From contig NZ_JAUOQT010000001.1 in the NCBI RefSeq assembly GCF_030547245.1, positions 682,001-746,000 of the forward strand: a DNA stretch of 64,000 nucleotides, read 5' to 3'. Origin of the DNA: Oceanihabitans sp. 2_MG-2023. Lineage in GTDB: Bacteria; Bacteroidota; Bacteroidia; Flavobacteriales; Flavobacteriaceae. Shown piece by piece: positions 1-64,000 of the stretch (within the stretch, counting starts at the first letter, position 1; each line of letters begins with the position of its first letter). Below the pieces are notes generated by a model. That model was not told the origin of the DNA and did not search any database. It worked only from the letters and a program-made list of their open reading frames with translations. The position numbers were made by a program, and so were the translations under genes.

Positions 1-1959
1 AAATTAACCAAAGAGGAAGAAGAACAAAAACAATTACAAGAACAAAACGAAACCATTCAAGATTTAGATAAATCTTTAGAAAAGTTCGAAGAACGCGAAA
101 AGGAACTCCGAGAACTTTCTAAAACACAAAAAGAAAAAACAGAACTTAATTTTAATGATAAACGTAAACTGGATAATTTCTTGAAACGCCAAAAAGAGCA
201 AGAAGAGATGATGCAGAGTTTTAATAAAAAACTGAAAGATAATTTAGAGCAATTTCAGCAAGAAAAGAAAGATGACCAATTTAAAGACGATTTAAAAGAG
301 CGTTTAAAAGAAAATGAAGAGCAGCTTAAAAAAGACGAGAAACTGCTGGAGGAGCTTGAGAAATTGAGAGAAAAATTAGACAAAGAAGAATTAAGTGAAA
401 AATTAGAAAAGTTAGCGAAGCAAAATAAAAATCAGAAAAGAAGTTTAGAACAATTACTAGAGCTTACTAAAAAATATTACATAGGAAAGAAATTAGAAAA
501 GTTACAACAAGAATTAGCAAAATTAGCAGAAAAGCAAGAAAAGTTATCTGAGGAAACTCTAGAAAATAATACCAAAGAAAAACAAGATGAAATAAATAAG
601 GAGTTTGAAAAATTTCAAAATGAAATGGATGCGCTTGAAAAAGAAAACCAAGAATTAAAACGTCCGGAAAAAATAGATCGAAATAAAAACGAGGAAGATA
701 ATGTAAAAGAAGATCAACAAGAAGCTTCCGATAAATTAGAAGAAAAAGAACAAAGTCAAGAAGAACAACAAAAACAAAATAGCCAGAATCAAGCAAAGCA
801 AAAACAAAAGCAAGCAGCTCAGAAAATGAAAAAAATGAGCGAACAAATGCAAGCTGCTATGGCGGCTTCTGGAGGAGAACAAATGGCAGAGGACGCCGAA
901 ATGTTGCGTCAAATACTAGACAACTTAGTACTTTTTTCTTTTAACCAAGAAGGATTAATGAACCAGTTTGAAAGTATTGAGGTAAACCATAATAAATACG
1001 CATCTTATTTGCGTAAACAACATAATTTAAGAGAACATTTCTCACATATAGATGATAGTTTATTTGCACTATCGCTTCGTCAACCAAAAATTTCTGAGAA
1101 AGTAAATAAAGAAATTGGAGAAGTGTTTTATAATATTGATAAATCTTTAGTGGAATTTTCTGAAAATCAGATATATAAAGGGGTTTCCAATCAACAATAT
1201 ACCATAACTTCAGCAAATAATTTAGCAGATTTTCTAAGTAACGCATTAGATAATATGCAAATGCAAATGAATGGAGAAGGGCAAGGGGGTAAAGGAAACC
1301 CTAAACCAGGTGAAGGTAAGGGAGGAGATGGCGGACTTCCAGACATAATAAAAAGCCAAGAACAACTTGCAAAAGAAATGCAAGAAGGGATGCAAAAAGG
1401 AAAAGAAGGGGAAGAAGGAAAAGAAGGAGAAACTGGCGAAGGAGATAATGGAAAGGAAGGAAAAACAGGTAAAGAAGGTGATGCTAAAGAGGGGAAGGGT
1501 AAAGAAGGTGGAGATAAGCAAGGTGAAGGAGAAGGTAATAGCGAAGAATTAAATGGAGAGCTATATAGAATTTACCAACAACAACAGCAAATACGTCAAG
1601 CATTGCAAGATAGATTAGCTAAAGAAGGAAAAAATGGTGTTGGTAGTAATCTAGTGAAACAAATGGAACAGATTGAAATGGATCTTTTAAATAAAGGTTT
1701 CACGAATCAAACGATGGAGAAAATGTTAAATTTAAAACATCAATTATTAAAATTAGAACAAGCAACTTTTCAACAAGGTCAAGAAGAAAAGCGTGAATCG
1801 GAAACCAACCAAAAGCAATTTGATAACAAAACAAACAATCAAATTCCAACGGCAAAACAATATTTTAACACTACCGAAATATTAAATAGACAAAGCTTAC
1901 CTTTGCAACCAATTTATAAAAAGAAAGTGCAAGAGTACTTTAAAAAAAACAATGATTAG
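1..1959 (+). CDS. DUF4175-like coiled-coil protein, 5' end outside window
   Basis: The reading frame is open from base 1 to the TAG at 1957-1959, so 652 C-terminal residues are seen and the start lies upstream. The first ~280 visible residues are an almost unbroken Lys/Glu/Gln-rich coiled coil. A more ordinary, conserved-looking block follows (about residues 290-420). Next is a Gly/Lys/Glu low-complexity stretch (about 421-517) and a helical tail. This architecture matches the C-terminal half of Bacteroidota DUF4175 proteins, roughly 1,100 residues long with N-terminal membrane helices, which would lie outside the window. No catalytic motif is visible and the function is unknown. The gene overlaps ybeY by 8 bases, implying translational coupling. 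The family call rests on recognised sequence style, not a search. Confidence 0.75.
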   Translation, partial: KLTKEEEEQKQLQEQNETIQDLDKSLEKFEEREKELRELSKTQKEKTELNFNDKRKLDNFLKRQKEQEEMMQSFNKKLKDNLEQFQQEKKDDQFKDDLKERLKENEEQLKKDEKLLEELEKLREKLDKEELSEKLEKLAKQNKNQKRSLEQLLELTKKYYIGKKLEKLQQELAKLAEKQEKLSEETLENNTKEKQDEINKEFEKFQNEMDALEKENQELKRPEKIDRNKNEEDNVKEDQQEASDKLEEKEQSQEEQQKQNSQNQAKQKQKQAAQKMKKMSEQMQAAMAASGGEQMAEDAEMLRQILDNLVLFSFNQEGLMNQFESIEVNHNKYASYLRKQHNLREHFSHIDDSLFALSLRQPKISEKVNKEIGEVFYNIDKSLVEFSENQIYKGVSNQQYTITSANNLADFLSNALDNMQMQMNGEGQGGKGNPKPGEGKGGDGGLPDIIKSQEQLAKEMQEGMQKGKEGEEGKEGETGEGDNGKEGKTGKEGDAKEGKGKEGGDKQGEGEGNSEELNGELYRIYQQQQQIRQALQDRLAKEGKNGVGSNLVKQMEQIEMDLLNKGFTNQTMEKMLNLKHQLLKLEQATFQQGQEEKRESETNQKQFDNKTNNQIPTAKQYFNTTEILNRQSLPLQPIYKKKVQEYFKKNND

Positions 1960-2368
1960 TTTTAATTACGAGAACGATTTTATATTAGAAAATGAAACAA
2001 AATTAGCTACATGGATATCTAGCGTAATAGTTTCAGAAGACTGTAAAGAAGATGAAATAAATTACATTTTTTGTGATGATGCTTACTTGCATAAATTAAA
2101 TGTTGAATTTTTAAATCATGATACTTTAACAGATATCATTAGTTTTGATTATTCAGTAGGTAAAATCTTACAGGGTGATATTTTTATTTCAACAGAAAGA
2201 GTAATAGATAATGCATCCGATTTCAAGGTTTCTTTTACTGAAGAATTACAAAGGGTTCTTGTTCATGGTATTTTGCATTACTGTGGTTATAAAGATAAAA
2301 CAGAAGAAGAAGCAAAAAAGATGCGTAGCAAGGAAAACTTCTACTTAAAACAACTTGAACGTATTTAG
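1952..2368 (+). CDS. ybeY: Endoribonuclease YbeY (rRNA maturation factor)
   Basis: YbeY is a metal-dependent endoribonuclease used in 16S rRNA 3' end maturation and 70S ribosome quality control. The 138-residue length fits the family. The UPF0054 signature is at residues 105-115 (HGILHYCGYKD), giving H105 and H109 as metal ligands. The position of the third ligand, His in E. coli (HGxLHLxGYDH), is Asp115 here. Asp or other replacements are, to my knowledge, common in Bacteroidota YbeY. The ATG lies inside the end of the preceding gene (8-base overlap). After it comes the mnmG promoter and a parS-like site. Confidence 0.93.
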   Translation: MISFNYENDFILENETKLATWISSVIVSEDCKEDEINYIFCDDAYLHKLNVEFLNHDTLTDIISFDYSVGKILQGDIFISTERVIDNASDFKVSFTEELQRVLVHGILHYCGYKDKTEEEAKKMRSKENFYLKQLERI

Positions 2369-2379
2369 AACTTTCGTTG

Positions 2380-2387
2380 TATATTTG
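2380..2387 (+). promoter_or_regulatory. Putative -7 box of mnmG promoter
   Basis: TATATTTG matches the Bacteroidota -7 consensus TAnnTTTG. A TTG lies at 2355-2357, 22 bases upstream, slightly longer than the usual ~19. Transcription would start near 2394, leaving a leader of about 80 bases that contains the parS-like palindrome before the mnmG ATG. Confidence 0.55.
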
Positions 2388-2414
2388 CAAGCTTTTTAAT
2401 TTTACAAACAAAAG

Positions 2415-2430
2415 TGTTCCACGTGGAACA
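2415..2430. other. parS-like ParB binding site 1
   Basis: TGTTCCACGTGGAACA is a perfect 16-base palindrome. It differs only in the symmetric C/G pair from the classical parS consensus TGTTTCACGTGAAACA. It sits between ybeY and mnmG, and an identical copy follows mnmG at 4353-4368. The match to parS is direct; binding by ParB is inferred, since no parAB genes are in the window. Confidence 0.85.
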
Positions 2431-2472
2431 ATTTTTATTTCAAACGAAGAACATATTTAAACTTATAATTAC

Positions 2473-4344
2473 ATGTTTAACGAGTTATATGATGTTATAG
2501 TTGTTGGAGCTGGTCACGCAGGAAGTGAAGCAGCAGCAGCAGCAGCAAACATGGGAAGCAAAACCTTGCTTATTACCATGAACCTACAAAATATTGCACA
2601 AATGTCTTGTAATCCTGCTATGGGAGGAATTGCAAAAGGTCAAATTGTACGAGAAATTGATGCTCTTGGTGGTTACAGTGGTATTGTTAGTGATACTTCT
2701 GCTATTCAGTTTAAAATGCTAAATAAATCTAAAGGACCTGCAATGTGGAGTCCAAGAGTACAAAGTGACAGAATGCGTTTTGCAGAAGATTGGAGACTTC
2801 TTTTAGAACAAACGAAGAACTTAGATTTTTACCAAGAAATGGTTTCTGGTTTATTAGTTGAAAATGATAAAGTAGTTGGTGTACAAACTTCTTTGGGAGT
2901 AAAAGTAAAAGGTAAATCTGTAGTGTTAACCAATGGAACTTTTTTAAACGGATTAATTCATATAGGAGATAAGAATTTTGGAGGTGGAAGAGCTGGTGAA
3001 AAAGCAGCAACTGGTATTACAGAGCAATTGGTGGAATTAGGTTTCGAATCTGGAAGAATGAAAACAGGAACACCTCCAAGAGTAGATGGTCGATCTTTAG
3101 ATTTTTCAAAAATGGTAGAACAACCAGGAGATTTAAATCCTGAGAAATTCTCTTATTTAGATATTACAAAGCCGTTGACTAATCAACGTTCTTGTCACAT
3201 GTCTTATACAAGTGAAAAAGTACATGATCTTCTTCGTGAAGGTTTCGATCGCTCACCAATGTTTAATGGAAGAATTAAAAGTTTAGGGCCTAGATATTGT
3301 CCGTCCATCGAAGACAAAATAAATCGCTTTGCAGATAAAGATAGACATCAATTATTTGTTGAACCAGAAGGTTGGAATACTGTTGAATATTATATTAATG
3401 GGTTTTCTACTTCATTGCCAGAAGATGTTCAGTTTAAGGCATTGCGTTCAGTTGTCGGATTTGAAAATGTTAAGTTTTTCAGACCCGGTTATGCGATTGA
3501 ATACGATTATTTTCCACCTACACAATTAAAGCATACTTTAGAAACAAAGTTGGTAGAAGGACTATATTTTGCCGGTCAAATTAATGGAACAACTGGTTAT
3601 GAAGAAGCCGCATCTCAAGGTTTAATGGCTGGAATAAATGCTAGTTTAAAAGTTAGTGAAAAAGATCCTTTTACCTTAAAAAGAGATGAAGCATATATAG
3701 GTGTTTTGATAGATGATTTAATAACAAAAGGAACAGAAGAGCCTTATAGAATGTTTACTTCTCGAGCAGAATATAGAACTTTATTACGTCAAGATAATGC
3801 AGATTTAAGATTAACACCTAAAGGATTTGAACTGGGTTTGGCTAGTGAAAAACGTTTAAAGCGTATGGAAGAAAAACATGAAGAAGCTGAAAAGTTTGTT
3901 CAATTTTTTAGAACCACTAGTGTGCAACCAAAAGAAGCTAATCCAGTTTTAGAATCAAAAAACTCTGCTCTTGTGAAACAATCAGATAAGATGTTTAAGC
4001 TTTTTTCTAGACCTAATATTACTATAGAAGATGTTAGGAAATTTGATGCAGTTGAGAATTATATTCAAGACAATAATTTAGATAATGAAATAATTGAGCA
4101 GACCGAAATTCAAGTCAAATATTCTGGATATATAGCCAAAGAAAAACTAAACGCAGATAAATTAAATAGGTTAGAGTATGTAAAAATCCCTGACAATTTT
4201 GATTACTCTCAAATTAAATCTATGAGCTTAGAAGCTAGAGAAAAACTTAAAAACATTCAACCAACGTCGATAGCTCAGGCATCTAGAATAAGTGGTGTTT
4301 CACCAAATGATATTTCCGTTTTGTTGGTATATATGGGAAGATAG
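2473..4344 (+). CDS. mnmG: tRNA U34 carboxymethylaminomethyl-modifying enzyme MnmG (GidA)
   Basis: MnmG works with the GTPase MnmE to install the cmnm5 group on U34 of certain tRNAs, using FAD and a methylene-folate donor. The 623 residues match the family length. An N-terminal dinucleotide-binding motif GAGHAGSEAA is at about residues 12-21, followed by the family signature CNPAMGGIAKG (about 46-56). Also present are GGRAGEKAATG, RYCPSIEDK and EPYRMFTSRAEYR, and the C-terminal helical domain that contacts MnmE and tRNA. The ATG is preceded by a short AT-rich leader. The gene is bracketed by two parS-like palindromes. In many bacteria gidA lies close to the replication origin, so the pairing fits an origin-proximal location. 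Confidence 0.97.
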   Translation: MFNELYDVIVVGAGHAGSEAAAAAANMGSKTLLITMNLQNIAQMSCNPAMGGIAKGQIVREIDALGGYSGIVSDTSAIQFKMLNKSKGPAMWSPRVQSDRMRFAEDWRLLLEQTKNLDFYQEMVSGLLVENDKVVGVQTSLGVKVKGKSVVLTNGTFLNGLIHIGDKNFGGGRAGEKAATGITEQLVELGFESGRMKTGTPPRVDGRSLDFSKMVEQPGDLNPEKFSYLDITKPLTNQRSCHMSYTSEKVHDLLREGFDRSPMFNGRIKSLGPRYCPSIEDKINRFADKDRHQLFVEPEGWNTVEYYINGFSTSLPEDVQFKALRSVVGFENVKFFRPGYAIEYDYFPPTQLKHTLETKLVEGLYFAGQINGTTGYEEAASQGLMAGINASLKVSEKDPFTLKRDEAYIGVLIDDLITKGTEEPYRMFTSRAEYRTLLRQDNADLRLTPKGFELGLASEKRLKRMEEKHEEAEKFVQFFRTTSVQPKEANPVLESKNSALVKQSDKMFKLFSRPNITIEDVRKFDAVENYIQDNNLDNEIIEQTEIQVKYSGYIAKEKLNADKLNRLEYVKIPDNFDYSQIKSMSLEAREKLKNIQPTSIAQASRISGVSPNDISVLLVYMGR

Positions 4345-4352
4345 TTTTAAAG

Positions 4353-4368
4353 TGTTCCACGTGGAACA
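4353..4368. other. parS-like ParB binding site 2
   Basis: TGTTCCACGTGGAACA is identical to the site at 2415-2430, including the four preceding bases AAAG. It lies 8 bases after the mnmG stop codon. Two exact copies of a 16-base palindrome within 2 kb, both intergenic, argue strongly against chance. It is interpreted as a ParB-binding centromere site. Confidence 0.85.
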
Positions 4369-4417
4369 TAGATGTTTTTTGGCTTGTTTATTGAAGCTAA
4401 AAATATTAAAAAGCATT

Positions 4418-4906
4418 ATGAAATTACGAGTATTATTTGTTTTGTGTACAACATTATTTGTTTCATGTATTCCTGTAAAAAATGTTCAAGACATAAATGG
4501 ATATCATATTATTGAGGGAAATAAAAAAGTTGGCAAAGACCTAAAAAGTCAAAATGTTTTTAGTTTTCAAATTTATAAAGACAGGCGTTTTTTCGATAGG
4601 TATTTGTACGAACGTTTTCATGATGTTCCTGGTTTTTCCTCCTCTGAATTTAATGTAGAAATTGAAGATGTACCGTTTACAATTCGAATATTAAGCAAAG
4701 AAGAAACAAGTACATATTTAGATTTTACTGATTATATATTTAAAAATGACGATCCCGAATTAGTTAAAAACGGAAAGAAAAAGCAATTCATTTATATGGT
4801 TGTAAAAGATGAAAACAATCAAGATGCTTTAAGTACAGATTCTTTTTATAGATATATTGTAGCAAAATATTTAGACGAAATTAGAATGGATTTTAAAGCT
4901 TATTAA
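4418..4906 (+). CDS. Hypothetical lipoprotein
   Basis: A 162-residue protein with an N-terminal lipoprotein signal: MKLR, a hydrophobic core, then a lipobox ending LFVSC with Cys17. It is therefore probably exported and lipid-anchored. No known domain is recognised. The mature part is rich in charged and aromatic residues. An in-frame upstream ATG at 4292 exists, but it would place 42 residues over the mnmG tail and the parS site and bury the signal peptide, so 4418 is chosen. It lies downstream of parS and 77 bases before a methyltransferase gene. The function is unknown. Confidence 0.75.
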   Translation: MKLRVLFVLCTTLFVSCIPVKNVQDINGYHIIEGNKKVGKDLKSQNVFSFQIYKDRRFFDRYLYERFHDVPGFSSSEFNVEIEDVPFTIRILSKEETSTYLDFTDYIFKNDDPELVKNGKKKQFIYMVVKDENNQDALSTDSFYRYIVAKYLDEIRMDFKAY

Positions 4907-4983
4907 TATATTTGAAAACTAAAATAATTTAACAAAAAACATTTTTATTTGTTCTTCTGAATTTGTTTTCGAGTCTATTCTAA

Positions 4984-5835
4984 ATGAAAGAAAACCGTAT
5001 CCATTTAAAAGTAAAAGATCATTCTGTTTCTGGAGAAACATTTGAATTAATAGAAAATCCAATATTTGGTTTTTTAGAAACGAGTCCACAACCTAAAGCA
5101 GAAAAACTTTCCGAATATTATAAAACGGAAGATTATATTTCGCACACGGATGCGAAAAGAAATATACTTGAAAAAGTATATCATCTTGTTAGAAGTATTT
5201 CTTTAAAACGAAAATTGAAACTTATTAATTCTTTTTCCTTTGAAGAAAAAAAACTTTTAGACATTGGGTGTGGTACAGGAGATTTTTTACAAGTTTCCAA
5301 ACAAAATAATTGGCAAGTTTCTGGTATAGAACCAAACCAACAAGCAAGAGAAATAGCAAATAAGAAAACAGAAAATAATGTTTTTGAAATAGAACAATTA
5401 CAAAAATTTAAAAAGCATAGCTTTAATGTAATTACACTTTGGCATGTTCTAGAGCATTTACCAAATTTAGAAAATCAGATTTCTATTTTTAAAAGCTTAC
5501 TTAAAAAAAACGGAGTTTTAATAGTAGCTGTACCTAATTATAAAAGTTATGATGCAAAACATTATAAAAATTTTTGGGCAGCCTTAGATGTACCAAGACA
5601 CCTTTGGCACTTTAATCAAGATTCTATTGTTTCTCTTTTTGCGAAAGAAAATATGAAAGTGATAAAAATACTTCCTATGCAATTTGATGCGTATTATGTG
5701 AGCTTACTTTCCGAAAAATACAAATCTGGTTTTATGAATCCGATTAAAGCTTTTTGGATTGGTTTTCTTTCCAATCGCAAAGCGAAACGCTCTAAAGAGT
5801 ATTCTTCCTTAATTTATGTAATTAAAAACGGTTAA
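4984..5835 (+). CDS. Class I SAM-dependent methyltransferase
   Basis: A 283-residue protein with the SAM-binding motif I LLDIGCGTGDF at about residues 92-102. The acidic motif II region (SGIEPN) and the post-motif WHVLEHLPN are typical of the Methyltransf_23/UbiG-like fold. The N-terminal ~80 residues precede the SAM domain and resemble the part of the family that follows an unseen zinc-finger region. The substrate cannot be read from sequence; related Bacteroidota proteins are often linked to glycan or lipid methylation. It stands alone between a lipoprotein gene and ompH, with about 200 bases of AT-rich non-coding DNA after it. Confidence 0.88.
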   Translation: MKENRIHLKVKDHSVSGETFELIENPIFGFLETSPQPKAEKLSEYYKTEDYISHTDAKRNILEKVYHLVRSISLKRKLKLINSFSFEEKKLLDIGCGTGDFLQVSKQNNWQVSGIEPNQQAREIANKKTENNVFEIEQLQKFKKHSFNVITLWHVLEHLPNLENQISIFKSLLKKNGVLIVAVPNYKSYDAKHYKNFWAALDVPRHLWHFNQDSIVSLFAKENMKVIKILPMQFDAYYVSLLSEKYKSGFMNPIKAFWIGFLSNRKAKRSKEYSSLIYVIKNG

Positions 5836-6009
5836 ATCTTCTTTTAACCTTAATTGTTACATTTTTAGAGTCACAAACAACTCTTTGTGCTTAAAATTCA
5901 TAAAAGAGGCTTAAAACGCTTTATTTTAATCTGTTTTTAATAGTTGTAAACTATTGTTTTCGTATTTTTTATAAATAATTTTTATATAATAATATTCCTT
6001 TGCTTTTTT

Positions 6010-6017
6010 TACATTTG
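6010..6017 (+). promoter_or_regulatory. Putative -7 box of ompH-like gene
   Basis: TACATTTG matches TAnnTTTG and is 29 bases before the ATG at 6046. No good TTG is found 19 bases upstream, so only the -7 half is supported. Confidence 0.45.
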
Positions 6018-6045
6018 CGCTGATTAAAAAAATAAATCAGATAAC

Positions 6046-6555
6046 ATGAAAAAAATAATTTTAGCACTTGTAACCGTTTTCGTTTTTACTTCTTGTGATC
6101 AACAAAAAATTGCTTTTATAGATAATGGAGAGTTAATAAATGACTATCAAGGTAAAATAGACATTGAAGCAAAATTTAAAGTAAAAGATAGTTTGTTTAA
6201 AAAAGATACAGATAGTATTGGAATGGCTTTTCAAAAAGAAGTTAAAAACTACCAAATGAATGGAGCAAAAATGTCCACTAAAAAAAGACAAGAAACAGAG
6301 CAACAATTAGGACAAAAACAACAAATGTTACAACAGCAAATTCAAATGCAACAACAAGCAATGCAGCAAGAATTTCAAGTAGCTATAGATTCTGCTCTTG
6401 TTAAAGTAAAAGATTTTGTTACCGATTATGGTAAGAAAAATAACTACACTTACATTTTAGGGAAAAATGAAGCTGGAAGTGTAATGTATGGTAGTGATAC
6501 TAATGATATTACTAAAGAGGTTACTGAGGCTTTAAATGCCACATACACAAAGTAA
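6046..6555 (+). CDS. OmpH/Skp-family periplasmic chaperone-like lipoprotein
   Basis: A 169-residue protein starting with a lipoprotein signal (MKKIILALVTVFVFTSC, lipobox Cys17). This is followed by the OmpH-type opening KIAFIDNGELINDY. A Gln-rich coiled coil spans about residues 80-115, and the C-terminal sheet strand region (about 125-165) includes YTYILGKNEAGSVMYG. In Skp/OmpH the coiled arms clasp unfolded outer-membrane proteins in the periplasm. Here the lipobox suggests it is membrane-anchored, which differs from soluble E. coli Skp. The gene stands alone, with its own likely promoter and a strong terminator. Confidence 0.87.
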   Translation: MKKIILALVTVFVFTSCDQQKIAFIDNGELINDYQGKIDIEAKFKVKDSLFKKDTDSIGMAFQKEVKNYQMNGAKMSTKKRQETEQQLGQKQQMLQQQIQMQQQAMQQEFQVAIDSALVKVKDFVTDYGKKNNYTYILGKNEAGSVMYGSDTNDITKEVTEALNATYTK

Positions 6556-6580
6556 TTTAAACATTTTATTTATAAATAAA

Positions 6581-6606
6581 AGTCAAGCTTATGCTTGACT
6601 TTTTTT
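6581..6606. terminator. Intrinsic terminator between ompH-like gene and holB
   Basis: A perfect 8-base-pair stem, AGTCAAGC / GCTTGACT, with a four-base loop TTAT is followed by T6 on the + strand. An A-rich run on the other side lets it serve both convergent genes. The holB stop codon (6589-6591 on the minus strand) lies within the hairpin. Confidence 0.85.
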
Positions 6607-7746
6607 ATGTATTAACCTTGTTAATTTTATAGATAAATCGGTAAGGATTATTTTCGAATTTCCATTACGTTCTATATGATAAATAGCATCTTGAAGTTCA
6701 TTAGAAATTTCTAAAATATTATTTCCATGAATAAAAGGAGCAAAATTTTCTAGTTTAAATTTTTCGGTTTTAGGTTCAAAATATACTAGTTCTTTTGCAT
6801 TGTAATTCAACAAAAGTGCTTGCCTAAAAAAATCGATACAGAAGTTTAAAAATTGTTTTTGTGTTTCTCTTCCTGTTTTTGCAATTTCTTCGCTCCAAGA
6901 AATTAAATCGTGAATAGCAGCCTTATTTCCTTTGGCTTTAAATGCGCTTCTTATCCAGAAAATAAACCAAGTTTCAAATTGTATGTCTTCACTATCTTGA
7001 TATACTAAATCGCAAGCTTTATTGTAATTTCCATTCGCTTGATGTGCAATTTTTGTTGCTACAGCATCTTGTAAATTATATTGATTTATTAAGCCTTGTT
7101 TTACATCCATCTCGGCTAAAGGCGGGAAGTGCAAAATTTGGCAACGGGATCTAATAGTATTAATTATTTGTTCTTCGTCTTCAGCAATAAGAATAAAAAT
7201 CGTTTTGTTTGGTGGTTCTTCAATCAGTTTAAGAAGTTTGTTTGCAGCAGCAGTATTCATTTTTTCTGCCATCCAAATTAACATCACTTTATAACCACCT
7301 TCGTAAGATTTTAAAGCAAGTGATTTAACAACTTGTAGTGCTTCTTCAACACCAATCTGTCCTTGCTTATTATCTACGCCAAGTAGTTTGTACCAATCAA
7401 ATAAATTACCATACGGTTGTTCTTTTAGCAATTGCCTCCATTCTTCTAAGTAAAAACTAGAAACTGGTTTACTCTTTACTTTATCACTTGTAGTTACAGG
7501 AAAAGCAAAATGTAAATCTGGATGCGAAAGGTTGTTAAACTTAAGATTACAAGCTGCGTTTCCGTTGTTGTTTTCTTTATTTGTATTCGCACATAAAATG
7601 TATTGTGCATAAGCAATAGCCATTGGTAAAGTTCCAGAACCTTCCGGGCCTACAAATAATTGTGCATGTGCAATTCTACCATTATCCACACTTTGTGTTA
7701 AATGGTTTTTTATATGTTCTTGTCCTAAAATATCACTAAAAAGCAT
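6589..7746 (-). CDS. holB: DNA polymerase III delta' subunit
   Basis: A 385-residue clamp-loader subunit of the AAA+ fold that helps place the beta clamp on DNA. The start shows MLFSDILGQEHIKNHL, typical of DnaX/HolB-like proteins. The Walker A position reads GPEGSGTLP and lacks the Lys-Ser/Thr pair, as expected for the non-ATPase delta' subunit. MAEKMNTAAANKLLKLIEEPP and IRSRCQ (SRC motif) are clear delta' signatures. An ATG at 7797 would add 17 hydrophobic residues, but the likely -7 box at 7751-7758 lies inside that extension. The start at 7746 is therefore preferred. Confidence 0.93.
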   Translation of the reverse strand: MLFSDILGQEHIKNHLTQSVDNGRIAHAQLFVGPEGSGTLPMAIAYAQYILCANTNKENNNGNAACNLKFNNLSHPDLHFAFPVTTSDKVKSKPVSSFYLEEWRQLLKEQPYGNLFDWYKLLGVDNKQGQIGVEEALQVVKSLALKSYEGGYKVMLIWMAEKMNTAAANKLLKLIEEPPNKTIFILIAEDEEQIINTIRSRCQILHFPPLAEMDVKQGLINQYNLQDAVATKIAHQANGNYNKACDLVYQDSEDIQFETWFIFWIRSAFKAKGNKAAIHDLISWSEEIAKTGRETQKQFLNFCIDFFRQALLLNYNAKELVYFEPKTEKFKLENFAPFIHGNNILEISNELQDAIYHIERNGNSKIILTDLSIKLTRLIHKKSQA

Positions 7747-7750
7747 ACAG

Positions 7751-7758
7751 CAAATATA
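7751..7758 (-). promoter_or_regulatory. Putative -7 box of holB promoter
   Basis: On the minus strand TATATTTG ends four bases before the holB ATG at 7746. If used, transcription would begin at or next to the start codon, giving a leaderless or nearly leaderless mRNA. No matching TTG is seen at the ideal spacing. Confidence 0.45.
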
Positions 7759-7898
7759 GTTTATATACTTAAAAGGAAAACTAAAAGCAAAGTCCAATTT
7801 TAAATAAATAAGTAAAATTCTGCCCTATAATCCCTTCTCTAAAACCAATAAAACAACGATTAAATACACAAAACACAGATAAAGTGTTTTATTATTAT

Positions 7899-7906
7899 TA
7901 TATTTG
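7899..7906 (+). promoter_or_regulatory. Putative -7 box of secreted-protein gene
   Basis: TATATTTG matches TAnnTTTG and lies 22 bases before the ATG at 7929. No clear TTG element is present 19 bases upstream. Confidence 0.45.
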
Positions 7907-7928
7907 AGCCCCAAATCATTTCCCAAAA

Positions 7929-9146
7929 ATGAAAAACCTACTTAAATTCAGTTTTACTGTACTTATTGTGTTTTCTATAAATGCACAAAAAAGTCAGGAT
8001 ATAAAACCTGCTCAAGAACAAGCTTTAACCACTCAAAAAGAGTTTTATATTCAAGGGAGTGCCATCGCTATAGGAAATAATATTTTAAGCGAAAACGCTA
8101 CTCAAGATTATAATGAAATAGGTTTAATTAACGATAGAGTAGAAATGAAATATGTAGATATTGATAACGAGTTCTCTACATTTAGTTCTAGTTCTGCACA
8201 TTTACAATTACCCAAAAACATTAGTAAAGTTAAGTATGCTGCCTTGTATTGGAGTGCTACATATGGATTTAAAAAAGGACAATATAAAAAAGTAAACAAT
8301 AAAATGTTGGTGAAAGGAAAAGGAGAACGAGATACGACCTTTCATTCTATAAAGTTTAAAACCCCAAATCAAGAATACAAAAAGATTAAAGGAGAAATTG
8401 TTTTTGACGGGCATGAAAAAAAGTTTTTTGCCGCAAATTCACCCTATGTTTGTTATGCAGATGTAACTTCTTTATTGCAAAATAATACCGCAAATGGAAA
8501 TTATACAGTAGCTAATGTGAGAGCTACAGAAGGTGTTATTACAGGTGGAAGTTCAGCTGGTTGGGTTTTATATGTCGTTTATGAAAAAGAAGACGACACA
8601 CCCAAATATATTAGAACTTTTCACGGCTTGTCGCTTTTAAATAAAAACCCTTTAGATATTAATTTCAATAATTTTAAAACTCCAGAATTTGGCGAAATTA
8701 ACGCTACAATTACTATGGCTGCAATTGAGGGAGATGCTAAATTAAAAACAGATAAGTGTTCCATTTTTAGTGAAAAAGAAAAGCAATTTGTTAATATGAG
8801 TACAGGTTTACGACCTGAAACAAATTTTTTTAATAGTAGCATAACAAATAATGAGGAACATGTAACCGAAAGACTTCCTAAAAGTGAAAACACTTTAGGA
8901 TTTGATCTCGTATCATTTAATATACCAAACACAAACAATACACTTTTAGATAACAATCAAACCGAATTAGATTTTAATGTATCTACTAAAGCAGATCGTT
9001 TTTATCTTTTTTTTACTGCATTTCAAACAAATATAAGTGAAAGCTGTTACCTAGAGAATAACTTAGATAATATCAATATATTGGTTTCTGGAGATGTTTT
9101 AAAAGAAGCAAAACCTGTTGTTGGTAATGTTGAAGACGAAGAGTAA
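7929..9146 (+). CDS. Secreted protein resembling a module of large flavobacterial surface proteins
   Basis: A 405-residue protein with a Sec signal peptide (MKNLLKFSFTVLIVFSINAQ). The body has motifs I associate with an N-terminal module of large gliding/type IX-secreted surface proteins. These are AALYWSATYG (about 99-108), YVCYADVTSLLQ with NGNYTVANV (about 175-197), and a SAGWVLYVVYE segment (about 208-218). No Por/type IX C-terminal sorting domain follows; the protein ends in acidic residues (NVEDEE). It may be a stand-alone module, a periplasmic protein, or a shortened relative of a larger adhesin. The function is unknown. A long inverted repeat follows it. Confidence 0.65.
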   Translation: MKNLLKFSFTVLIVFSINAQKSQDIKPAQEQALTTQKEFYIQGSAIAIGNNILSENATQDYNEIGLINDRVEMKYVDIDNEFSTFSSSSAHLQLPKNISKVKYAALYWSATYGFKKGQYKKVNNKMLVKGKGERDTTFHSIKFKTPNQEYKKIKGEIVFDGHEKKFFAANSPYVCYADVTSLLQNNTANGNYTVANVRATEGVITGGSSAGWVLYVVYEKEDDTPKYIRTFHGLSLLNKNPLDINFNNFKTPEFGEINATITMAAIEGDAKLKTDKCSIFSEKEKQFVNMSTGLRPETNFFNSSITNNEEHVTERLPKSENTLGFDLVSFNIPNTNNTLLDNNQTELDFNVSTKADRFYLFFTAFQTNISESCYLENNLDNINILVSGDVLKEAKPVVGNVEDEE

Positions 9147-9174
9147 ACTACTCTAAAATATTAGAGGAATAAAA

Positions 9175-9233
9175 AAATTGCGCATATTATTTATTTTAAA
9201 GACCTTTAGCCTTTAGAATAATATGCGCAATTT
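9175..9233. repeat. Long perfect inverted repeat / probable terminator hairpin
   Basis: The arms AAATTGCGCATATTATT (9175-9191) and its exact reverse complement (9217-9233) give 17 base pairs around a 25-base loop. It fills the gap between the secreted-protein gene and pgk. The arms lack a pure poly-T tract, so it may be a terminator, an mRNA 3' stabiliser, or a small repeated extragenic element. Confidence 0.75.
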
Positions 9234-9248
9234 ATATATATAACAAAA

Positions 9249-10436
9249 ATGAAAACACTAAACGACTTCAACTTTAAAGACCAAAAAGCATTAATTAGAG
9301 TAGATTTTAATGTACCATTAAATGAAAAATTTCAAGTTACAGATGCTACCAGAATACTTTCTGCAAAACCAACTATTATTAAAGTTTTAGAAGACGGAGG
9401 AAGCTGTATTTTAATGTCGCATTTAGGAAGACCAAAAGGAGCTCAAGACGAGTTTTCTTTAAGTCATATTGCAAATAAAATAGAAGAAATAATAGGTGTT
9501 GAAACAAAATTTGTTTCTAATTGTGTTGGTGCAGAAGCAGAAGAAGCTGCTAAAAATTTAAAGCCAGGGGAAATCTTATTATTAGAAAATTTACGTTTTC
9601 ATTCAGAAGAAACTTCTGGAGATAAAGACTTTGCCGAAAAACTTTCAAAACTAGGAGATATTTATGTAAATGACGCTTTTGGTACTGCGCATCGTGCACA
9701 TGCTTCTACAACTGTTGTTGCTCAATTTTTCCCTAAAAATAAATGTTTCGGCTATTTATTAGCTCAAGAGATAGAAAGCATAAATAAAGTAATGGAATCT
9801 GGAGAAAAACCAGTTTTAGCTATTTTAGGTGGAGCAAAAGTATCTTCAAAAATTACAATCATTGAAAACATCTTAGATAAAGTAGACCATCTAATTGTTG
9901 GTGGAGGAATGAGCTTTACTTTTATTAAAGCACAAGGAGGAAAAGTAGGAGATTCCATTTGCGAAGACGACAAAATGCCATTAGCTTTAGAAATATTAAA
10001 GCAAGCAAAAGAAAAAGGAGTGCAGGTACATATTCCAGTAGATGTGTTAGCAGCAAATGCTTTTAGCAACGATGCAGATACTCAAGTTTGTGATATTACA
10101 GATATTCCAGAAGGCTGGCAAGGTTTAGATTGTGGACCAAAATCGAAACAAATATTTAACGATGTCGTATTACAATGTAAAACCATACTTTGGAATGGTC
10201 CTTTAGGAGTTTTTGAAATGGAAAACTTTGCTACAGGAACCATTGCTTTAGGAGATTCTATTGCAGAAGCCACAAAAAACGGAGCATTTTCACTAGTTGG
10301 AGGAGGAGATTCTGTTGCTGCTGTAAAGCAATTCGGATTCGAAAACAAAGTAAGCTATGTAAGTACAGGAGGAGGAGCAATGCTAGAAAGTCTTGAAGGG
10401 AAAACGCTTCCAGGAATTGCTGCTATTTTAGAATAG
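9249..10436 (+). CDS. pgk: Phosphoglycerate kinase
   Basis: Glycolytic kinase converting 1,3-bisphosphoglycerate and ADP to 3-phosphoglycerate and ATP in the cytosol. The 395-residue length is standard. The N-terminal substrate domain shows RVDFNVPLN (about residues 17-25) and SHLGRPKG (about 58-65), with the basic-patch arginines. [10 protein letters not shown] marks the later part of the domain. The C-terminal nucleotide domain carries the [17 protein letters not shown] and GGGDSVAA motifs. It begins 15 bases after the right arm of the inverted repeat and appears monocistronic. Confidence 0.98.
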
Positions 10437-10516
10437 TATAAAGCAGAAAACATTTTTAATTATTAAACACGAATTTAGTATCTTATACGTTTAAATAAGA
10501 CGCTAAACACATAACT

Positions 10517-12106
10517 ATGCAGTTACAAAAACTCTTTTTCTTTGTATATTTTTTAGGTCTTACCATGCTACAAGCACAAGACACTTTACAAGTTGCTATA
10601 GAAAATCCAAGGCTTACAGAACAACAATTAGAAGCAGGAAAAAATTATATAATAGACACTATAATTGATGGTCAAGCTTACTATAAAAAAGAAATAAAAG
10701 TTGTAGAACAATTAAATCTTAATACAACACTTTTAGATAATGATCATGCAGCTGAAATTGATGATAAATGGCTACAAGAATTATATAGCACCTCTTTGTT
10801 TGATACTATTTATAGAACGGTTAGTGAACTAGATTATAAAGATGTTTATTATCCTGAATTATCTACAGAGTTACTAAAATCAAGACTAGCAGAACTTAAT
10901 GCTAGAACCCCTTTTAATGTAGAATATAACCCATCTTTAGAAAGTGTTATCAAGTCCTTTTTAAAAAACAGAAGAAAATCTTTTGAAAAATTAATGGGAT
11001 TAGGACATTATTATTTTCCAATGTTCGAACGCGAATTAGATAATTATAACATCCCGTTAGAGATGAAATATCTCGCTATCGTAGAATCTGCGCTTAAACC
11101 AAGAGCAAGATCTAGAGTTGGAGCAACCGGTTTATGGCAATTTATGTTTGCAACGGGAAAACAATATGGATTAGATGTAAGCTCTTATGTAGACGAACGT
11201 AGCGATCCTATTAAATCAACAGAAGCCGCATCTAAATATTTATCTAAACTGTATGAAATTTTTGGCGATTGGGATCTTGCTTTAGCAGCATACAATTCTG
11301 GCCCAGGAAATGTAAGTAAAGCAATAAGACGTTCTGGTGGTTATGAAAACTATTGGAATATTCGCCATAATCTTCCAAGGGAAACAGCAGGTTATGTTCC
11401 TGCATTTTTAGCAACTATGTATATCTTTGAGTTTGCTGAAGAACACGGATTTAAACCTGTAAAACCAGAGTTTCAGTACATAGAAACAGATACAGTGCGT
11501 GTAAAACATATGATTACCTTAGATCAAGTAGGTGAAGCAACTGGTGTACAAATAGAAAAATTACAGTTTTTAAACCCTTCATACAAACTAGATATTATTC
11601 CAGTTGTAAAAGGTGAAAACTATACCTTACGTTTACCAAGAGATGTTATTGGAAAGTTTGTAAATAATGAAGAAGCTTTTTATGCAATGACTAAAGCTGA
11701 ATTTGATAAACGAGAAAAACAATTACCACAATTTTTTAATGCAGAAAGTAAAACAAGGTACAAAGTACAAAGTGGGGATTACCTCGGGAAAATTGCAAGA
11801 AAATTTGGTGTTCGCGTTAGTCAATTAAAACAATGGAATGGCTTACGAAGCAATAATCTTAAAATAGGACAACGCTTAACTATTTATCCAAGAAACACAG
11901 CTGCAACCACAAAAAGCACTCCTAATAAGCAGAATAAAAAGACAGTTCCTCCCAATGCAACAACCTACATGGTAAAAAGCGGAGATTCCCTTTGGAGTAT
12001 TTCTCAAAAATTCCCAGGTATTTCTATTCAAAATATTAGAGATTGGAACGATATTAGTGGTAACAATTTAAAACCAGGAATGAGGCTTGTAGTATCGAAA
12101 GGCTAA
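10517..12106 (+). CDS. MltD-like membrane-bound lytic transglycosylase with two LysM domains
   Basis: A 529-residue secreted enzyme that should cleave peptidoglycan strands to 1,6-anhydro-muropeptides in the periplasm. It has a signal peptide (first ~20 residues, ending MLQAQ) and a helical linker. The SLT goose-lysozyme-like domain spans about residues 175-300, with the catalytic glutamate in AIVESALKP (E190). GATGLWQFM and AAYNSGPGNV (about 259) complete the fold. Two LysM carbohydrate-binding domains sit at about 413-460 and 482-529, each with the xSGDxLxxI signature. DUF4837 follows after 23 bases and may be co-transcribed. The architecture is that of MltD; the symbol is withheld because paralogues are common in this group. 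Confidence 0.93.
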   Translation: MQLQKLFFFVYFLGLTMLQAQDTLQVAIENPRLTEQQLEAGKNYIIDTIIDGQAYYKKEIKVVEQLNLNTTLLDNDHAAEIDDKWLQELYSTSLFDTIYRTVSELDYKDVYYPELSTELLKSRLAELNARTPFNVEYNPSLESVIKSFLKNRRKSFEKLMGLGHYYFPMFERELDNYNIPLEMKYLAIVESALKPRARSRVGATGLWQFMFATGKQYGLDVSSYVDERSDPIKSTEAASKYLSKLYEIFGDWDLALAAYNSGPGNVSKAIRRSGGYENYWNIRHNLPRETAGYVPAFLATMYIFEFAEEHGFKPVKPEFQYIETDTVRVKHMITLDQVGEATGVQIEKLQFLNPSYKLDIIPVVKGENYTLRLPRDVIGKFVNNEEAFYAMTKAEFDKREKQLPQFFNAESKTRYKVQSGDYLGKIARKFGVRVSQLKQWNGLRSNNLKIGQRLTIYPRNTAATTKSTPNKQNKKTVPPNATTYMVKSGDSLWSISQKFPGISIQNIRDWNDISGNNLKPGMRLVVSKG

Positions 12107-12129
12107 AACTTCTATAAAAACTAACAATT

Positions 12130-13110
12130 ATGCGTAATTTTCTTTGTATTGCAGTACTAATACTATTCTTTACTTCTTGTAATGATTCGAAAAAATCAAA
12201 TAAAAGAATCGTTTCAGCATCTTCTGGAACACTTAATAACATTTCTGTTGTTGTTAATAATGATCTTTGGGATGGTAGTGTTGGAGAAGCTATTAGAGAT
12301 GTGCTTGCTGCACCAATTTATGGTTTACCACAAGACGAGCCTATTTTTACAATGGCACAAATACCACCACAAGTATTTTCCGATTTTGTAACCAGGAACA
12401 GAACCGTTTTAAAAATAGAAAAAGGATCTGAAGAAGCTTCTGTAAAAATAGCAAGCGACGTATATGCAAAGCCTCAAAAAGTGGTTTTAATAACCGGAAA
12501 AACAAATGCTGAAATTGTTAAACAAATTAAAGATAATGCAGATAAAATTGTTTCTGCATTTAAAAACGAAGAGCTAAAAGAAAAACAAAGAAGAATTAAC
12601 TTATCCCTTCATAAAGATAACGCAATTAAAGAAAAATTAGGGATAACAATAAATTTCCCAACAGCATATAGAATTGCTAAAGAAGAAGATAATTTTTATT
12701 GGATTCGTAAAGATATTACTACAGGAACTACTAATTTAGTATTATATGAATTACCATATAAAGCACTTAAAAAGAATGACAGTTTAATTAATCAAATAAT
12801 AAAAATTAGAGACTCTATAGGCGAAAAGCACATTCATGGTTCACCAGACGGTGCGTATATGATAACTGAAAACGCATATACACCTTATTTATCGGAAACA
12901 ATTATAGATAATAAAACCACTTTGGAAACCAAAGGGATTTGGGATATGAAAAACGCATTCATGTCTGGACCATTTGTAAACTATATGATAGAAGACAAAG
13001 TAAATCAGCGTTATTTAGTTGTAGAAGGCTTTGCTTTTGCACCATCCGTTTCTAAAAGAGATTATATATTTGAGCTTGAAGCTATTGTTAAATCTATAAA
13101 AATAGAATAA
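12130..13110 (+). CDS. DUF4837 family lipoprotein
   Basis: A 326-residue lipoprotein (MRNFLCIAVLILFFTSC, lipobox Cys17). The sequence matches the style of the Bacteroidota-specific DUF4837 family, including an early NDLWDGSVGEAIRD segment. In that family I expect an N-terminal domain with a G-K loop (VLITGKTNAEIV) and a C-terminal domain that starts near residue 160 and includes the RKDITTGTTNLVLYELP region. The role is unknown. It probably lies in the envelope, downstream of the lytic transglycosylase and possibly co-transcribed with it. It ends at a bidirectional terminator shared with tatA. Confidence 0.85.
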   Translation: MRNFLCIAVLILFFTSCNDSKKSNKRIVSASSGTLNNISVVVNNDLWDGSVGEAIRDVLAAPIYGLPQDEPIFTMAQIPPQVFSDFVTRNRTVLKIEKGSEEASVKIASDVYAKPQKVVLITGKTNAEIVKQIKDNADKIVSAFKNEELKEKQRRINLSLHKDNAIKEKLGITINFPTAYRIAKEEDNFYWIRKDITTGTTNLVLYELPYKALKKNDSLINQIIKIRDSIGEKHIHGSPDGAYMITENAYTPYLSETIIDNKTTLETKGIWDMKNAFMSGPFVNYMIEDKVNQRYLVVEGFAFAPSVSKRDYIFELEAIVKSIKIE

Positions 13111-13131
13111 GCTTCAACTATTTTATAAAAC

Positions 13132-13163
13132 AAAAAAACCAACGCATCGCGTTGGTTTTTTTT
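13132..13163. terminator. Bidirectional terminator between DUF4837 gene and tatA
   Basis: AACCAACGC (13137-13145) pairs perfectly with GCGTTGGTT (13149-13157) around the loop ATC. A7 flanks it on the left and T8 on the right. It separates convergent genes and can end transcription in both directions. Confidence 0.9.
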
Positions 13164-13177
13164 ATCTAAAAGAATTG

Positions 13178-13360
13178 TTATTCTTTTTTGCTTTCTTCTT
13201 CCTCTTCTTTACCTGTAGCATCTTTAAATTCTTTAATTCCACTACCAAGACCACGCATAAGTTCTGGTATTTTTTTACCACCAAAAATAAGTAAAATAAC
13301 AACGGCAATTAATACTACTTGTGGCCAACCTATAAAAAGAGGTGTCATATTTAAAATCAT
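13178..13360 (-). CDS. tatA: Sec-independent translocase TatA/E
   Basis: A 60-residue protein of the TatA/E family, a component of the twin-arginine translocation pore. It has one membrane helix (about residues 11-26, GWPQVVLIAVVILLIF) and the hallmark FGGKKIPELMRGLGSGIKEFK, which is the hinge plus amphipathic helix. The tail is a short acidic Glu/Lys stretch. A second in-frame Met at residue 5 (13348) is possible. A TAACTTTG -7 match lies at 13385-13378 on the minus strand. No tatC is nearby. Confidence 0.95.
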   Translation of the reverse strand: MILNMTPLFIGWPQVVLIAVVILLIFGGKKIPELMRGLGSGIKEFKDATGKEEEEESKKE

Positions 13361-13377
13361 AATCTTTAAATTTAAAG

Positions 13378-13385
13378 CAAAGTTA
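13378..13385 (-). promoter_or_regulatory. Putative -7 box of tatA promoter
   Basis: TAACTTTG on the minus strand matches TAnnTTTG and is 17 bases before the ATG at 13360. No TTG is found at ideal spacing. Confidence 0.4.
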
Positions 13386-13459
13386 ATAATTAAAGTTTAA
13401 TATTTTCGTTTTAACCCTAACTTTAGTATAATATTAAACTAAGACTTTGTAAATTTATA

Positions 13460-13467
13460 TACTTTTG
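13460..13467 (+). promoter_or_regulatory. Putative -7 box upstream of M23 peptidase gene
   Basis: TACTTTTG matches TAnnTTTG but lies only 8 bases before the ATG at 13476. If used, the mRNA would be almost leaderless. No TTG is found 19 bases upstream. Confidence 0.35.
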
Positions 13468-13475
13468 TTTTTAGT

Positions 13476-14345
13476 ATGAAAAGAAAAAAGAAAAAAGAAA
13501 AAAAAATAGCAAAAAAGCTACTTCACAAGTATAGACTAGTAATACTTAACGAAGATACTTTTGAAGAACGCTTATCTTTTAAACTAACAAGGCTTAATGT
13601 TTTTGTTTTGTTAGCTATCTCTTCTATATTATTAATTACAGCAACAACCATATTTATAGCATTTACACCTTTAAAAGAATATATACCAGGTTACTCTTCA
13701 ACAGCTTTAAAAAAGAAAGCCACTATTTTAAATCATAAAACAGATTCTTTAGAAAAAGTTATAGCGGTTAACGAACGTTATTTTTCTTCCATAAAAAAAG
13801 TTTTACATGGTGAGTTAAGTAGTGTCGACTTTAATAGAGATTCGATTATAGAATCGGCAAAGTTAGATGTTAGCGAAATAGATCTTGCTCCAACAAAAGA
13901 AGATTCCCTACTACGCGAGAAAGTAGATAAAGAAGATAAGTATAACCTTTTTGAATCTGCAACATCTAATGCAAGCTTTGTCTTATTTCCACCTGCAAAT
14001 GGCGCCATTACAGAAAATTATAATGCCAAAGAAAAACATTATGCCGTAGATATTGTTGTGGCAAAAGACACACCAATAAAAGCAACAGCCGATGGTATTG
14101 TTATTTTTGCAGAATGGACTACTAAAACAGGACAAGTAATTATTGTAGAACATAGCCATGGATTAATTTCTGTATACAAACACAATGCATCTTTAAATAA
14201 AGAACAAGGAGATTTAGTTAAAGCAGGAGAGGTTATCGCTATGTCTGGTAACACAGGAGAACTTACAACAGGACCACACTTACATTTTGAACTTTGGAGT
14301 GATGGTTACCCAATTAACCCAACCAACTTTATAGATTTTGAATAA
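13476..14345 (+). CDS. M23 family metallopeptidase, membrane-anchored
   Basis: A 289-residue protein with a very basic N-terminus (MKRKKKKEKKIAKK), one membrane helix (about residues 45-68) and a periplasmic linker. A C-terminal LytM/M23 domain spans about 165-285. The zinc ligands are visible as H188 with D192 (HYAVD) and H268-L-H270. All catalytic residues therefore seem present, and it should cleave peptidoglycan cross-bridges or peptides. It could serve cell-wall remodelling or division. The next gene begins at the base after its stop codon, so they are probably co-transcribed. Confidence 0.93.
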   Translation: MKRKKKKEKKIAKKLLHKYRLVILNEDTFEERLSFKLTRLNVFVLLAISSILLITATTIFIAFTPLKEYIPGYSSTALKKKATILNHKTDSLEKVIAVNERYFSSIKKVLHGELSSVDFNRDSIIESAKLDVSEIDLAPTKEDSLLREKVDKEDKYNLFESATSNASFVLFPPANGAITENYNAKEKHYAVDIVVAKDTPIKATADGIVIFAEWTTKTGQVIIVEHSHGLISVYKHNASLNKEQGDLVKAGEVIAMSGNTGELTTGPHLHFELWSDGYPINPTNFIDFE

Positions 14346-15848
14346 ATGCTATCATTAAAAGCAGCCTTAGCAAAACCATTTGCAAAACGAGTATATAAGT
14401 CCATCCAAAAATGGGCTAATAATCCTGTGGAAACACAAAGTAAAGTGTTTCAAAAGTTAATTACTGATGCAACAACAACACAGTTTGGTCAAGACCATGA
14501 TTTTGTTAGTATTAATAATCATGAAGACTTTACTAAACGCGTTCCAGTTAGAGATTATGAAGACTTAAAACCATATGTTGAAAGGGTTGTTGCAGGAGAA
14601 GAAAATATTCTTTGGAAAGGCAAACCAATTTACTTCGCTAAAACCTCAGGAACTACTTCTGGCGCAAAATATATCCCGATTACTAAAGAAAGCATGCCAA
14701 CTCATGTCGAAGCAGCAAGAAACGCTATTTTAATGTATATTCATGAAACAGGAAATGCTAAATTTGTAGATGGCAAGATGATTTTTCTTCAAGGTTCTCC
14801 AGTTCTTGAAACACAAAACGGAATACAATTAGGAAGACTCTCGGGAATCGTAGCGCACTACGTACCAAAATATCTTCAAAAAAACAGAATGCCTTCATTA
14901 AAAACGAACTGTATTGAAGATTGGGAAACCAAAGTAAATGCTATTGTAGATGAAACGTTACCAGAAAACATGACCATTATTTCTGGCATACCATCTTGGG
15001 TACAAATGTATTTTGAAAAACTCCAGGAGAAGACAGGAAAAAAGGTTGGTGATATTTTTAAAAACTTCAATTTATTTATTTTTGGAGGTGTAAATTACGA
15101 ACCATACAGAGCAAAATTTGAAAGCTTAATAGGAAGAAAAGTAGATAGTATAGAACTCTATCCAGCAAGTGAAGGCTTTTTTGCATACCAAGACAAGCAA
15201 AACATAAAAGGAATGTTGTTACAGTTAAACTCAGGGATTTTTTATGAGTTTATTAAAGTAGATGATTTTTTTAACCCAAACCCTGAAAGAATTACTATAA
15301 AAGATGTAGAAATAAATGTAAACTACGTTATGATTATTTCTACAAACGCAGGACTTTGGGGATATAATATAGGAGATACTATTCAGTTTACATCCACAAA
15401 ACCATATAGAGTAATTGTTTCAGGACGAATAAAACATTTTATTTCTGCTTTTGGAGAACATGTAATTGGTAAAGAAGTTGAACAAGCATTACAAGAAGCT
15501 TTAGTCGATAGTGATGTTCAAGTTACAGAGTTTTCAGTAGCACCTCAAATTAGTCCAACACAGGGTTTACCCTATCATGAATGGTTTATTGAATTCGAAA
15601 AAGAACCAAAAAACATTTCCGCTTTAGCGCAAAAAATAGATGCATCTTTACAAAAACAGAACAGCTATTATTTCGACTTAGTAGAAGGTAAGGTTTTACA
15701 ACAATTAAAAATTACTTTAGTTAAAAAAGATGGATTTCAAGAGTATATGAAATCTATAGGTAAACTAGGGGGACAAAATAAATTACCTCGTCTATCTAAT
15801 GACAGAAAATTAGTTGATGATTTAGAAACATTAAATCTCACTAAATAA
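14346..15848 (+). CDS. GH3 auxin-responsive-promoter family protein (acyl-adenylating fold)
   Basis: A 500-residue protein of the GH3 family, whose plant members adenylate a carboxylic acid and conjugate it to an amino acid. The ANL-type nucleotide loop is visible as AKTSGTTSGAKYIP (about residues 98-111). Later conserved blocks include ELYPASEGFFAYQ and the end-domain hinge VSGRIKHFISAFGEH. Bacterial members are widespread in Bacteroidota and their substrate is not established. It follows the M23 gene without any gap and precedes a DUF6909 gene with its own -7 box. An acyl-acid amido synthetase role is family inference only. Confidence 0.85.
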   Translation: MLSLKAALAKPFAKRVYKSIQKWANNPVETQSKVFQKLITDATTTQFGQDHDFVSINNHEDFTKRVPVRDYEDLKPYVERVVAGEENILWKGKPIYFAKTSGTTSGAKYIPITKESMPTHVEAARNAILMYIHETGNAKFVDGKMIFLQGSPVLETQNGIQLGRLSGIVAHYVPKYLQKNRMPSLKTNCIEDWETKVNAIVDETLPENMTIISGIPSWVQMYFEKLQEKTGKKVGDIFKNFNLFIFGGVNYEPYRAKFESLIGRKVDSIELYPASEGFFAYQDKQNIKGMLLQLNSGIFYEFIKVDDFFNPNPERITIKDVEINVNYVMIISTNAGLWGYNIGDTIQFTSTKPYRVIVSGRIKHFISAFGEHVIGKEVEQALQEALVDSDVQVTEFSVAPQISPTQGLPYHEWFIEFEKEPKNISALAQKIDASLQKQNSYYFDLVEGKVLQQLKITLVKKDGFQEYMKSIGKLGGQNKLPRLSNDRKLVDDLETLNLTK

Positions 15849-15851
15849 TAT

Positions 15852-15859
15852 TATATTTG
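15852..15859 (+). promoter_or_regulatory. Putative -7 box of DUF6909 gene
   Basis: TATATTTG followed by C is a good TAnnTTTG match, 18 bases before the ATG at 15877. It lies directly after the stop codon of the GH3-like gene. No TTG at ideal spacing is visible. Confidence 0.5.
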
Positions 15860-15876
15860 CGGGTTAAATACAGTAT

Positions 15877-17565
15877 ATGAGTAATAAAAAACATCATGCA
15901 AGAACGAGAGCTCAAGAGAGTTCAAATGCTATAGAACGCATGTATATTACAATGAGGCACCTGTTTAATCGTGGTTTTTATAAGCCAATGGGTGTTTCTG
16001 GAGAAACATTAAGGGAAGCTTTATTATTACTAAGACCAGAAATTTATGGGTCTATTGGTGATGAGAAAGCAGAACTTGAAGGTCTTCTTTATGTAGTAGA
16101 TCGATTGCCGGAAGGAATAGAAGAATGCACATTCATTAATTTAACAAGTGATGAAGGCTATGCAAATTCTCATTTTAAAGCTATAATTCCACCCAAAAGA
16201 AGACGTAATTGTTATCGAATAGATGATGAGCAAATGAACATTGAGATTACTCGTGGTCGCTCAGAAATTTATGATATACTTACGCATCTTACTTTTCTTT
16301 TTGTTGAGTCACATAAAATTAGCAAACGCGTTTTAATTGATGAAAATGGAGCTACTACCCGAGATTGGATTAAGCTTGAAAAAGCAGTAACGACCAAAAA
16401 GAAACTTACGCAACAAGAACGTGAAATAGCAATAACGCATACTGCAAATATTTTAGGAAGAACTTTTAATGAACTAAAAGAAGTATATTCCGATTTTGCA
16501 ATACCAACACAACCAGAACGTTTATTACATATCGTATATTGGTTAGGTAAATTAGCTATTGAAGAAGTTGTAAATAACAACAAAAGAACCATTACTTTTA
16601 GCCCTGTTTTAAGAGAACGTCTAGGGCACCATATTCATGGAGAAATTTGGGCAAATAATATAAAAGCAATTTTAAGTAAAAATGAATTGCTAGAAAGACC
16701 AATTCATGTAATTAGTGCAAATATGCACAGTGTTATGAATACTCTTTTTGCTCCAAATGCACTTAAATCTTTAGCTTCTAAAAATGATATTTTTGAAGTA
16801 TATGAAGCAATTAGTCATAAAGACAATAAAGATTTACGTAATAAAGTAACAAAAGAAGCGTTGCAAAAAGGAATGCTGTATGTAGAAGATACTTCGGGTA
16901 CAAATATTAATGTGCAGATTTTTGATACAGCAAAAATTGATTTCTCTAAAGTGGATATAGACATTAATGCAGATAAACTAAAAGCAGATAAGCCAATTAT
17001 AATTGTAATGGATTATGCTTTTGGTGAACAAGCTTATGAAACTATTGATGAGTTATTAAAACCCTATAAACCTAACGGAAAGAAAACGCATTTACATGTA
17101 GACTCTATTTCAATTATGGGAAAAGCAGGTATTTTAGAAGGAGGAAAAGGGGATATTATGATACCTTCTGCACATATTTTTGAAGGTACAGCAGATAACT
17201 ATCCTTTTAAAAATGAGTTATGCAAATCTGACCTAGAAGGTCAAGGTTTAAAAATATTTGAAGGGTCTATGATAACCGTTTTAGGAACCTCATTACAAAA
17301 TAAAGATATTTTAAAGTTCTTTTATAGTTCTACTTGGAATGTTATTGGTCTAGAAATGGAAGGTGCACATTACCAAAAGGCGATTCAAGCAGCATCCAAA
17401 GTAAGAGGTAGTATAAACGAAGATGTAAAAGTACGTTATGCTTATTATGCAAGTGATAACCCTCTAGAAACAGGAGGTACATTAGCATCTGGAGGTTTAG
17501 GAACTTCTGGTGTTAAACCAACCTATTTAATAACAAGAAAAATTTTACAACAAATATTTAATTAG
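15877..17565 (+). CDS. DUF6909 family protein with nucleoside-phosphorylase-like C-terminus
   Basis: A 562-residue cytosolic protein that I place in DUF6909, a Bacteroidota-restricted family. The N-terminal half is basic and helical. In the C-terminal part, about residues 365-562, several blocks recall the PNP/AMP-nucleosidase fold: IIIVMDYAFGEQAYE, MIPSAHIFEG, ITVLGTSLQNKD and the purine-phosphorylase-like LEMEGAHYQKA (Met-Glu-Gly near 491-493). A role in nucleotide or nucleoside hydrolysis or phosphorolysis is possible but unproven. It ends nine bases before the polysaccharide chain-length gene and could be co-transcribed with it. Confidence 0.75.
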   Translation: MSNKKHHARTRAQESSNAIERMYITMRHLFNRGFYKPMGVSGETLREALLLLRPEIYGSIGDEKAELEGLLYVVDRLPEGIEECTFINLTSDEGYANSHFKAIIPPKRRRNCYRIDDEQMNIEITRGRSEIYDILTHLTFLFVESHKISKRVLIDENGATTRDWIKLEKAVTTKKKLTQQEREIAITHTANILGRTFNELKEVYSDFAIPTQPERLLHIVYWLGKLAIEEVVNNNKRTITFSPVLRERLGHHIHGEIWANNIKAILSKNELLERPIHVISANMHSVMNTLFAPNALKSLASKNDIFEVYEAISHKDNKDLRNKVTKEALQKGMLYVEDTSGTNINVQIFDTAKIDFSKVDIDINADKLKADKPIIIVMDYAFGEQAYETIDELLKPYKPNGKKTHLHVDSISIMGKAGILEGGKGDIMIPSAHIFEGTADNYPFKNELCKSDLEGQGLKIFEGSMITVLGTSLQNKDILKFFYSSTWNVIGLEMEGAHYQKAIQAASKVRGSINEDVKVRYAYYASDNPLETGGTLASGGLGTSGVKPTYLITRKILQQIFN

Positions 17566-17574
17566 TAAATTATT

Positions 17575-18684
17575 ATGAGTGATAAATTACCAAATGCAAA
17601 CACTACAGAAGAAGTAGATTTAGGCCAGATTTTTTTATACATAGAAAAAGTGTTTAAAAAAATAGGAAACCTTTTTGTAAAACTATTTCAAGCCCTAGGT
17701 TGGCTTATTAAGAAAATTGCAGTTCTTTTCCTTTTTGCAATTAGTATTGTAAAAAAACAATTTATTAAAATTGGTATCGCCGCTATATTAACTTATGTTG
17801 TATTTACAGTTTTAGACAAAAGATCGATTCCTGTTTACCAATCTTCCATATTAGTGAATCAAAATTATGAAACTGGAAAGCTGCTATATAACCATATTAG
17901 TAGGTATAATTTAATCGCAAGAAATAATGACTCAATAAGTTTAAGTAAAGAATTAAATATTCGACCAGAGGTGGCTGCAAAGATTACTGGATTTGATGTG
18001 AGTAGTAGTATCACAAAAAATCAGTTATACCATGAATATCATGAGTTCTTTAAAGAAGTGGATTCTACAATCTACGTGTCTTTTTATGAATTTGAAGACG
18101 AGTACCCAATGGAGCTTATTGAAACGCAACTAATTACAGTTCACGCACTTAGCCCTGATGCTTTTGATGGTTTAGCGAATTCGATTGTAAATGTTTTTAG
18201 AGAAAATGAATACTTTAAAGAGATAAAAGAAACCGAAATTTCAGATTTTGAAAATCAAATCAAAACTAATAATGAAATAATTACAGAGTCAGACACCCTA
18301 ATGAAGAAGTATATTAATTTGATGCAAAATTATTATGGTAATTCAGCAGATCCACAAAAACAAGATCAAGCAACTATAAACCTTAACTTAGCTAATAATA
18401 AGGATAGAATTAATACACGAGAGTTCGAAGTTTTTAATTTACAAAATTCTAAAAAACAAGAAATAGTAGGATTACAAAAAGAAATAGTAGCAAGAAAAGA
18501 AATTATTGAATTACAATCTAATTTTACACAACCAACTTTAATCATTAATTTTTATAAAAAAAACAAAATGAAAGCAACCGTATTAGCTGGTCTTTTAGTT
18601 TTACTCTTTTTCTTTTTCAAAGAACTTGGTGTTTATAATTTAATCGATAAATACGGGAACAAAGAAAACCTATTAGAATCTTAG
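17575..18684 (+). CDS. Wzz-like polysaccharide chain-length determinant (PCP) protein
   Basis: A 369-residue inner-membrane protein with membrane-spanning stretches near residues 43-80 and a second helix near 337-356. These bracket a large periplasmic domain rich in predicted helix and coiled coil (about 210-325). This is the topology of polysaccharide co-polymerases, which set glycan chain length with a Wzy polymerase. The early post-membrane segment (VYQSSILVNQNY) resembles Wzz. No tyrosine-kinase domain follows, so it is not a Wzc-type protein. It is the first gene of the polysaccharide block and ends two bases before rfbB. Confidence 0.8.
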   Translation: MSDKLPNANTTEEVDLGQIFLYIEKVFKKIGNLFVKLFQALGWLIKKIAVLFLFAISIVKKQFIKIGIAAILTYVVFTVLDKRSIPVYQSSILVNQNYETGKLLYNHISRYNLIARNNDSISLSKELNIRPEVAAKITGFDVSSSITKNQLYHEYHEFFKEVDSTIYVSFYEFEDEYPMELIETQLITVHALSPDAFDGLANSIVNVFRENEYFKEIKETEISDFENQIKTNNEIITESDTLMKKYINLMQNYYGNSADPQKQDQATINLNLANNKDRINTREFEVFNLQNSKKQEIVGLQKEIVARKEIIELQSNFTQPTLIINFYKKNKMKATVLAGLLVLLFFFFKELGVYNLIDKYGNKENLLES

Positions 18685-18686
18685 GC

Positions 18687-19706
18687 ATGACCAATAGTAC
18701 TATATTAGTAAGTGGAGGAGCAGGCTTTATTGGCTCTAATTTTATTACTTATTATTTAGAAGAGAATCCAACAGCAAAAATTATAAATTTAGACAAGCTT
18801 ACCTATGCAGGTAAGCTTTCTAATTTAATTGAAGTAGAAAACAATAAAAATTATTCTTTTGTTAAAGGAGATATTTGTGATAGAGCTTTAATTGAAAAAC
18901 TATTTAACATTTATAATTTTAACGGCGTTATACATTTTGCTGCAGAATCACATGTAGACAACTCCATTGAAAAACCCGAAGCATTTATTAGTACTAATGT
19001 TTTAGGTACATTTACATTATTAGACGTAGCTAAAAACCATTGGATGCAAGCCCCAAATAAAGTAAATGAAGGTTGCACTAATAATAGATTTCTTCACATC
19101 TCAACAGATGAGGTTTATGGTACGCTAGGAGAAACAGGTTTGTTTACAGAGCTAACTCCTTATGCACCAAATAGTCCTTATAGCGCATCTAAAGCTTCTT
19201 CAGATTTTATCGTAAGAAGTTACTTTCATACTTTTGGAATGAATGTGGTTACCACCAATTGTTCTAATAATTATGGGCCAAAACAACATGACGAAAAACT
19301 TATTCCTACTATAATTAGAAAAGCTATTCAAGGGGAAAACATTCCAATTTATGGCAATGGTAAAAACATAAGAGATTGGTTATATGTTTTAGATCATTGT
19401 AAAGGTATCGACTTAGTATATAAAACAGGCAAAGCAGGAGAAACGTATAATATTGGTGGTAAGAATGAGAGAGATAATATATATATTGCAAACACCATTT
19501 GTGAAGTTTTGGATACGGTTTTACCTAAACAAAAATCATATAAAGAATTAATAACATTTGTAAAAGATAGACCGGGACACGATTTTAGATATGCAATAGA
19601 CGCATCAAAAATTCAAAAAGAATTAGATTGGAAAGCCAATGAAAATTTTGAATCAGGGATTAAAAAAACAATAAACTGGTATCTTAAAAAGTACATTAAA
19701 GCATGA
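18687..19706 (+). CDS. rfbB: dTDP-glucose 4,6-dehydratase
   Basis: Second enzyme of dTDP-L-rhamnose synthesis, forming dTDP-4-keto-6-deoxyglucose with tightly bound NAD. The 339 residues show the extended-SDR glycine motif [10 protein letters not shown] (about 8-17), [18 protein letters not shown] (about 134-140) and the catalytic YSASK (Y165, K169). CSNNYGPKQ and the sugar-binding [14 protein letters not shown] also mark this enzyme rather than a general epimerase. The stop overlaps the rfbA ATG by four bases (ATGA), showing tight coupling in rfbBACD. Confidence 0.97.
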
Positions 19707-20560
19707 AAGGAATAATACTAGCAGGAGGTTCTGGCACTAGGTTACACCCGCTTACAAAAGTGGTAAGTAAGCAGCTTATGCCTGTTTATGATAAACCCAT
19801 GATATATTACCCACTTACTACTTTAATGTCGGCAGGAATAAACGAAGTTTTAATTATTTCAACCTCTAAAGAAGCAGGAAGATTTAAAGAACTGTTAGGC
19901 GACGGTAGTGACTACGGATGTACCTTTAAGTATGCCGTTCAAGAACAACCAAACGGTTTAGCCGAAGCATTTATTATTGGAGAAGATTTTATTGGTAAAG
20001 ATAGCGTTGCACTTATTTTAGGAGATAATATTTTTTATGGTTCTGGATTAGAGCAAACATTAAAAGCAACTAGTAACCCAACTGGAGGTGTAATTTTCGC
20101 CTATCATGTTCAAGACCCAAAACGTTATGGTGTGGTAGAGTTTGATGAAAATAATAAAGCAATTTCAATTGAAGAAAAACCTAGCGAACCAAAATCTAAT
20201 TACGCAGTACCAGGAATTTATTTTTACGACAATACAGTTATAGAAATTGCTAAAAATATAAAGCCTAGTCCTAGAGGTGAATTAGAAATTACTGATGTTA
20301 ATAAAGCATATTTAAAACAAGAAAAGTTAAGTGTGCAAATACTAGATAAAGGAACAGCCTGGTTAGATACAGGTACCTTTAATTCCTTAATGCAAGCATC
20401 ACAGTTTGTTCAAGTTATTGAAGAGCGACAAGGATTAAAAATAGGTTGTATAGAAGAAACAGCCTATAAAATGGGATATATTAATAAACAAGAACTCTTA
20501 GCGTTAGCTGCTCCTTTACTTAAAAGTGGTTATGGCTTATATTTACAACAACTAATCTAA
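19703..20560 (+). CDS. rfbA: Glucose-1-phosphate thymidylyltransferase
   Basis: First committed enzyme of the dTDP-rhamnose pathway, joining glucose-1-phosphate and dTTP. The 285 residues carry the nucleotidyltransferase motif [14 protein letters not shown] (about 6-19), then [12 protein letters not shown] and the metal-binding [18 protein letters not shown] and the late WLDTGTF are also typical. Regulation by dTDP-rhamnose feedback is known for the family. It starts within the rfbB stop and ends one base before rfbC. Confidence 0.97.
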
Positions 20561-20561
20561 T

Positions 20562-21107
20562 ATGCTTGTAGAAGAAACGTATTTAAAAGACTGTTTTGTA
20601 ATAATACCAAAAGTACATCTGGATTCTCGTGGCTATTTTATGGAAAGCTTTAATCAAGAAACTTTTAATAAGGCAATACAAAATAAGATCGTTTTTGTAC
20701 AAGACAACGAATCAAAATCCTCTAAAGGGGTTTTAAGAGGTTTGCATTTTCAAACGGGAGCTCATGCGCAAGCAAAGTTAGTTAGAGTTACACAAGGTAG
20801 TGTGTTAGATGTTTGTGTAGACCTTAGAGAAACATCTCCAACCTTTGGTAAATACTTCTCTGTAGTTTTAGATGCAATCCAAAAAAAACAATTATTTATT
20901 CCTCGTGGATTTGGGCATGGTTTCTTGGTATTAGAAGACCATACCGTTTTTAATTATAAATGTGATAATTATTATAATAAATCCGCAGAAGCCGGAATTA
21001 TTTACAACGACAAGACTATAAATATCGATTGGGGTTTTCCGAGAGAAGCACTTATTTTTTCTGAAAAAGACTTACAGCTTCCAACGTTTGAAAAGCTATT
21101 TAAATGA
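20562..21107 (+). CDS. rfbC: dTDP-4-dehydrorhamnose 3,5-epimerase
   Basis: Cupin-fold epimerase of the rhamnose pathway, 181 residues, of usual length. Recognisable elements are DSRGYFMESF (about 20-29), KGVLRGLHFQ with the catalytic-loop histidine, and the VRVTQGSVLDVCVDLR strand pair. IPRGFGHGFLVL, with its conserved His-Gly-Phe, follows. It inverts C3 and C5 of dTDP-4-keto-6-deoxyglucose before reduction by RfbD. The gene is one base after rfbA and overlaps rfbD by four bases. Confidence 0.97.
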   Translation: MLVEETYLKDCFVIIPKVHLDSRGYFMESFNQETFNKAIQNKIVFVQDNESKSSKGVLRGLHFQTGAHAQAKLVRVTQGSVLDVCVDLRETSPTFGKYFSVVLDAIQKKQLFIPRGFGHGFLVLEDHTVFNYKCDNYYNKSAEAGIIYNDKTINIDWGFPREALIFSEKDLQLPTFEKLFK

Positions 21108-21964
21108 AAACAAAAGTACTTGTAACGGGGGCAAATGGACAGTTAGGAAAAACACTAGCTTCCTTAAAAACAAAATTTAAAAATTTAGATTTTATTTTTG
21201 CAAGTACCTTAGATTTAGATATTACCAAATCGAATCAAGTCGAAACGTTTTTTTATACAAATAAAATAGATTGGTGTATAAACTGCGCTGCATATACAGC
21301 TGTAGACAAAGCTGAAAAAGAGCCTGAAAAAGCAAAAAAAGTAAATGTGTTAGGAGTAAAAAATCTAGCACTAGTATGTGCTAATAAAAACGTTGCCTTA
21401 ATTCAAATATCTACAGACTTTGTATTTAATGGCGAAAAATCTGTAGCATATACCGAAAAAGACACAACAAAGCCAACTGGTGTTTACGGAACTACCAAAC
21501 TAGAGGGAGAAATTGAAATAATAAAAAAATTAGAAAAGTATTTTATTATAAGAACTTCTTGGTTGTATTCTCAAAACGGAAATAACTTCATGAAAACCAT
21601 GATAAAATTATCCAAAGAGAGAAAGAAGATAAATGTGGTTTCCGATCAAATAGGAACACCAACATACACAACAGATTTAGCAGAAATTATGCTTAAAATT
21701 ATTACGACAAACAATAAACAATATGGCACTTATCATTATAGCAATGAAGGTGTTGCTAGTTGGTATGATTTTGCAAAAGCTATTTTTGAAGAAAGTAATA
21801 TTGACATAAATGTATTACCAATAAAATCAGAAGCCTATCCAACACCAGCAAAAAGACCACATTTTAGTGTATTAGATAAAACTAAAATAAAAACAAATCT
21901 TAAAATAGAAATACCACATTGGAGGGTTAGTTTAAGAAAAGCAATAGCAAATAATAATGAATAA
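21104..21964 (+). CDS. rfbD: dTDP-4-dehydrorhamnose reductase
   Basis: Final enzyme of dTDP-L-rhamnose synthesis, an NAD(P)H-dependent extended SDR of 286 residues. It shows VTGANGQLGKT (about 7-17), NCAAYTAVDKAE, ISTDFVFNGE and the catalytic YGTTKLEGE. RTSWLYS and the SDQIGTPTYT substrate loop are also clear. It overlaps rfbC by four bases and cysQ by eight, so the rhamnose and sulfate cassettes are probably on one transcript. Confidence 0.96.
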   Translation: MKTKVLVTGANGQLGKTLASLKTKFKNLDFIFASTLDLDITKSNQVETFFYTNKIDWCINCAAYTAVDKAEKEPEKAKKVNVLGVKNLALVCANKNVALIQISTDFVFNGEKSVAYTEKDTTKPTGVYGTTKLEGEIEIIKKLEKYFIIRTSWLYSQNGNNFMKTMIKLSKERKKINVVSDQIGTPTYTTDLAEIMLKIITTNNKQYGTYHYSNEGVASWYDFAKAIFEESNIDINVLPIKSEAYPTPAKRPHFSVLDKTKIKTNLKIEIPHWRVSLRKAIANNNE

Positions 21965-22751
21965 AAATCTACAAATAGCAATACAAGCAAGCTTAGAAGC
22001 TGGAAAAATAATTATGCAAGTCTATGATACCGCTTTTAATGTGGAAATAAAAGACGATAAATCTCCGTTAACAGAAGCAGATAAAAAAGCGAACGACATA
22101 ATTAATTCGTATTTAGTAAATACAGAATTTCCAATTATTAGCGAAGAAAATAAACAAACAGATTATAGTATAAGAAAAGATTGGAAAACCTGTTGGGTTG
22201 TAGACCCTGTCGATGGTACTAAAGAATTTATTAAACGCAATGGCGAATTCACTGTAAACATTGCTTTAGTAAGAAATGGTAAGCCAGAATTAGGTGTTAT
22301 TTATGTGCCTGTAACAAAAACTATTTATTATGCAAATGTAGCTACTAAAGAAGCTTTTAAGGCGCAATTAGAATCACATGACACTTCTTTAGATGAGGTG
22401 ATTCATTCTGCATCGATATTACAGCCTAAAGCACCAGAATCGAACCCAGTTCAAGTTGTTGGAAGTCGCTCGCACATGAGCCAAGAAACTTTAGATTTTA
22501 TTGAATCCATAAAAAAAGAAGGAAAAAAAGTAGAAGTAGTTTCAAAAGGAAGCTCCTTAAAGTTTTGTTTAGTTGCAGAAGGTAAGGCAGATGTGTACCC
22601 AAGATTTGCACCTACAATGGAGTGGGATACCGCTGCTGGTCATGCTATATGTAATGCAGTAGGCTTACAAGTTATCTCTAAAGAGACGAACCAACCTCTT
22701 TTATATAATAAAGAAAATTTATTAAACAGTTATTTTTTAGTTAGTAAATAG
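21957..22751 (+). CDS. cysQ: 3'(2'),5'-bisphosphate nucleotidase CysQ
   Basis: CysQ hydrolyses PAP (and PAPS) to AMP, removing the inhibitory product of PAPS-dependent reactions. The 264 residues carry the inositol-monophosphatase fold. Metal-binding DDKSPLTEADKKA (about 34-46), the early Glu pair SEENK, WVVDPVDGTKEF (about 80-91) and EWDTAAGHAI near the C-terminus are all present. It begins inside the rfbD end and ends directly before the DUF2061 gene. Its presence beside cysC, cysD and cysN points to a complete activation-and-recycling set. Confidence 0.95.
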   Translation: MNKNLQIAIQASLEAGKIIMQVYDTAFNVEIKDDKSPLTEADKKANDIINSYLVNTEFPIISEENKQTDYSIRKDWKTCWVVDPVDGTKEFIKRNGEFTVNIALVRNGKPELGVIYVPVTKTIYYANVATKEAFKAQLESHDTSLDEVIHSASILQPKAPESNPVQVVGSRSHMSQETLDFIESIKKEGKKVEVVSKGSSLKFCLVAEGKADVYPRFAPTMEWDTAAGHAICNAVGLQVISKETNQPLLYNKENLLNSYFLVSK

Positions 22752-23186
22752 ATGGCAGATGTATCTTATAAAAGACATATAGCAAAAACCCTTACTTGGA
22801 GGTTTATAGGTACTTTAGATACTATTGTATTATCATGGGCTATCACAGGTGATCCTTTTGTAGGACTAAAAATAGGTTTTGCAGAAGTGATTACAAAAAT
22901 GACTTTATACTACCTCCACGAGCGTGTTTGGTTTAAAATAAACCTCTCTAAAGACGGTCGGATTTTAGAAAGTAGAAAACGCCATATAGCAAAAACCGTT
23001 ACTTGGCGTGTTATTGGCACAATGGACACTATGGTGCTAGCTTGGCTAATTTCTGGAAACCCGTTAATGGGACTTAAAATAGGTTTCGCAGAAGTAATTA
23101 CAAAAATGCTGTTGTATTATGTTCATGAACGTGCTTGGTACAAAATAGACTTTGGGCTTTTAGGACGAAAAAATCTAAAAAAATAA
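22752..23186 (+). CDS. DUF2061 membrane protein, tandem duplicated domain
   Basis: A 144-residue protein made of two near-copies of the DUF2061 domain (about residues 5-66 and 77-138). Each copy has the pattern KRHIAKTxTWRxIGTxDT, then a hydrophobic segment, GLKIGFAEVITKM and a YxHERxW end. DUF2061 proteins are small membrane proteins of unknown function. In Bacteroidota they often sit in sulfate-activation clusters, as here between cysQ and cysC. The start follows the cysQ stop directly. A role in sulfate or PAPS handling is inferred only from position. Confidence 0.9.
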   Translation: MADVSYKRHIAKTLTWRFIGTLDTIVLSWAITGDPFVGLKIGFAEVITKMTLYYLHERVWFKINLSKDGRILESRKRHIAKTVTWRVIGTMDTMVLAWLISGNPLMGLKIGFAEVITKMLLYYVHERAWYKIDFGLLGRKNLKK

Positions 23187-23221
23187 GTTGTTTGATAACT
23201 AAAAAGAAATTCGTTAAGTAG

Positions 23222-23812
23222 ATGAAAGAAAATATAATTCCACATAGCTATCAAGTTTCCAAAAAAGATAGAGAAGAAAAAAATAAACACAAATCTTTTT
23301 TAATTTGGTTTACAGGACTTTCGGGCTCTGGAAAATCAACAATTGCAAATGTAGTAGAACAAGAACTCTATAAATTAGGTGTAAAAACGTATAGTTTAGA
23401 TGGAGATAACATAAGAAAAGGTATTAATAAAGACCTAAGCTTTGCTCCAGAAGATAGAACCGAAAATATAAGAAGAATAGCAGAAATAGCAAACTTAATG
23501 GTAGATGCAGGATTAGTAGTTCTTGCAGCATTTGTTTCCCCTTATAGAAAAGATAGAGAGAACATTAAAGCGATTGTTAAAGACGTTAATTTCTTAGAAG
23601 TTTTTATTAATACAAGTTTAGAAGAATGTGAACGTAGAGATGTGAAAGGTCTTTACAAGAAATCAAGAGCTGGAGAAATAAAAAATATGACAGGAATTTC
23701 GTCACCATATGAAGCACCTCAAAACCCAGATATTGAAATTAAAACCGAAGAATGTACGGTTGAAGAGGCTGTAAATACCATTTTAAATTATATAAAACCT
23801 AAGTTAAAATAA
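23222..23812 (+). CDS. cysC: Adenylylsulfate kinase (APS kinase)
   Basis: Phosphorylates APS at the 3' position to make PAPS. The 196 residues contain the P-loop FTGLSGSGKST (about 30-40) and the family-specific LDGDNIRKGINKDLSF with FAPEDRTENIRRI. ISPYRKDR-like FVSPYRKDR, the lid region and EAPQNPDI near the end complete the APS-kinase pattern. It is a stand-alone kinase, not fused to CysN. It works with CysD/CysN a little downstream. Confidence 0.97.
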   Translation: MKENIIPHSYQVSKKDREEKNKHKSFLIWFTGLSGSGKSTIANVVEQELYKLGVKTYSLDGDNIRKGINKDLSFAPEDRTENIRRIAEIANLMVDAGLVVLAAFVSPYRKDRENIKAIVKDVNFLEVFINTSLEECERRDVKGLYKKSRAGEIKNMTGISSPYEAPQNPDIEIKTEECTVEEAVNTILNYIKPKLK

Positions 23813-23882
23813 AAAGAGCGCTTAACCCTTCGACGCTTTTTAACAAAGGAGTTTTTTTGTGTAACTTTCATAATAAATAATT

Positions 23883-24857
23883 TTGAGTAAAAAATCCAAT
23901 CCAATATTAAAAAATTTAAAAATTATACTTCCAATAGTTTTGGCTGTTTTTTTTGGTTGGTTAACTTTTTCAAGATTACCAATTTCTGAAATTGTTCCCT
24001 ATTTTAAAAAGGCTAATTATTGGTGGATTGTATTAGGAGTTTTTTTTGGCGTTTTAAGTCATTTATCTAGAGCCTATAGATGGAACTACATGCTAAAACC
24101 AATGGGGTATTCAATTAAAACCCAAAACAGTATAATGTCTATTTTTATTGCTTATTTAGCAAATTTTGGAATTCCAAGATCTGGCGAAGTGCTTCGAGCA
24201 GCAGTTGCTACAAATTATGAAGGCGTTCCTTTCGAAAAAAGTTTTGGAACTATTGTAACCGAAAGAGTTTTCGATGTAATAATGGTGCTTTTAATTTGTG
24301 TGGTTACTTTGTTTTTTCAATTCGATTTTATCTATAATATTTTAATAGAAAAACTGCATCCACAAAAAATAATAATCCTTGTACTAGTAATGTCTTTGGC
24401 ACTTGCTTTACTTATTTTTTATATAAAAAAATCAAAAGGAAAAACAGCAAATAAAATCAAAGGTTTTGCTAATGGACTTTTAGAAGGAATTACAAGTGTT
24501 CGTAATATGAAAAACAAAGGCGCTTTTATTTTTCACACTGTTTTTATTTGGGTAATGTATATTTTAATGTTTTATATCACATCCTTTTCTGTTCAAGAAT
24601 TACATGGAGCTCCTTTTTCTTCACTAATAGTAGCGTTTATTGCAGCAAGTTTTACTGTAGCAACAACAAATGGAGGGGTGTTTTTTTACCCAGCAGCAGT
24701 GCTGTCTGCATTAACCTTATTTGGTTTAACAGAAGAGCCTAGCTATGCATTTGGATGGATTATTTGGACCTCTCAAACGTTTATGATTATCGTTTTTGGT
24801 ATAATTTCTTTTGTATACTTACCAATTTTCAACAAAAAGCAGAAAAACCTCAAGTAG
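23883..24857 (+). CDS. Flippase-like integral membrane protein (lysylphosphatidylglycerol synthase TM family)
   Basis: A 324-residue polytopic membrane protein of the UPF0104/LPG_synthase_TM family, with about eight hydrophobic segments. The conserved FLRAYRW-like SRAYRWNYMLKPMGY motif is near residues 62-76. An NFGIPRSGEVLRA element (about 94-106) and the late TNGGVFFYPAAVLSALTLFG also fit. The start is TTG, with no better ATG upstream. Members include lipid-flipping domains and uncharacterised transporters. Its place between cysC and cysD is unusual and could indicate movement of a lipid-linked glycan intermediate, but the substrate is not known. Confidence 0.85.
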   Translation: MSKKSNPILKNLKIILPIVLAVFFGWLTFSRLPISEIVPYFKKANYWWIVLGVFFGVLSHLSRAYRWNYMLKPMGYSIKTQNSIMSIFIAYLANFGIPRSGEVLRAAVATNYEGVPFEKSFGTIVTERVFDVIMVLLICVVTLFFQFDFIYNILIEKLHPQKIIILVLVMSLALALLIFYIKKSKGKTANKIKGFANGLLEGITSVRNMKNKGAFIFHTVFIWVMYILMFYITSFSVQELHGAPFSSLIVAFIAASFTVATTNGGVFFYPAAVLSALTLFGLTEEPSYAFGWIIWTSQTFMIIVFGIISFVYLPIFNKKQKNLK

Positions 24858-25111
24858 TTTTATGTGTTCAAGTTATAATCGAAACACAGATGTTTTAAGG
24901 ACCATATTTTAAAGAGTTCGTTTTATATTATTCTTAGTTTTACAGCTTAAAAAAAATTGTTTATACATACAAAATATCGTTAAAGATGTTAACTTTGCCG
25001 AAAGTTTTACACCTATTTAAAAGGATACTAATAGGTAACTATTATTAAAATATTTGAAGAAGCAGTTCATGTTGCCATGAATTATCTTAAATCAAATTTA
25101 AAATTGGAGCA

Positions 25112-26017
25112 ATGAGTAAATATTACTTAAATTATTTAGACGAATTAGAAAGTGAAGCAATTTTTGTATTGCGTGAAGTTTGGGCACAATTTGAAAATCC
25201 AGTGATATTGTTTTCTGGAGGAAAAGACTCTATTTTAGTAACACATTTAGCTAAAAAAGCATTTTATCCAGCTAAAATACCATTCCCATTAATGCATGTC
25301 GATACAGGACATAATTTCCCGGAGACTATTCAATTTAGAGATAATACCATTACAGAATTAGGTGTAGAATTAATTGTTGGTTCTGTACAAGAATCTATAG
25401 ATGAAGGTAGAGTAGCAGAAGAAAAAGGTAAAAATGCAACACGTAACGCACTTCAAACAACAACGCTTTTAGATGCTATAGAATCTAATAAAATAGACTG
25501 TGCTATTGGTGGAGGAAGACGTGATGAAGAAAAAGCAAGAGCAAAAGAACGTTTCTTTTCACATCGAGACGATTTTGGGCAATGGGACCCAAAAAACCAA
25601 AGACCAGAATTATGGAATATCTTTAACGGTAAGCACTTTGAAGGCGAGCATTTTAGAGCATTTCCAATAAGTAACTGGACAGAAATGGATGTTTGGAATT
25701 ACATTAAAAGAGAAAATATTGCGATACCATCTTTATACTTTGCACACGAACGAGAAGTTGTTTGGAGACAAGACACATGGATTCCTTACTCCGAATTTTT
25801 AGTTTTAGAAGAACACGAAGAAGTTGTAACTAAAAAAATACGTTTTAGAACCTTAGGCGATATTACGATCACCGGAGGAGACGAATCGGAAGCAGATACA
25901 TTAGAGAAAATAGCTGCAGAAGTTGCAGGAATGCGAAATACAGAAAGAGGAAACCGAAGTGATGATAAACGATCTGAATCTGCAATGGAAGATAGAAAAC
26001 GCCAAGGATATTTCTAA
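25112..26017 (+). CDS. cysD: Sulfate adenylyltransferase subunit 2 (ATP sulfurylase)
   Basis: CysD is the catalytic ATP-sulfurylase subunit that forms APS from sulfate and ATP. The 301 residues have the PP-loop motif LFSGGKDS (about 33-40), MHVDTGHNFPETIQFRD and the GGGRRDEEKARAKER segment. FPISNWTEMDVW and the late RFRTLGD follow. The gene is preceded by a 254-base gap, the largest inside the locus, with a possible -7 box (TAACTTTG at 24990). It pairs with cysN downstream. Confidence 0.97.
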   Translation: MSKYYLNYLDELESEAIFVLREVWAQFENPVILFSGGKDSILVTHLAKKAFYPAKIPFPLMHVDTGHNFPETIQFRDNTITELGVELIVGSVQESIDEGRVAEEKGKNATRNALQTTTLLDAIESNKIDCAIGGGRRDEEKARAKERFFSHRDDFGQWDPKNQRPELWNIFNGKHFEGEHFRAFPISNWTEMDVWNYIKRENIAIPSLYFAHEREVVWRQDTWIPYSEFLVLEEHEEVVTKKIRFRTLGDITITGGDESEADTLEKIAAEVAGMRNTERGNRSDDKRSESAMEDRKRQGYF

Positions 26018-26134
26018 AAATCATTAATTAAAGAGAAAATCACTTTCAGTATTACTAAAATCAAAAATATATTTTGAAGGAAAGTTCCAAATCCATTTTT
26101 AGGTAGGTCTTTTCAAATTATAAAAAAGCAAAAA

Positions 26135-27388
26135 ATGTTAGACAATAATCAACTATTACGTTTTACTACAGCAGGAAGTGTAGATGATGGGAAAAGCACT
26201 TTAATTGGTCGTTTATTATATGATTCTAAATCAATATTTGAAGACCAACTTGAAGCAATAACAAAAACAAGTAATAAAAAAGGGCATGAAGGTGTAGATT
26301 TAGCTCTATTTACAGATGGCTTACGTGATGAACGCGAGCAAGGAATTACGATAGATGTTGCCTACAGATATTTTACAACACCAAAACGTAAATTTATTAT
26401 TGCAGATACTCCAGGACATATACAATATACTCGTAATATGGTAACAGGAGCATCTACAGCAAATGTAGCAACAATATTAATTGATGCAAGAAAAGGAGTA
26501 GTAGAACAAACAAAAAGACATGCCTTTATAGCTTCCTTACTTCAAATACCTCATATTATTGTTTGTATCAATAAAATGGATTTAGTAGATTATTCTGAAG
26601 AAGTTTACAATAAAATCATTAGACAATTTGAAGACATCGCTTCCAAAATGTTAGTAACAGATGTGCGCTTTATACCCATGAGTGCGTTAAATGGAGATAA
26701 TGTAGTAAATAAACTAGATAATATGCCTTGGTATCAAGGTGCTCCAATGCTACATACGCTAGAAACGATGCATATTAGTAGCGATATTAATAAAGTAGAC
26801 GCACGTTTTCCTGTACAAACTGTTTTAAGACCTCAAAATGATTCTCATAGAGATTATAGAGGATATGCTGGTAGGGTTGCAAGTGGTGTATTTAGAGTTG
26901 GAGATGCTATTACTGTTATGCCTTCTGGCTTTAATTCTATTATAAAATCTATAGATGCTTTAGATAAAAATCTTACAGAAGCATATGCTCCTATGTCTGT
27001 ATCCATAACTCTAGAAGACGATATCGATATTAGTCGTGGAGACATGATTGTGCGTTCCAATAATAAACCAACGGCAACACAAGACATAGAAGTAATGTTA
27101 TGTTGGTTAAATAATAAACCTGCCAAACCAAGAGCTAAATACGCTATTCAACATACCTCTAATTTGCAACAGGCAATGATTAAAGATGTAATTTATAAAA
27201 TTGATATTAATACTTTAGGTAGAAATACAGAGGATAAAGATTTAAATATGAATGATATAGCAAAACTTAAAATACGAACTACAAAACCTTTAATGGTAGA
27301 TGCTTACAGAGAAAATAGAAGCACAGGAAGTATTGTTTTAATAGACACTACCACCAACGAAACTGTTGCAGCAGGAATGATTGTTTAA
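26135..27388 (+). CDS. cysN: Sulfate adenylyltransferase subunit 1 (GTPase)
   Basis: CysN is the EF-Tu-like GTPase that drives APS synthesis by CysD. The 417 residues carry the P-loop AGSVDDGKSTLIGRLLYD (about 12-29), switch region REQGITIDVAYRYF, DTPGHIQYTRNM and the NKMDL guanine-specificity motif. Beta-barrel domains follow. Length and ending show that no APS-kinase domain is fused, consistent with a separate cysC. No cysH or sulfite reductase gene is nearby, so PAPS may be for sulfotransfer, for reduction elsewhere, or for both. Confidence 0.97.
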   Translation: MLDNNQLLRFTTAGSVDDGKSTLIGRLLYDSKSIFEDQLEAITKTSNKKGHEGVDLALFTDGLRDEREQGITIDVAYRYFTTPKRKFIIADTPGHIQYTRNMVTGASTANVATILIDARKGVVEQTKRHAFIASLLQIPHIIVCINKMDLVDYSEEVYNKIIRQFEDIASKMLVTDVRFIPMSALNGDNVVNKLDNMPWYQGAPMLHTLETMHISSDINKVDARFPVQTVLRPQNDSHRDYRGYAGRVASGVFRVGDAITVMPSGFNSIIKSIDALDKNLTEAYAPMSVSITLEDDIDISRGDMIVRSNNKPTATQDIEVMLCWLNNKPAKPRAKYAIQHTSNLQQAMIKDVIYKIDINTLGRNTEDKDLNMNDIAKLKIRTTKPLMVDAYRENRSTGSIVLIDTTTNETVAAGMIV

Positions 27389-27487
27389 GCTGGAGGGTTT
27401 TGTAAAAGACGTTAAAAGGGGTATTTTACCGGTTGACTTGTTTTTTTGTATTTTGTAGCTTGGTAACACATCGTACGAAACTAAATA

Positions 27488-27517
27488 TTGCTAAACATTT
27501 TATTTATAGTACTTTTG
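27488..27517 (+). promoter_or_regulatory. Complete Bacteroidota-type promoter before wecB
   Basis: TTG at 27488-27490, an exact 19-base spacer, then TACTTTTG at 27510-27517 match the flavobacterial consensus TTG-N19-TAnnTTTG. Transcription should start near 27523, about 46 bases before the wecB ATG. This marks a second transcription start inside the polysaccharide locus. Confidence 0.75.
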
Positions 27518-27568
27518 TAACCTTAAATGAATTTTAAAGTTTCATTAAATAAGTAAAAAGATTAATAA

Positions 27569-28699
27569 ATGAAAAAAAATCTTATCGTTTTTGGTACACG
27601 TCCAGAAGCAATTAAAATGGCCCCATTAGTAAAAGCTTTTGAAAGCGAAAACGAGCATTTTGTAACCAAAGTTTGTATTACTGCACAACACAGAGAAATG
27701 CTAGATCAGGTTCTAGATTTTTTCGAAATTAAACCAGATTACGATTTGGATTTAATGAAACCAAATCAAAACCTATATTCCTTAACTGCAGATATAATTA
27801 CCGAGTTAAAACCAATCTTAGAAGAGTTTAAACCAGACTATGTGTATGTACATGGAGATACAACAACTACCATGGCTACTAGTATTGCGGCTTTTTATTC
27901 TGGAGCACAAGTTTGTCATGTAGAAGCGGGATTAAGAACATTTAATAAAAGATCTCCTTTTCCGGAAGAAATTAATAGAAGTATTGCTGGAAGAATTTCC
28001 GATTTTCATTTTGCACCAACCCAAACTTCTAGGCAAAACTTACTAAACGAAAATATAGCAGATAAAAGCGTAATAGTTACTGGTAATACCGTAATTGATG
28101 CTTTAGAGTTTAGCAATAATAAAGTGAACTCAGCTAATTTTTCTGACCCTGAAATTGAAACCCTAAAACCAGTACTAGATAACTCTAAAAAGTTAATCTT
28201 AGTTACAGGACATAGAAGAGAAAACCACGGGCAAGGGTTTATTAATATTTGCAACGCTTTAAAGCAAATAGCTTTAGAAAACCCAGACACTCAAATAATC
28301 TATCCTGTACATTTAAATCCTAATGTGCAAAAACCAGTTTACGAATTATTAGGAGGTATAGATAACATAATGCTTATTAAACCTTTATCTTATCCAGCTT
28401 TTGTGTGGCTAATGAATAAGTCTTATTTAATTATCACAGATAGTGGTGGCGTACAAGAAGAAGCACCAAGTTTAGGGAAACCTGTTTTGGTAATGCGAGA
28501 TACTACCGAAAGACCAGAAGCTGTAGATGCAGGTACGGTACTTTTAGTAGGTACAGATACCAACAAAATAATTCAAGAGGCTAATAATCTTTTAAATAAT
28601 GTTGATAATTACAAAGCGATGAGCTTACTACATAACCCTTATGGAGATGGTACAGCTTGTAAAAAAATAGTAAACCATATTAAATTGTTACAAAAATAA
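27569..28699 (+). CDS. wecB: UDP-N-acetylglucosamine 2-epimerase (non-hydrolysing)
   Basis: Interconverts UDP-GlcNAc and UDP-ManNAc, the precursor of ManNAcA. The 376 residues have the GT-B-like epimerase fold with [13 protein letters not shown] (about 7-19) and [39 protein letters not shown] and the [29 protein letters not shown] block are highly conserved. The length and motifs separate it from the hydrolysing NeuC type found further on. It has its own strong promoter and is followed 94 bases later by wecC. Confidence 0.97.
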
Positions 28700-28793
28700 G
28701 ACGCTATTGTTTTTGTTTTTAGTTGAGAAGAGCATCAATTAGATATTAATTCCTCTAAAAACTTGAATTCTAGCCAAGAAATAATAATAGAAA

Positions 28794-30008
28794 ATGAACA
28801 ATCCAGAAGTAGTAATGATAGGCCTAGGTTATATAGGTCTGCCTACAGCAGCATTAATTGCACAAAATAAAACCCATGTTCATGGTGTAGATATTAACCC
28901 AAAAGTTGTAGAGACTATTAATGCAGGGAAAATACACATTGTAGAACCAGAATTGGATATAGCAGTAGCTACAGCAGTAAAAGAAGGTTATTTAAAGGCA
29001 GCAACAACTCCAGTTGAAGCTAACACCTACTTAATTGTTGTACCTACTCCTTTTAAGGCAAAAAATGAACCAGATATTTCTTTTGTAGAAGCAGCAACAA
29101 GAGCCATACTTCCTCTTTTAAAGCAAGACGATTTATATATTATAGAATCGACTTCTCCTATTGGGACAACTGAAAAGATGATGGATCTTATTTATAGTGA
29201 AAGACCAGAATTAACTAATAAAATTAATATTGCGTATTGCCCAGAACGTGTATTGCCAGGAAACGTAATGTACGAATTAGTACATAATGATCGTGTAATT
29301 GGTGGTGTAAACGAAAAGGCAACTCAAAAAGCATTAGCCTTTTATCGTCAATTTATTAAAGGGGATTTACACGAAACAAATGCTAGAACTGCAGAAATGT
29401 GTAAATTGGTAGAGAACTCATCTAGAGATGTACAAATTGCATTTGCCAATGAGTTATCTTTAATATGTGATAAGGCAGACATTAATGTTTGGGAGCTTAT
29501 TAAATTGGCAAACAAACACCCAAGAGTAAATATTTTACAACCTGGTTGTGGTGTTGGTGGTCATTGCATTGCAGTAGATCCATATTTTATAGTTGCAGAT
29601 TATCCAGCTGAATCCCAAATAATAGGTAAAGCCAGAGAAATAAATAATTATAAATCTTTTTGGTGTGCAGAAAAAGTACAAACTGCCAAGTTACAATTCG
29701 AATTAAAACACGGTAGAAAACCTAGTATTGCCTTAATGGGCTTAGCTTTTAAACCAAATATTGATGATTTAAGAGAATCTCCTGCAAAATATATAGCTCA
29801 AAAAGTATTACAAAATGCGAATAACGAAGCATATTTTATTGTAGAGCCAAATATAGAGTCGCATAAAGTCTTTAAATTAACCAATTACCAAACAGCTGCA
29901 CAAGAAGCCGATATTATTGTATTTTTGGTAGCACATAAAGAATTTTCAACATTACAATTATCTAACGATAAAGTCGTTTTAGATTTTTGTGGAGTATTAA
30001 ATAAGTAA
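28794..30008 (+). CDS. wecC: UDP-N-acetyl-D-mannosamine dehydrogenase
   Basis: NAD-dependent four-electron oxidation of UDP-ManNAc to UDP-ManNAcA. The 404 residues belong to the UDP-glucose/GDP-mannose dehydrogenase family. The NAD motif GLGYIGLPTA is at about 9-18, ESTSPIGTTEKM and CPERVLPGNVMYEL follow, and the catalytic cysteine is C258 in PGCGVGGHCIAVDP. GLAFKPNIDDLRESP is near the C-terminus. It follows wecB, the usual partner. A WecG/TagA-like transferase occurs later in the locus, consistent with ManNAcA transfer. Confidence 0.94.
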   Translation: MNNPEVVMIGLGYIGLPTAALIAQNKTHVHGVDINPKVVETINAGKIHIVEPELDIAVATAVKEGYLKAATTPVEANTYLIVVPTPFKAKNEPDISFVEAATRAILPLLKQDDLYIIESTSPIGTTEKMMDLIYSERPELTNKINIAYCPERVLPGNVMYELVHNDRVIGGVNEKATQKALAFYRQFIKGDLHETNARTAEMCKLVENSSRDVQIAFANELSLICDKADINVWELIKLANKHPRVNILQPGCGVGGHCIAVDPYFIVADYPAESQIIGKAREINNYKSFWCAEKVQTAKLQFELKHGRKPSIALMGLAFKPNIDDLRESPAKYIAQKVLQNANNEAYFIVEPNIESHKVFKLTNYQTAAQEADIIVFLVAHKEFSTLQLSNDKVVLDFCGVLNK

Positions 30009-30024
30009 AATATAAAATAGAATT

Positions 30025-30567
30025 ATGAAAAAAGTATTATTAACAATAGTATTAGTAAGTGCATTAGTTTCTTGTAAAAGCGAAAAGAAAGAAGTTGAAA
30101 ATGTAATTCCCGAAGTTGAGGTTGTACAACCAGAAGTAGAAGAACCAGAAATGCCTAAATTACCAGCAAACGTAGTCCAATTAAACGATACTGTTTACGA
30201 AGGTGATGGTCTTAATCTAGTAAAAGCGCAAATACAGAATACAGAAGGAAATAAGTTTCTTATTAAAGTGTTTTTAGGTTCTGAAAATATAGATTTATAT
30301 AAAAACGGAGATTATTCTCTGTTTATTCAAAATTTTGCTTACGAAGGTGATGTAGAAAAATTAGACAAAAGATTTCAAAAAGCAGGAGTAGCATCTTATT
30401 GGGTTAATTTAAAGTCTATTAAAGACTATGATGAAGAACACGTATTATTTAAAGCTTTTGATAGCGAATTATTAGGCTTCAAAAAAACAGTAATTGGAGT
30501 AATGAATGTGAAAACAAAAACAGACGTTTTTAGAGTACAGTATGACGATACTATTTTAGTAAACTAA
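30025..30567 (+). CDS. Hypothetical lipoprotein
   Basis: A 180-residue lipoprotein (MKKVLLTIVLVSALVSC, Cys17) with a short Glu/Pro-rich spacer. A compact folded region lacking recognised motifs runs from about residue 50. It sits between wecC and the nonulosonic-acid dehydratase gene, 16 bases after the former and 42 before the latter, so it is probably co-transcribed. A lipoprotein inside a nucleotide-sugar block is unusual. It could act on the exported glycan or in the outer-membrane assembly path, but this is conjecture. Confidence 0.7.
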   Translation: MKKVLLTIVLVSALVSCKSEKKEVENVIPEVEVVQPEVEEPEMPKLPANVVQLNDTVYEGDGLNLVKAQIQNTEGNKFLIKVFLGSENIDLYKNGDYSLFIQNFAYEGDVEKLDKRFQKAGVASYWVNLKSIKDYDEEHVLFKAFDSELLGFKKTVIGVMNVKTKTDVFRVQYDDTILVN

Positions 30568-30609
30568 TAACACTTATCCATATAGTCTAAATTAAAGACA
30601 TTAAACTAG

Positions 30610-31797
30610 ATGAACAAACTCAATTTAATAGGAAGAGAAAAAGAACTTTTTATTGCAGACATTAACAATCATGAAGAAGAGTTAAGTAGCATTGTTGCTG
30701 CGTCCACTTTTTTAGTTATTGGAGGTGCAGGATCTATTGGTCAAGCCGTAGTAAAAGAGATTTTTAAAAGAAACCCATTAAAACTTCATGTTGTAGATAT
30801 TAGTGAAAATAACCTAGTGGAAGTGGTAAGAGATTTAAGAAGCTCGCATGGCTATATCGATGGCGATTTTCAAACCTTTGCACTAGATATTGGCTCTATC
30901 GAGTATGATGCCTTTATTGAAGCAGATGGTAAATACGATTATGTATTAAACCTTTCCGCTTTAAAACATGTAAGAAGCGAAAAAGATCCATTTACTTTAA
31001 TGCGAATGATTGATGTAAATGTTTTTAATACCGAAAAAACACTAGAGCAATCTATACAAAAAGGTGTTAAAAAATACTTTTGTGTATCTACAGATAAAGC
31101 AGCAAATCCTGTGAACATGATGGGAGCTTCGAAACGTATTATGGAAATGTTTTTAATGCGTAAAAGTAAAGATATTAAAATATCGACAGCACGTTTTGCA
31201 AACGTTGCTTTTTCAGACGGTTCCTTATTACATGGTTTCGATCAACGTATAAAAAAAGGGCAACCTATTGTCGCACCAAACGATATTAAACGCTACTTTG
31301 TAATCCCTAAAGAATCCGGAGAACTATGTTTAATGTCCTGCATATTTGGTGAAAATAGAGATATTTTCTTTCCAAAGTTAAGCGAAAACTTACACCTAAT
31401 TTCATTTGCAGATATAGCGGTTAAATATTTAAAAGAATTAAATTTAGAACCGTATTTATGTAAAACCGAAGACGAAGCAAGAAGTCTAATAAATACACTT
31501 CCACAAGAAGGAAAATGGCCTTGTCTATTTACTCCAAGCGATACCACTGGAGAAAAAGATTTTGAAGAATTTTTTACCGAAGGAGAAACACTAGACATGA
31601 ATCGCTTTGAAAACTTAGGAATAATTAAAAATGAAGCAAATTATAATAATGATTTGCTGGAAATGTTTACAAGTACTATTCAAAAATTAAAAAAGGATAA
31701 ACGCTGGAATAAAGAAGAAATAGTAGCGCTGTTTTTTAAAATGATTCCTAATTTCGGACATAAAGAAACCGGTAAATATTTAGACAGTAAGATGTAA
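30610..31797 (+). CDS. legB: Nucleotide-sugar 4,6-dehydratase of FlaA1/LegB type
   Basis: A 395-residue SDR of the polysaccharide-biosynthesis CapD/FlaA1 family, expected to convert a UDP- or GDP-GlcNAc to the 4-keto-6-deoxy sugar at the head of the nonulosonic-acid pathway. The NAD motif is VIGGAGSIGQ (about 37-46). NLSALKHVRSEKDP and STDKAANPVNMMGASK follow, with Met171 in place of the usual Tyr and Lys175, as is typical of this family. The C-terminal extension (about 290-395) is longer than in minimal PseB enzymes. Next to legC, neuB and neuC this suggests the legionaminic route; the symbol is inferred from context. Confidence 0.82.
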   Translation: MNKLNLIGREKELFIADINNHEEELSSIVAASTFLVIGGAGSIGQAVVKEIFKRNPLKLHVVDISENNLVEVVRDLRSSHGYIDGDFQTFALDIGSIEYDAFIEADGKYDYVLNLSALKHVRSEKDPFTLMRMIDVNVFNTEKTLEQSIQKGVKKYFCVSTDKAANPVNMMGASKRIMEMFLMRKSKDIKISTARFANVAFSDGSLLHGFDQRIKKGQPIVAPNDIKRYFVIPKESGELCLMSCIFGENRDIFFPKLSENLHLISFADIAVKYLKELNLEPYLCKTEDEARSLINTLPQEGKWPCLFTPSDTTGEKDFEEFFTEGETLDMNRFENLGIIKNEANYNNDLLEMFTSTIQKLKKDKRWNKEEIVALFFKMIPNFGHKETGKYLDSKM

Positions 31798-31802
31798 TAC
31801 CT

Positions 31803-32942
31803 ATGTATAAAGACACTATTAATTTTATTAAGGAACTGTATAATACAGATCAATTTATACCACTTCATGAACCTCGATTTGTGGGTAACGAGAAAAAGTA
31901 TTTAAATGAATGTATCGATTCTACTTTTGTATCTAGCGTAGGTAAATTTGTAGATCAGTTTGAAGCAGATGTAGCAAAATATACAGGAGCAAAATACGCA
32001 ATTGCAACTGTAAATGGTACCGCTGCATTACATATCGCCTTATTAATGGCAGGTGTAGAACAAAACGATGAGGTTATTACACAACCCTTAACATTTATAG
32101 CAACTTGTAATGCTTTAAGTTATATTGGAGCTAAGCCAGTTTTTGTAGATGTGGATAGAAATACTTTAGGTTTATCTCCAGAAAAATTAGCACACTTTTT
32201 AGCTAATAATACCGAAATGATTCATGGCGAATGTATAAACAAAACTACCAAACGCAAAATTAAAGCAGTAGTTCCTATGCATACTTTTGGTTTGCCTATT
32301 AATATAAACGAATTAATTACGGTGTGTCAAAAATATAATATTGAAGTTGTAGAAGACGCAGCAGAATCTTTAGGTAGTTATTACAACGGCAAACACACAG
32401 GTACTTCAGGTTTATTAGGTACATTAAGTTTTAATGGAAACAAAACCATTACAACTGGTGGAGGTGGTATGATTCTTACCAATAATGAAGCTCTTGCAAA
32501 AAAAGCAAAACATATTACTACAACGGCTAAAATCCCTCATCGCTGGGATTTTGAACATGATATGATAGCATATAATTATAGACTCCCTAATCTTAATGCA
32601 GCTTTAGGTTGTGCGCAAATGGAGAGCCTTCCTAGTTATATAAAAAATAAAAGAGAGTTAGCTTCGGTATATCAAAACTTTTTTAAAGATAAAGCGCAGC
32701 AATTTGTTTTAGAACCAGATAATACAAAATCTAATTATTGGTTGAATGCCTTAATCTTTTCTGATCTAAAAGAAAGAAATAGTTTTTTAGAGGAAACCAA
32801 TGATAATGGTGTTATGACAAGACCAATTTGGAAATTAATGAATAACTTGTCTATCTATGGTGCAGCTCAAACTGGAGACTTAGAAAATGCTACCTGGCTA
32901 GAAGATAGAGTAGTTAATATACCAAGTAGTGTTATTATTTAA
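31803..32942 (+). CDS. legC: PLP-dependent aminotransferase, LegC family
   Basis: A 379-residue DegT/DnrJ/EryC1-type sugar aminotransferase that should add the C4 amino group to the 4-keto sugar made by the previous gene. The internal-aldimine lysine is K214 in SFNGNKTITTGGGG. FVSSVGKFVDQFE, ATVNGTAALHIAL and EDAAESLGSYYNGK are family motifs. The first 25 residues (FIKELYNTDQFIPLHEP) are characteristic of the LegC group as opposed to PseC. It lies five bases after legB. Confidence 0.88.
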   Translation: MYKDTINFIKELYNTDQFIPLHEPRFVGNEKKYLNECIDSTFVSSVGKFVDQFEADVAKYTGAKYAIATVNGTAALHIALLMAGVEQNDEVITQPLTFIATCNALSYIGAKPVFVDVDRNTLGLSPEKLAHFLANNTEMIHGECINKTTKRKIKAVVPMHTFGLPININELITVCQKYNIEVVEDAAESLGSYYNGKHTGTSGLLGTLSFNGNKTITTGGGGMILTNNEALAKKAKHITTTAKIPHRWDFEHDMIAYNYRLPNLNAALGCAQMESLPSYIKNKRELASVYQNFFKDKAQQFVLEPDNTKSNYWLNALIFSDLKERNSFLEETNDNGVMTRPIWKLMNNLSIYGAAQTGDLENATWLEDRVVNIPSSVII

Positions 32943-32953
32943 ATATTAGAATC

Positions 32954-33592
32954 GTGAAATACTTAGTTTTTTCAGATGTTCATGGCAACTTACCGGCATT
33001 AGAGAATGTCCTAAAAAACGAACCAGATATTGAGGGATATCTCAACATTGGAGATGTAGTTAATTATGGACCATGGAGTAATGAGTGTGTTGATCTTATA
33101 GCTACGTTTAAAAATTGTTATAATATTTTAGGAAACCATGAAGAATATTTTAATAATGGAGTTTGTAATGTAGAGCACCCATTAGTGCAAATGTTTTTTA
33201 ATAAAACATATCCAGATTTTACTAAAAAAGAAGCGACTTCTAAATATAAAAATAGCCTGTTGTTTAATGAATTTGAATTGATTCATACTTTAGGAGAAAA
33301 ACGATATATATTTAGAGATACAGAAGTAAATCTAGAAAACAATATAATATTAGGCCATTCCCATCAACAATATATTAGATATATAAATAATAAACTTCTA
33401 ATAAATCCGGGAAGTATTGGGCAAAACAGAGCATTTATAAATGTATCCAATTACGTGGTTTGGGATATAGAAACAAATGAGTTTCAAATGAAATCCACAA
33501 CCTATAATTTAAAACATCTTATTTCAGAAATGAAATCAAAAAAATACCCACAAGCGTGTGTAGATTATTATCAAAACAAAAATATATATTAA
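32954..33592 (+). CDS. Calcineurin-like metallophosphoesterase
   Basis: A 212-residue protein of the YfcE/MJ0936-type phosphoesterase family. The metal ligands are in place: SDVHGN (about 7-12), GDVVNYGP (about 33-40), LGNHEEY (about 59-65) and GHSHQQ (about 139-144), with NPGSIGQNR after it. It is probably cytosolic, as no signal is seen. The substrate is unknown. Inside the nonulosonic-acid cassette it might remove a phosphate from a sugar phosphate or nucleotide intermediate, or act as a phosphodiesterase. It ends at the base before the next gene, so it appears co-translated. Confidence 0.88.
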   Translation: MKYLVFSDVHGNLPALENVLKNEPDIEGYLNIGDVVNYGPWSNECVDLIATFKNCYNILGNHEEYFNNGVCNVEHPLVQMFFNKTYPDFTKKEATSKYKNSLLFNEFELIHTLGEKRYIFRDTEVNLENNIILGHSHQQYIRYINNKLLINPGSIGQNRAFINVSNYVVWDIETNEFQMKSTTYNLKHLISEMKSKKYPQACVDYYQNKNIY

Positions 33593-34564
33593 ATGATTTT
33601 TAATGTAGGAGTAACAGGAACCGGTAGTTTAATTGGTCAAGGAATAATAAAGAGTATTCAAAATAGTGAGTATTCAAAAAATTATAGATTAGTAGGATTT
33701 GATTATTTTAAAGATACAGTAGGATCTTTTTGGTGTGAAAACAACTATGTATTACCAGATATACTTAAAAAAGAAGTTACAGAACAGGATTGGCTAGACC
33801 TATTAGTAAAACTAATAATAAAAGAAAAATTAGATATTTTATTTATTGGAGTAGATTTTGAATTACCAATCTTAGCTACTGAAAGAGAAGCAATAAAAAA
33901 ATTAACGGGTTGCCATGTTATTGTTAGCGATAAAAGGGTTATTGACATAGGAAATGATAAGTATTTAACTTATAAATTCCTGAAAGAGAATAATTTAAAT
34001 TACCCCGAAACTCACTTGGTCGATGGTCTAGATTTTAGTAGTTTAAAATATCCATTAATTATTAAACCAAGAGTTGGAGCGAGAAGTATTGGTGTTTATA
34101 AAGTGGAATCTGAAGCCGATTTAAGAGATAAAATAAAAAAAGTGGATAATCCAGTTATTCAAGAATTGGTAGGTAATGATGATACAGAATATACCTGTGG
34201 CGTTATTTTTTTCGGGGATGAACTAAAAGCACAAATACCGCTAAGAAGAACTTTAAAAGCTGGAAATACAGCAGTTTCAGAATACAGCAGTTCTTTTTCA
34301 GAAAAAATAAATGAATATGTAGCGCAAATAGCTGTTAAGTTAAAACCATTTGGATCTTGTAATCTTCAACTAAGAGTAGATAATAACGGTATCCCAAAAC
34401 TATTTGAAATTAACCCAAGGCATTCAGGAACAACATATATGCGTTCTTTATTTGGTCATAACGAAGTTATTTATACTTTAAAATACCTTCTTGAAAAGGA
34501 AGAAACAAGCTTTACGTTAAAAGAAGGTAAAGCCCTAAGATACTACGAAGAAAAATTGGTATAA
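33593..34564 (+). CDS. ATP-grasp ligase of CarB/PurT type
   Basis: A 323-residue ATP-grasp protein. The N-terminal Rossmann-like pre-ATP-grasp domain (VGVTGTGSLIGQGI, about 5-18) precedes an ATP-binding region with YPLIIKPRVGARSIGV (about 153-168). The metal-binding strand FEINPRHSGTT (about 268-278) holds the Glu-x-Asn pair. Such enzymes ligate a carboxylate to an amine or another nucleophile through an acyl phosphate. In glycan loci they are candidates for adding an amino acid or other acyl group to an amino sugar or uronic acid. It directly follows the phosphoesterase and precedes an SDR by one base. Confidence 0.85.
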   Translation: MIFNVGVTGTGSLIGQGIIKSIQNSEYSKNYRLVGFDYFKDTVGSFWCENNYVLPDILKKEVTEQDWLDLLVKLIIKEKLDILFIGVDFELPILATEREAIKKLTGCHVIVSDKRVIDIGNDKYLTYKFLKENNLNYPETHLVDGLDFSSLKYPLIIKPRVGARSIGVYKVESEADLRDKIKKVDNPVIQELVGNDDTEYTCGVIFFGDELKAQIPLRRTLKAGNTAVSEYSSSFSEKINEYVAQIAVKLKPFGSCNLQLRVDNNGIPKLFEINPRHSGTTYMRSLFGHNEVIYTLKYLLEKEETSFTLKEGKALRYYEEKLV

Positions 34565-34565
34565 A

Positions 34566-35378
34566 ATGAAAATTTTAATAACTGGGGTTAGTGGTTTTGT
34601 TGGGAAAAATGTTTTTAAACATTTATCAGCTACTCATGAAGTTTATGGCGTTTCTAGAACCGATTTAGGATATAAAAACTGCCAAACATTAGACTTCTTG
34701 AACACCTTAGATGTTCAACAATATTTTAAAGAAAATCAGTTTGATGTAATTGTTAATTTGGTTAGTAGAATGGCTTCTGTAGAAACAGCAAAAGATATTA
34801 CGCTATTCACAGATAACTTAAAAATACAAACCAATATTATAAAGGCATTAGAAAACTATAATAAATGCACCTTTATAAACTTTTCTAGTTCTGCAGTGTA
34901 TCCTAATATTGATGGGGAGTTTCTAGAAGGAAGTACCATAGACCCTTCTTTTAATTCAGATTGTTTGTATGGCTTAGCAAAGTTTAATAGCGAAATTCTA
35001 TTTAAATTTTTATTTAATGAAAACATTAAATTAGTTAATTTAAGGGTTGGTTATGTGCATGGAGAAGGCATGAATAACACTAGAATACATAAAGTTTTTG
35101 AAAAAGAATTAGAAGAATCTAATACCATATCTGTTTATGGAAATGGAGAAAGAATAATTCCGCAAATTAGTATAACTAGTTTGGTTAACACTGTTAGCTC
35201 CTTTATTGAAAGCCCTATTGAAGGTGTTTATAACGTAGCCGACGAGAATATTTCGGTATACGATATAGCAAAAAATATTATAAAAATAAAAGGAAATAGT
35301 TCTAGCGAAATTATACGAGTAGATAAAGGTAATACGACTAAGTTTCAATTAAATTTGGATAAAATTAATAGTATCTAA
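34566..35378 (+). CDS. NAD(P)-dependent SDR epimerase/dehydratase-like protein
   Basis: A 270-residue extended SDR. The cofactor motif is TGVSGFVGKN (about 6-15), NLVSRMASVE follows at about 64-73, and the catalytic segment is YGLAKFNSE (Tyr and Lys of YxxxK about 137-141). IPQISITSLV and YNVADENISVYDIAKN form the substrate half. It is shorter than most sugar epimerases (around 310-340), so the C-terminal domain is reduced. It overlaps nothing and is one base after the ATP-grasp gene. It may make or modify a sugar specific to this cassette; the substrate is unknown. Confidence 0.82.
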   Translation: MKILITGVSGFVGKNVFKHLSATHEVYGVSRTDLGYKNCQTLDFLNTLDVQQYFKENQFDVIVNLVSRMASVETAKDITLFTDNLKIQTNIIKALENYNKCTFINFSSSAVYPNIDGEFLEGSTIDPSFNSDCLYGLAKFNSEILFKFLFNENIKLVNLRVGYVHGEGMNNTRIHKVFEKELEESNTISVYGNGERIIPQISITSLVNTVSSFIESPIEGVYNVADENISVYDIAKNIIKIKGNSSSEIIRVDKGNTTKFQLNLDKINSI

Positions 35379-35379
35379 A

Positions 35380-35928
35380 ATGTTTAAACACCTTAAATTT
35401 ATATTAACATATCCCAAAATAGGACCCGATATGTATTTTACACATTGGTTACTGTTTTTTAAACCATTTAGGGCGTTTTTTCAAAAATATAAAATCAAAC
35501 ATATAGCAGCAACTGCAGATGTTAGACCGTATTGTACTATATTAGGAACAGATAATGTAATCATTGGAGAAAGAGTTATTATACCTCCTTATACTTTATT
35601 ATCTAGCTTACCAGGAAACAAAGAGTCTATAATCACCATTGAAGACGATGTATTATTTGGACCCAATGTTTCTGTGTATAGTAGCACACATAAATTTGAT
35701 GATTTTAGTAAGCCAATAAAAGATCAAGGATATACTTGTAGTCCTGTATTATTAAAAAAAGGATGTTGGTTAGGTATCAATACAGTAATTTTACCAGGTG
35801 TAACTATAGGTAAGAATGCCGTTGTAGGAGCAAATTCGGTAGTAACCAAAGACATTCCAGACTTTGCAATTGCGGTAGGAGCTCCTGCTAAAGTTATTAA
35901 GTTTACAAATGAGAAAAATAAATTATGA
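35380..35928 (+). CDS. Left-handed beta-helix O-/N-acetyltransferase
   Basis: A 182-residue hexapeptide-repeat acyltransferase. Repeats run from about residue 45 to 165, with the maa/WcaF-like active region VSVYSSTHKFDD and the motif GCWLGINTVILPGVTIGKNAVVGANSVVTKDIP. The ending GAPAKVIK is standard. It may supply the N-acetylation step of the nonulosonic-acid pathway (LegH/PseH role) or O-acetylate the glycan. It overlaps neuB by four bases and follows the SDR by one, so it is part of the cassette transcript. Confidence 0.88.
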   Translation: MFKHLKFILTYPKIGPDMYFTHWLLFFKPFRAFFQKYKIKHIAATADVRPYCTILGTDNVIIGERVIIPPYTLLSSLPGNKESIITIEDDVLFGPNVSVYSSTHKFDDFSKPIKDQGYTCSPVLLKKGCWLGINTVILPGVTIGKNAVVGANSVVTKDIPDFAIAVGAPAKVIKFTNEKNKL

Positions 35929-36929
35929 AAAAAACAATTATTATAGCCGAAGCTGGTGTAAATCATAACGGAAATTTTGAATTAGCTAAAAAACTAATTG
36001 ATGCAGCAGCAGATGCAGGAGCAGATTATGTGAAATTTCAAACCTTTAAAGCAGAGAAAGTTATAAGTGTAAACGCAAAAAAGGCGGATTACCAAATTGA
36101 AAATACTGGAGACCAACAAGAATCACAATTAGAAATGGTGAAAAAATTGGAGTTATCACCAGCTATGCATGATGATTTAGTTGCTCATTGTGAGCAATAC
36201 AATGTGAAATTCTTATCTACAGCATTCGATTTAGATAGTATTGACTTATTATCGAAATATAAGTTAGATATATTTAAAATCCCATCGGGAGAAATTACCA
36301 ACTTACCTTATTTAGAAAAAATAGCAAAACTAAAATTCCCTTCCTATATTATGTCTACAGGTATGGCAAATATGGAAGAAGTAAATGACGCTGTACAAGT
36401 GCTTTTGAATCATGGAATACAAAAAGAAAAAATAACCATATTACACTGCAATACAGAGTATCCAACACCAATGATAGATGTTAACCTAAAAGCAATGAAC
36501 GCTATCAAAGAACGATTTGGAGTGTCTGTAGGTTATTCCGATCACACATTAGGAATCGAAATACCAATAGCAGCAGTAGCATTAGGTGCGCAGGTTATAG
36601 AGAAACATTTTACTTTAGATCGTGAGATGAAAGGGCCAGATCATAGAGCGTCTTTAGAACCTCAAGAATTAAAACAAATGGTAACATCCATACGCAATAT
36701 TGAAGTTGCCTTAGGAGACGGAGTTAAACAACCTTCCGATTCAGAAAAGAAAAATATTGTTATAGCTAGAAAAAGTATTATTGCTTTACAAGAAATAAAA
36801 GAAGGAGAGATTTTTACAGAACAAAACCTTACCGTAAAAAGACCAGGCTCTGGTATATCTCCAATGAAATGGTATGATGTTATAGGTACTAAAGCCTCTA
36901 AAAATTATCAACCAGACGATATAATTTAA
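35925..36929 (+). CDS. neuB: N-acetylneuraminate/legionaminate synthase
   Basis: Condenses phosphoenolpyruvate with a ManNAc-like six-carbon sugar to form the nine-carbon nonulosonic acid. The 334 residues comprise the NeuB TIM barrel (AEAGVNHNGNFELAKKLI, about 8-25), GYSDHTLGIEIP with the metal-binding His, and EKHFTLDREMKGPDHRASL. A C-terminal antifreeze-like SAF domain (about 280-334) includes ARKSIIALQEIKEGE and KRPGSGI. With LegB, LegC and NeuC in the cluster, legionaminate-type synthesis (LegI) is likelier than Neu5Ac. It overlaps the acetyltransferase gene. Confidence 0.94.
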   Translation: MKKTIIIAEAGVNHNGNFELAKKLIDAAADAGADYVKFQTFKAEKVISVNAKKADYQIENTGDQQESQLEMVKKLELSPAMHDDLVAHCEQYNVKFLSTAFDLDSIDLLSKYKLDIFKIPSGEITNLPYLEKIAKLKFPSYIMSTGMANMEEVNDAVQVLLNHGIQKEKITILHCNTEYPTPMIDVNLKAMNAIKERFGVSVGYSDHTLGIEIPIAAVALGAQVIEKHFTLDREMKGPDHRASLEPQELKQMVTSIRNIEVALGDGVKQPSDSEKKNIVIARKSIIALQEIKEGEIFTEQNLTVKRPGSGISPMKWYDVIGTKASKNYQPDDII

Positions 36930-36932
36930 TAC

Positions 36933-38084
36933 ATGAGAAAAATAGCAATAGTTACTGGCACTAGAGCAGAATATGGTTTGTTAAAACCATTAATTAGCAA
37001 AGTTAACCAAGACAAAAACTTAGAACTACAATTACTAGTTACAGGAATGCATTTGTCACCTGAGTTTGGTATGACCATTAATGAAATTGAAGATGATGGT
37101 TTTCCTGTTATTAAAAAAGCAGAAGTACTTTTATCTTCAGATACTGGTGTAGGAGTTATAAAATCGATGGGTTTAACCATGATTTCTTTTTCAGAAGCTC
37201 TAACAGAGTTAAAACCAGATATTGTTATTGTATTAGGAGACAGAACTGAAATATTTTCTGTTGTAATTTCTGCATATACTCTAGGGATACCTGTGTTTCA
37301 TATTTCTGGAGGAGAAACCACAGAAGGTGCTTATGATGAGGGTATTCGTCATGCCATTACCAAAATGAGTTATTTACACTTTACCTCTACCGCTTTATAC
37401 CAAAAACGAGTAATACAACTTGGAGAATCTCCAGATCGTGTTTTTAATGTTGGAGCTATAGGAATTGATAGTATTAAAAGTTTAAAATTATTAAATAAAC
37501 AAGAGTTCGAAAAATCTATTGATTTTAAACTATACAAAAAGAGCGTTTTAATTACTTTTCATCCAGTAACTTTAGAAAACGTAACAGCTAAATCTCAATT
37601 TAGTGAGCTTTTAAAAGCGTTAGACACTTTAGAAGACACCAGTTTAATTTTTACTAAGCCTAATTCAGATAAGGATGGAAGAATAATTATAAACATGATT
37701 GATGATTATGTGAGTAAAAACAATGAAAAAGCGATAGCTTTTATATCTTTAGGGCAATTAAGATATCTGTCTGCAATTAAACATGTAGATGTTGTTGTAG
37801 GTAATTCATCAAGCGGTATTACAGAAGTTCCCGTCTTTAAAAAACCAACAATAAATATTGGAGACAGGCAAAAAGGACGTTTAATGCCAGAAAGTGTAAT
37901 TAATTGTATGCCAAATCAATTAGATATTGAAAAAGCGATGGAGCAATCGTTAAGTTCTAATTTTATGGAACAAATTCAAAATCAAGAAAATCCTTATGGT
38001 AATGGAGATACCGCAGAACAAATTATGGAGATTCTTAAAAAAACGAATATAAAGAGTATTAAAAAATCGTTTTACGATTTATAA
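36933..38084 (+). CDS. neuC: Hydrolysing nucleotide-sugar 2-epimerase NeuC/LegG
   Basis: Releases the nucleotide and epimerises C2 to give the six-carbon precursor of the nonulosonic acid. The 383 residues start TGTRAEYGLLKPLI (about 8-21), which separates it from WecB. VLGDRTEIF, HISGGETTEGAYDEGIRHAITKMS and the late VVGNSSSGITEVP are characteristic of NeuC. DRQKGR is also present. It starts three bases after neuB. In a LegB/LegC context it should act on the 2,4-diacetamido-6-deoxy nucleotide sugar (LegG). Confidence 0.93.
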   Translation: MRKIAIVTGTRAEYGLLKPLISKVNQDKNLELQLLVTGMHLSPEFGMTINEIEDDGFPVIKKAEVLLSSDTGVGVIKSMGLTMISFSEALTELKPDIVIVLGDRTEIFSVVISAYTLGIPVFHISGGETTEGAYDEGIRHAITKMSYLHFTSTALYQKRVIQLGESPDRVFNVGAIGIDSIKSLKLLNKQEFEKSIDFKLYKKSVLITFHPVTLENVTAKSQFSELLKALDTLEDTSLIFTKPNSDKDGRIIINMIDDYVSKNNEKAIAFISLGQLRYLSAIKHVDVVVGNSSSGITEVPVFKKPTINIGDRQKGRLMPESVINCMPNQLDIEKAMEQSLSSNFMEQIQNQENPYGNGDTAEQIMEILKKTNIKSIKKSFYDL

Positions 38085-38109
38085 TAAAGTAGATATACAA
38101 AATATTTTT

Positions 38110-39156
38110 ATGAGACAGTTTATACACCATTTATTACCGGCTAAAAGTACCATAAAAGAAGCTTTAGTTAAATTAAATGAACTAGGCTTTGATGCTATTT
38201 TATTTGTTGTTGATAAAGACAACAAATTAATAGGTTCGTTAACCGATGGAGACATACGTAGAGGTTTAATTACCGGTATTACTATAGAACATAATGTTTT
38301 AGATGTTATACAAGATAATCCGCGATTTGTTCGTAAAGGAGAATCTAATCTTAAAAAAATAATTGAATATAGAGAAGGTAATTTTAAAATTATTCCAGTT
38401 CTAGATAAAGACAATATAATTGTTAACGTTATTAACTTCCGCTTCTTTAAATCATATTTACCAATAGACGCTGTAGTAATGGCTGGTGGTCGCGGACAAA
38501 GATTACGTCCACTAACAGATAATACACCAAAACCATTACTTAAAATTGGAGACAAACCTATTATTGAACATAATATTGATAGACTAGTATCTTATGGTGT
38601 TGATGATTTTTGGTTGTCTGTTCGCTATTTAGGAGAGCAATTAGAAGATTATTTTAAAGACGGTTCCCAAAAAAATATTAAAACAGATTACATCTGGGAA
38701 ACAGAACCACTTGGTACTATTGGTGCTATTTCTAAGGTTGATAATTTTCAGCATGATTATATTTTAGTAACCAATTCTGATATATTAACGAATCTAGATT
38801 ACGAAGATTTTTTCTTAAGTTTTCTTGAATCTGGAGCAGATTTATCTGTAGTTACCATTCCTTACGACGTGAAAATTCCATACGCTGTTTTAGAAACCAA
38901 TAACAATGAAGTGTTAAGTTTTAAAGAAAAACCTACATACACGTATTATTCTAACGGCGGAATTTATCTAATGAAAAAAGAAGTGCTAGATTTAATACCT
39001 AAGAATGCCTTTTTTAATGCAACCGATTTAATGGAAGCTTTAATCGATAAAAACTTTAAAGTACATTCTTATCCATTAAGAGGGTATTGGTTAGATATAG
39101 GAAAACACGAGGATTTTAAACAAGCTCAAGAAGATATTCAACACATAAAATTTTAA
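38110..39156 (+). CDS. CBS-domain nucleotidyltransferase, PtmE-like
   Basis: A 348-residue fusion of two CBS motifs (about residues 10-118) and a sugar-1-phosphate nucleotidyltransferase domain. The CBS part includes IKEALVKLNELGFDAILFVVD and GSLTDGDIRRGLI; the transferase part starts at about residue 122 with VMAGGRGQRLRPLT. This layout matches Campylobacter PtmE, which makes GDP-glucosamine for legionaminic acid. Its presence hints that the pathway here runs on GDP- rather than UDP-linked sugars. The CBS pair may sense an adenine nucleotide. It lies between neuC and a second neuB-like gene, 25 bases after neuC. Confidence 0.85.
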   Translation: MRQFIHHLLPAKSTIKEALVKLNELGFDAILFVVDKDNKLIGSLTDGDIRRGLITGITIEHNVLDVIQDNPRFVRKGESNLKKIIEYREGNFKIIPVLDKDNIIVNVINFRFFKSYLPIDAVVMAGGRGQRLRPLTDNTPKPLLKIGDKPIIEHNIDRLVSYGVDDFWLSVRYLGEQLEDYFKDGSQKNIKTDYIWETEPLGTIGAISKVDNFQHDYILVTNSDILTNLDYEDFFLSFLESGADLSVVTIPYDVKIPYAVLETNNNEVLSFKEKPTYTYYSNGGIYLMKKEVLDLIPKNAFFNATDLMEALIDKNFKVHSYPLRGYWLDIGKHEDFKQAQEDIQHIKF

Positions 39157-39157
39157 T

Positions 39158-40219
39158 ATGCTACCAGTTAATAAACCCTATTTAATAGGAGAAACAGCTC
39201 TTCACCATCAAGGAGATAAAGATTTTTTATACAAACTAATTGATTTGGGAGCAGAGGCTCGAGTAGATGCTATTAAATTTCATGTGTTATTAAATATAGA
39301 CGATTATTTTGTTAAAAACCATGAGGCCTATAGTATTGTAAAAGATTGGGGTTTAACAAAAGAGGAGTGGACTAAGGCTATTCATTATAATGAAAGCAAA
39401 GGCTTAGATGCTGTTGTTTTATGTAATGATCCGCAATCTGTAGATTTTGTTATAGAATATTCTGGAGATTCCATTAAAGCTATTGAGTTGCATGCTACTG
39501 GATTAAACGATTATTTGTTGCTTCAAAAAGCAGCAAAGTTTAACGGGACTGTAATATTAGGGGTTGGTGGATCTTCTCTTGATGAAATATCCTATGCTAT
39601 CGATATATTAAATGAATTAGGGCAAAATGATATTTTTCTAATGTATGGGTTTCAAAATTATCCAACACGCTACGAAGATATTAACCTGAAGAAAATGATT
39701 AAGCTCAAAGATCTTTTTGATTTGCCAGTTGGCTATGCAGATCATACAGACCCTTTAAATGAATATAACGAAGTGATTTCTACCTTAGGTATAAGCATGG
39801 GTATAAACGTTTGCGAAAAACACTTTACACATGCTGTAGGTGAAAAGCGAATAGACGGCCAAGCAGCAATAAGTGTAGAGCAACTTAAAAAAGTTAGGTT
39901 ACTTATGGATATTATTACTACTAGTGTTGGTACTGGTAGTTTGAAAATGTCGGATGGCGAATTAAGTTATGGTAATACAGGCCCAATGAAAAAGGCCATA
40001 GTTGCAGAAATAAACATTAAAAAAGGAGACATTATAACCTTAGATAAAATAGGCTTTAAACGTACAAATGAAAGCACTTACATGCTGCAATACTTTTTAC
40101 CTAAACTAATAGGTTTAAAAGCAAATAAAGATATTAATATAGACGAATTTATAGATTTTTCTAACGTGTCTTACGAGTTTAAAAAAGCAGATAGCAGTCA
40201 ATTTAATGCTAATAAATAA
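39158..40219 (+). CDS. Divergent second NeuB-family synthase
   Basis: A 353-residue protein with the NeuB barrel and a C-terminal SAF-like domain, clearly different from the neuB at 35925. Shared elements are the opening LIGETALHHQGD (versus AEAGVNHNG), GYADHTDP with the metal-binding His-Thr, CEKHFTHAVGEKRIDGQAAIS and a SAF start MKKAIVAEINIKKGDIIT. The usual GPDHRASLEP stretch is replaced. It may use a different sugar acceptor, or have lost synthase activity. It begins one base after the PtmE-like gene and overlaps the next lipoprotein gene by 14. Confidence 0.85.
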   Translation: MLPVNKPYLIGETALHHQGDKDFLYKLIDLGAEARVDAIKFHVLLNIDDYFVKNHEAYSIVKDWGLTKEEWTKAIHYNESKGLDAVVLCNDPQSVDFVIEYSGDSIKAIELHATGLNDYLLLQKAAKFNGTVILGVGGSSLDEISYAIDILNELGQNDIFLMYGFQNYPTRYEDINLKKMIKLKDLFDLPVGYADHTDPLNEYNEVISTLGISMGINVCEKHFTHAVGEKRIDGQAAISVEQLKKVRLLMDIITTSVGTGSLKMSDGELSYGNTGPMKKAIVAEINIKKGDIITLDKIGFKRTNESTYMLQYFLPKLIGLKANKDINIDEFIDFSNVSYEFKKADSSQFNANK

Positions 40220-41576
40220 AATAATTATCTTAAGTTTTGTATTGTTGTTCTTTTCTTGCCAAGAAAAAGAGACACAATTAGGAGTTAAAGTTTCTAGTCA
40301 TTTTAATAATGCAGATGCTACTATAATACAATGTTCCGATCAATATTATGATAATTCTGCTACCTATAACAAAAGTAGACAATACAGCGCTGTAGTTGCT
40401 GAGTTTGAATCTTTAAAGCATAATATTCCTATTCATGTTTTTGAAGAAAAAGTGGAACGAGGTCTTAAAGAGTTTCTAGAAATGGGAAGGGGTGGTGTGA
40501 GTGCATATTATCCATCATGTTCCGAAAACTATAGAGCCTCCCTACTAGATTCTATACTAGATAATTTAAAGCTTGTTAATAACAGAAGACCTACAACGTT
40601 AGCTTATGGCTGTGGGAAAAACTATTATTATGACAGTTTGCCAAATTATATCTTAGGGGCTAGAAATAGTTCTCTACTCCCAGTATACGCTTTAAAAGAA
40701 GGAGTTGGTATTTGTACATATTATGGTAAAGATGCAGGAAATCCATCGATATACCCTGTAGGCGACTTCTCTTTTTTACGAAACAGACCAAGCGCATCTA
40801 AAAGCTGGGCTAATGTTATTTCTGATGGGTTATCTGAAAAAGAATCGCTAAGCTTCATTAAAAAGGAAGTTAAAAAAACAATAACTAATAAAGGTTTTTA
40901 TTTAGATTTTATGCATTGGCATATAAATGAAATTAAAGGGAAGAATGCACAACAATTTATTCCAAAATTATTTAAAACATTAAATGAAGCTATTGGTTCT
41001 AGTTATATTGCTAAGGTAGATTATAACGAAGCTTTGGAGTACCTTTACGGTAAACAAACCATAGATTCCGTCTCTCTATTTGAAAATAAAGATGCATACA
41101 TAATGCGTGTTTATATTAATAGAAAGAAAAAAGAGATTGATTATAATGTAATTAGAACACCAATCTCTTTTGAGACAGAAATAAAGACTACAGAAAGTTC
41201 TTTAATGGAGTTTTGGGGTAACAATATTCAATCTGTAACAAAAGTTAAAGACAAAATAATATTTAATGCATTAATAGACTATACTAAAAAACTAAATAAA
41301 TTTATCATTTATAAACAAGCAAACAAACAAACAATTTTTTTACCTTTAGAGTATGAAGTCTCTTTTAACGATAGTATTATACAATCTAACTATCCAATTA
41401 AGATCTCCTATTTTAAAAAGGAAAAGAGAAATGAAGACTATAAAGTAGAAATTGTGGATAGAAGTTTAAAGTTTAAAAAAGAACATGCTTTGCGTTTTGA
41501 TAGAAATAATATAAAGTATAATTATTATGCTGGTGTTATCAATAAATTAGGCGAAAGTAAATTGATTAAAATTTAA
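40206..41576 (+). CDS. Unidentified lipoprotein in the nonulosonic-acid cassette
   Basis: A 456-residue lipoprotein (MLINKIIILSFVLLFFSC, Cys18). I do not recognise a named family. The mature N-terminal two thirds contain regularly placed Asp, His and Tyr (CSDQYYDNSATYNKSRQYS near 39-57, RRPTTLAYGCGKNYYYD near 125-141 and FYLDFMHWHINE near 236-247). This gives a faint resemblance to polysaccharide-deacetylase-type folds. The last ~120 residues look like a beta domain. It overlaps the second neuB-like gene and is followed after four bases by the cytidylyltransferase gene. Deacetylase activity is a guess. Confidence 0.7.
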   Translation: MLINKIIILSFVLLFFSCQEKETQLGVKVSSHFNNADATIIQCSDQYYDNSATYNKSRQYSAVVAEFESLKHNIPIHVFEEKVERGLKEFLEMGRGGVSAYYPSCSENYRASLLDSILDNLKLVNNRRPTTLAYGCGKNYYYDSLPNYILGARNSSLLPVYALKEGVGICTYYGKDAGNPSIYPVGDFSFLRNRPSASKSWANVISDGLSEKESLSFIKKEVKKTITNKGFYLDFMHWHINEIKGKNAQQFIPKLFKTLNEAIGSSYIAKVDYNEALEYLYGKQTIDSVSLFENKDAYIMRVYINRKKKEIDYNVIRTPISFETEIKTTESSLMEFWGNNIQSVTKVKDKIIFNALIDYTKKLNKFIIYKQANKQTIFLPLEYEVSFNDSIIQSNYPIKISYFKKEKRNEDYKVEIVDRSLKFKKEHALRFDRNNIKYNYYAGVINKLGESKLIKI

Positions 41577-41580
41577 TAAA

Positions 41581-42414
41581 ATGAAATTAGGTAATTTTAT
41601 AACAGCAAGATTAAAAAGTAGTAGACTAAAACGAAAAATCCTATTGCCATTAAATGGTAACACCGTTTTAGACCACGTAATTAATCGTTGCAAAGAAACT
41701 AATGCAATTGATGATGTCGTTTTGTGCACTTCCACAAACCCACAAGATGCAGAACTATTTGATTACGCTTTAAAACACCAAATTAAGTTTTATGCGGGAT
41801 CTGAAGACGATGTATTAAAACGCTTACTAGATGCTGCCAAATATTACAATTTTGATGCATTTGTAAGTATTACTGCAGACAATCCATTACACTCTATTTT
41901 CGTGTCTAATCAAATAGTGGATTGGGTAAAAAAAGAAGATTTAGATTTTGTGTTTACTACAGGTTTACCAATTGGTTTAACACCTTATTTTATTAATACA
42001 AAAGCTTTAGAAATTGCTGTTGCAATGAAAGAGCAAGCAGATACAGAAATCTGGGGACCTTTTGTAAATAGACCAGACTTTTTTAAGATTGGATACCTTC
42101 ATATAGAAACAGATTTATTTTCTGAAGACGTGAGATTAACTTGTGATTATGTAGAAGATTATAATGTAATAACAGAGATTTATAGTAAGTTTCCTCAACA
42201 TCATAATCCAAGTATTTTTGAAGTATCAAAGTTAATAAAAGAAGGGCAAATTAGCCTCTCTAATACCAATGTAATACAAGCAGCTGTACCTTTAGAAACC
42301 ATTGAAAAGATAAAGAAAACTTTTGATACACATATGGATCATGGAAAAGTTGTCGCACAAAAAATTGGGTACCATTTTGCACCAAGTGAACATAAATTAA
42401 CTATAAAAATATAA
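41581..42414 (+). CDS. SpsF/NeuA-type cytidylyltransferase
   Basis: A 277-residue GT-A-fold nucleotidyltransferase of the SpsF/KdsB/NeuA group. It has FITARLKSSRLKRKIL (about 5-20; an arginine-rich loop as in CMP-Kdo/CMP-Neu synthetases), then VLDHVINRC, VLCTSTNPQDAELFDYA and FVSITADNPL. DVRLTCDYVEDYNVI follows. It most likely activates the nonulosonic acid to its CMP form. It is not an obvious NeuA, so the CMP-synthetase role is contextual: neuB and neuC lie upstream and no other candidate is seen. Confidence 0.8.
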   Translation: MKLGNFITARLKSSRLKRKILLPLNGNTVLDHVINRCKETNAIDDVVLCTSTNPQDAELFDYALKHQIKFYAGSEDDVLKRLLDAAKYYNFDAFVSITADNPLHSIFVSNQIVDWVKKEDLDFVFTTGLPIGLTPYFINTKALEIAVAMKEQADTEIWGPFVNRPDFFKIGYLHIETDLFSEDVRLTCDYVEDYNVITEIYSKFPQHHNPSIFEVSKLIKEGQISLSNTNVIQAAVPLETIEKIKKTFDTHMDHGKVVAQKIGYHFAPSEHKLTIKI

Positions 42415-42419
42415 TTTAC

Positions 42420-42875
42420 ATGATATTTGATTCTTTAGATAATGCCGCATTTTATCACCAATTAAGTCCACATATAAAAAAAGGACTGGAATTTTTAGTT
42501 AACACCAAAAATTTACAAGATTTACCAGTGGGTAGAGTAGAAATAGATGGCGATAATGTATTTGCCTTAGTTCAAGAATATGACACCAAAGCATTTAATG
42601 TGGATATGTGGGAAGCGCATAAAAAATACTTCGACATTCAATTCATAGTTTCTGGTAGCGAAGCGATAAAAGTTTCTAGAATAGAGGATATGACACCAAA
42701 CACAAAGTATCATGCCGATGGCGATTACTGGCTTTTTAGTGGAGAAGGTAATGCCTTAAAAATTATAGAAAATCAATTTGCAATTTTATCTCCAGAAGAT
42801 ATTCATCAACCAGCAATAACATTAGGCGATACGACTCAAAAAATAAAAAAAATTGTTGTTAAGGCTTTGATATAA
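42420..42875 (+). CDS. YhcH/YjgK/YiaL family protein (NanQ-like)
   Basis: A 151-residue cupin-like protein of the YhcH/YjgK/YiaL family. Conserved metal-site residues are visible in WEAHKKYFDIQFIVSGSE (about 58-75) and ILSPEDIHQPAI (about 122-133). E. coli YhcH (NanQ) is reported as a sialate anomerase. Finding it in a biosynthetic rather than a catabolic cluster suggests it speeds anomer interconversion of the nonulosonic acid before CMP activation. It follows the cytidylyltransferase gene by five bases, which supports a functional link. Confidence 0.88.
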   Translation: MIFDSLDNAAFYHQLSPHIKKGLEFLVNTKNLQDLPVGRVEIDGDNVFALVQEYDTKAFNVDMWEAHKKYFDIQFIVSGSEAIKVSRIEDMTPNTKYHADGDYWLFSGEGNALKIIENQFAILSPEDIHQPAITLGDTTQKIKKIVVKALI

Positions 42876-42881
42876 TTAAAT

Positions 42882-44348
42882 ATGTCTCAAAATAAAAAAA
42901 AGTTAGCAAAGAACTCTTTAATCTATGCTTTGTTTACGCTTTTACAAAGAGGCTTTGCATTTTTTTTAATTCCGCTCTATACCACGCAGTTATCCACTGA
43001 AGAATATGGTTTATTAGGAATTGTTATGGCTGCAATTCCTTTTTTTGTTTTAATAGCAGGTTTATCTTTAAGAGGTTCTACAGCCTATTTTTATTATGAG
43101 TTTAAAGACAATAACCCCGATTATTTAAAAAAACTTTGGGGTTCTAGTTTTACATTAATTTTAATATTAAGTCTTTGTTTTGCTGTTTTTTTATGGCTTT
43201 CCAAAAGCTTTATTTTAGACTACTTTTTTAAAGACATACCTTTTTATCCTTACTTATTTTTAGCACTTATAAGTGTTGCAACACAACCGGTATATTATTA
43301 TTACCAGTCGATGTTAAAAGCAAAACAAGAAGCAAATAGAGCTGCCCTACTAGACTTTGTTTACTTCTTTATAATAATTTCCTTAACTATTTTATTGATT
43401 CTTTACTTTAATTTTAAAGCTGAAGGAGCATTACTTGCCTTGGCAATATCGAATGTGATTTTCTTTTTTTATAGTATTTATGGAGCTTTGAAAGAAATTA
43501 ATCTTTGCCTGCATAAAGAACAATTAAAAAGAGTGTTAAAATATGCTTTACCTATTTTACCACACAATTTATCTGCTTGGGCTATGAACCTTGCCGATAG
43601 AATAATATTAAACAGTCTAACCACATTGAGTTTAGTTGGTTTGTTTGATATTGGCTCGCAAATAGGAAAACTAATTAATGTGGTTACTTTAGGAGTGAAT
43701 TCAGCATATAGTCCTTGGTTTTTTGAACAATTAAAAGCATCCAAAGAAAATAAAGAGTTGATAGCCAATGTGACCGATAAAATTGTGCTACTTTATATTT
43801 TGTTCGGTACTGCAATAAGTTGGATGGCGCCAGAACTATTAAAGCTTATTGCAAATCAAGAGTTTCATACCGCTTGGATTGTGGTACCTTTTATAGCTTT
43901 TGCTTTTGTTGTAAATGGATTTTATTACTCTTTTAGTAATGTGTTTTTTCTTGAAAAAACAAAGTACTTACCAATTATTACAGGAGTTGGTGCTATTATT
44001 AATATCGCGCTTAACTTTATTTTAATTCCGCTTTATGGTATTATGGGAGCAGCAATAGCAAATATTTTGGCTAAAAGTATTTTTGCTATAATCGCGTATA
44101 CTATCAGTCAAAAATTATATTATATCCCATACCGTATTCAAAGAATAATTTTATTTATTGTTTTAGGGTTTTTAGTATCCTGCTTGCCCTATCTTTTTCA
44201 AGAACATCTAGATGATCTAAATATTTGGCTTGTTATTTCACTAAAAGCAGTAGCGCTTGGGGTTTTATTAATACCTTTATTATGGGTAAATAAAAATATA
44301 ATAATATCGTATATTCGCGCTAAGGTTTTAAGCAAGAATGAAGAATAA
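42882..44348 (+). CDS. Wzx-type polysaccharide flippase
   Basis: A 488-residue polytopic protein with about 12-14 hydrophobic segments of the PST/MATE-like family. The N-terminus LAKNSLIYALFTLLQRGFAFFLIPLYTT (about 8-35), with the STEEYGLLGI segment, is diagnostic of O-unit flippases. It should move undecaprenyl-diphosphate-linked repeat units across the inner membrane. It overlaps the following glycosyltransferase gene by 11 bases. As usual for Wzx, sequence does not reveal the sugar specificity. Confidence 0.93.
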   Translation: MSQNKKKLAKNSLIYALFTLLQRGFAFFLIPLYTTQLSTEEYGLLGIVMAAIPFFVLIAGLSLRGSTAYFYYEFKDNNPDYLKKLWGSSFTLILILSLCFAVFLWLSKSFILDYFFKDIPFYPYLFLALISVATQPVYYYYQSMLKAKQEANRAALLDFVYFFIIISLTILLILYFNFKAEGALLALAISNVIFFFYSIYGALKEINLCLHKEQLKRVLKYALPILPHNLSAWAMNLADRIILNSLTTLSLVGLFDIGSQIGKLINVVTLGVNSAYSPWFFEQLKASKENKELIANVTDKIVLLYILFGTAISWMAPELLKLIANQEFHTAWIVVPFIAFAFVVNGFYYSFSNVFFLEKTKYLPIITGVGAIINIALNFILIPLYGIMGAAIANILAKSIFAIIAYTISQKLYYIPYRIQRIILFIVLGFLVSCLPYLFQEHLDDLNIWLVISLKAVALGVLLIPLLWVNKNIIISYIRAKVLSKNEE

Positions 44349-45678
44349 AAACGAACTACATTTAATTGAAAATAAATATGCTGTAGACAAGCTGAAAATT
44401 AATAATTTTTCTGCTTGGCCTCTAGTTAGACATCGAGTTTTTTTTGAAATATTTAGTAGGAAAATTAATTTTAATGAAAAATTAAGGACTCGAAGTAAGC
44501 TTCAACTTATTAAAAACTTTTTTTATGGCGCAAAGCATTTATTTCAATTAAAAAAGTATGATTTTCTTTTTTTTAATAATGCAGATAAAAGAACCCTTAC
44601 AAAAAACAAGAAACAGTACGATATTTTTTTCGATTCTTGGGGAGATAAGGTTGGTCAAGAAAACGCTTTATTTATTGAATGGGCAATAAACAAACATTAT
44701 TCAAAAGAAGAAACCTATTCTAAAAATGTAATTTCCGATTTAATACTAAAATTAGGTAGTTACTTATGTGCCCTTTTTGTTACATTAGACTATAAAGATG
44801 CCGATGTATTAGATAATATAAAGCAGGAATATAACCTCCAATTTAACACCAATAATTTATTAAAAAATAAGTTAGGAGAAATTAAGTTTTATGAGCTTTT
44901 TTTCAAATATATAAAACCGAAAGCTGTATTTTTAATCAGCTCTTTTACTAAAGAAAGTGTGGTGATTGCAGCGCATTTAAATGGAATTAAAGTATATGAA
45001 GCGCAACATGGTTATATAGGAGATAATCACCAGTTCTATAATTCCGTATATAAATTTGACGCGCTTTATTATCCAGATTATTTATTAAGTTTTGGAGAAC
45101 AAGAAAAAAACAACTTACCTCAAGATTTTATTTTTAAAAAACAACAACTGTTACCAATTGGGAGCTTGTTTTTAGAAGAAACACAAATTAACTATACAAA
45201 TAGTTATTTAGACTCTTTAAAAAATAATTATAAATACATTTTTTGTGTTACCCTACAAAACATTAAAGAAGAAGTACTTTTAAATTGGGTAACCGAACAA
45301 GCCAAAACAAACAAAAACTGGTTATTTATTCTTAAGCCAAGACATATAAAGATGGATTATAAAAAGTATACTAAATTAGATAACTGTATCCTTTTACCAG
45401 AAAACAATGTATATCAGGTGTTGAAATATTCTAATTTTAATATTACAATTTACTCTACTACCGCAATAGAAGCATCTGCTTTTAATGCGAAAACACTATT
45501 TTATAATATTGATAAATTGTCAGAAAAATATTTTGATGTTTCAAACATGTATGCTTCGATGATTAATGAAGGTGAAAACATTGAAAAAGAACATTTAATT
45601 GAAGAGGAAATAATTTCTAAAAATTATTTTTCAAGAAATTATTATACTAATGTAGCAAATACCAATCTAACCTTTTGA
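44338..45678 (+). CDS. Putative GT-B-fold glycosyltransferase
   Basis: A 446-residue soluble protein without signal or membrane helices. The middle holds YEAQHGYIGDNHQF (about 220-233; Gln-His-Gly) and the C-terminal half holds FILKPRHIKMDYKKY (about 330-344) and TIYSTTAIEASAFNAKTLFYN. These Gln-His-Gly, Lys-Pro-Arg-His and Ser-Thr-x-x-x-Glu elements resemble capsule and sialic-acid transferases of the polysialyltransferase/KpsC-KpsS type. It is the best candidate in the window for nonulosonic-acid transfer. It sits between Wzx and a Wzy-like gene, overlapping both. The assignment is by motif style. Confidence 0.65.
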   Translation: MKNKNELHLIENKYAVDKLKINNFSAWPLVRHRVFFEIFSRKINFNEKLRTRSKLQLIKNFFYGAKHLFQLKKYDFLFFNNADKRTLTKNKKQYDIFFDSWGDKVGQENALFIEWAINKHYSKEETYSKNVISDLILKLGSYLCALFVTLDYKDADVLDNIKQEYNLQFNTNNLLKNKLGEIKFYELFFKYIKPKAVFLISSFTKESVVIAAHLNGIKVYEAQHGYIGDNHQFYNSVYKFDALYYPDYLLSFGEQEKNNLPQDFIFKKQQLLPIGSLFLEETQINYTNSYLDSLKNNYKYIFCVTLQNIKEEVLLNWVTEQAKTNKNWLFILKPRHIKMDYKKYTKLDNCILLPENNVYQVLKYSNFNITIYSTTAIEASAFNAKTLFYNIDKLSEKYFDVSNMYASMINEGENIEKEHLIEEEIISKNYFSRNYYTNVANTNLTF

Positions 45679-46919
45679 AAAAGCTTGTAATAATATTATT
45701 AATACTACAGCCATTAATAAACAAAATAACACTTAAATCTGGTGTATCATTTGATGTTTATAATGAACTACTAAGCATGCTTGTCTTTTTCATGTATTTA
45801 TATCAGTTATTAAAACGTGGTAAAATAACTAGTATATCCTTAGTGTTTTTCACACTATTACTATACATGGTTCTTACTACATTTATAAAGAGCACTTACC
45901 CTCTGGGCTTTTTTCAAATAGTAATATATAGCCAATGGTTTTTTTATTTTCTTTACTACCACTCACTTACAATAGAAGAAAAGCATCAAACACTTTATAG
46001 TTTAAAAAAAATATTAGATAAAACCTTATTATTAGTGCTAATTATAGCCGTTTTTGAAATACCATTCCATAAACAATTTAAAGACTTTTTAGGGATTATT
46101 AGTCACGATAGAGGTATTGGTGGTTTTTATTTAGTTTCCTTTTTTGGTTCAGGACCAAGTTTAGCTAACTTCATGAGTCTCTATATTGTCTTTTGGTATT
46201 TTTATCATTATGGTTTTCAAGAACTAATTACTAAAAGAGATAAAAGAAAATTAATATTAGCATTTGTCTTTTTAATTCTATCTTTTTCTCGAAAAGAAGT
46301 GTTATTTGTTTTTCTTTTCATGTTGTTTTTTCCTTTTCCCTATCGATCTCAACTTAGAAAATGGATGAAAAAAACAATTGTTTTTGTTGGTATTTTTGCA
46401 GGATTATTTATTTATTATATAGTATTTTTTTCTAAAGCAAATCAAGTTGCTTTTGGAGATAAGTATATTAGGTGGCGTATTGCTGAGAAATCACATGAAA
46501 TTTTAATGGATAACCTACCTTGGGGAAGTGGTATAGGTACTTTTGGGTCAAGAGTATCATTAATGGCAACAGATGTTTACGAGAAATATAATGTTGGTCC
46601 AGAAATGCTAGGCTATGAAGTGCTTAATCAAACAAGAGGTCCTATTTACGATGCTTTTATGTTTACGTTTACTACAGAGCTAGGAATAGGGATACTTATT
46701 TTTATGTTTTTCTTTTTTAAACTCTTTGAAGCACGTGTTTGGGATAGAAATAAATATAAAGGGTATTGTAAAAACTTTCTAATAGTATATTTCTTAGGAC
46801 TTAGTTTTTTTCAACCTGTATTAATTAGTTCCTTTGGTTATTTGTGTGCCATATTTTTCGCGTTAACTATTAATAAAATATCTTTACTTAAATTTAGAAC
46901 CAAGTATGCAAAAACTTAA
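45675..46919 (+). CDS. Wzy-like O-antigen polymerase candidate
   Basis: A 414-residue polytopic membrane protein with about ten hydrophobic segments and a large periplasmic loop (about 255-325). The length, topology and low sequence conservation fit Wzy polymerases. The start is TTG at 45675, overlapping the previous stop (TTGA). The N-terminal MKKLVIILLILQPLINKI and DNLPWGSGIGTFGS recall O-antigen polymerases. It overlaps the next acyltransferase gene by 14 bases. Two further polymerase/ligase-like genes follow, so which of the three polymerises the glycan cannot be decided here. Confidence 0.75.
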   Translation: MKKLVIILLILQPLINKITLKSGVSFDVYNELLSMLVFFMYLYQLLKRGKITSISLVFFTLLLYMVLTTFIKSTYPLGFFQIVIYSQWFFYFLYYHSLTIEEKHQTLYSLKKILDKTLLLVLIIAVFEIPFHKQFKDFLGIISHDRGIGGFYLVSFFGSGPSLANFMSLYIVFWYFYHYGFQELITKRDKRKLILAFVFLILSFSRKEVLFVFLFMLFFPFPYRSQLRKWMKKTIVFVGIFAGLFIYYIVFFSKANQVAFGDKYIRWRIAEKSHEILMDNLPWGSGIGTFGSRVSLMATDVYEKYNVGPEMLGYEVLNQTRGPIYDAFMFTFTTELGIGILIFMFFFFKLFEARVWDRNKYKGYCKNFLIVYFLGLSFFQPVLISSFGYLCAIFFALTINKISLLKFRTKYAKT

Positions 46920-47421
46920 ACTAATAATATATTATTCATTTATACAATACTTACCACATTCTAGGTTAATTGGAATAAGTAATGTTGTTCGAATGTGGTA
47001 TATGGCAAAGGTTTTAAAAGTGATGCCTTTCGATAAAAATTCTAAATTCGAATTTGGAGTTTATCTTTCTAACGCAAAAAATTTAAAAATAGGTAAACAT
47101 GTTCGTATTAACGAAAATGTGTTTTTGCAAGGAAGTATTCAAATTGGAGATTATGCTATGTTAGCTCCTAATGTTTCTATTTATAGTAAAACACATAACT
47201 ATCATGATATTAATATACCAATGGTAAAGTCTGGAGAATCTGAAACCAAAACAGTAACTATTGAAGATGACGTTTGGATTGGTATTAATGCTGTTATATT
47301 ACCAGGGATTACCATAGGAAAAGGATCTATAATTGGTGCCAATTCTGTGGTTACTAAAAATGTAGCGCCATACTCTATTATGGGCGGGATTCCTGCGCGA
47401 TTACTTAGAGAAAGAAAATAA
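46906..47421 (+). CDS. Hexapeptide-repeat acyltransferase
   Basis: A 171-residue left-handed beta-helix protein of the WcaF/maa type. It has NVSIYSKTHNYHD (about 89-101; His in the active loop), VTIEDDVWIGINAVILPGIT (about 118-137) and GSIIGANSVVTKNVAPYSIMGGIPARLL to the end. It most likely O-acetylates a sugar of the repeat unit. The first ~50 residues are a basic N-terminal helical region. It overlaps the Wzy-like gene and ends three bases before the next ligase-like gene. Confidence 0.9.
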   Translation: MQKLKLIIYYSFIQYLPHSRLIGISNVVRMWYMAKVLKVMPFDKNSKFEFGVYLSNAKNLKIGKHVRINENVFLQGSIQIGDYAMLAPNVSIYSKTHNYHDINIPMVKSGESETKTVTIEDDVWIGINAVILPGITIGKGSIIGANSVVTKNVAPYSIMGGIPARLLRERK

Positions 47422-47424
47422 CAT

Positions 47425-49212
47425 ATGAAAAAACAAAGTGTGTTTTTTAGTAAAAAAAAGCAATTACTGCTACAAGGCGGTTTCGTCTTATTACTTCTTA
47501 ACCTTTTATACTTCGCTTTCTTTTTTCAAAGAGAACATAAACCATTTTCAATTCAAACTAATTTAACTGTTTCTAGTCCTACAACAGTATGGTATGTTTA
47601 TAAAAACAAGTATTCTGAAGAACGTTTTTTTTCTGATAGAATACAGTTACAGCCAAATACAGAGCATGACTTTGATTTTGATATTCCTACAAAGGATCAA
47701 ATTGATTATATAGGTTTGTTTTGGGTAGCCAAAGAAAAGTCTTCTATTAAAATAGCTTCGTATGATTATACGATTAGCGGAAAAACGTACAGTAGTAAGA
47801 ATAATAGAAGCATTATTCACTATACTAGCAATGGTAGTTTGATTACTACTAAAAAACAAGGCGTGAGTGTGCAGTCTACAACTAGCAAGCGTAACTGGAT
47901 AATGTTAAATGACACCACCATTTTAAATGACAAACGAGATTATAAAAAGCATAGCCTAATTCCGTTAGTAGCTAACGGAATATTAGCAAGCCTTTTATTT
48001 GTTCTTTTTCTCGCTTTCAAAAATAAAATTCCCCCATTATATCCTGTAAAAAACATAAAAATAAACATAAAAAATATAAAGCTTTTTTTGTTAATCGTAT
48101 GGGCATTTATATTACCCTTCTGGGTTATTATTTCGCATACATTACTAGTTACATTAGCTCTTATTACCTTGTTTGAAAGTTATAGAGAAAATCAATTTCC
48201 AAAACTTATTAAATATTTAAAAGGAAATGTTTTTTTAATAGCACTTTTTGTTTGGATTGTTATTTCGTCTATAATGTCTAGTACGAGCGCACAAGTAATG
48301 GATAGTCTCTTAGATTATTCGTACCTGTTACTAATGCCTTTGGTTTTTTTTAATATCAAAAAAAATCAAATGGAAAAAATTGCTCTTTCTTTTCAAAAAG
48401 GACTGTTAATATACTTTTGCTTACTATTAGTATATGCAATTAGTAATTTTTTAACTCAGAACACGGACTATGGTTTTATTCCGTTTTTAGAATTAAAATT
48501 AGAACAGTTTTGGCATACTAGTTATTTTAGCTTTCTTATTTTAATTGTATTTATTTTTAAAATTAAAACACCTTTAAAAAATAATGGGTTTTTAATTGTG
48601 TTTTACTTTTCGGCGCTAGTATTTATGTATTTAATGCACGCAAGACTACCGTTAATAGTAGGCTTGTTACTTTTGGTTTTTAGAATGTATGCCTACGCTA
48701 ATACGGCCAAATTACGTGCTTTATATTTGCTGGTTGTTGGTTGTTTTTCAATAGGTTTGGTTGTTTTTTTTCTTACTAAAGCACCCATACAAAATAATAG
48801 TGATATTGGAGATGTTAATAGCTTGGATGCAAGACTATCAATTTGGGAGGCCAGTTTTAAAGAAATAAAAAACAATTTTGTTTTTGGAGTAGGTAGTAAT
48901 AATACAAGAGACGCAATCTCTAATTCAATACAAGATAATGTAAACACAAAATTTAGAAGCTATAATAGTCATAATCAATTTATAGAACTTTTTTTAGCGC
49001 ATGGTTTCCCTGCTTTTTTATTGTTTATATTCGCTTTATATAAACTGTTTATGGCCAAAAACATGTACGCAAAATGTTTTGTTTTTGTTTGTGTCGTTCT
49101 ATTTTTAGTTGAGTCTTATATGCAACGACAAGCTGGTCTTGTTCTATTTGCTTTTTGGTATTGCTATTTTTTTAACCTTGCACGAAATGATGAAAAAGCT
49201 TACACAAGCTAA
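47425..49212 (+). CDS. O-antigen ligase/polymerase (WaaL/Wzy_C) with N-terminal extracytoplasmic domain
   Basis: A 595-residue membrane protein. After one N-terminal helix (about 15-33) comes a ~150-residue beta-rich soluble domain (about 36-185). This is followed by about ten membrane helices and a Wzy_C periplasmic loop with DARLSIWEASF and the His-containing YNSHNQFIELFLAHG (about 513-527). Such a motif is the signature of WaaL ligases and some Wzy proteins. The N-terminal domain is not usual for the family. It is followed by a related gene overlapping its end by about 26 bases. Confidence 0.85.
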   Translation: MKKQSVFFSKKKQLLLQGGFVLLLLNLLYFAFFFQREHKPFSIQTNLTVSSPTTVWYVYKNKYSEERFFSDRIQLQPNTEHDFDFDIPTKDQIDYIGLFWVAKEKSSIKIASYDYTISGKTYSSKNNRSIIHYTSNGSLITTKKQGVSVQSTTSKRNWIMLNDTTILNDKRDYKKHSLIPLVANGILASLLFVLFLAFKNKIPPLYPVKNIKINIKNIKLFLLIVWAFILPFWVIISHTLLVTLALITLFESYRENQFPKLIKYLKGNVFLIALFVWIVISSIMSSTSAQVMDSLLDYSYLLLMPLVFFNIKKNQMEKIALSFQKGLLIYFCLLLVYAISNFLTQNTDYGFIPFLELKLEQFWHTSYFSFLILIVFIFKIKTPLKNNGFLIVFYFSALVFMYLMHARLPLIVGLLLLVFRMYAYANTAKLRALYLLVVGCFSIGLVVFFLTKAPIQNNSDIGDVNSLDARLSIWEASFKEIKNNFVFGVGSNNTRDAISNSIQDNVNTKFRSYNSHNQFIELFLAHGFPAFLLFIFALYKLFMAKNMYAKCFVFVCVVLFLVESYMQRQAGLVLFAFWYCYFFNLARNDEKAYTS

Positions 49213-50359
49213 AAATATTAATTGGATTATAGTGCTTTTGGTAACTTTCTTTGTTTCTGAAGCAATTTATAAATACTTAATAGACCTCCATTTAAAGGAG
49301 TATAGAATTGCTGGTGTAATTAAATTTATAGCACAAATAGGCATGGGTTTTATTATTCTAAAGGAATATAAAAAGAACACCAAAAACATAGGGCTTTTAG
49401 TAATTCTAGCGATACTCTTCTTGCTAGGTCAAATTGCTATACAAGAGGATAATATATTTGTAAATATTGAGTACTTTAATAATTCTGTTTTTTTGGCTAT
49501 TGTCTTGCTATTTGCAAATACCTTAACCCTTTCTGAAGAACAAAAAAAACAGATATTTAAATGGTTTGAAATTGTAATAATCGTAAACTCTATTGCGGTT
49601 ATTGTTGGTTTTGTTTTTTCTATTACGTTTTTTGAAACCTATCAAGCAGATCGGTTTGGTTACAGCGGCTTTTTAATAAAATCAAGTTACGCTAGTTATT
49701 TTTATTTAATAGGCGTATTTTATTATACACATCAAGCTTTTATTTTAAATAAAAGCAAAAAACTTTTGTTTTTGTTAGTTGCTTTTTCTGCGATCATTGT
49801 TGGTACAAAAGCAGCTGTTTTATCTTTGTTATTATGTGTGTTGTTTATTGTTTTTAAAAGAAAACTACTCTTAAATAAGGTGTTTGTTTTAATCATTTTC
49901 GCTGCGTTAGTATTGGCTGTTATTTTTAATAAAAAAATCTTGTTTTTTTTTACACCTTATATCGATGTGTTTTTGCCAATAATTGAGCAATATGGGATTT
50001 TAACTGCGCTTTTTTCTTATCGAGATCTAATTTTAGAAGAGCATTTAATTCCTTTTATTCAATCCGATTGGACCCTTATTAACTATCTTTTTGGTGGTAT
50101 CGGTAGCATTTTAATAAAAAGTGGTTTAGACTTTATTGATGTTTTCTACTTTTTTGGAATAATTGGTGGTGCTTTATATGTATACATACTATATCGCGTT
50201 TTGTATATTTATAATGTTTCAAAAGATTACATTTGTTTTATTTTATTTATTTGTATTGTTATGTCGTTAGCGGGCAATTTTTTTTATAACAGTTCGGTCG
50301 CTATTTTAATGTGCATAATGAAACTATATTTCCAATCCACAAAAGAGCATGAAAGTTAA
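49187..50359 (+). CDS. Second Wzy/ligase-like polytopic membrane protein
   Basis: A 390-residue protein with about ten hydrophobic segments and a central periplasmic stretch (about 150-180). There is no clear YNSHN motif, so it looks more like a polymerase than a ligase. An in-frame ATG at 49109 would lengthen the overlap with the previous gene to 104 bases, while ATG-ATG at 49187/49190 gives the usual short overlap, so 49187 is chosen. It overlaps the WecG/TagA-like gene by 11 bases. No motif specifies its substrate. Confidence 0.75.
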   Translation: MMKKLTQAKNINWIIVLLVTFFVSEAIYKYLIDLHLKEYRIAGVIKFIAQIGMGFIILKEYKKNTKNIGLLVILAILFLLGQIAIQEDNIFVNIEYFNNSVFLAIVLLFANTLTLSEEQKKQIFKWFEIVIIVNSIAVIVGFVFSITFFETYQADRFGYSGFLIKSSYASYFYLIGVFYYTHQAFILNKSKKLLFLLVAFSAIIVGTKAAVLSLLLCVLFIVFKRKLLLNKVFVLIIFAALVLAVIFNKKILFFFTPYIDVFLPIIEQYGILTALFSYRDLILEEHLIPFIQSDWTLINYLFGGIGSILIKSGLDFIDVFYFFGIIGGALYVYILYRVLYIYNVSKDYICFILFICIVMSLAGNFFYNSSVAILMCIMKLYFQSTKEHES

Positions 50360-51089
50360 CATTTTAAACACACAAATAGATAATTACACAATGCAAGAAA
50401 CTCTTGCAAAGATTGAGAAATCAATTCATGAGAATAAGAGTATTCATCATGTAGTTGTTAATGCTGGAAAAATAGTATCCATGCAAGACGATTTAGAATT
50501 GCGTAAAAGTGTAAATGAGAGTGATTTAATAAATGCAGATGGACAAGCAGTTGTTTGGGCTTCCAAAATACTAGGAAAACCTTTAAAAGAGCGTGTAGCA
50601 GGAATAGATTTAATGTCGAATCTTGTTGGATTAGCACATAAAAAAGGCCATAAAATTTTCTTCTTTGGTGCTAAAGAAGATATCGTTAAGAAAGTAGTGG
50701 ACACTTATGCTAAACAATATTCTCCAAACATTATTGCAGGGTATAGAAATGGCTACTTTAAAAAAGAAGAAGAACAAAAAATAGCAACCCAAATAGCTAA
50801 TAGTGGCGCTAATATTCTATTTGTAGCGATTAGTTCGCCAACTAAAGAGAATTTTTTATTTCAAAATAAAGAGATCTTAAGTAAAGTAAACTTTATTATG
50901 GGAGTTGGAGGTAGTTTTGATGTGGTTTCTGGCTTAGTTAAACGAGCGCCAATTTGGATGCAAAATGCTGGTTTAGAGTGGTTTTATAGGTTTGCGCAAG
51001 AGCCAAAACGTATGTGGAAGAGGTACTTAATTGGAAACTCTAAATTTATTTTGTTGGTGTTAAAAGAAAGATTTAAAAGTAAAAAATAA
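50349..51089 (+). CDS. WecG/TagA/CpsF family glycosyltransferase
   Basis: A 246-residue GT26 transferase. E. coli WecG transfers ManNAcA and Bacillus TagA transfers ManNAc onto lipid-linked GlcNAc. Conserved blocks are VVVNAGKIVSMQDD (about 35-48), NADGQAVVWASKILGKPLKERVAGIDLM (about 58-85), KIFFFGAKEDIV and ISSPTKENFL. GVGGSFDVVSGLVKRAPIWMQNAGLEWFYRF is near the end. WecB and WecC in the same locus supply the likely donor UDP-ManNAcA. It overlaps the previous polymerase-like gene and ends 77 bases before the next gene. Confidence 0.93.
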   Translation: MKVNILNTQIDNYTMQETLAKIEKSIHENKSIHHVVVNAGKIVSMQDDLELRKSVNESDLINADGQAVVWASKILGKPLKERVAGIDLMSNLVGLAHKKGHKIFFFGAKEDIVKKVVDTYAKQYSPNIIAGYRNGYFKKEEEQKIATQIANSGANILFVAISSPTKENFLFQNKEILSKVNFIMGVGGSFDVVSGLVKRAPIWMQNAGLEWFYRFAQEPKRMWKRYLIGNSKFILLVLKERFKSKK

Positions 51090-51140
51090 GCTCTAAAAAG
51101 ACAATCTAAAAATAACCACAATAAATTCTAATAACTTTCT

Positions 51141-51148
51141 TACTTTTG
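51141..51148 (+). promoter_or_regulatory. Putative -7 box before UDP-glucose dehydrogenase gene
   Basis: TACTTTTG matches TAnnTTTG and is 18 bases before the ATG at 51167, in the 77-base gap. No TTG is present 19 bases upstream, so support is partial. Confidence 0.45.
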
Positions 51149-51166
51149 TTTACATAAAAGCAATTT

Positions 51167-52471
51167 ATGAAAATATCAGTTATAGGTACAGGTTATGTTG
51201 GTTTAGTAACAGGAACGTGTTTAGCAGAAACAGGAAACGAAGTTCTTTGTATAGACATAAATGAAGAAAAAGTAAAACTAATGCAAAACGGTGAGGTGCC
51301 AATCTACGAACCACACTTAGATGTTTTATTTGAAAGAAATATAAAAGCAAACAGACTTCGCTTTTCAACCTCTTTAAAAGAAGGTTTAGAGCATGGCGAA
51401 ATTATTTTTCTTGCCTTACCAACGCCAGAAGATGAAGATGGTTCAGCAGACTTATCCTACGTCTTAGGAGCAGCAAAAGATATTGGTAAATTAATTACAG
51501 ACTATAAAGTAATTGTAGATAAAAGTACAGTGCCTGTTGGTACTGCAGATAGAGTAAAAGAAACAATAGCAAAAGAAACATCTGTTGATTTTGATGTGGT
51601 TTCTAATCCAGAATTTTTAAGAGAAGGGTTTGCTGTAGACGACTTTTTAAAACCAGAAAGAATTGTAGTAGGTTCAAGTTCAGACAGGGCAACAGCTTTA
51701 ATGCAAAAGCTATACAAACCATTTGTAAGGTCTGGAAATCCAATTATTATAATGGACGAAAAGTCGGCTGAGCTCACCAAATATGCAGCCAATTCTTTTT
51801 TAGCAACCAAAATTACCTTTATGAATGAAATTGCTAACTTTTGCGAAAAAGTTGGTGCAGATGTTGATAAGGTAAGAGCCGGAATGGGAACCGATTCTCG
51901 TATTGGTAAACGTTTCCTTTTTCCAGGAATAGGGTATGGAGGTTCTTGCTTTCCTAAAGACGTAAAAGCTTTACATAAATCAGGTAAAGATAACGGTTAT
52001 GACTTCGATATATTGAATGCCGTTATTAAAGTAAATGATATTCAGAAAAAAATATTAATACCTAGAATTCTTTCCCATTTTGATAACGATTTAAAAGGAA
52101 AGAAAATAGGAATTTGGGGATTAGCATTTAAACCCGAAACAGATGATATTCGTGAAGCACCTTCCTTATACATGATTGAAGAATTACTAAAGCACGATGT
52201 CGTGTTAAATGTTTTTGATCCTGAAGCTATGCCAAACGTTAAAAGAAAGTTTGGTGATCAATTACATTATGCTTCTAATATGTATGAAACAATAAAAGAT
52301 GTAGATGCTTTGATAATTTGTACAGAATGGAGTATATTTAGAACACCAGATTTTAATAAACTTAAACAAAACATGATAGAACCTGTTATTTTTGATGGTA
52401 GAAACCTATATGATGTAGATGATATTAAAGCAGAAGGGTTTAAATATAGTTCAATAGGTAGAAAATCATAA
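51167..52471 (+). CDS. ugd: UDP-glucose 6-dehydrogenase
   Basis: NAD-dependent oxidation of UDP-glucose to UDP-glucuronate. The 434 residues open with IGTGYVGLVTGTCLAETGNEV (about 5-25). DKSTVPVGTADRV, NPEFLREGFAVDDFLKPERIVVG and the catalytic C261 in GYGGSCFPKD are present. GLAFKPETDDIREAPS and the late FDGRNLYD complete the signature. It is distinct from wecC. The product feeds the UDP-glucuronate decarboxylase encoded immediately downstream. Confidence 0.96.
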   Translation: MKISVIGTGYVGLVTGTCLAETGNEVLCIDINEEKVKLMQNGEVPIYEPHLDVLFERNIKANRLRFSTSLKEGLEHGEIIFLALPTPEDEDGSADLSYVLGAAKDIGKLITDYKVIVDKSTVPVGTADRVKETIAKETSVDFDVVSNPEFLREGFAVDDFLKPERIVVGSSSDRATALMQKLYKPFVRSGNPIIIMDEKSAELTKYAANSFLATKITFMNEIANFCEKVGADVDKVRAGMGTDSRIGKRFLFPGIGYGGSCFPKDVKALHKSGKDNGYDFDILNAVIKVNDIQKKILIPRILSHFDNDLKGKKIGIWGLAFKPETDDIREAPSLYMIEELLKHDVVLNVFDPEAMPNVKRKFGDQLHYASNMYETIKDVDALIICTEWSIFRTPDFNKLKQNMIEPVIFDGRNLYDVDDIKAEGFKYSSIGRKS

Positions 52472-52483
52472 CAACTAACCATC

Positions 52484-53470
52484 ATGAAAAAAGTACTTAT
52501 AACAGGAGCAGCAGGTTTTTTAGGTTCGCATTTATGTGACAGATTTATAGCTGAAGGTTTTTATGTTATAGGTATGGATAACTTTATAACTGGAGATAAA
52601 AAAAATATTTCACATTTAGAGAACAATGCTAATTTCGAGTTTATTAAACATGATGTAACAGAGTTTATTAGCATTGAAGGAGATTTAGATTATGTATTGC
52701 ATTTTGCATCACCTGCAAGTCCTATAGACTATTTAAAAATACCTATTCAGACCTTAAAAGTAGGCTCGTTAGGTACACACAACTTATTAGGTTTAGCCAA
52801 AGCTAAAAATGCAAGGTTGCTAATTGCATCGACTTCCGAAGTATATGGAGATCCTTTAGTTCATCCTCAAACAGAGAGTTATTACGGTAATGTAAATACC
52901 ATTGGACCTAGAGGTGTTTATGACGAAGCAAAACGTTTTCAAGAATCTATAACGATGGCATATCATAGATTTCATGGTGTAGAGACGCGCATTGTTCGTA
53001 TTTTTAATACCTATGGGCCAAGAATGAGGTTAAATGACGGTAGAGTTATTCCTGCATTTATGGGGCAAGCACTAAGAGGAGAAGATTTAACTGTTTTTGG
53101 CGATGGTATGCAAACACGGTCTTTTTGTTATGTAGACGACCAAGTAGAAGGCATTTTTAGATTAATGTTTAGTGATTATGCAAACCCGGTAAATATTGGC
53201 AACCCGAACGAAATTACAATTAAAGACTTTGCTGAAGAAATTATTAAACTAACCAATACCTCTCAAAAAATAATTTATAAAGAATTACCAGTAGACGATC
53301 CACTACAAAGGCAACCAGATATAACTTTAGCAAAAAAATTATTAGGTTGGCAACCCAAAGTTGAACGCGAAGAAGGTATGCTTAAAACATTTAATTATTT
53401 TAAATCTTTATCCGACGAAGATTTATATAAAAGTGAGCATAAAGATTTTTCTAAACACATAAAAAAATAA
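52484..53470 (+). CDS. UDP-glucuronate decarboxylase (UDP-xylose synthase)
   Basis: A 328-residue extended SDR that should convert UDP-glucuronate to UDP-xylose. Motifs are [16 protein letters not shown] (about 5-20), [15 protein letters not shown] (characteristic of UXS enzymes), [15 protein letters not shown] and the catalytic YDEAKR (Y146, K150). [10 protein letters not shown] and the late [20 protein letters not shown] follow. It begins 12 bases after ugd, which makes the substrate. A xylose residue, or a derivative from it, is thus expected in the glycan. Confidence 0.93.
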
Positions 53471-53471
53471 A

Positions 53472-54830
53472 TTGAGCACATTTAAGCAAGGAAGATATTC
53501 AGTCTATTTAAGACCAATTTCATATTTAATAGATTTAACTATAATAAATAGTTTGGCAATACTTTATTTTTTTAAAAGTGTTGATCCAGCAATCTTTGTT
53601 TTAACTATATCTATTTCATGGATTATTATTTCTACACTTTCTAAGTTTTATGGTGTTTTTAGATATACTCGTGAAGTAGCAATTATGACACTTGTTTTTA
53701 GGCAAATGGCTCTTTTTACACTTGTTATTTTTGCGTTTTCTGGCTTTTATTACGAATTAGATATTCTTCCAAAAACAATTTTTAAATACATTGTTAGTGT
53801 TTTTGCTCTTGTAACGCTATTTAAATTTACCTTATATTATTTATTACAAAGGTATCGAGTTTCTTTTGGTGGAAATTATAGAGTTACTGCTATTTTAGGT
53901 AAAAACAAACAAACGCTTGCTCTAGAAAAATTTTTTAACGATAAACCAGAATACGGTTATTCGCATACCAAAACCTTTAGTTTTAAAAATATTACTGAAG
54001 TAGATTTACAAGCATGTTTTGCCTTTTTAAAAGAGGAAAACGTAGATGAAATTTACTGTTCTTTATCGCAACTTACCAACAGCCAATTAAGTAAGGTTAT
54101 AGACTTTGCAGATAATAACCTTAAGATATTAAAGTTTTTACCAGATAATAAAGATATATACTCTAAAAAATTAAAGTACGAATATTATAATTACACCCCT
54201 ATTTTATCGTTTCGTAATATACCTTTAGAAGATTCTGTAAACCAGTTTCTTAAAAGAATATTCGATATTGTATTTTCATCTGCAGTTATTATTCTTTTAC
54301 TATCCTGGTTAACTCCAATTATTGCAATACTAATATTATTAGAATCTAGAGGGCCAATTTTCTTTAAACAGTCTCGAAACGGTTTTAATTATAAAGAATT
54401 TGATTGTTATAAGTTTAGATCTATGACGCCAAATAAAAATGCAAACTTACACCAAGCAACAAGAGGGGACCAACGTGTTACTAAAATAGGTAAGTTTATT
54501 CGTAAAACTAGTATCGATGAGTTACCTCAGTTTTTTAATGTATTGTTTGGAGACATGTCGGTTGTAGGACCAAGACCACATATGGTAAGTCACACCAATA
54601 TGTATGCAAAACGAATAGATAAATTTATGGTAAGACACTTTGTCAAACCTGGAATTACAGGATTAGCACAAGTAAGTGGTTTTAGAGGCGAAATAGAAAC
54701 CGATAAAGATATAATTAATCGAGTAAAACTAGATATCTTTTATATTGAGAACTGGTCTCTATTATTAGATCTTAAGATTGTTACCCAAACATTCATGAAT
54801 GTTGTTAACGGAGAAGATAAAGCATACTAG
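53472..54830 (+). CDS. Undecaprenyl-phosphate sugar-1-phosphate transferase (WcaJ-type)
   Basis: A 452-residue initiating glycosylphosphotransferase that places the first sugar-1-phosphate on undecaprenyl phosphate. The N-terminal half has four hydrophobic segments (first ~120 residues) and a CoA-binding-like domain. The C-terminal bacterial-sugar-transferase domain starts at about 259 (RIFDIVFSSAVIILLL). It contains GPIFFKQSRNGFNYKEFDCYKFRSM, GKFIRKTSIDELPQFFNVL and the SVVGPRPH motif. The start is TTG at 53472, one base after the previous stop. It is the last + strand gene and overlaps the convergent glycosyltransferase by four bases. Confidence 0.94.
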   Translation: MSTFKQGRYSVYLRPISYLIDLTIINSLAILYFFKSVDPAIFVLTISISWIIISTLSKFYGVFRYTREVAIMTLVFRQMALFTLVIFAFSGFYYELDILPKTIFKYIVSVFALVTLFKFTLYYLLQRYRVSFGGNYRVTAILGKNKQTLALEKFFNDKPEYGYSHTKTFSFKNITEVDLQACFAFLKEENVDEIYCSLSQLTNSQLSKVIDFADNNLKILKFLPDNKDIYSKKLKYEYYNYTPILSFRNIPLEDSVNQFLKRIFDIVFSSAVIILLLSWLTPIIAILILLESRGPIFFKQSRNGFNYKEFDCYKFRSMTPNKNANLHQATRGDQRVTKIGKFIRKTSIDELPQFFNVLFGDMSVVGPRPHMVSHTNMYAKRIDKFMVRHFVKPGITGLAQVSGFRGEIETDKDIINRVKLDIFYIENWSLLLDLKIVTQTFMNVVNGEDKAY

Positions 54831-55990
54831 AGTGCGCTAGAAAGCTTTATAAGTTGTGCTTCTAAATTAAAAGCTATTGTTGCGGTTTCTTTTATTTTCT
54901 GTTTTGTAGCAAAGGTAATTTCCGAAACATCTATAGATGCAATTACAGTATTTAAATCTTCATAGTTTGAAGCAGTAGCAATCCAACCAAGTTTGTTGTT
55001 TTTTACAATAGTTTCTCCTTCGCCACCCCCAAAATACAAAATTGGTAATCCAAGTTTTGCATATTCATATATTTTTGAAGGTACCGAACCATATATTCTA
55101 TTTAACAAAGGAATAATAGCTACATCATATCCTAAAAGGACTTTGTGTAATACTTTGCGCGTTACTCTTCCATGAAAATATATAGGAAGTTCAGGGTGCT
55201 CTACTAAAAAGCCTTCTATACGCTTCTGTTCGGCTCCTGAGCCATAAATATGTAATTCAATATTGTTATACTCTAACGCTGTACAAAGTTTATAAACACC
55301 TTGAGCAACTCCTAAAAGTCCAGCGTAAACTAGTTTTATTTTTTCTTCGGAAGGCTCTCTAGCTTCTATTTCTGGAGCTTCAAAATCTGGATAATTTCTA
55401 TATAAAAACACTTCTTTTTTAGGGAAAATAGAATGAATATGTGTTCGTATCTCTTCACTTTGCCCTAAAATTAAATCTGCTTTGTTATAATTAAATCGTT
55501 CAATTTTTTCCAGCATTTTATAACTAAAATTCTTTTTTAAAGCACCAAGCTCTAATCCTGCAATTGGCCATAAATCACTTACATTTAAGATGAGTTTTCT
55601 TTTTTTAGAACGCAAAAAAAACATTGCAGTAAATGCAACTAGCAAAGGAGGAGACTGTACAATTACCGTTTTGGGTACCTTGTTAAAAATAAAAAACCAA
55701 ACTAAACTAAAGCTATAGGAAAGCATTGCTATTAAACGCAAAAATTTGTTTTTAGAAACTGTTGCATAAATCCATAATCGATGTATTATTATGTTTTTTT
55801 CAATACTAGTATGCTTAAACTTCTTTTGGTAATCTTCAAATATTTTCCCGGTTGGATAATTAGGTAGAGGTGTAATAACGGATACTTTAAAATTACGTTG
55901 CTGCAAACCTTCCGCTAAATGAAAAATTCGATTTGAAGCTGCTCCAATTTCTGGAGGAAAGTAACTAGTTATAATTAAAATATCTTTCAT
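54827..55990 (-). CDS. GT4 family glycosyltransferase (WbuB-like)
   Basis: A 387-residue GT-B transferase. The N-terminus IITSYFPPEIGAASNRIFHLAEGL (about 5-28) and VITPLPNYPTG are typical of WbuB/FnlN-like enzymes. The C-terminal donor half has LVYAGLLGVAQG (about 209-220), the glycan donor-loop RIYGSVPSKIYEYAKLGLPILYFG (about 299-322) and the conserved Glu in GEGE. It is the first gene of the minus strand facing the polysaccharide operon, and its 3' end overlaps the WcaJ-like gene by four bases. It probably adds a repeat-unit sugar; the sugar is not determined. Confidence 0.9.
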   Translation of the reverse strand: MKDILIITSYFPPEIGAASNRIFHLAEGLQQRNFKVSVITPLPNYPTGKIFEDYQKKFKHTSIEKNIIIHRLWIYATVSKNKFLRLIAMLSYSFSLVWFFIFNKVPKTVIVQSPPLLVAFTAMFFLRSKKRKLILNVSDLWPIAGLELGALKKNFSYKMLEKIERFNYNKADLILGQSEEIRTHIHSIFPKKEVFLYRNYPDFEAPEIEAREPSEEKIKLVYAGLLGVAQGVYKLCTALEYNNIELHIYGSGAEQKRIEGFLVEHPELPIYFHGRVTRKVLHKVLLGYDVAIIPLLNRIYGSVPSKIYEYAKLGLPILYFGGGEGETIVKNNKLGWIATASNYEDLNTVIASIDVSEITFATKQKIKETATIAFNLEAQLIKLSSAL

Positions 55991-56121
55991 TTCAATTTAT
56001 ATATTTCAAAAAAAACAATTAGAAAATTAAAAGGAAAGCTAGCTAAAAAGTTTAGATCAAGTTGGGTTTTACAATGCATACCCCTTCGTTTTGTTAGCCT
56101 TTTAATATTAATTAGTTTCAT

Positions 56122-57426
56122 TTAAGTTAGTAAAGATATAAACTGTTTCAACTTTCCGCTTTTGGATCGTTCTATTTTCGTTTGCTTTTCAAAGATAATA
56201 GTCAAGCCTTTTTCTAAATAATTTTCAATTTCAATTTTTATATTCTCTTTTTTTTCTTCCGAAATAACTTCCGAGCTAACGTAAATAATTTTAAATTCAT
56301 TTAGTTTAAGTTGCTCAATAATAAACTCTTTAATCTTTCCATTATCTTCAATTATACTTTTAGTAATGTAGTAAAAAGTTAACCCAGCAGCTTTTTTACC
56401 GCTTGGTAAAATAACGATATCATTAGTTCTGCCAATAAGTTTTTTAAGTATAGGTTTTTGTAAAGTACTGTTTTTACTTAGTATTCCAACATCACCAATA
56501 TCATATCGTATAAAGGGATGTGCTTTATTGTAAAGCGATGTAATTACAATTCTACCTTCCTTTTCAAATGGTAAAATATTATCTTTTGCATCTAGAATTT
56601 CAACAAAAAGCGTTTCGCTATTTAATTGCCAAATATCTTCAGGGTTTTGAAAAGCAATTAAGTCAAGTTCGGATGCTCCATATTCATTAATTACCGGAAT
56701 GTTAAATTGTTTTTCAAGTAGCTTTTTATCGTCTTCAAAAAGCATTTCCGAAGTTATAACACATGCTTTTAATGTAGGACAAACATTCTTTAAAACAACA
56801 TTTTTTCTTTCCAAAAACTTTGCAAATTGCACAATAGCGCTTGTATAACCATTGATATAATCAAATTCTGTTCGCTTAAATTTCACCAAACATTTTGCAA
56901 AAGCAGCATCACTTAAATCGAAAACCGAAAACCGATAACGACTACTTAAAAAGTCTTTTAATCGCTCTTTATAATAGTTTTTTTTGTCTAATGGAATACC
57001 ATAAAATCGTGCCTGTTTTGAAGAATTAAAATCTAAACTAAACCAACCAAATCTATTTTGTATTATAGCCCAAGTTAAAGCATGACAAAATTTGTCTTTA
57101 GCGAAAACAAAAGGGTCTCCAGAGGAGCCTGAAGTTTTGTTTACATATACATTTTTTGTAGTAAACCCTTCCGAAAGTCTTTGGTCGAGAGGTTTTTGTA
57201 AATCGCTTTTAGTTAGTACTGGAATACTTTTCCAGTCTGTAATAGTAGCATTTTTAGCTATTTGCTGATAAAACGAATTGTTTTGAAGGTGATAATTAAA
57301 AATATCCTTTTTTTTCTGAAGGATATAATCTTCAAAATCTGCTTCATTTTTTCCTTGAATCATTTCCAAAGTACGCTTAGCTTTCTTAATAGGAAAGCCA
57401 TTTAGTTTTAAAGAAAGATTAAACAA
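56122..57426 (-). CDS. Phenylacetate-CoA-ligase-like (CapK family) adenylating enzyme
   Basis: An ANL-superfamily protein of 435 residues from the TTG at 57426, where LFNLSLKLNGFPIKKAK matches how family members begin. The AMP-binding loop is VNKTSGSSGDPFVFAKD. NEYGASELDLIAFQ, RYDIGDVGIL and IGRTNDIVILPSGKKAAGLT are also present. An ATG at 57504 extends the frame but would overlap the likely purD -7 box; the first internal ATG is 57363. CapK-like genes are common in polysaccharide loci and their substrate is unknown. It is transcribed towards the GT4 gene, 131 bases away. Confidence 0.83.
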   Translation of the reverse strand: MFNLSLKLNGFPIKKAKRTLEMIQGKNEADFEDYILQKKKDIFNYHLQNNSFYQQIAKNATITDWKSIPVLTKSDLQKPLDQRLSEGFTTKNVYVNKTSGSSGDPFVFAKDKFCHALTWAIIQNRFGWFSLDFNSSKQARFYGIPLDKKNYYKERLKDFLSSRYRFSVFDLSDAAFAKCLVKFKRTEFDYINGYTSAIVQFAKFLERKNVVLKNVCPTLKACVITSEMLFEDDKKLLEKQFNIPVINEYGASELDLIAFQNPEDIWQLNSETLFVEILDAKDNILPFEKEGRIVITSLYNKAHPFIRYDIGDVGILSKNSTLQKPILKKLIGRTNDIVILPSGKKAAGLTFYYITKSIIEDNGKIKEFIIEQLKLNEFKIIYVSSEVISEEKKENIKIEIENYLEKGLTIIFEKQTKIERSKSGKLKQFISLLT

Positions 57427-57491
57427 ATTCAAACAATAAGATATTTTTGTAAAGTAAATAAAAAATATTCGTGTTTTCGGCGCATTAGTTT

Positions 57492-57499
57492 TATTTTTG
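57492..57499 (+). promoter_or_regulatory. Putative -7 box of purD promoter
   Basis: TATTTTTG matches TAnnTTTG and lies 17 bases before the purD ATG at 57517. No TTG at ideal spacing is visible. Confidence 0.4.
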
Positions 57500-57516
57500 A
57501 GCAAACAAAATACAAC

Positions 57517-58788
57517 ATGACTATTTTAATTCTTGGTTCTGGTGGAAGAGAACATACTTTTGCTTGGAAAATCGCTCAAAGCCCTTTGTGTAAAAATATT
57601 TACGTTGCTCCAGGTAACTCTGGAACAGCAGCAATTGCTACAAATGTAGATCTAAGTGTAACCGATTTTCAATCTATTAAAACCTTGGTTTTAGAAAAAG
57701 AGATTGATATGGTTGTAGTTGGCCCAGAAGACCCACTAGTTTTAGGAGTTCATGATTTCTTTTTACAAGATGAAGCATTAAAACACGTTGCGGTTATTGG
57801 CCCAGAAAAAGCAGCAGCAGAATTAGAAGGTAGTAAAGAATTTGCTAAAGAGTTTTTATACAGACACAATATCCCAACTGCAGCGTATCAAAGTTTTAAT
57901 GCAAATAACGTAGAAGAAGGTTATGCGTTTTTAGAAACTTTAAAGGCACCTTATGTTTTAAAAGCGGATGGGTTGGCAGCAGGTAAAGGGGTGTTAATTT
58001 TAAATGATTTAGACCAAGCGAAAGCAGAATTAAAAAGTATGCTATTAGATGCTAAGTTTGGTGAAGCAAGTAACAAAGTTGTTATTGAAGAGTTCTTAGA
58101 CGGCATAGAATTAAGCTGTTTTGTTTTAAGCGATGGGAAAAATTACAAAATTTTACCAACAGCAAAAGATTACAAACGAATTGGTGAAGGAGATACTGGG
58201 TTAAATACAGGAGGAATGGGAGCAATTTCTCCAGTACCTTTTGCTACAAAAGAGTTTTTAAATAAAATTGAAGAGCGCATTGTAAAACCAACGATATCTG
58301 GTTTACAAAAGGACAATTTACCATATAAAGGTTTCATTTTCATTGGTTTAATAAAAGTTGGGGACGACCCTAAGGTTATCGAATATAATGTAAGAATGGG
58401 AGATCCAGAGACCGAAGTGGTTTTGCCAAGACTTAAAAATGATTTAGTGGAAATCTTTCAAGCAATAGCAAACCAAACTTTAGATGCCATAGAAATTGAG
58501 ATAGACCAACGTGCAGCAACAACGGTGATGTTAGTTTCTGGAGGTTATCCAGAAGGATATCAAAAAGGAAAAGAAATTACAGGTGTAGAAAATATTAAAG
58601 AGTCTATAGCTTTTCATGCAGGATCAAAACTTAAAGACGGTAAAATAGTTACTTCTGGTGGACGCGTAATGGCAATTACAAGTTATGGAAATACCTACCA
58701 AGAAGCCATAAAAAAATCTTATCAAAGCATAGAAAAACTACATTTTGATAAGATGAATTATCGTAAAGATATTGGTTTTGACCTGTAA
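57517..58788 (+). CDS. purD: Phosphoribosylamine-glycine ligase (GARS)
   Basis: ATP-grasp enzyme that joins glycine to phosphoribosylamine in de novo purine synthesis. The 423 residues open LILGSGGREHTFAWKIAQS (about 3-21). The GPEDPLVLGV segment, PYVLKADGLAAGKGV, the NTGGMGAISP loop (about 229-238) and EYNVRMGDPETEVV (about 287-300) are all typical. It has its own likely promoter, is divergent from the CapK-like gene and ends three bases before the convergent DUF6341 gene. It marks the return to housekeeping genes. Confidence 0.98.
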   Translation: MTILILGSGGREHTFAWKIAQSPLCKNIYVAPGNSGTAAIATNVDLSVTDFQSIKTLVLEKEIDMVVVGPEDPLVLGVHDFFLQDEALKHVAVIGPEKAAAELEGSKEFAKEFLYRHNIPTAAYQSFNANNVEEGYAFLETLKAPYVLKADGLAAGKGVLILNDLDQAKAELKSMLLDAKFGEASNKVVIEEFLDGIELSCFVLSDGKNYKILPTAKDYKRIGEGDTGLNTGGMGAISPVPFATKEFLNKIEERIVKPTISGLQKDNLPYKGFIFIGLIKVGDDPKVIEYNVRMGDPETEVVLPRLKNDLVEIFQAIANQTLDAIEIEIDQRAATTVMLVSGGYPEGYQKGKEITGVENIKESIAFHAGSKLKDGKIVTSGGRVMAITSYGNTYQEAIKKSYQSIEKLHFDKMNYRKDIGFDL

Positions 58789-58791
58789 TTC

Positions 58792-59019
58792 TTATAAATA
58801 AGAATGAGAGGTAACACTTTTATCTTCTTCATTGTTTTTATCAAATGTTCTTAATTGAAGCATCCAGTAAACCATTGCTACAAATCCAATAAGAATAAAA
58901 ATCCAAGAAATAATGTTTGCTGCAAACCAGTTTTCAAGTTCTAATTTTTTAATTGCATCTAATGGTGCAAATAAAACATTAACAAATAAGTCTTGTATAG
59001 CGTAAAAGAAATCTTTCAT
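58792..59019 (-). CDS. DUF6341 family small membrane protein
   Basis: A 75-residue protein with one clear membrane helix (about 34-54, IISWIFILIGFVAMVYWMLQL), preceded by an amphipathic start MKDFFYAIQDLFVNVLFAP. It belongs to DUF6341, a Bacteroidota-restricted family of unknown function that occurs beside DUF6427 genes, as here. A longer frame from ATG at 59049 exists but would lie partly over the promoter; the ATG at 59019 fits the family start. A complete promoter TTG-N19-TATTTTTG lies on the minus strand from 59076 to 59047. Confidence 0.85.
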   Translation of the reverse strand: MKDFFYAIQDLFVNVLFAPLDAIKKLELENWFAANIISWIFILIGFVAMVYWMLQLRTFDKNNEEDKSVTSHSYL

Positions 59020-59046
59020 AATAGTAATAATAGTATATTTACAAAG

Positions 59047-59076
59047 CAAAAATACAAAAAGAGTTAATGATTACAA
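59047..59076 (-). promoter_or_regulatory. Complete promoter of DUF6341 gene, minus strand
   Basis: On the minus strand TTG (59076-59074), an exact 19-base spacer, then TATTTTTG (59054-59047) fit TTG-N19-TAnnTTTG. The start codon at 59019 is about 28 bases beyond the -7 box. The -33 part lies inside the first codons of the divergent DUF6427 gene (ATG at 59067). Confidence 0.7.
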
Positions 59077-60008
59077 GTATTTTTAGTAAATCTAAGCCAA
59101 TAAATTTTTTAATAGTTTTTGTAATTACTGCTTTAGCATTTTTAAGTGTTAAATTAAAGTATGTACAAGAAGCTGTTACCACAGTGTTTATTATACAACA
59201 AGTGGGCGTTTTTATGGTTCTTTATTTTTCTGTTTTATTATTAAACTTTATTGTAACAAAAAATGAATTAACACTTAAAAGTAATTTAGAAATAATATTA
59301 TTTAGTCTTTTTGTACTACTCTTGCCAGAATCTTTAATAAGTTCTAAAGTTATTTTGGCTAATTTTTTTGTTCTTTTTGCTTTAAGACGTTTAATTAGCC
59401 TGCGAACCAAAAAAAATATTAAAAGTAAACTGTTTGATGCTGCTTTTTGTATTACTCTAGCTTCTTTCTTTTATTTTTGGTCGATTTTATTTCTTGTTTT
59501 AATCCCTTTCGTTTTATTGTTTCATTCTAGTAACAACATAAAGCATTGGTTGGTCCCTTTTTTAGGTATTGCCATCGTTTTATTATTAGCTGTAAGTGCT
59601 TCTATATTATTTAATAATACATTTTTAGGTTTCTTTACTAGTAATATTAAAATAAGTTTAAATTTTAATAGCTACAATTCACTTCAGTTTTTAGTAGCTT
59701 TAACTTTACTATTTTCCTTTGGTTTTTGGTCTGTTTTCTACTATTTAAAGAATTTAAGAAAGAAAGTGAGAACGATACGACCAGCATTTAAAACAATTTT
59801 TACAGCGCTATTACTTGCCTTTATATTATTTGTTATTGCTCCAAGTAAAAACGGAAGTGAACTTTTATTTTTATTTACACCTTTAACCATAATAATTACT
59901 AATTATATTGAAATTATTAAAGAAAAATGGTTTAAGGAGGTCTTTTTTAGTATATTATTAGTTGTACCATTTATATTATTAATGCTGCACTTTTTTGCCA
60001 AAAGCTAA
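59067..60008 (+). CDS. DUF6427 family integral membrane protein
   Basis: A 313-residue polytopic membrane protein with about nine hydrophobic segments, starting MITSIFSKSKPINFLIVFV, a start typical of DUF6427. LFALRRLISLRTKKNIKSKLFDAAFCI (about 109-135) is a conserved-looking cytoplasmic loop. The function is unknown. It is divergent from DUF6341, a common arrangement in Bacteroidota. Its last 30 bases overlap the 3' end of the convergent upp gene. Confidence 0.87.
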   Translation: MITSIFSKSKPINFLIVFVITALAFLSVKLKYVQEAVTTVFIIQQVGVFMVLYFSVLLLNFIVTKNELTLKSNLEIILFSLFVLLLPESLISSKVILANFFVLFALRRLISLRTKKNIKSKLFDAAFCITLASFFYFWSILFLVLIPFVLLFHSSNNIKHWLVPFLGIAIVLLLAVSASILFNNTFLGFFTSNIKISLNFNSYNSLQFLVALTLLFSFGFWSVFYYLKNLRKKVRTIRPAFKTIFTALLLAFILFVIAPSKNGSELLFLFTPLTIIITNYIEIIKEKWFKEVFFSILLVVPFILLMLHFFAKS

Positions 60009-60638
60009 ATCTCCAGCATCCCCTAATCCAGGAACTATATAACCTTTATCACTTAACTCTGGATCAATTGTTGCGATCCATAAACTCGTTTCTTCACTAA
60101 AATTTTTGTTTATAAAATCTACACCTTCTTGCGCACCAATTACACTTACTAAGTGTACGTTTTTTGGTTTTCCAAATGGTTTTAAAGCTTCAAAAGTAGC
60201 AAGCATCGATTGTCCAGTTGCTAACATCGGGTCTGCTAGAATAAGTGTTTTGTTTTCTAAACTTGGACAAGCTAAATACTCCACAATAATTTCAAAACTA
60301 TCTGGATCATCTTTATGATGTCTATATGCTGAAATAAAAGCGTTTTCAGCTGCATCAAAATAATTTAATAAACCATTATGTAATGGTACTCCAGCCCTTA
60401 AAATAGAACACAATACAATATCATTATTCATTACGTTTATTTTGCAATTCCCTAAAGGGGTTTCTATTGTTGATGCGTTATATTGTAGAGACTTACTCAT
60501 TTCATAACCCAATATTTCACCAATACGCTCGATGTTTCTTCTAAAACGCATACTGTCTTTCTGAATTTTCACATCTCTTATTTCAGAAACAAATGAATTT
60601 AAAATAGAATTTTCTTTTGCTAGATTGTATATTTTCAT
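59979..60638 (-). CDS. upp: Uracil phosphoribosyltransferase
   Basis: Salvage enzyme forming UMP from uracil and PRPP. The 219 residues include FRRNIERIGEILGYE (about 32-46), SILRAGVPLHNGLLNYF (about 78-94), the PRPP loop ADPMLATGQS (135-144) and the uracil-binding GLGDAGDLAFGKK near the C-terminus. All key parts are present. It overlaps the DUF6427 gene by 30 bases tail to tail, with no terminator between them, and has about 210 bases of AT-rich DNA in front. Confidence 0.97.
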   Translation of the reverse strand: MKIYNLAKENSILNSFVSEIRDVKIQKDSMRFRRNIERIGEILGYEMSKSLQYNASTIETPLGNCKINVMNNDIVLCSILRAGVPLHNGLLNYFDAAENAFISAYRHHKDDPDSFEIIVEYLACPSLENKTLILADPMLATGQSMLATFEALKPFGKPKNVHLVSVIGAQEGVDFINKNFSEETSLWIATIDPELSDKGYIVPGLGDAGDLAFGKKVQH

Positions 60639-60848
60639 GGCATAAAAATAAGCATAAAAAAAATATAAAATTTAAGGATTTTATCGACTTTTTATGAGTT
60701 TAGTCTAAAAAATATGCAATTTTTTAAATTATCTTAAAATAGTGGTAATTTGTAGTATATTTATGCTCCCCATTACAAAAATCTATCCGAAATTTCTTAC
60801 CTGTTTTATGTTATAGTTTGCTATAATTTAAACATAAAACTAATTAAC

Positions 60849-63569
60849 ATGAAATTAAAAATTACAATTCTAGCCTTTCTGGCTTTTACTTTTGGTTTTC
60901 ATAAAATGGAAGCTAATGCACCTTTAAGTATTGAAGGTGAAGCAGCAAGTGTTATGATGACCACAAATGACAATTCATTGATTGTGTCTGCTGGATGTCA
61001 TATTTATACAGTAAATATGGAAAGCTATCAAGCAACTTTGCTAACTTCTTCCCCTTATGTATCTGAGATTAACTCCTTAGCTGTTGATGCAAGCACAGGG
61101 TGGATTTTTTACGTAAGCAACCAAGCTTCCAGATACAATTGGACCGTTTATGGTTACAATGTATATACAAATACACACAAATCTTTTGGGGATATTCGAT
61201 CGTATTTTACAGCAACAGGACACGCATATTCATCTAGAGGTTTAGGTTCTGGTGGTGCAACTTTTTATAATGGCAAACTTTATTTTGCTATGGAGTATCC
61301 AACAAATTGTTATAACTACAGAACTTCAAGTGGTGTAGTAAATGTAAAAGACGAACTAAAAAGAGAACTAGAAGGCGTTAAGATAAATAAAGGTTCGCTT
61401 ATAAATACTTCTGCCGAAACAAACACTGGTAGATCAACTACTGGAGATATTTTACCTAGTTATAATAGTAATGAAACGATAAGAAATGATAAAAAAGAAG
61501 ATAATTCTAACATACGGGATTATGAGTCTGAATCTAGTTTGTTAGGTAACACAAATTCTTTAAGTGGTTCTAGTGAAAGTAGTAATGAGAGATATGGTTA
61601 TAGCTCTTATAATAATAGAATTTATTTATTAGAAGTGTGTTTTAATAATCTTTCAGATTTTAGTGGAGATTCATCTTCCATATCAAATGCAAGCCCTAAA
61701 TATGATAATAATGGCCATTCTAGCTTTCTATACAAAGGGGAACTTGGTGATATTGCAGCAAGTGACGAAGGAGAAATTTATGCAGTAACAACATATCAAA
61801 TACAACATTTCGATTTTGACACAAATACTTTTTGCTGGGCAAATAACGAAGATGTGTATGCACAAATAGCAAAAGATAAAAACAGTAATTTACATTTGCT
61901 TAAAAATATCAAGACTTGTTCTCATAGTGGGTCTTGTTATACTAGTTGTACTAGAAAAAGTTATGTACAAAGCTATACACAGCCAAATCAATTACAAACC
62001 TATAATAATATTCAATTAGGTAGTTTGATTGAAATTCAAGGTTTATCTTCAGAAGACAGAGGTAAAATTACTGACGCAGCAGATTATTTAAATTTAGTTG
62101 TTGATGTGGAAGTTTCTTATAATTTAGAAGGAACTGTTTTTGATGATGATAACCAAAACGGAAGCCAAGAAACAGAAGAAGCTAATTTAGAGGACATAAG
62201 AGTAACATTATATGCAGACAGCAATAATGATGGTATTTTAGATGATAATGATGTGCAATTAGATATTACATCTACAGACGAAAACGGTTATTACAACTTT
62301 ACAGATATTAGTGAAGAAGATATATTGGTGGTTGTAACAGTACCAGAAGATACAGAAGAAATTACTTATACTTCAACTACAGATGACGTGATTGTAATTA
62401 CTTCTACCGAAGATGTTACTGGAGTTGATTTTGGTATTGATGAAACCTTCATTATTAGCTATTACATTGAAGGAGTTGTGTTTGATGATGATAACAGTAG
62501 CGCTACTTACGACGATGGTGAAGCATATTTAAATAACATCCCTGTTGTTTTATATGCAGACACTAACAATAATGGAGTGCTAGATGCGGATGATCTAAAA
62601 TTAGAAATAACTACTTCCGATGAAAATGGATACTATAGTTTTACTAACGTAAGCCATGAAAATGTGTTTGTAGTTGTAGTTACACCTGAAGATTCAAACG
62701 ATAACTTATACACATTAACAACAGAAGAAATAGTTACTATTAGCTCTACCGAAGATGTTACAGGAGTTGATTTTGGGATTAACGAAGAAATAGTAGAGAG
62801 ATTTAATATTTCTGGAGTTGTTTGGGATGATAACAATAGGGATGGTGTAAAAGACCCATCAGAAACACCTTTACCAAATATTATTGTTAACTTATTTAAT
62901 GATGTAAATGGTAATGGAATTTTAGATTCTGGAGATGAATATCTAGAAACTAAGTTTACATCATTTGCAAACCCTAATTATTCCTTTAACGATGTTACTC
63001 CTGGTAATAAAATTGTATATGCAATAACACCGCAAAACAATCCTCCATTTCTATGGTTCTTTACTACTTTTGATTTAGATAATGGAACGCAAAATCCAGA
63101 CGGTATTTATGCGTTTGATTTGCAGGAAACTACCGAAAATGTTGATTTTGGAATAGACAGATTATCGGGTAACTCTAAAGTTGCTGCCGAGGAAGAAGAT
63201 CAAACAAAAGAAAAATCTGAAGATCCTTTAAATAATAATGAAGCAGTTGTTCAAAATCCAGAAGTAAGAGCGTTTGCTCAAGTTGAACAAGATTTAGATG
63301 CAGAATCATTAGAATTATTTAATGGTATAAAATTATATCCAAATCCTTCAACGAAATTCATTATTGTAAAATCGGATTTACTAGATGAGAATACAGTCGT
63401 TAATATTTACAGTATAACAGGTAAGTTAATTATGACAAAAGATTATAGTGAAGAGTCTAGTTTAAGTGAAGTAAAGTTTAATTTAGACAAGCTAAGTGCT
63501 GGTTTATATCTAGCAAAAATTTCAACTGGTAATAATAAAACAATAGTTAAAAGATTTGTTAAACAATAA
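60849..63569 (+). CDS. SdrD-repeat surface protein with type IX secretion sorting domain
   Basis: A 906-residue secreted protein. Signal peptide: first ~23 residues (ending MEANA). An N-terminal globular region (about 30-390) shows repeated beta-propeller-like strands and a Ser/Asn-rich insert (about 180-260). It also has a cysteine-rich patch TCSHSGSCYTSCTRK (about 358-372). Three SdrD_B/Cna-B-like modules follow (about 420-530, 531-645, 646-768), each with an acidic D-x-N-x-D-G loop (for example SNNDGILDDND) likely to bind calcium. The C-terminal 80 residues (from LYPNPSTKF, about 826) form a type A Por/type IX sorting domain. It should be an outer-membrane-anchored adhesin-like stalk. Confidence 0.9.
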   Translation: MKLKITILAFLAFTFGFHKMEANAPLSIEGEAASVMMTTNDNSLIVSAGCHIYTVNMESYQATLLTSSPYVSEINSLAVDASTGWIFYVSNQASRYNWTVYGYNVYTNTHKSFGDIRSYFTATGHAYSSRGLGSGGATFYNGKLYFAMEYPTNCYNYRTSSGVVNVKDELKRELEGVKINKGSLINTSAETNTGRSTTGDILPSYNSNETIRNDKKEDNSNIRDYESESSLLGNTNSLSGSSESSNERYGYSSYNNRIYLLEVCFNNLSDFSGDSSSISNASPKYDNNGHSSFLYKGELGDIAASDEGEIYAVTTYQIQHFDFDTNTFCWANNEDVYAQIAKDKNSNLHLLKNIKTCSHSGSCYTSCTRKSYVQSYTQPNQLQTYNNIQLGSLIEIQGLSSEDRGKITDAADYLNLVVDVEVSYNLEGTVFDDDNQNGSQETEEANLEDIRVTLYADSNNDGILDDNDVQLDITSTDENGYYNFTDISEEDILVVVTVPEDTEEITYTSTTDDVIVITSTEDVTGVDFGIDETFIISYYIEGVVFDDDNSSATYDDGEAYLNNIPVVLYADTNNNGVLDADDLKLEITTSDENGYYSFTNVSHENVFVVVVTPEDSNDNLYTLTTEEIVTISSTEDVTGVDFGINEEIVERFNISGVVWDDNNRDGVKDPSETPLPNIIVNLFNDVNGNGILDSGDEYLETKFTSFANPNYSFNDVTPGNKIVYAITPQNNPPFLWFFTTFDLDNGTQNPDGIYAFDLQETTENVDFGIDRLSGNSKVAAEEEDQTKEKSEDPLNNNEAVVQNPEVRAFAQVEQDLDAESLELFNGIKLYPNPSTKFIIVKSDLLDENTVVNIYSITGKLIMTKDYSEESSLSEVKFNLDKLSAGLYLAKISTGNNKTIVKRFVKQ
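62104..63160 (+). repeat. Three tandem SdrD_B-like coding modules
   Basis: Module starts are at about 62104, 62448 and 62791. Modules 1 and 2 are the most alike, both ending in an almost identical nucleotide stretch. That stretch encodes STEDVTGVDFGI, at about 62404-62439 and 62749-62784, and differs by only a few synonymous changes. Module 3 is more diverged. Such near-identity is compatible with recent duplication or gene conversion. Confidence 0.75.
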
Positions 63570-63588
63570 TTAAGCTTATTTATTTGGA

Positions 63589-63622
63589 AACCAAAAAGCC
63601 GCTTTAAGCGGCTTTTTTGGTT
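63589..63622 (+). terminator. Intrinsic terminator after the surface-protein gene
   Basis: AAAAAGCCGC (63593-63602) and GCGGCTTTTT (63608-63617) pair perfectly around the loop TTTAA. The stem is followed by another T, and flanking AACC/GGTT can extend it. It lies 20 bases after the stop codon. Confidence 0.9.
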
Positions 63623-63631
63623 CCATTAATG

Positions 63632-63639
63632 TATATTTG
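63632..63639 (+). promoter_or_regulatory. Putative -7 box of DUF4254 gene
   Basis: TATATTTG matches TAnnTTTG and is 18 bases before the ATG at 63658. No TTG at ideal spacing is visible upstream. Confidence 0.45.
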
Positions 63640-63657
63640 TAGTCTAATAATTAAAAT

Positions 63658-64000
63658 ATGTTTTCAGAAAAAGCGAATAAAATATTTCAAGACGTAATTA
63701 ATACATATCACGTTTTAAATACTGTAGATCAACCTTTCAATAATATTTATAATAAAGAAAAGAACTTATTAGAACATTTATTATACAGAAAATGTTGGAT
63801 AGATACTGTACAATGGCATTATGAAGACATTATTAGAGATCCACAAATAGATCCTGTAGCTGCATTAAAATTAAAACGCCAAATAGACGCTTCTAATCAA
63901 GATAGAACAGATATGGTAGAATATATTGATAGCTATTTTTTAGAAAAACATAAAGAAGTCTCAGTAAAGAAGAATGCTACCATTAATACAGAGAGTCCAG
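63658..64000 (+). CDS. DUF4254 domain-containing protein, 3' end outside window
   Basis: The ATG at 63658 opens a frame that runs off the end after 114 codons (MFSEKANKIFQ...). The visible part contains NIYNKEKNLLEHLLYRKCWIDTVQWHYEDIIRDP and LKRQIDASNQDRTDMVEYID, typical of the DUF4254 family found in Bacteroidota, often beside glycosyltransferase genes. The full protein is expected to be near 200 residues. The function is unknown; it is helical, soluble and has no signal. Only the first part can be judged. Confidence 0.85.
   Translation, partial: MFSEKANKIFQDVINTYHVLNTVDQPFNNIYNKEKNLLEHLLYRKCWIDTVQWHYEDIIRDPQIDPVAALKLKRQIDASNQDRTDMVEYIDSYFLEKHKEVSVKKNATINTESP

Follow-up and report, generated by a model that had tools for sequence, protein, structure and literature searches.

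Putative parS sites at both edges of mnmG in an Oceanihabitans chromosome and their recurrence across the Bacteroidota

Introduction

Why should a tRNA-modification gene carry the same 16-bp palindrome at each of its edges? In the window considered here, that is, the whole 64-kb stretch of Oceanihabitans sp. 2_MG-2023 DNA that was analysed, two identical copies of TGTTCCACGTGGAACA stand on either side of mnmG. In ParABS systems, ParB dimers bind a palindrome by their HTH domain and then close into CTP-bound sliding clamps, and an earlier note on this DNA had read the pair as parS variants of an origin-proximal partition region. On the sequence evidence assembled below, both palindromes are very probably chromosomal parS sites, one per mnmG edge, located in the origin region.

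The Locus and Its Two Palindromes

The features of the locus are collected in Table 1. The two copies are exact, are both intergenic and occupy the positions that the earlier note had assigned to them, with a start-to-start distance of 1938 bp. Copy 1 lies 46 bp downstream of the end of ybeY (2368) and 42 bp upstream of the mnmG start; copy 2 follows the mnmG stop codon and precedes a reading frame whose ATG is at 4418. No further match to TGTTCCACGTGGAACA at up to three mismatches is present elsewhere in the 64-kb window, for which shuffled sequences predict 0.09.

Table 1. Coordinates, in the window, of the putative parS copies and of the surrounding genes
Feature	Position	Strand	Basis or placement
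parS copy 1 (putative), TGTTCCACGTGGAACA	2415..2430	.	between ybeY and mnmG
parS copy 2 (putative), TGTTCCACGTGGAACA	4353..4368	.	8 bp past mnmG stop codon
ybeY, rRNA maturation RNase, upstream neighbour	1952..2368	+	TIGR00043, 109 bits, cut-off 45
mnmG (gidA), tRNA uridine-5-carboxymethylaminomethyl(34) synthesis enzyme, bracketed gene	2473..4344	+	TIGR00136, 849 bits, cut-off 524.85
Lipoprotein-like ORF, 162 aa, after parS copy 2	4418..4906	+	no NCBIfam or Pfam match
SAM-dependent methyltransferase	4984..5835	+	PF13489

The genome-wide scan that the earlier note had proposed was run on the draft assembly (3,686,163 bases in 30 contigs, 99.96% complete) and returned two exact copies at a single place. 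No further site differs from them at a single position, 2 differ at two positions and 11 at three. The reversed pattern, used as a control, gave no exact match and 13 matches at up to three mismatches, against 15 for TGTTCCACGTGGAACA; the weak matches are therefore attributable to chance, and the exact pair alone rises above the control. As expected of parS, the element is a 16-bp palindrome of the parS consensus whose few copies are confined to one place rather than spread over the genome.

Among the neighbours, the lipoprotein-like frame recurs in two loci of the same genus (L031 and L034), and in relatives mnmG is often followed directly by the methyltransferase gene, which adjoins the site in those loci that show this side. 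Upstream of ybeY, an open-ended reading frame rich in Glu, Lys and Gln (window 1-1959) yields no NCBIfam or Pfam match; related frames nevertheless occupy the equivalent position in G020 and G027, two of the complete genomes discussed below.

Probable Identity as parS and the ParA-ParB Pair

The earlier note had described the 16-mer as a parS variant with a symmetric change from the classical consensus, and the 16-mer proves to be a known parS form in itself. The same 16-mer constitutes parS2 and parS3 of Pseudomonas aeruginosa, which have the highest ParB affinity among the sites there, according to the accessible part of that study (PMC4368675). Similarly, the table of a review, as far as it is accessible, gives an identical 16-mer for P. 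putida and, for M. xanthus, a parS that differs from TGTTCCACGTGGAACA by G as the last base (PMC7022226).

The earlier note had also seen no parAB, which is correct for the window but not for the genome, since one intact parA-parB operon is located on another contig (C29). It contains the single ParB match of the genome, a protein with ParB_N and HTH_ParB domains that is clearly similar to solved ParB chains; the genome encodes both ParA and a ParB with the N-terminal and the HTH domain. Across genomes, 47 of the 48 tested have a ParB; the exception, a 0.3-Mb genome (G051), lacks both ParB and a site beside mnmG, as would be expected if ParB and site go together.

Conservation beside mnmG

Exact copies of the 16-mer occur in 31 of 60 genomes (the own genome included), at most two in each, and the reversed control is absent from all 60. 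Loci with an exact site were fetched from 29 of the 30 matching relatives, and 28 of the 29 lie beside mnmG. The exception, G029 (C1:997-999 kb; L175, L021), has three core sites near the methyltransferase gene, the usual downstream neighbour of mnmG, and a reading of the surrounding 40 kb revealed no mnmG. The core GTTYCACGTGRAAC was then searched as the conserved part of the palindrome, again with the reversed pattern as control. In a set of 30 genomes (23 of the 29 without the exact 16-mer and 7 with one copy), mnmG was found in 29, and, as counted from the listing, the core lies within 1.5 kb of it on both sides in 20, upstream only in 4, downstream only in 2 and on neither side in 3.

The same arrangement prevails among named relatives, for which 590 loci were confirmed and the best 80 analysed: within the flank available, the core lies on both sides of mnmG in 67, upstream only in 9, downstream only in 3 and on neither side in one, a Capnocytophaga MAG. 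Upstream and downstream cores are accordingly present in 76 and 70 of these best 80 of 590 loci, respectively, none contains a core inside mnmG, and the reversed control scores 0. In some of the one-sided loci, those of Tenacibaculum and Polaribacter among them, the opposite flank of mnmG holds a core with one mismatch. AAAG precedes both copies in the window, as had been pointed out; because it stands ahead of only 3 of the 188 core sites in the 80 named relatives, this prefix is incidental and unconserved.

Tandem arrays of parS cores were observed upstream of mnmG in Flavobacterium, with cores ~40-90 bp apart (seven in L237, six in L238 and seven in L242); L237 additionally carries four ACATG-centred versions ~117 bp apart. 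In G262, eight cores fall within ~450 bp, with one more ~2 kb further on.

A palindrome between genes could instead be an intrinsic terminator or mRNA hairpin ending the ybeY and mnmG transcripts, its DNA being kept for the sake of an RNA stem. A terminator scan does pick up both sites (11 sites in 8 kb versus 3.3 expected), and both fold slightly better than shuffled sequences, with z of -1.97 and -1.48. Against the hairpin stands the variable pair of the palindrome, which, read on the mnmG strand in 188 core sites, is C-A (no pair) in 44 and T-G in 23; the core is kept whereas the pairing is not, which is the opposite of a stem maintained by compensatory changes. Moreover, in two of the C-A examples folding does not improve on that of shuffled sequences (z 0.38 and 1.38), and the Flavobacterium arrays upstream of mnmG make no sense as terminators. 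The hairpin reading is thus highly improbable.

In the phylum at large, the core is present in 363 of 395 Bacteroidota genomes, mostly twice, as compared with chance occurrence of the reversed control in ~19 of the 395 (hand count). Loci from the same class have mnmG within 1.5 kb of the core in 23 of 30 cases and lack it there in 7, and a sample from outside the class (30 core-holding genomes of 28 families) has it in 21 and lacks it in 9; the link between core and mnmG is therefore common in the phylum and not universal.

These counts also bear on whether the palindromes are operators of an mnmG regulator, either ParB-like (e.g., Noc-like) or unrelated, and no part of a centromere. Core sites hug the gene, often 10-60 bp from its ends, and the ParB of contig C29 scores 241 bits against the nucleoid occlusion model TIGR04285, although this is below the cut-off of 315. 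Yet the 16-mer is a known parS sequence and no new operator, a position downstream of a stop codon is odd for an operator, and core sites exist with no mnmG close by, in the 7 same-class and 9 outside-class loci as well as in G029, which makes control of mnmG less likely. Regulation of this kind is considered very unlikely, and parS remains the favoured identity. A stricter rule, by which the core would be present wherever ParB is present, was tried and fails: all 32 of the core-less phylum genomes tested have ParB over the cut-off, so a genome can possess ParB without this core, and such genomes may use diverged sites.

Position Relative to the Replication Origin

The proposal that the pair marks an origin-proximal region is supported by strand composition in complete relatives. 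Skew was computed in 10-kb pieces taken every 200 kb along three single-contig relatives (G001, G020 and G027) and fitted with two segments; at a resolution of ~100 kb, the minus-to-plus switch falls 28 kb from the sites in G027 by both measures, 63 or 137 kb in G020 and 141 or 59 kb in G001, that is, within 28-141 kb. By comparison, the distance from the fitted switch to dnaA is 0.79-1.95 Mb in these genomes, so that a record opening with dnaA does not begin at the origin.

Finer stretches around the sites, 304 kb of the own contig and 200 kb in each of two relatives, place the cumulative skew minima within the stretches read at -44 kb in G020 and +66 kb in G027. In the own contig, the change is gradual, with the minimum at -49 kb from the first site in the 304 kb read. 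Fourfold-site skew near the sites is noisy, as is the skew of a fourth complete genome, G029, whose sites are not beside mnmG.

Gene order, which is flipped about this region between genera, agrees with this placement. Outside the central 15 kb, both side and strand are exchanged in 43 of 44 orthologue pairs with G027 and in 37 of 65 with G020; the remaining pairs keep side and strand (1 in G027 and 24 in G020) or change side unflipped (4 in G020), and no pair changes strand while keeping its side. The median inversion axis is at -4.9 kb from the first site in G020 and at +5.7 kb in G027. Inversions symmetric about an origin would produce such an order, although the use of windows centred on the sites favours an axis there.

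DnaA boxes (TTWTNCACA) do not single out the locus: at most two occur per 500 bp in the 304, 200 and 200 kb around the sites, none of the best stretches is beside mnmG, and the nearest pair of boxes is ~5.2 kb from the first site. Outside the window, ~23 kb upstream of the first site, an AT-rich 801-bp gap with one exact DnaA box (G000:C1:660858-661659) sits upstream of a 731-aa reading frame and was considered as a possible oriC; no exact DnaA box is present in the equivalent gaps of G020 and G027. In two other Flavobacteriaceae, Mariniflexile litorale and Algorimicrobium bowmanii, the origin has been predicted at or next to mnmG in agreement with GC skew, according to the accessible text of the two reports (PMC11278836, PMC12843772); a figure legend in the Mariniflexile paper marks mnmG as ter, contradicting that paper's own text (PMC11278836).

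Proposed Mechanism and the Question of SMC

By analogy with ParABS systems in general, ParB dimers would recognise each palindrome via the HTH domain, and CTP-bound ParB clamps would then slide over mnmG and its neighbours. After the origin region has been copied, ParA would separate the ParB-DNA complexes.

Loading of SMC at the sites is doubtful, because canonical SMC (TIGR02168) exceeds the cut-off in none of eight genomes of the order Flavobacteriales, the own genome included. A full-length SMC exceeds it in all four of the other Bacteroidota tested, and the own genome's best SMC_N matches are RecN and RecF; judged by TIGR02168, the SMC of the SMC-ScpAB complex that SMC-loading parS sites would serve was not found. 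ParA-driven segregation is therefore more likely to be the main use of the sites here than SMC loading. A Hi-C study, in its accessible part, describes two gut Bacteroidetes without known condensin (PMC10197239).

The sites might also be relics of an ancestral cluster of mnmG, parAB and the origin that no longer load ParB. Such decay would fit the missing canonical SMC in the eight genomes of the order and the great distance of parAB and dnaA from mnmG in complete relatives, where the sites and parAB are separated by ~1 Mb or more, as seen in G001, G020, G027 and G029 (0.9-1.3 Mb by positions). The core is nevertheless kept over great divergence, the pair brackets mnmG in most relatives, and ParB is lacking in only one of the genomes tested, the 0.3-Mb one that also lacks the site beside mnmG. 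Loss of function is hence barely credible, and working parS sites remain the preferred reading.

Significance and Comparison with Known Systems

The kind of site, the sequence of the 16-mer and a predicted origin at mnmG are already known. The less expected part is the long-kept attachment of parS-type sites to mnmG across many related bacteria; no report of parS bracketing mnmG in Bacteroidota was found in the literature searched, a scope outside which most subscription papers fall. In practical terms, GTTYCACGTGRAAC beside mnmG offers a marker of the origin region, readable from sequence alone, for a phylum in which dnaA can be a misleading guide. The putative centromere of two sites, in bacteria for which no canonical SMC was found, is likewise a chance to ask what ParB-parS does alone, and the lasting association of a tRNA-modification gene with the centromere calls for explanation. 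One speculative reading, rather unlikely as a whole, would be that the Bacteroidota centromere was tied early to mnmG while parAB and dnaA wandered, that the minimal centromere of Flavobacteriales works without canonical SMC, and that mnmG is perhaps no mere passenger, in that ParB loading, and with it origin copy number and segregation, would be coupled to its expression.

The comparison with known systems is closest for P. aeruginosa, where parS2 and parS3 are not only the identical 16-mer but also perfect palindromes close to the origin (PMC4368675). In the accessible part of that account, P. aeruginosa has ten parS sites and parAB ~7 kb from oriC (PMC4368675), whereas the present genome has two exact sites and carries parAB on a different contig. 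The oriC predictions for Mariniflexile and Algorimicrobium describe no parS in their accessible text (PMC11278836, PMC12843772), and the work on gut bacteria, which relied on GC skew and on a consensus that tolerated two mismatches, leaves mnmG unmentioned in the part available (PMC10197239). That work does report, for Bacteroides caecimuris and other gut bacteria, that parS clusters mark the origin and that dnaA does not always do so (PMC10197239), as in the present case; similarly, dnaA lies away from the skew switch in Mariniflexile (PMC11278836), just as it does in the relatives studied here.
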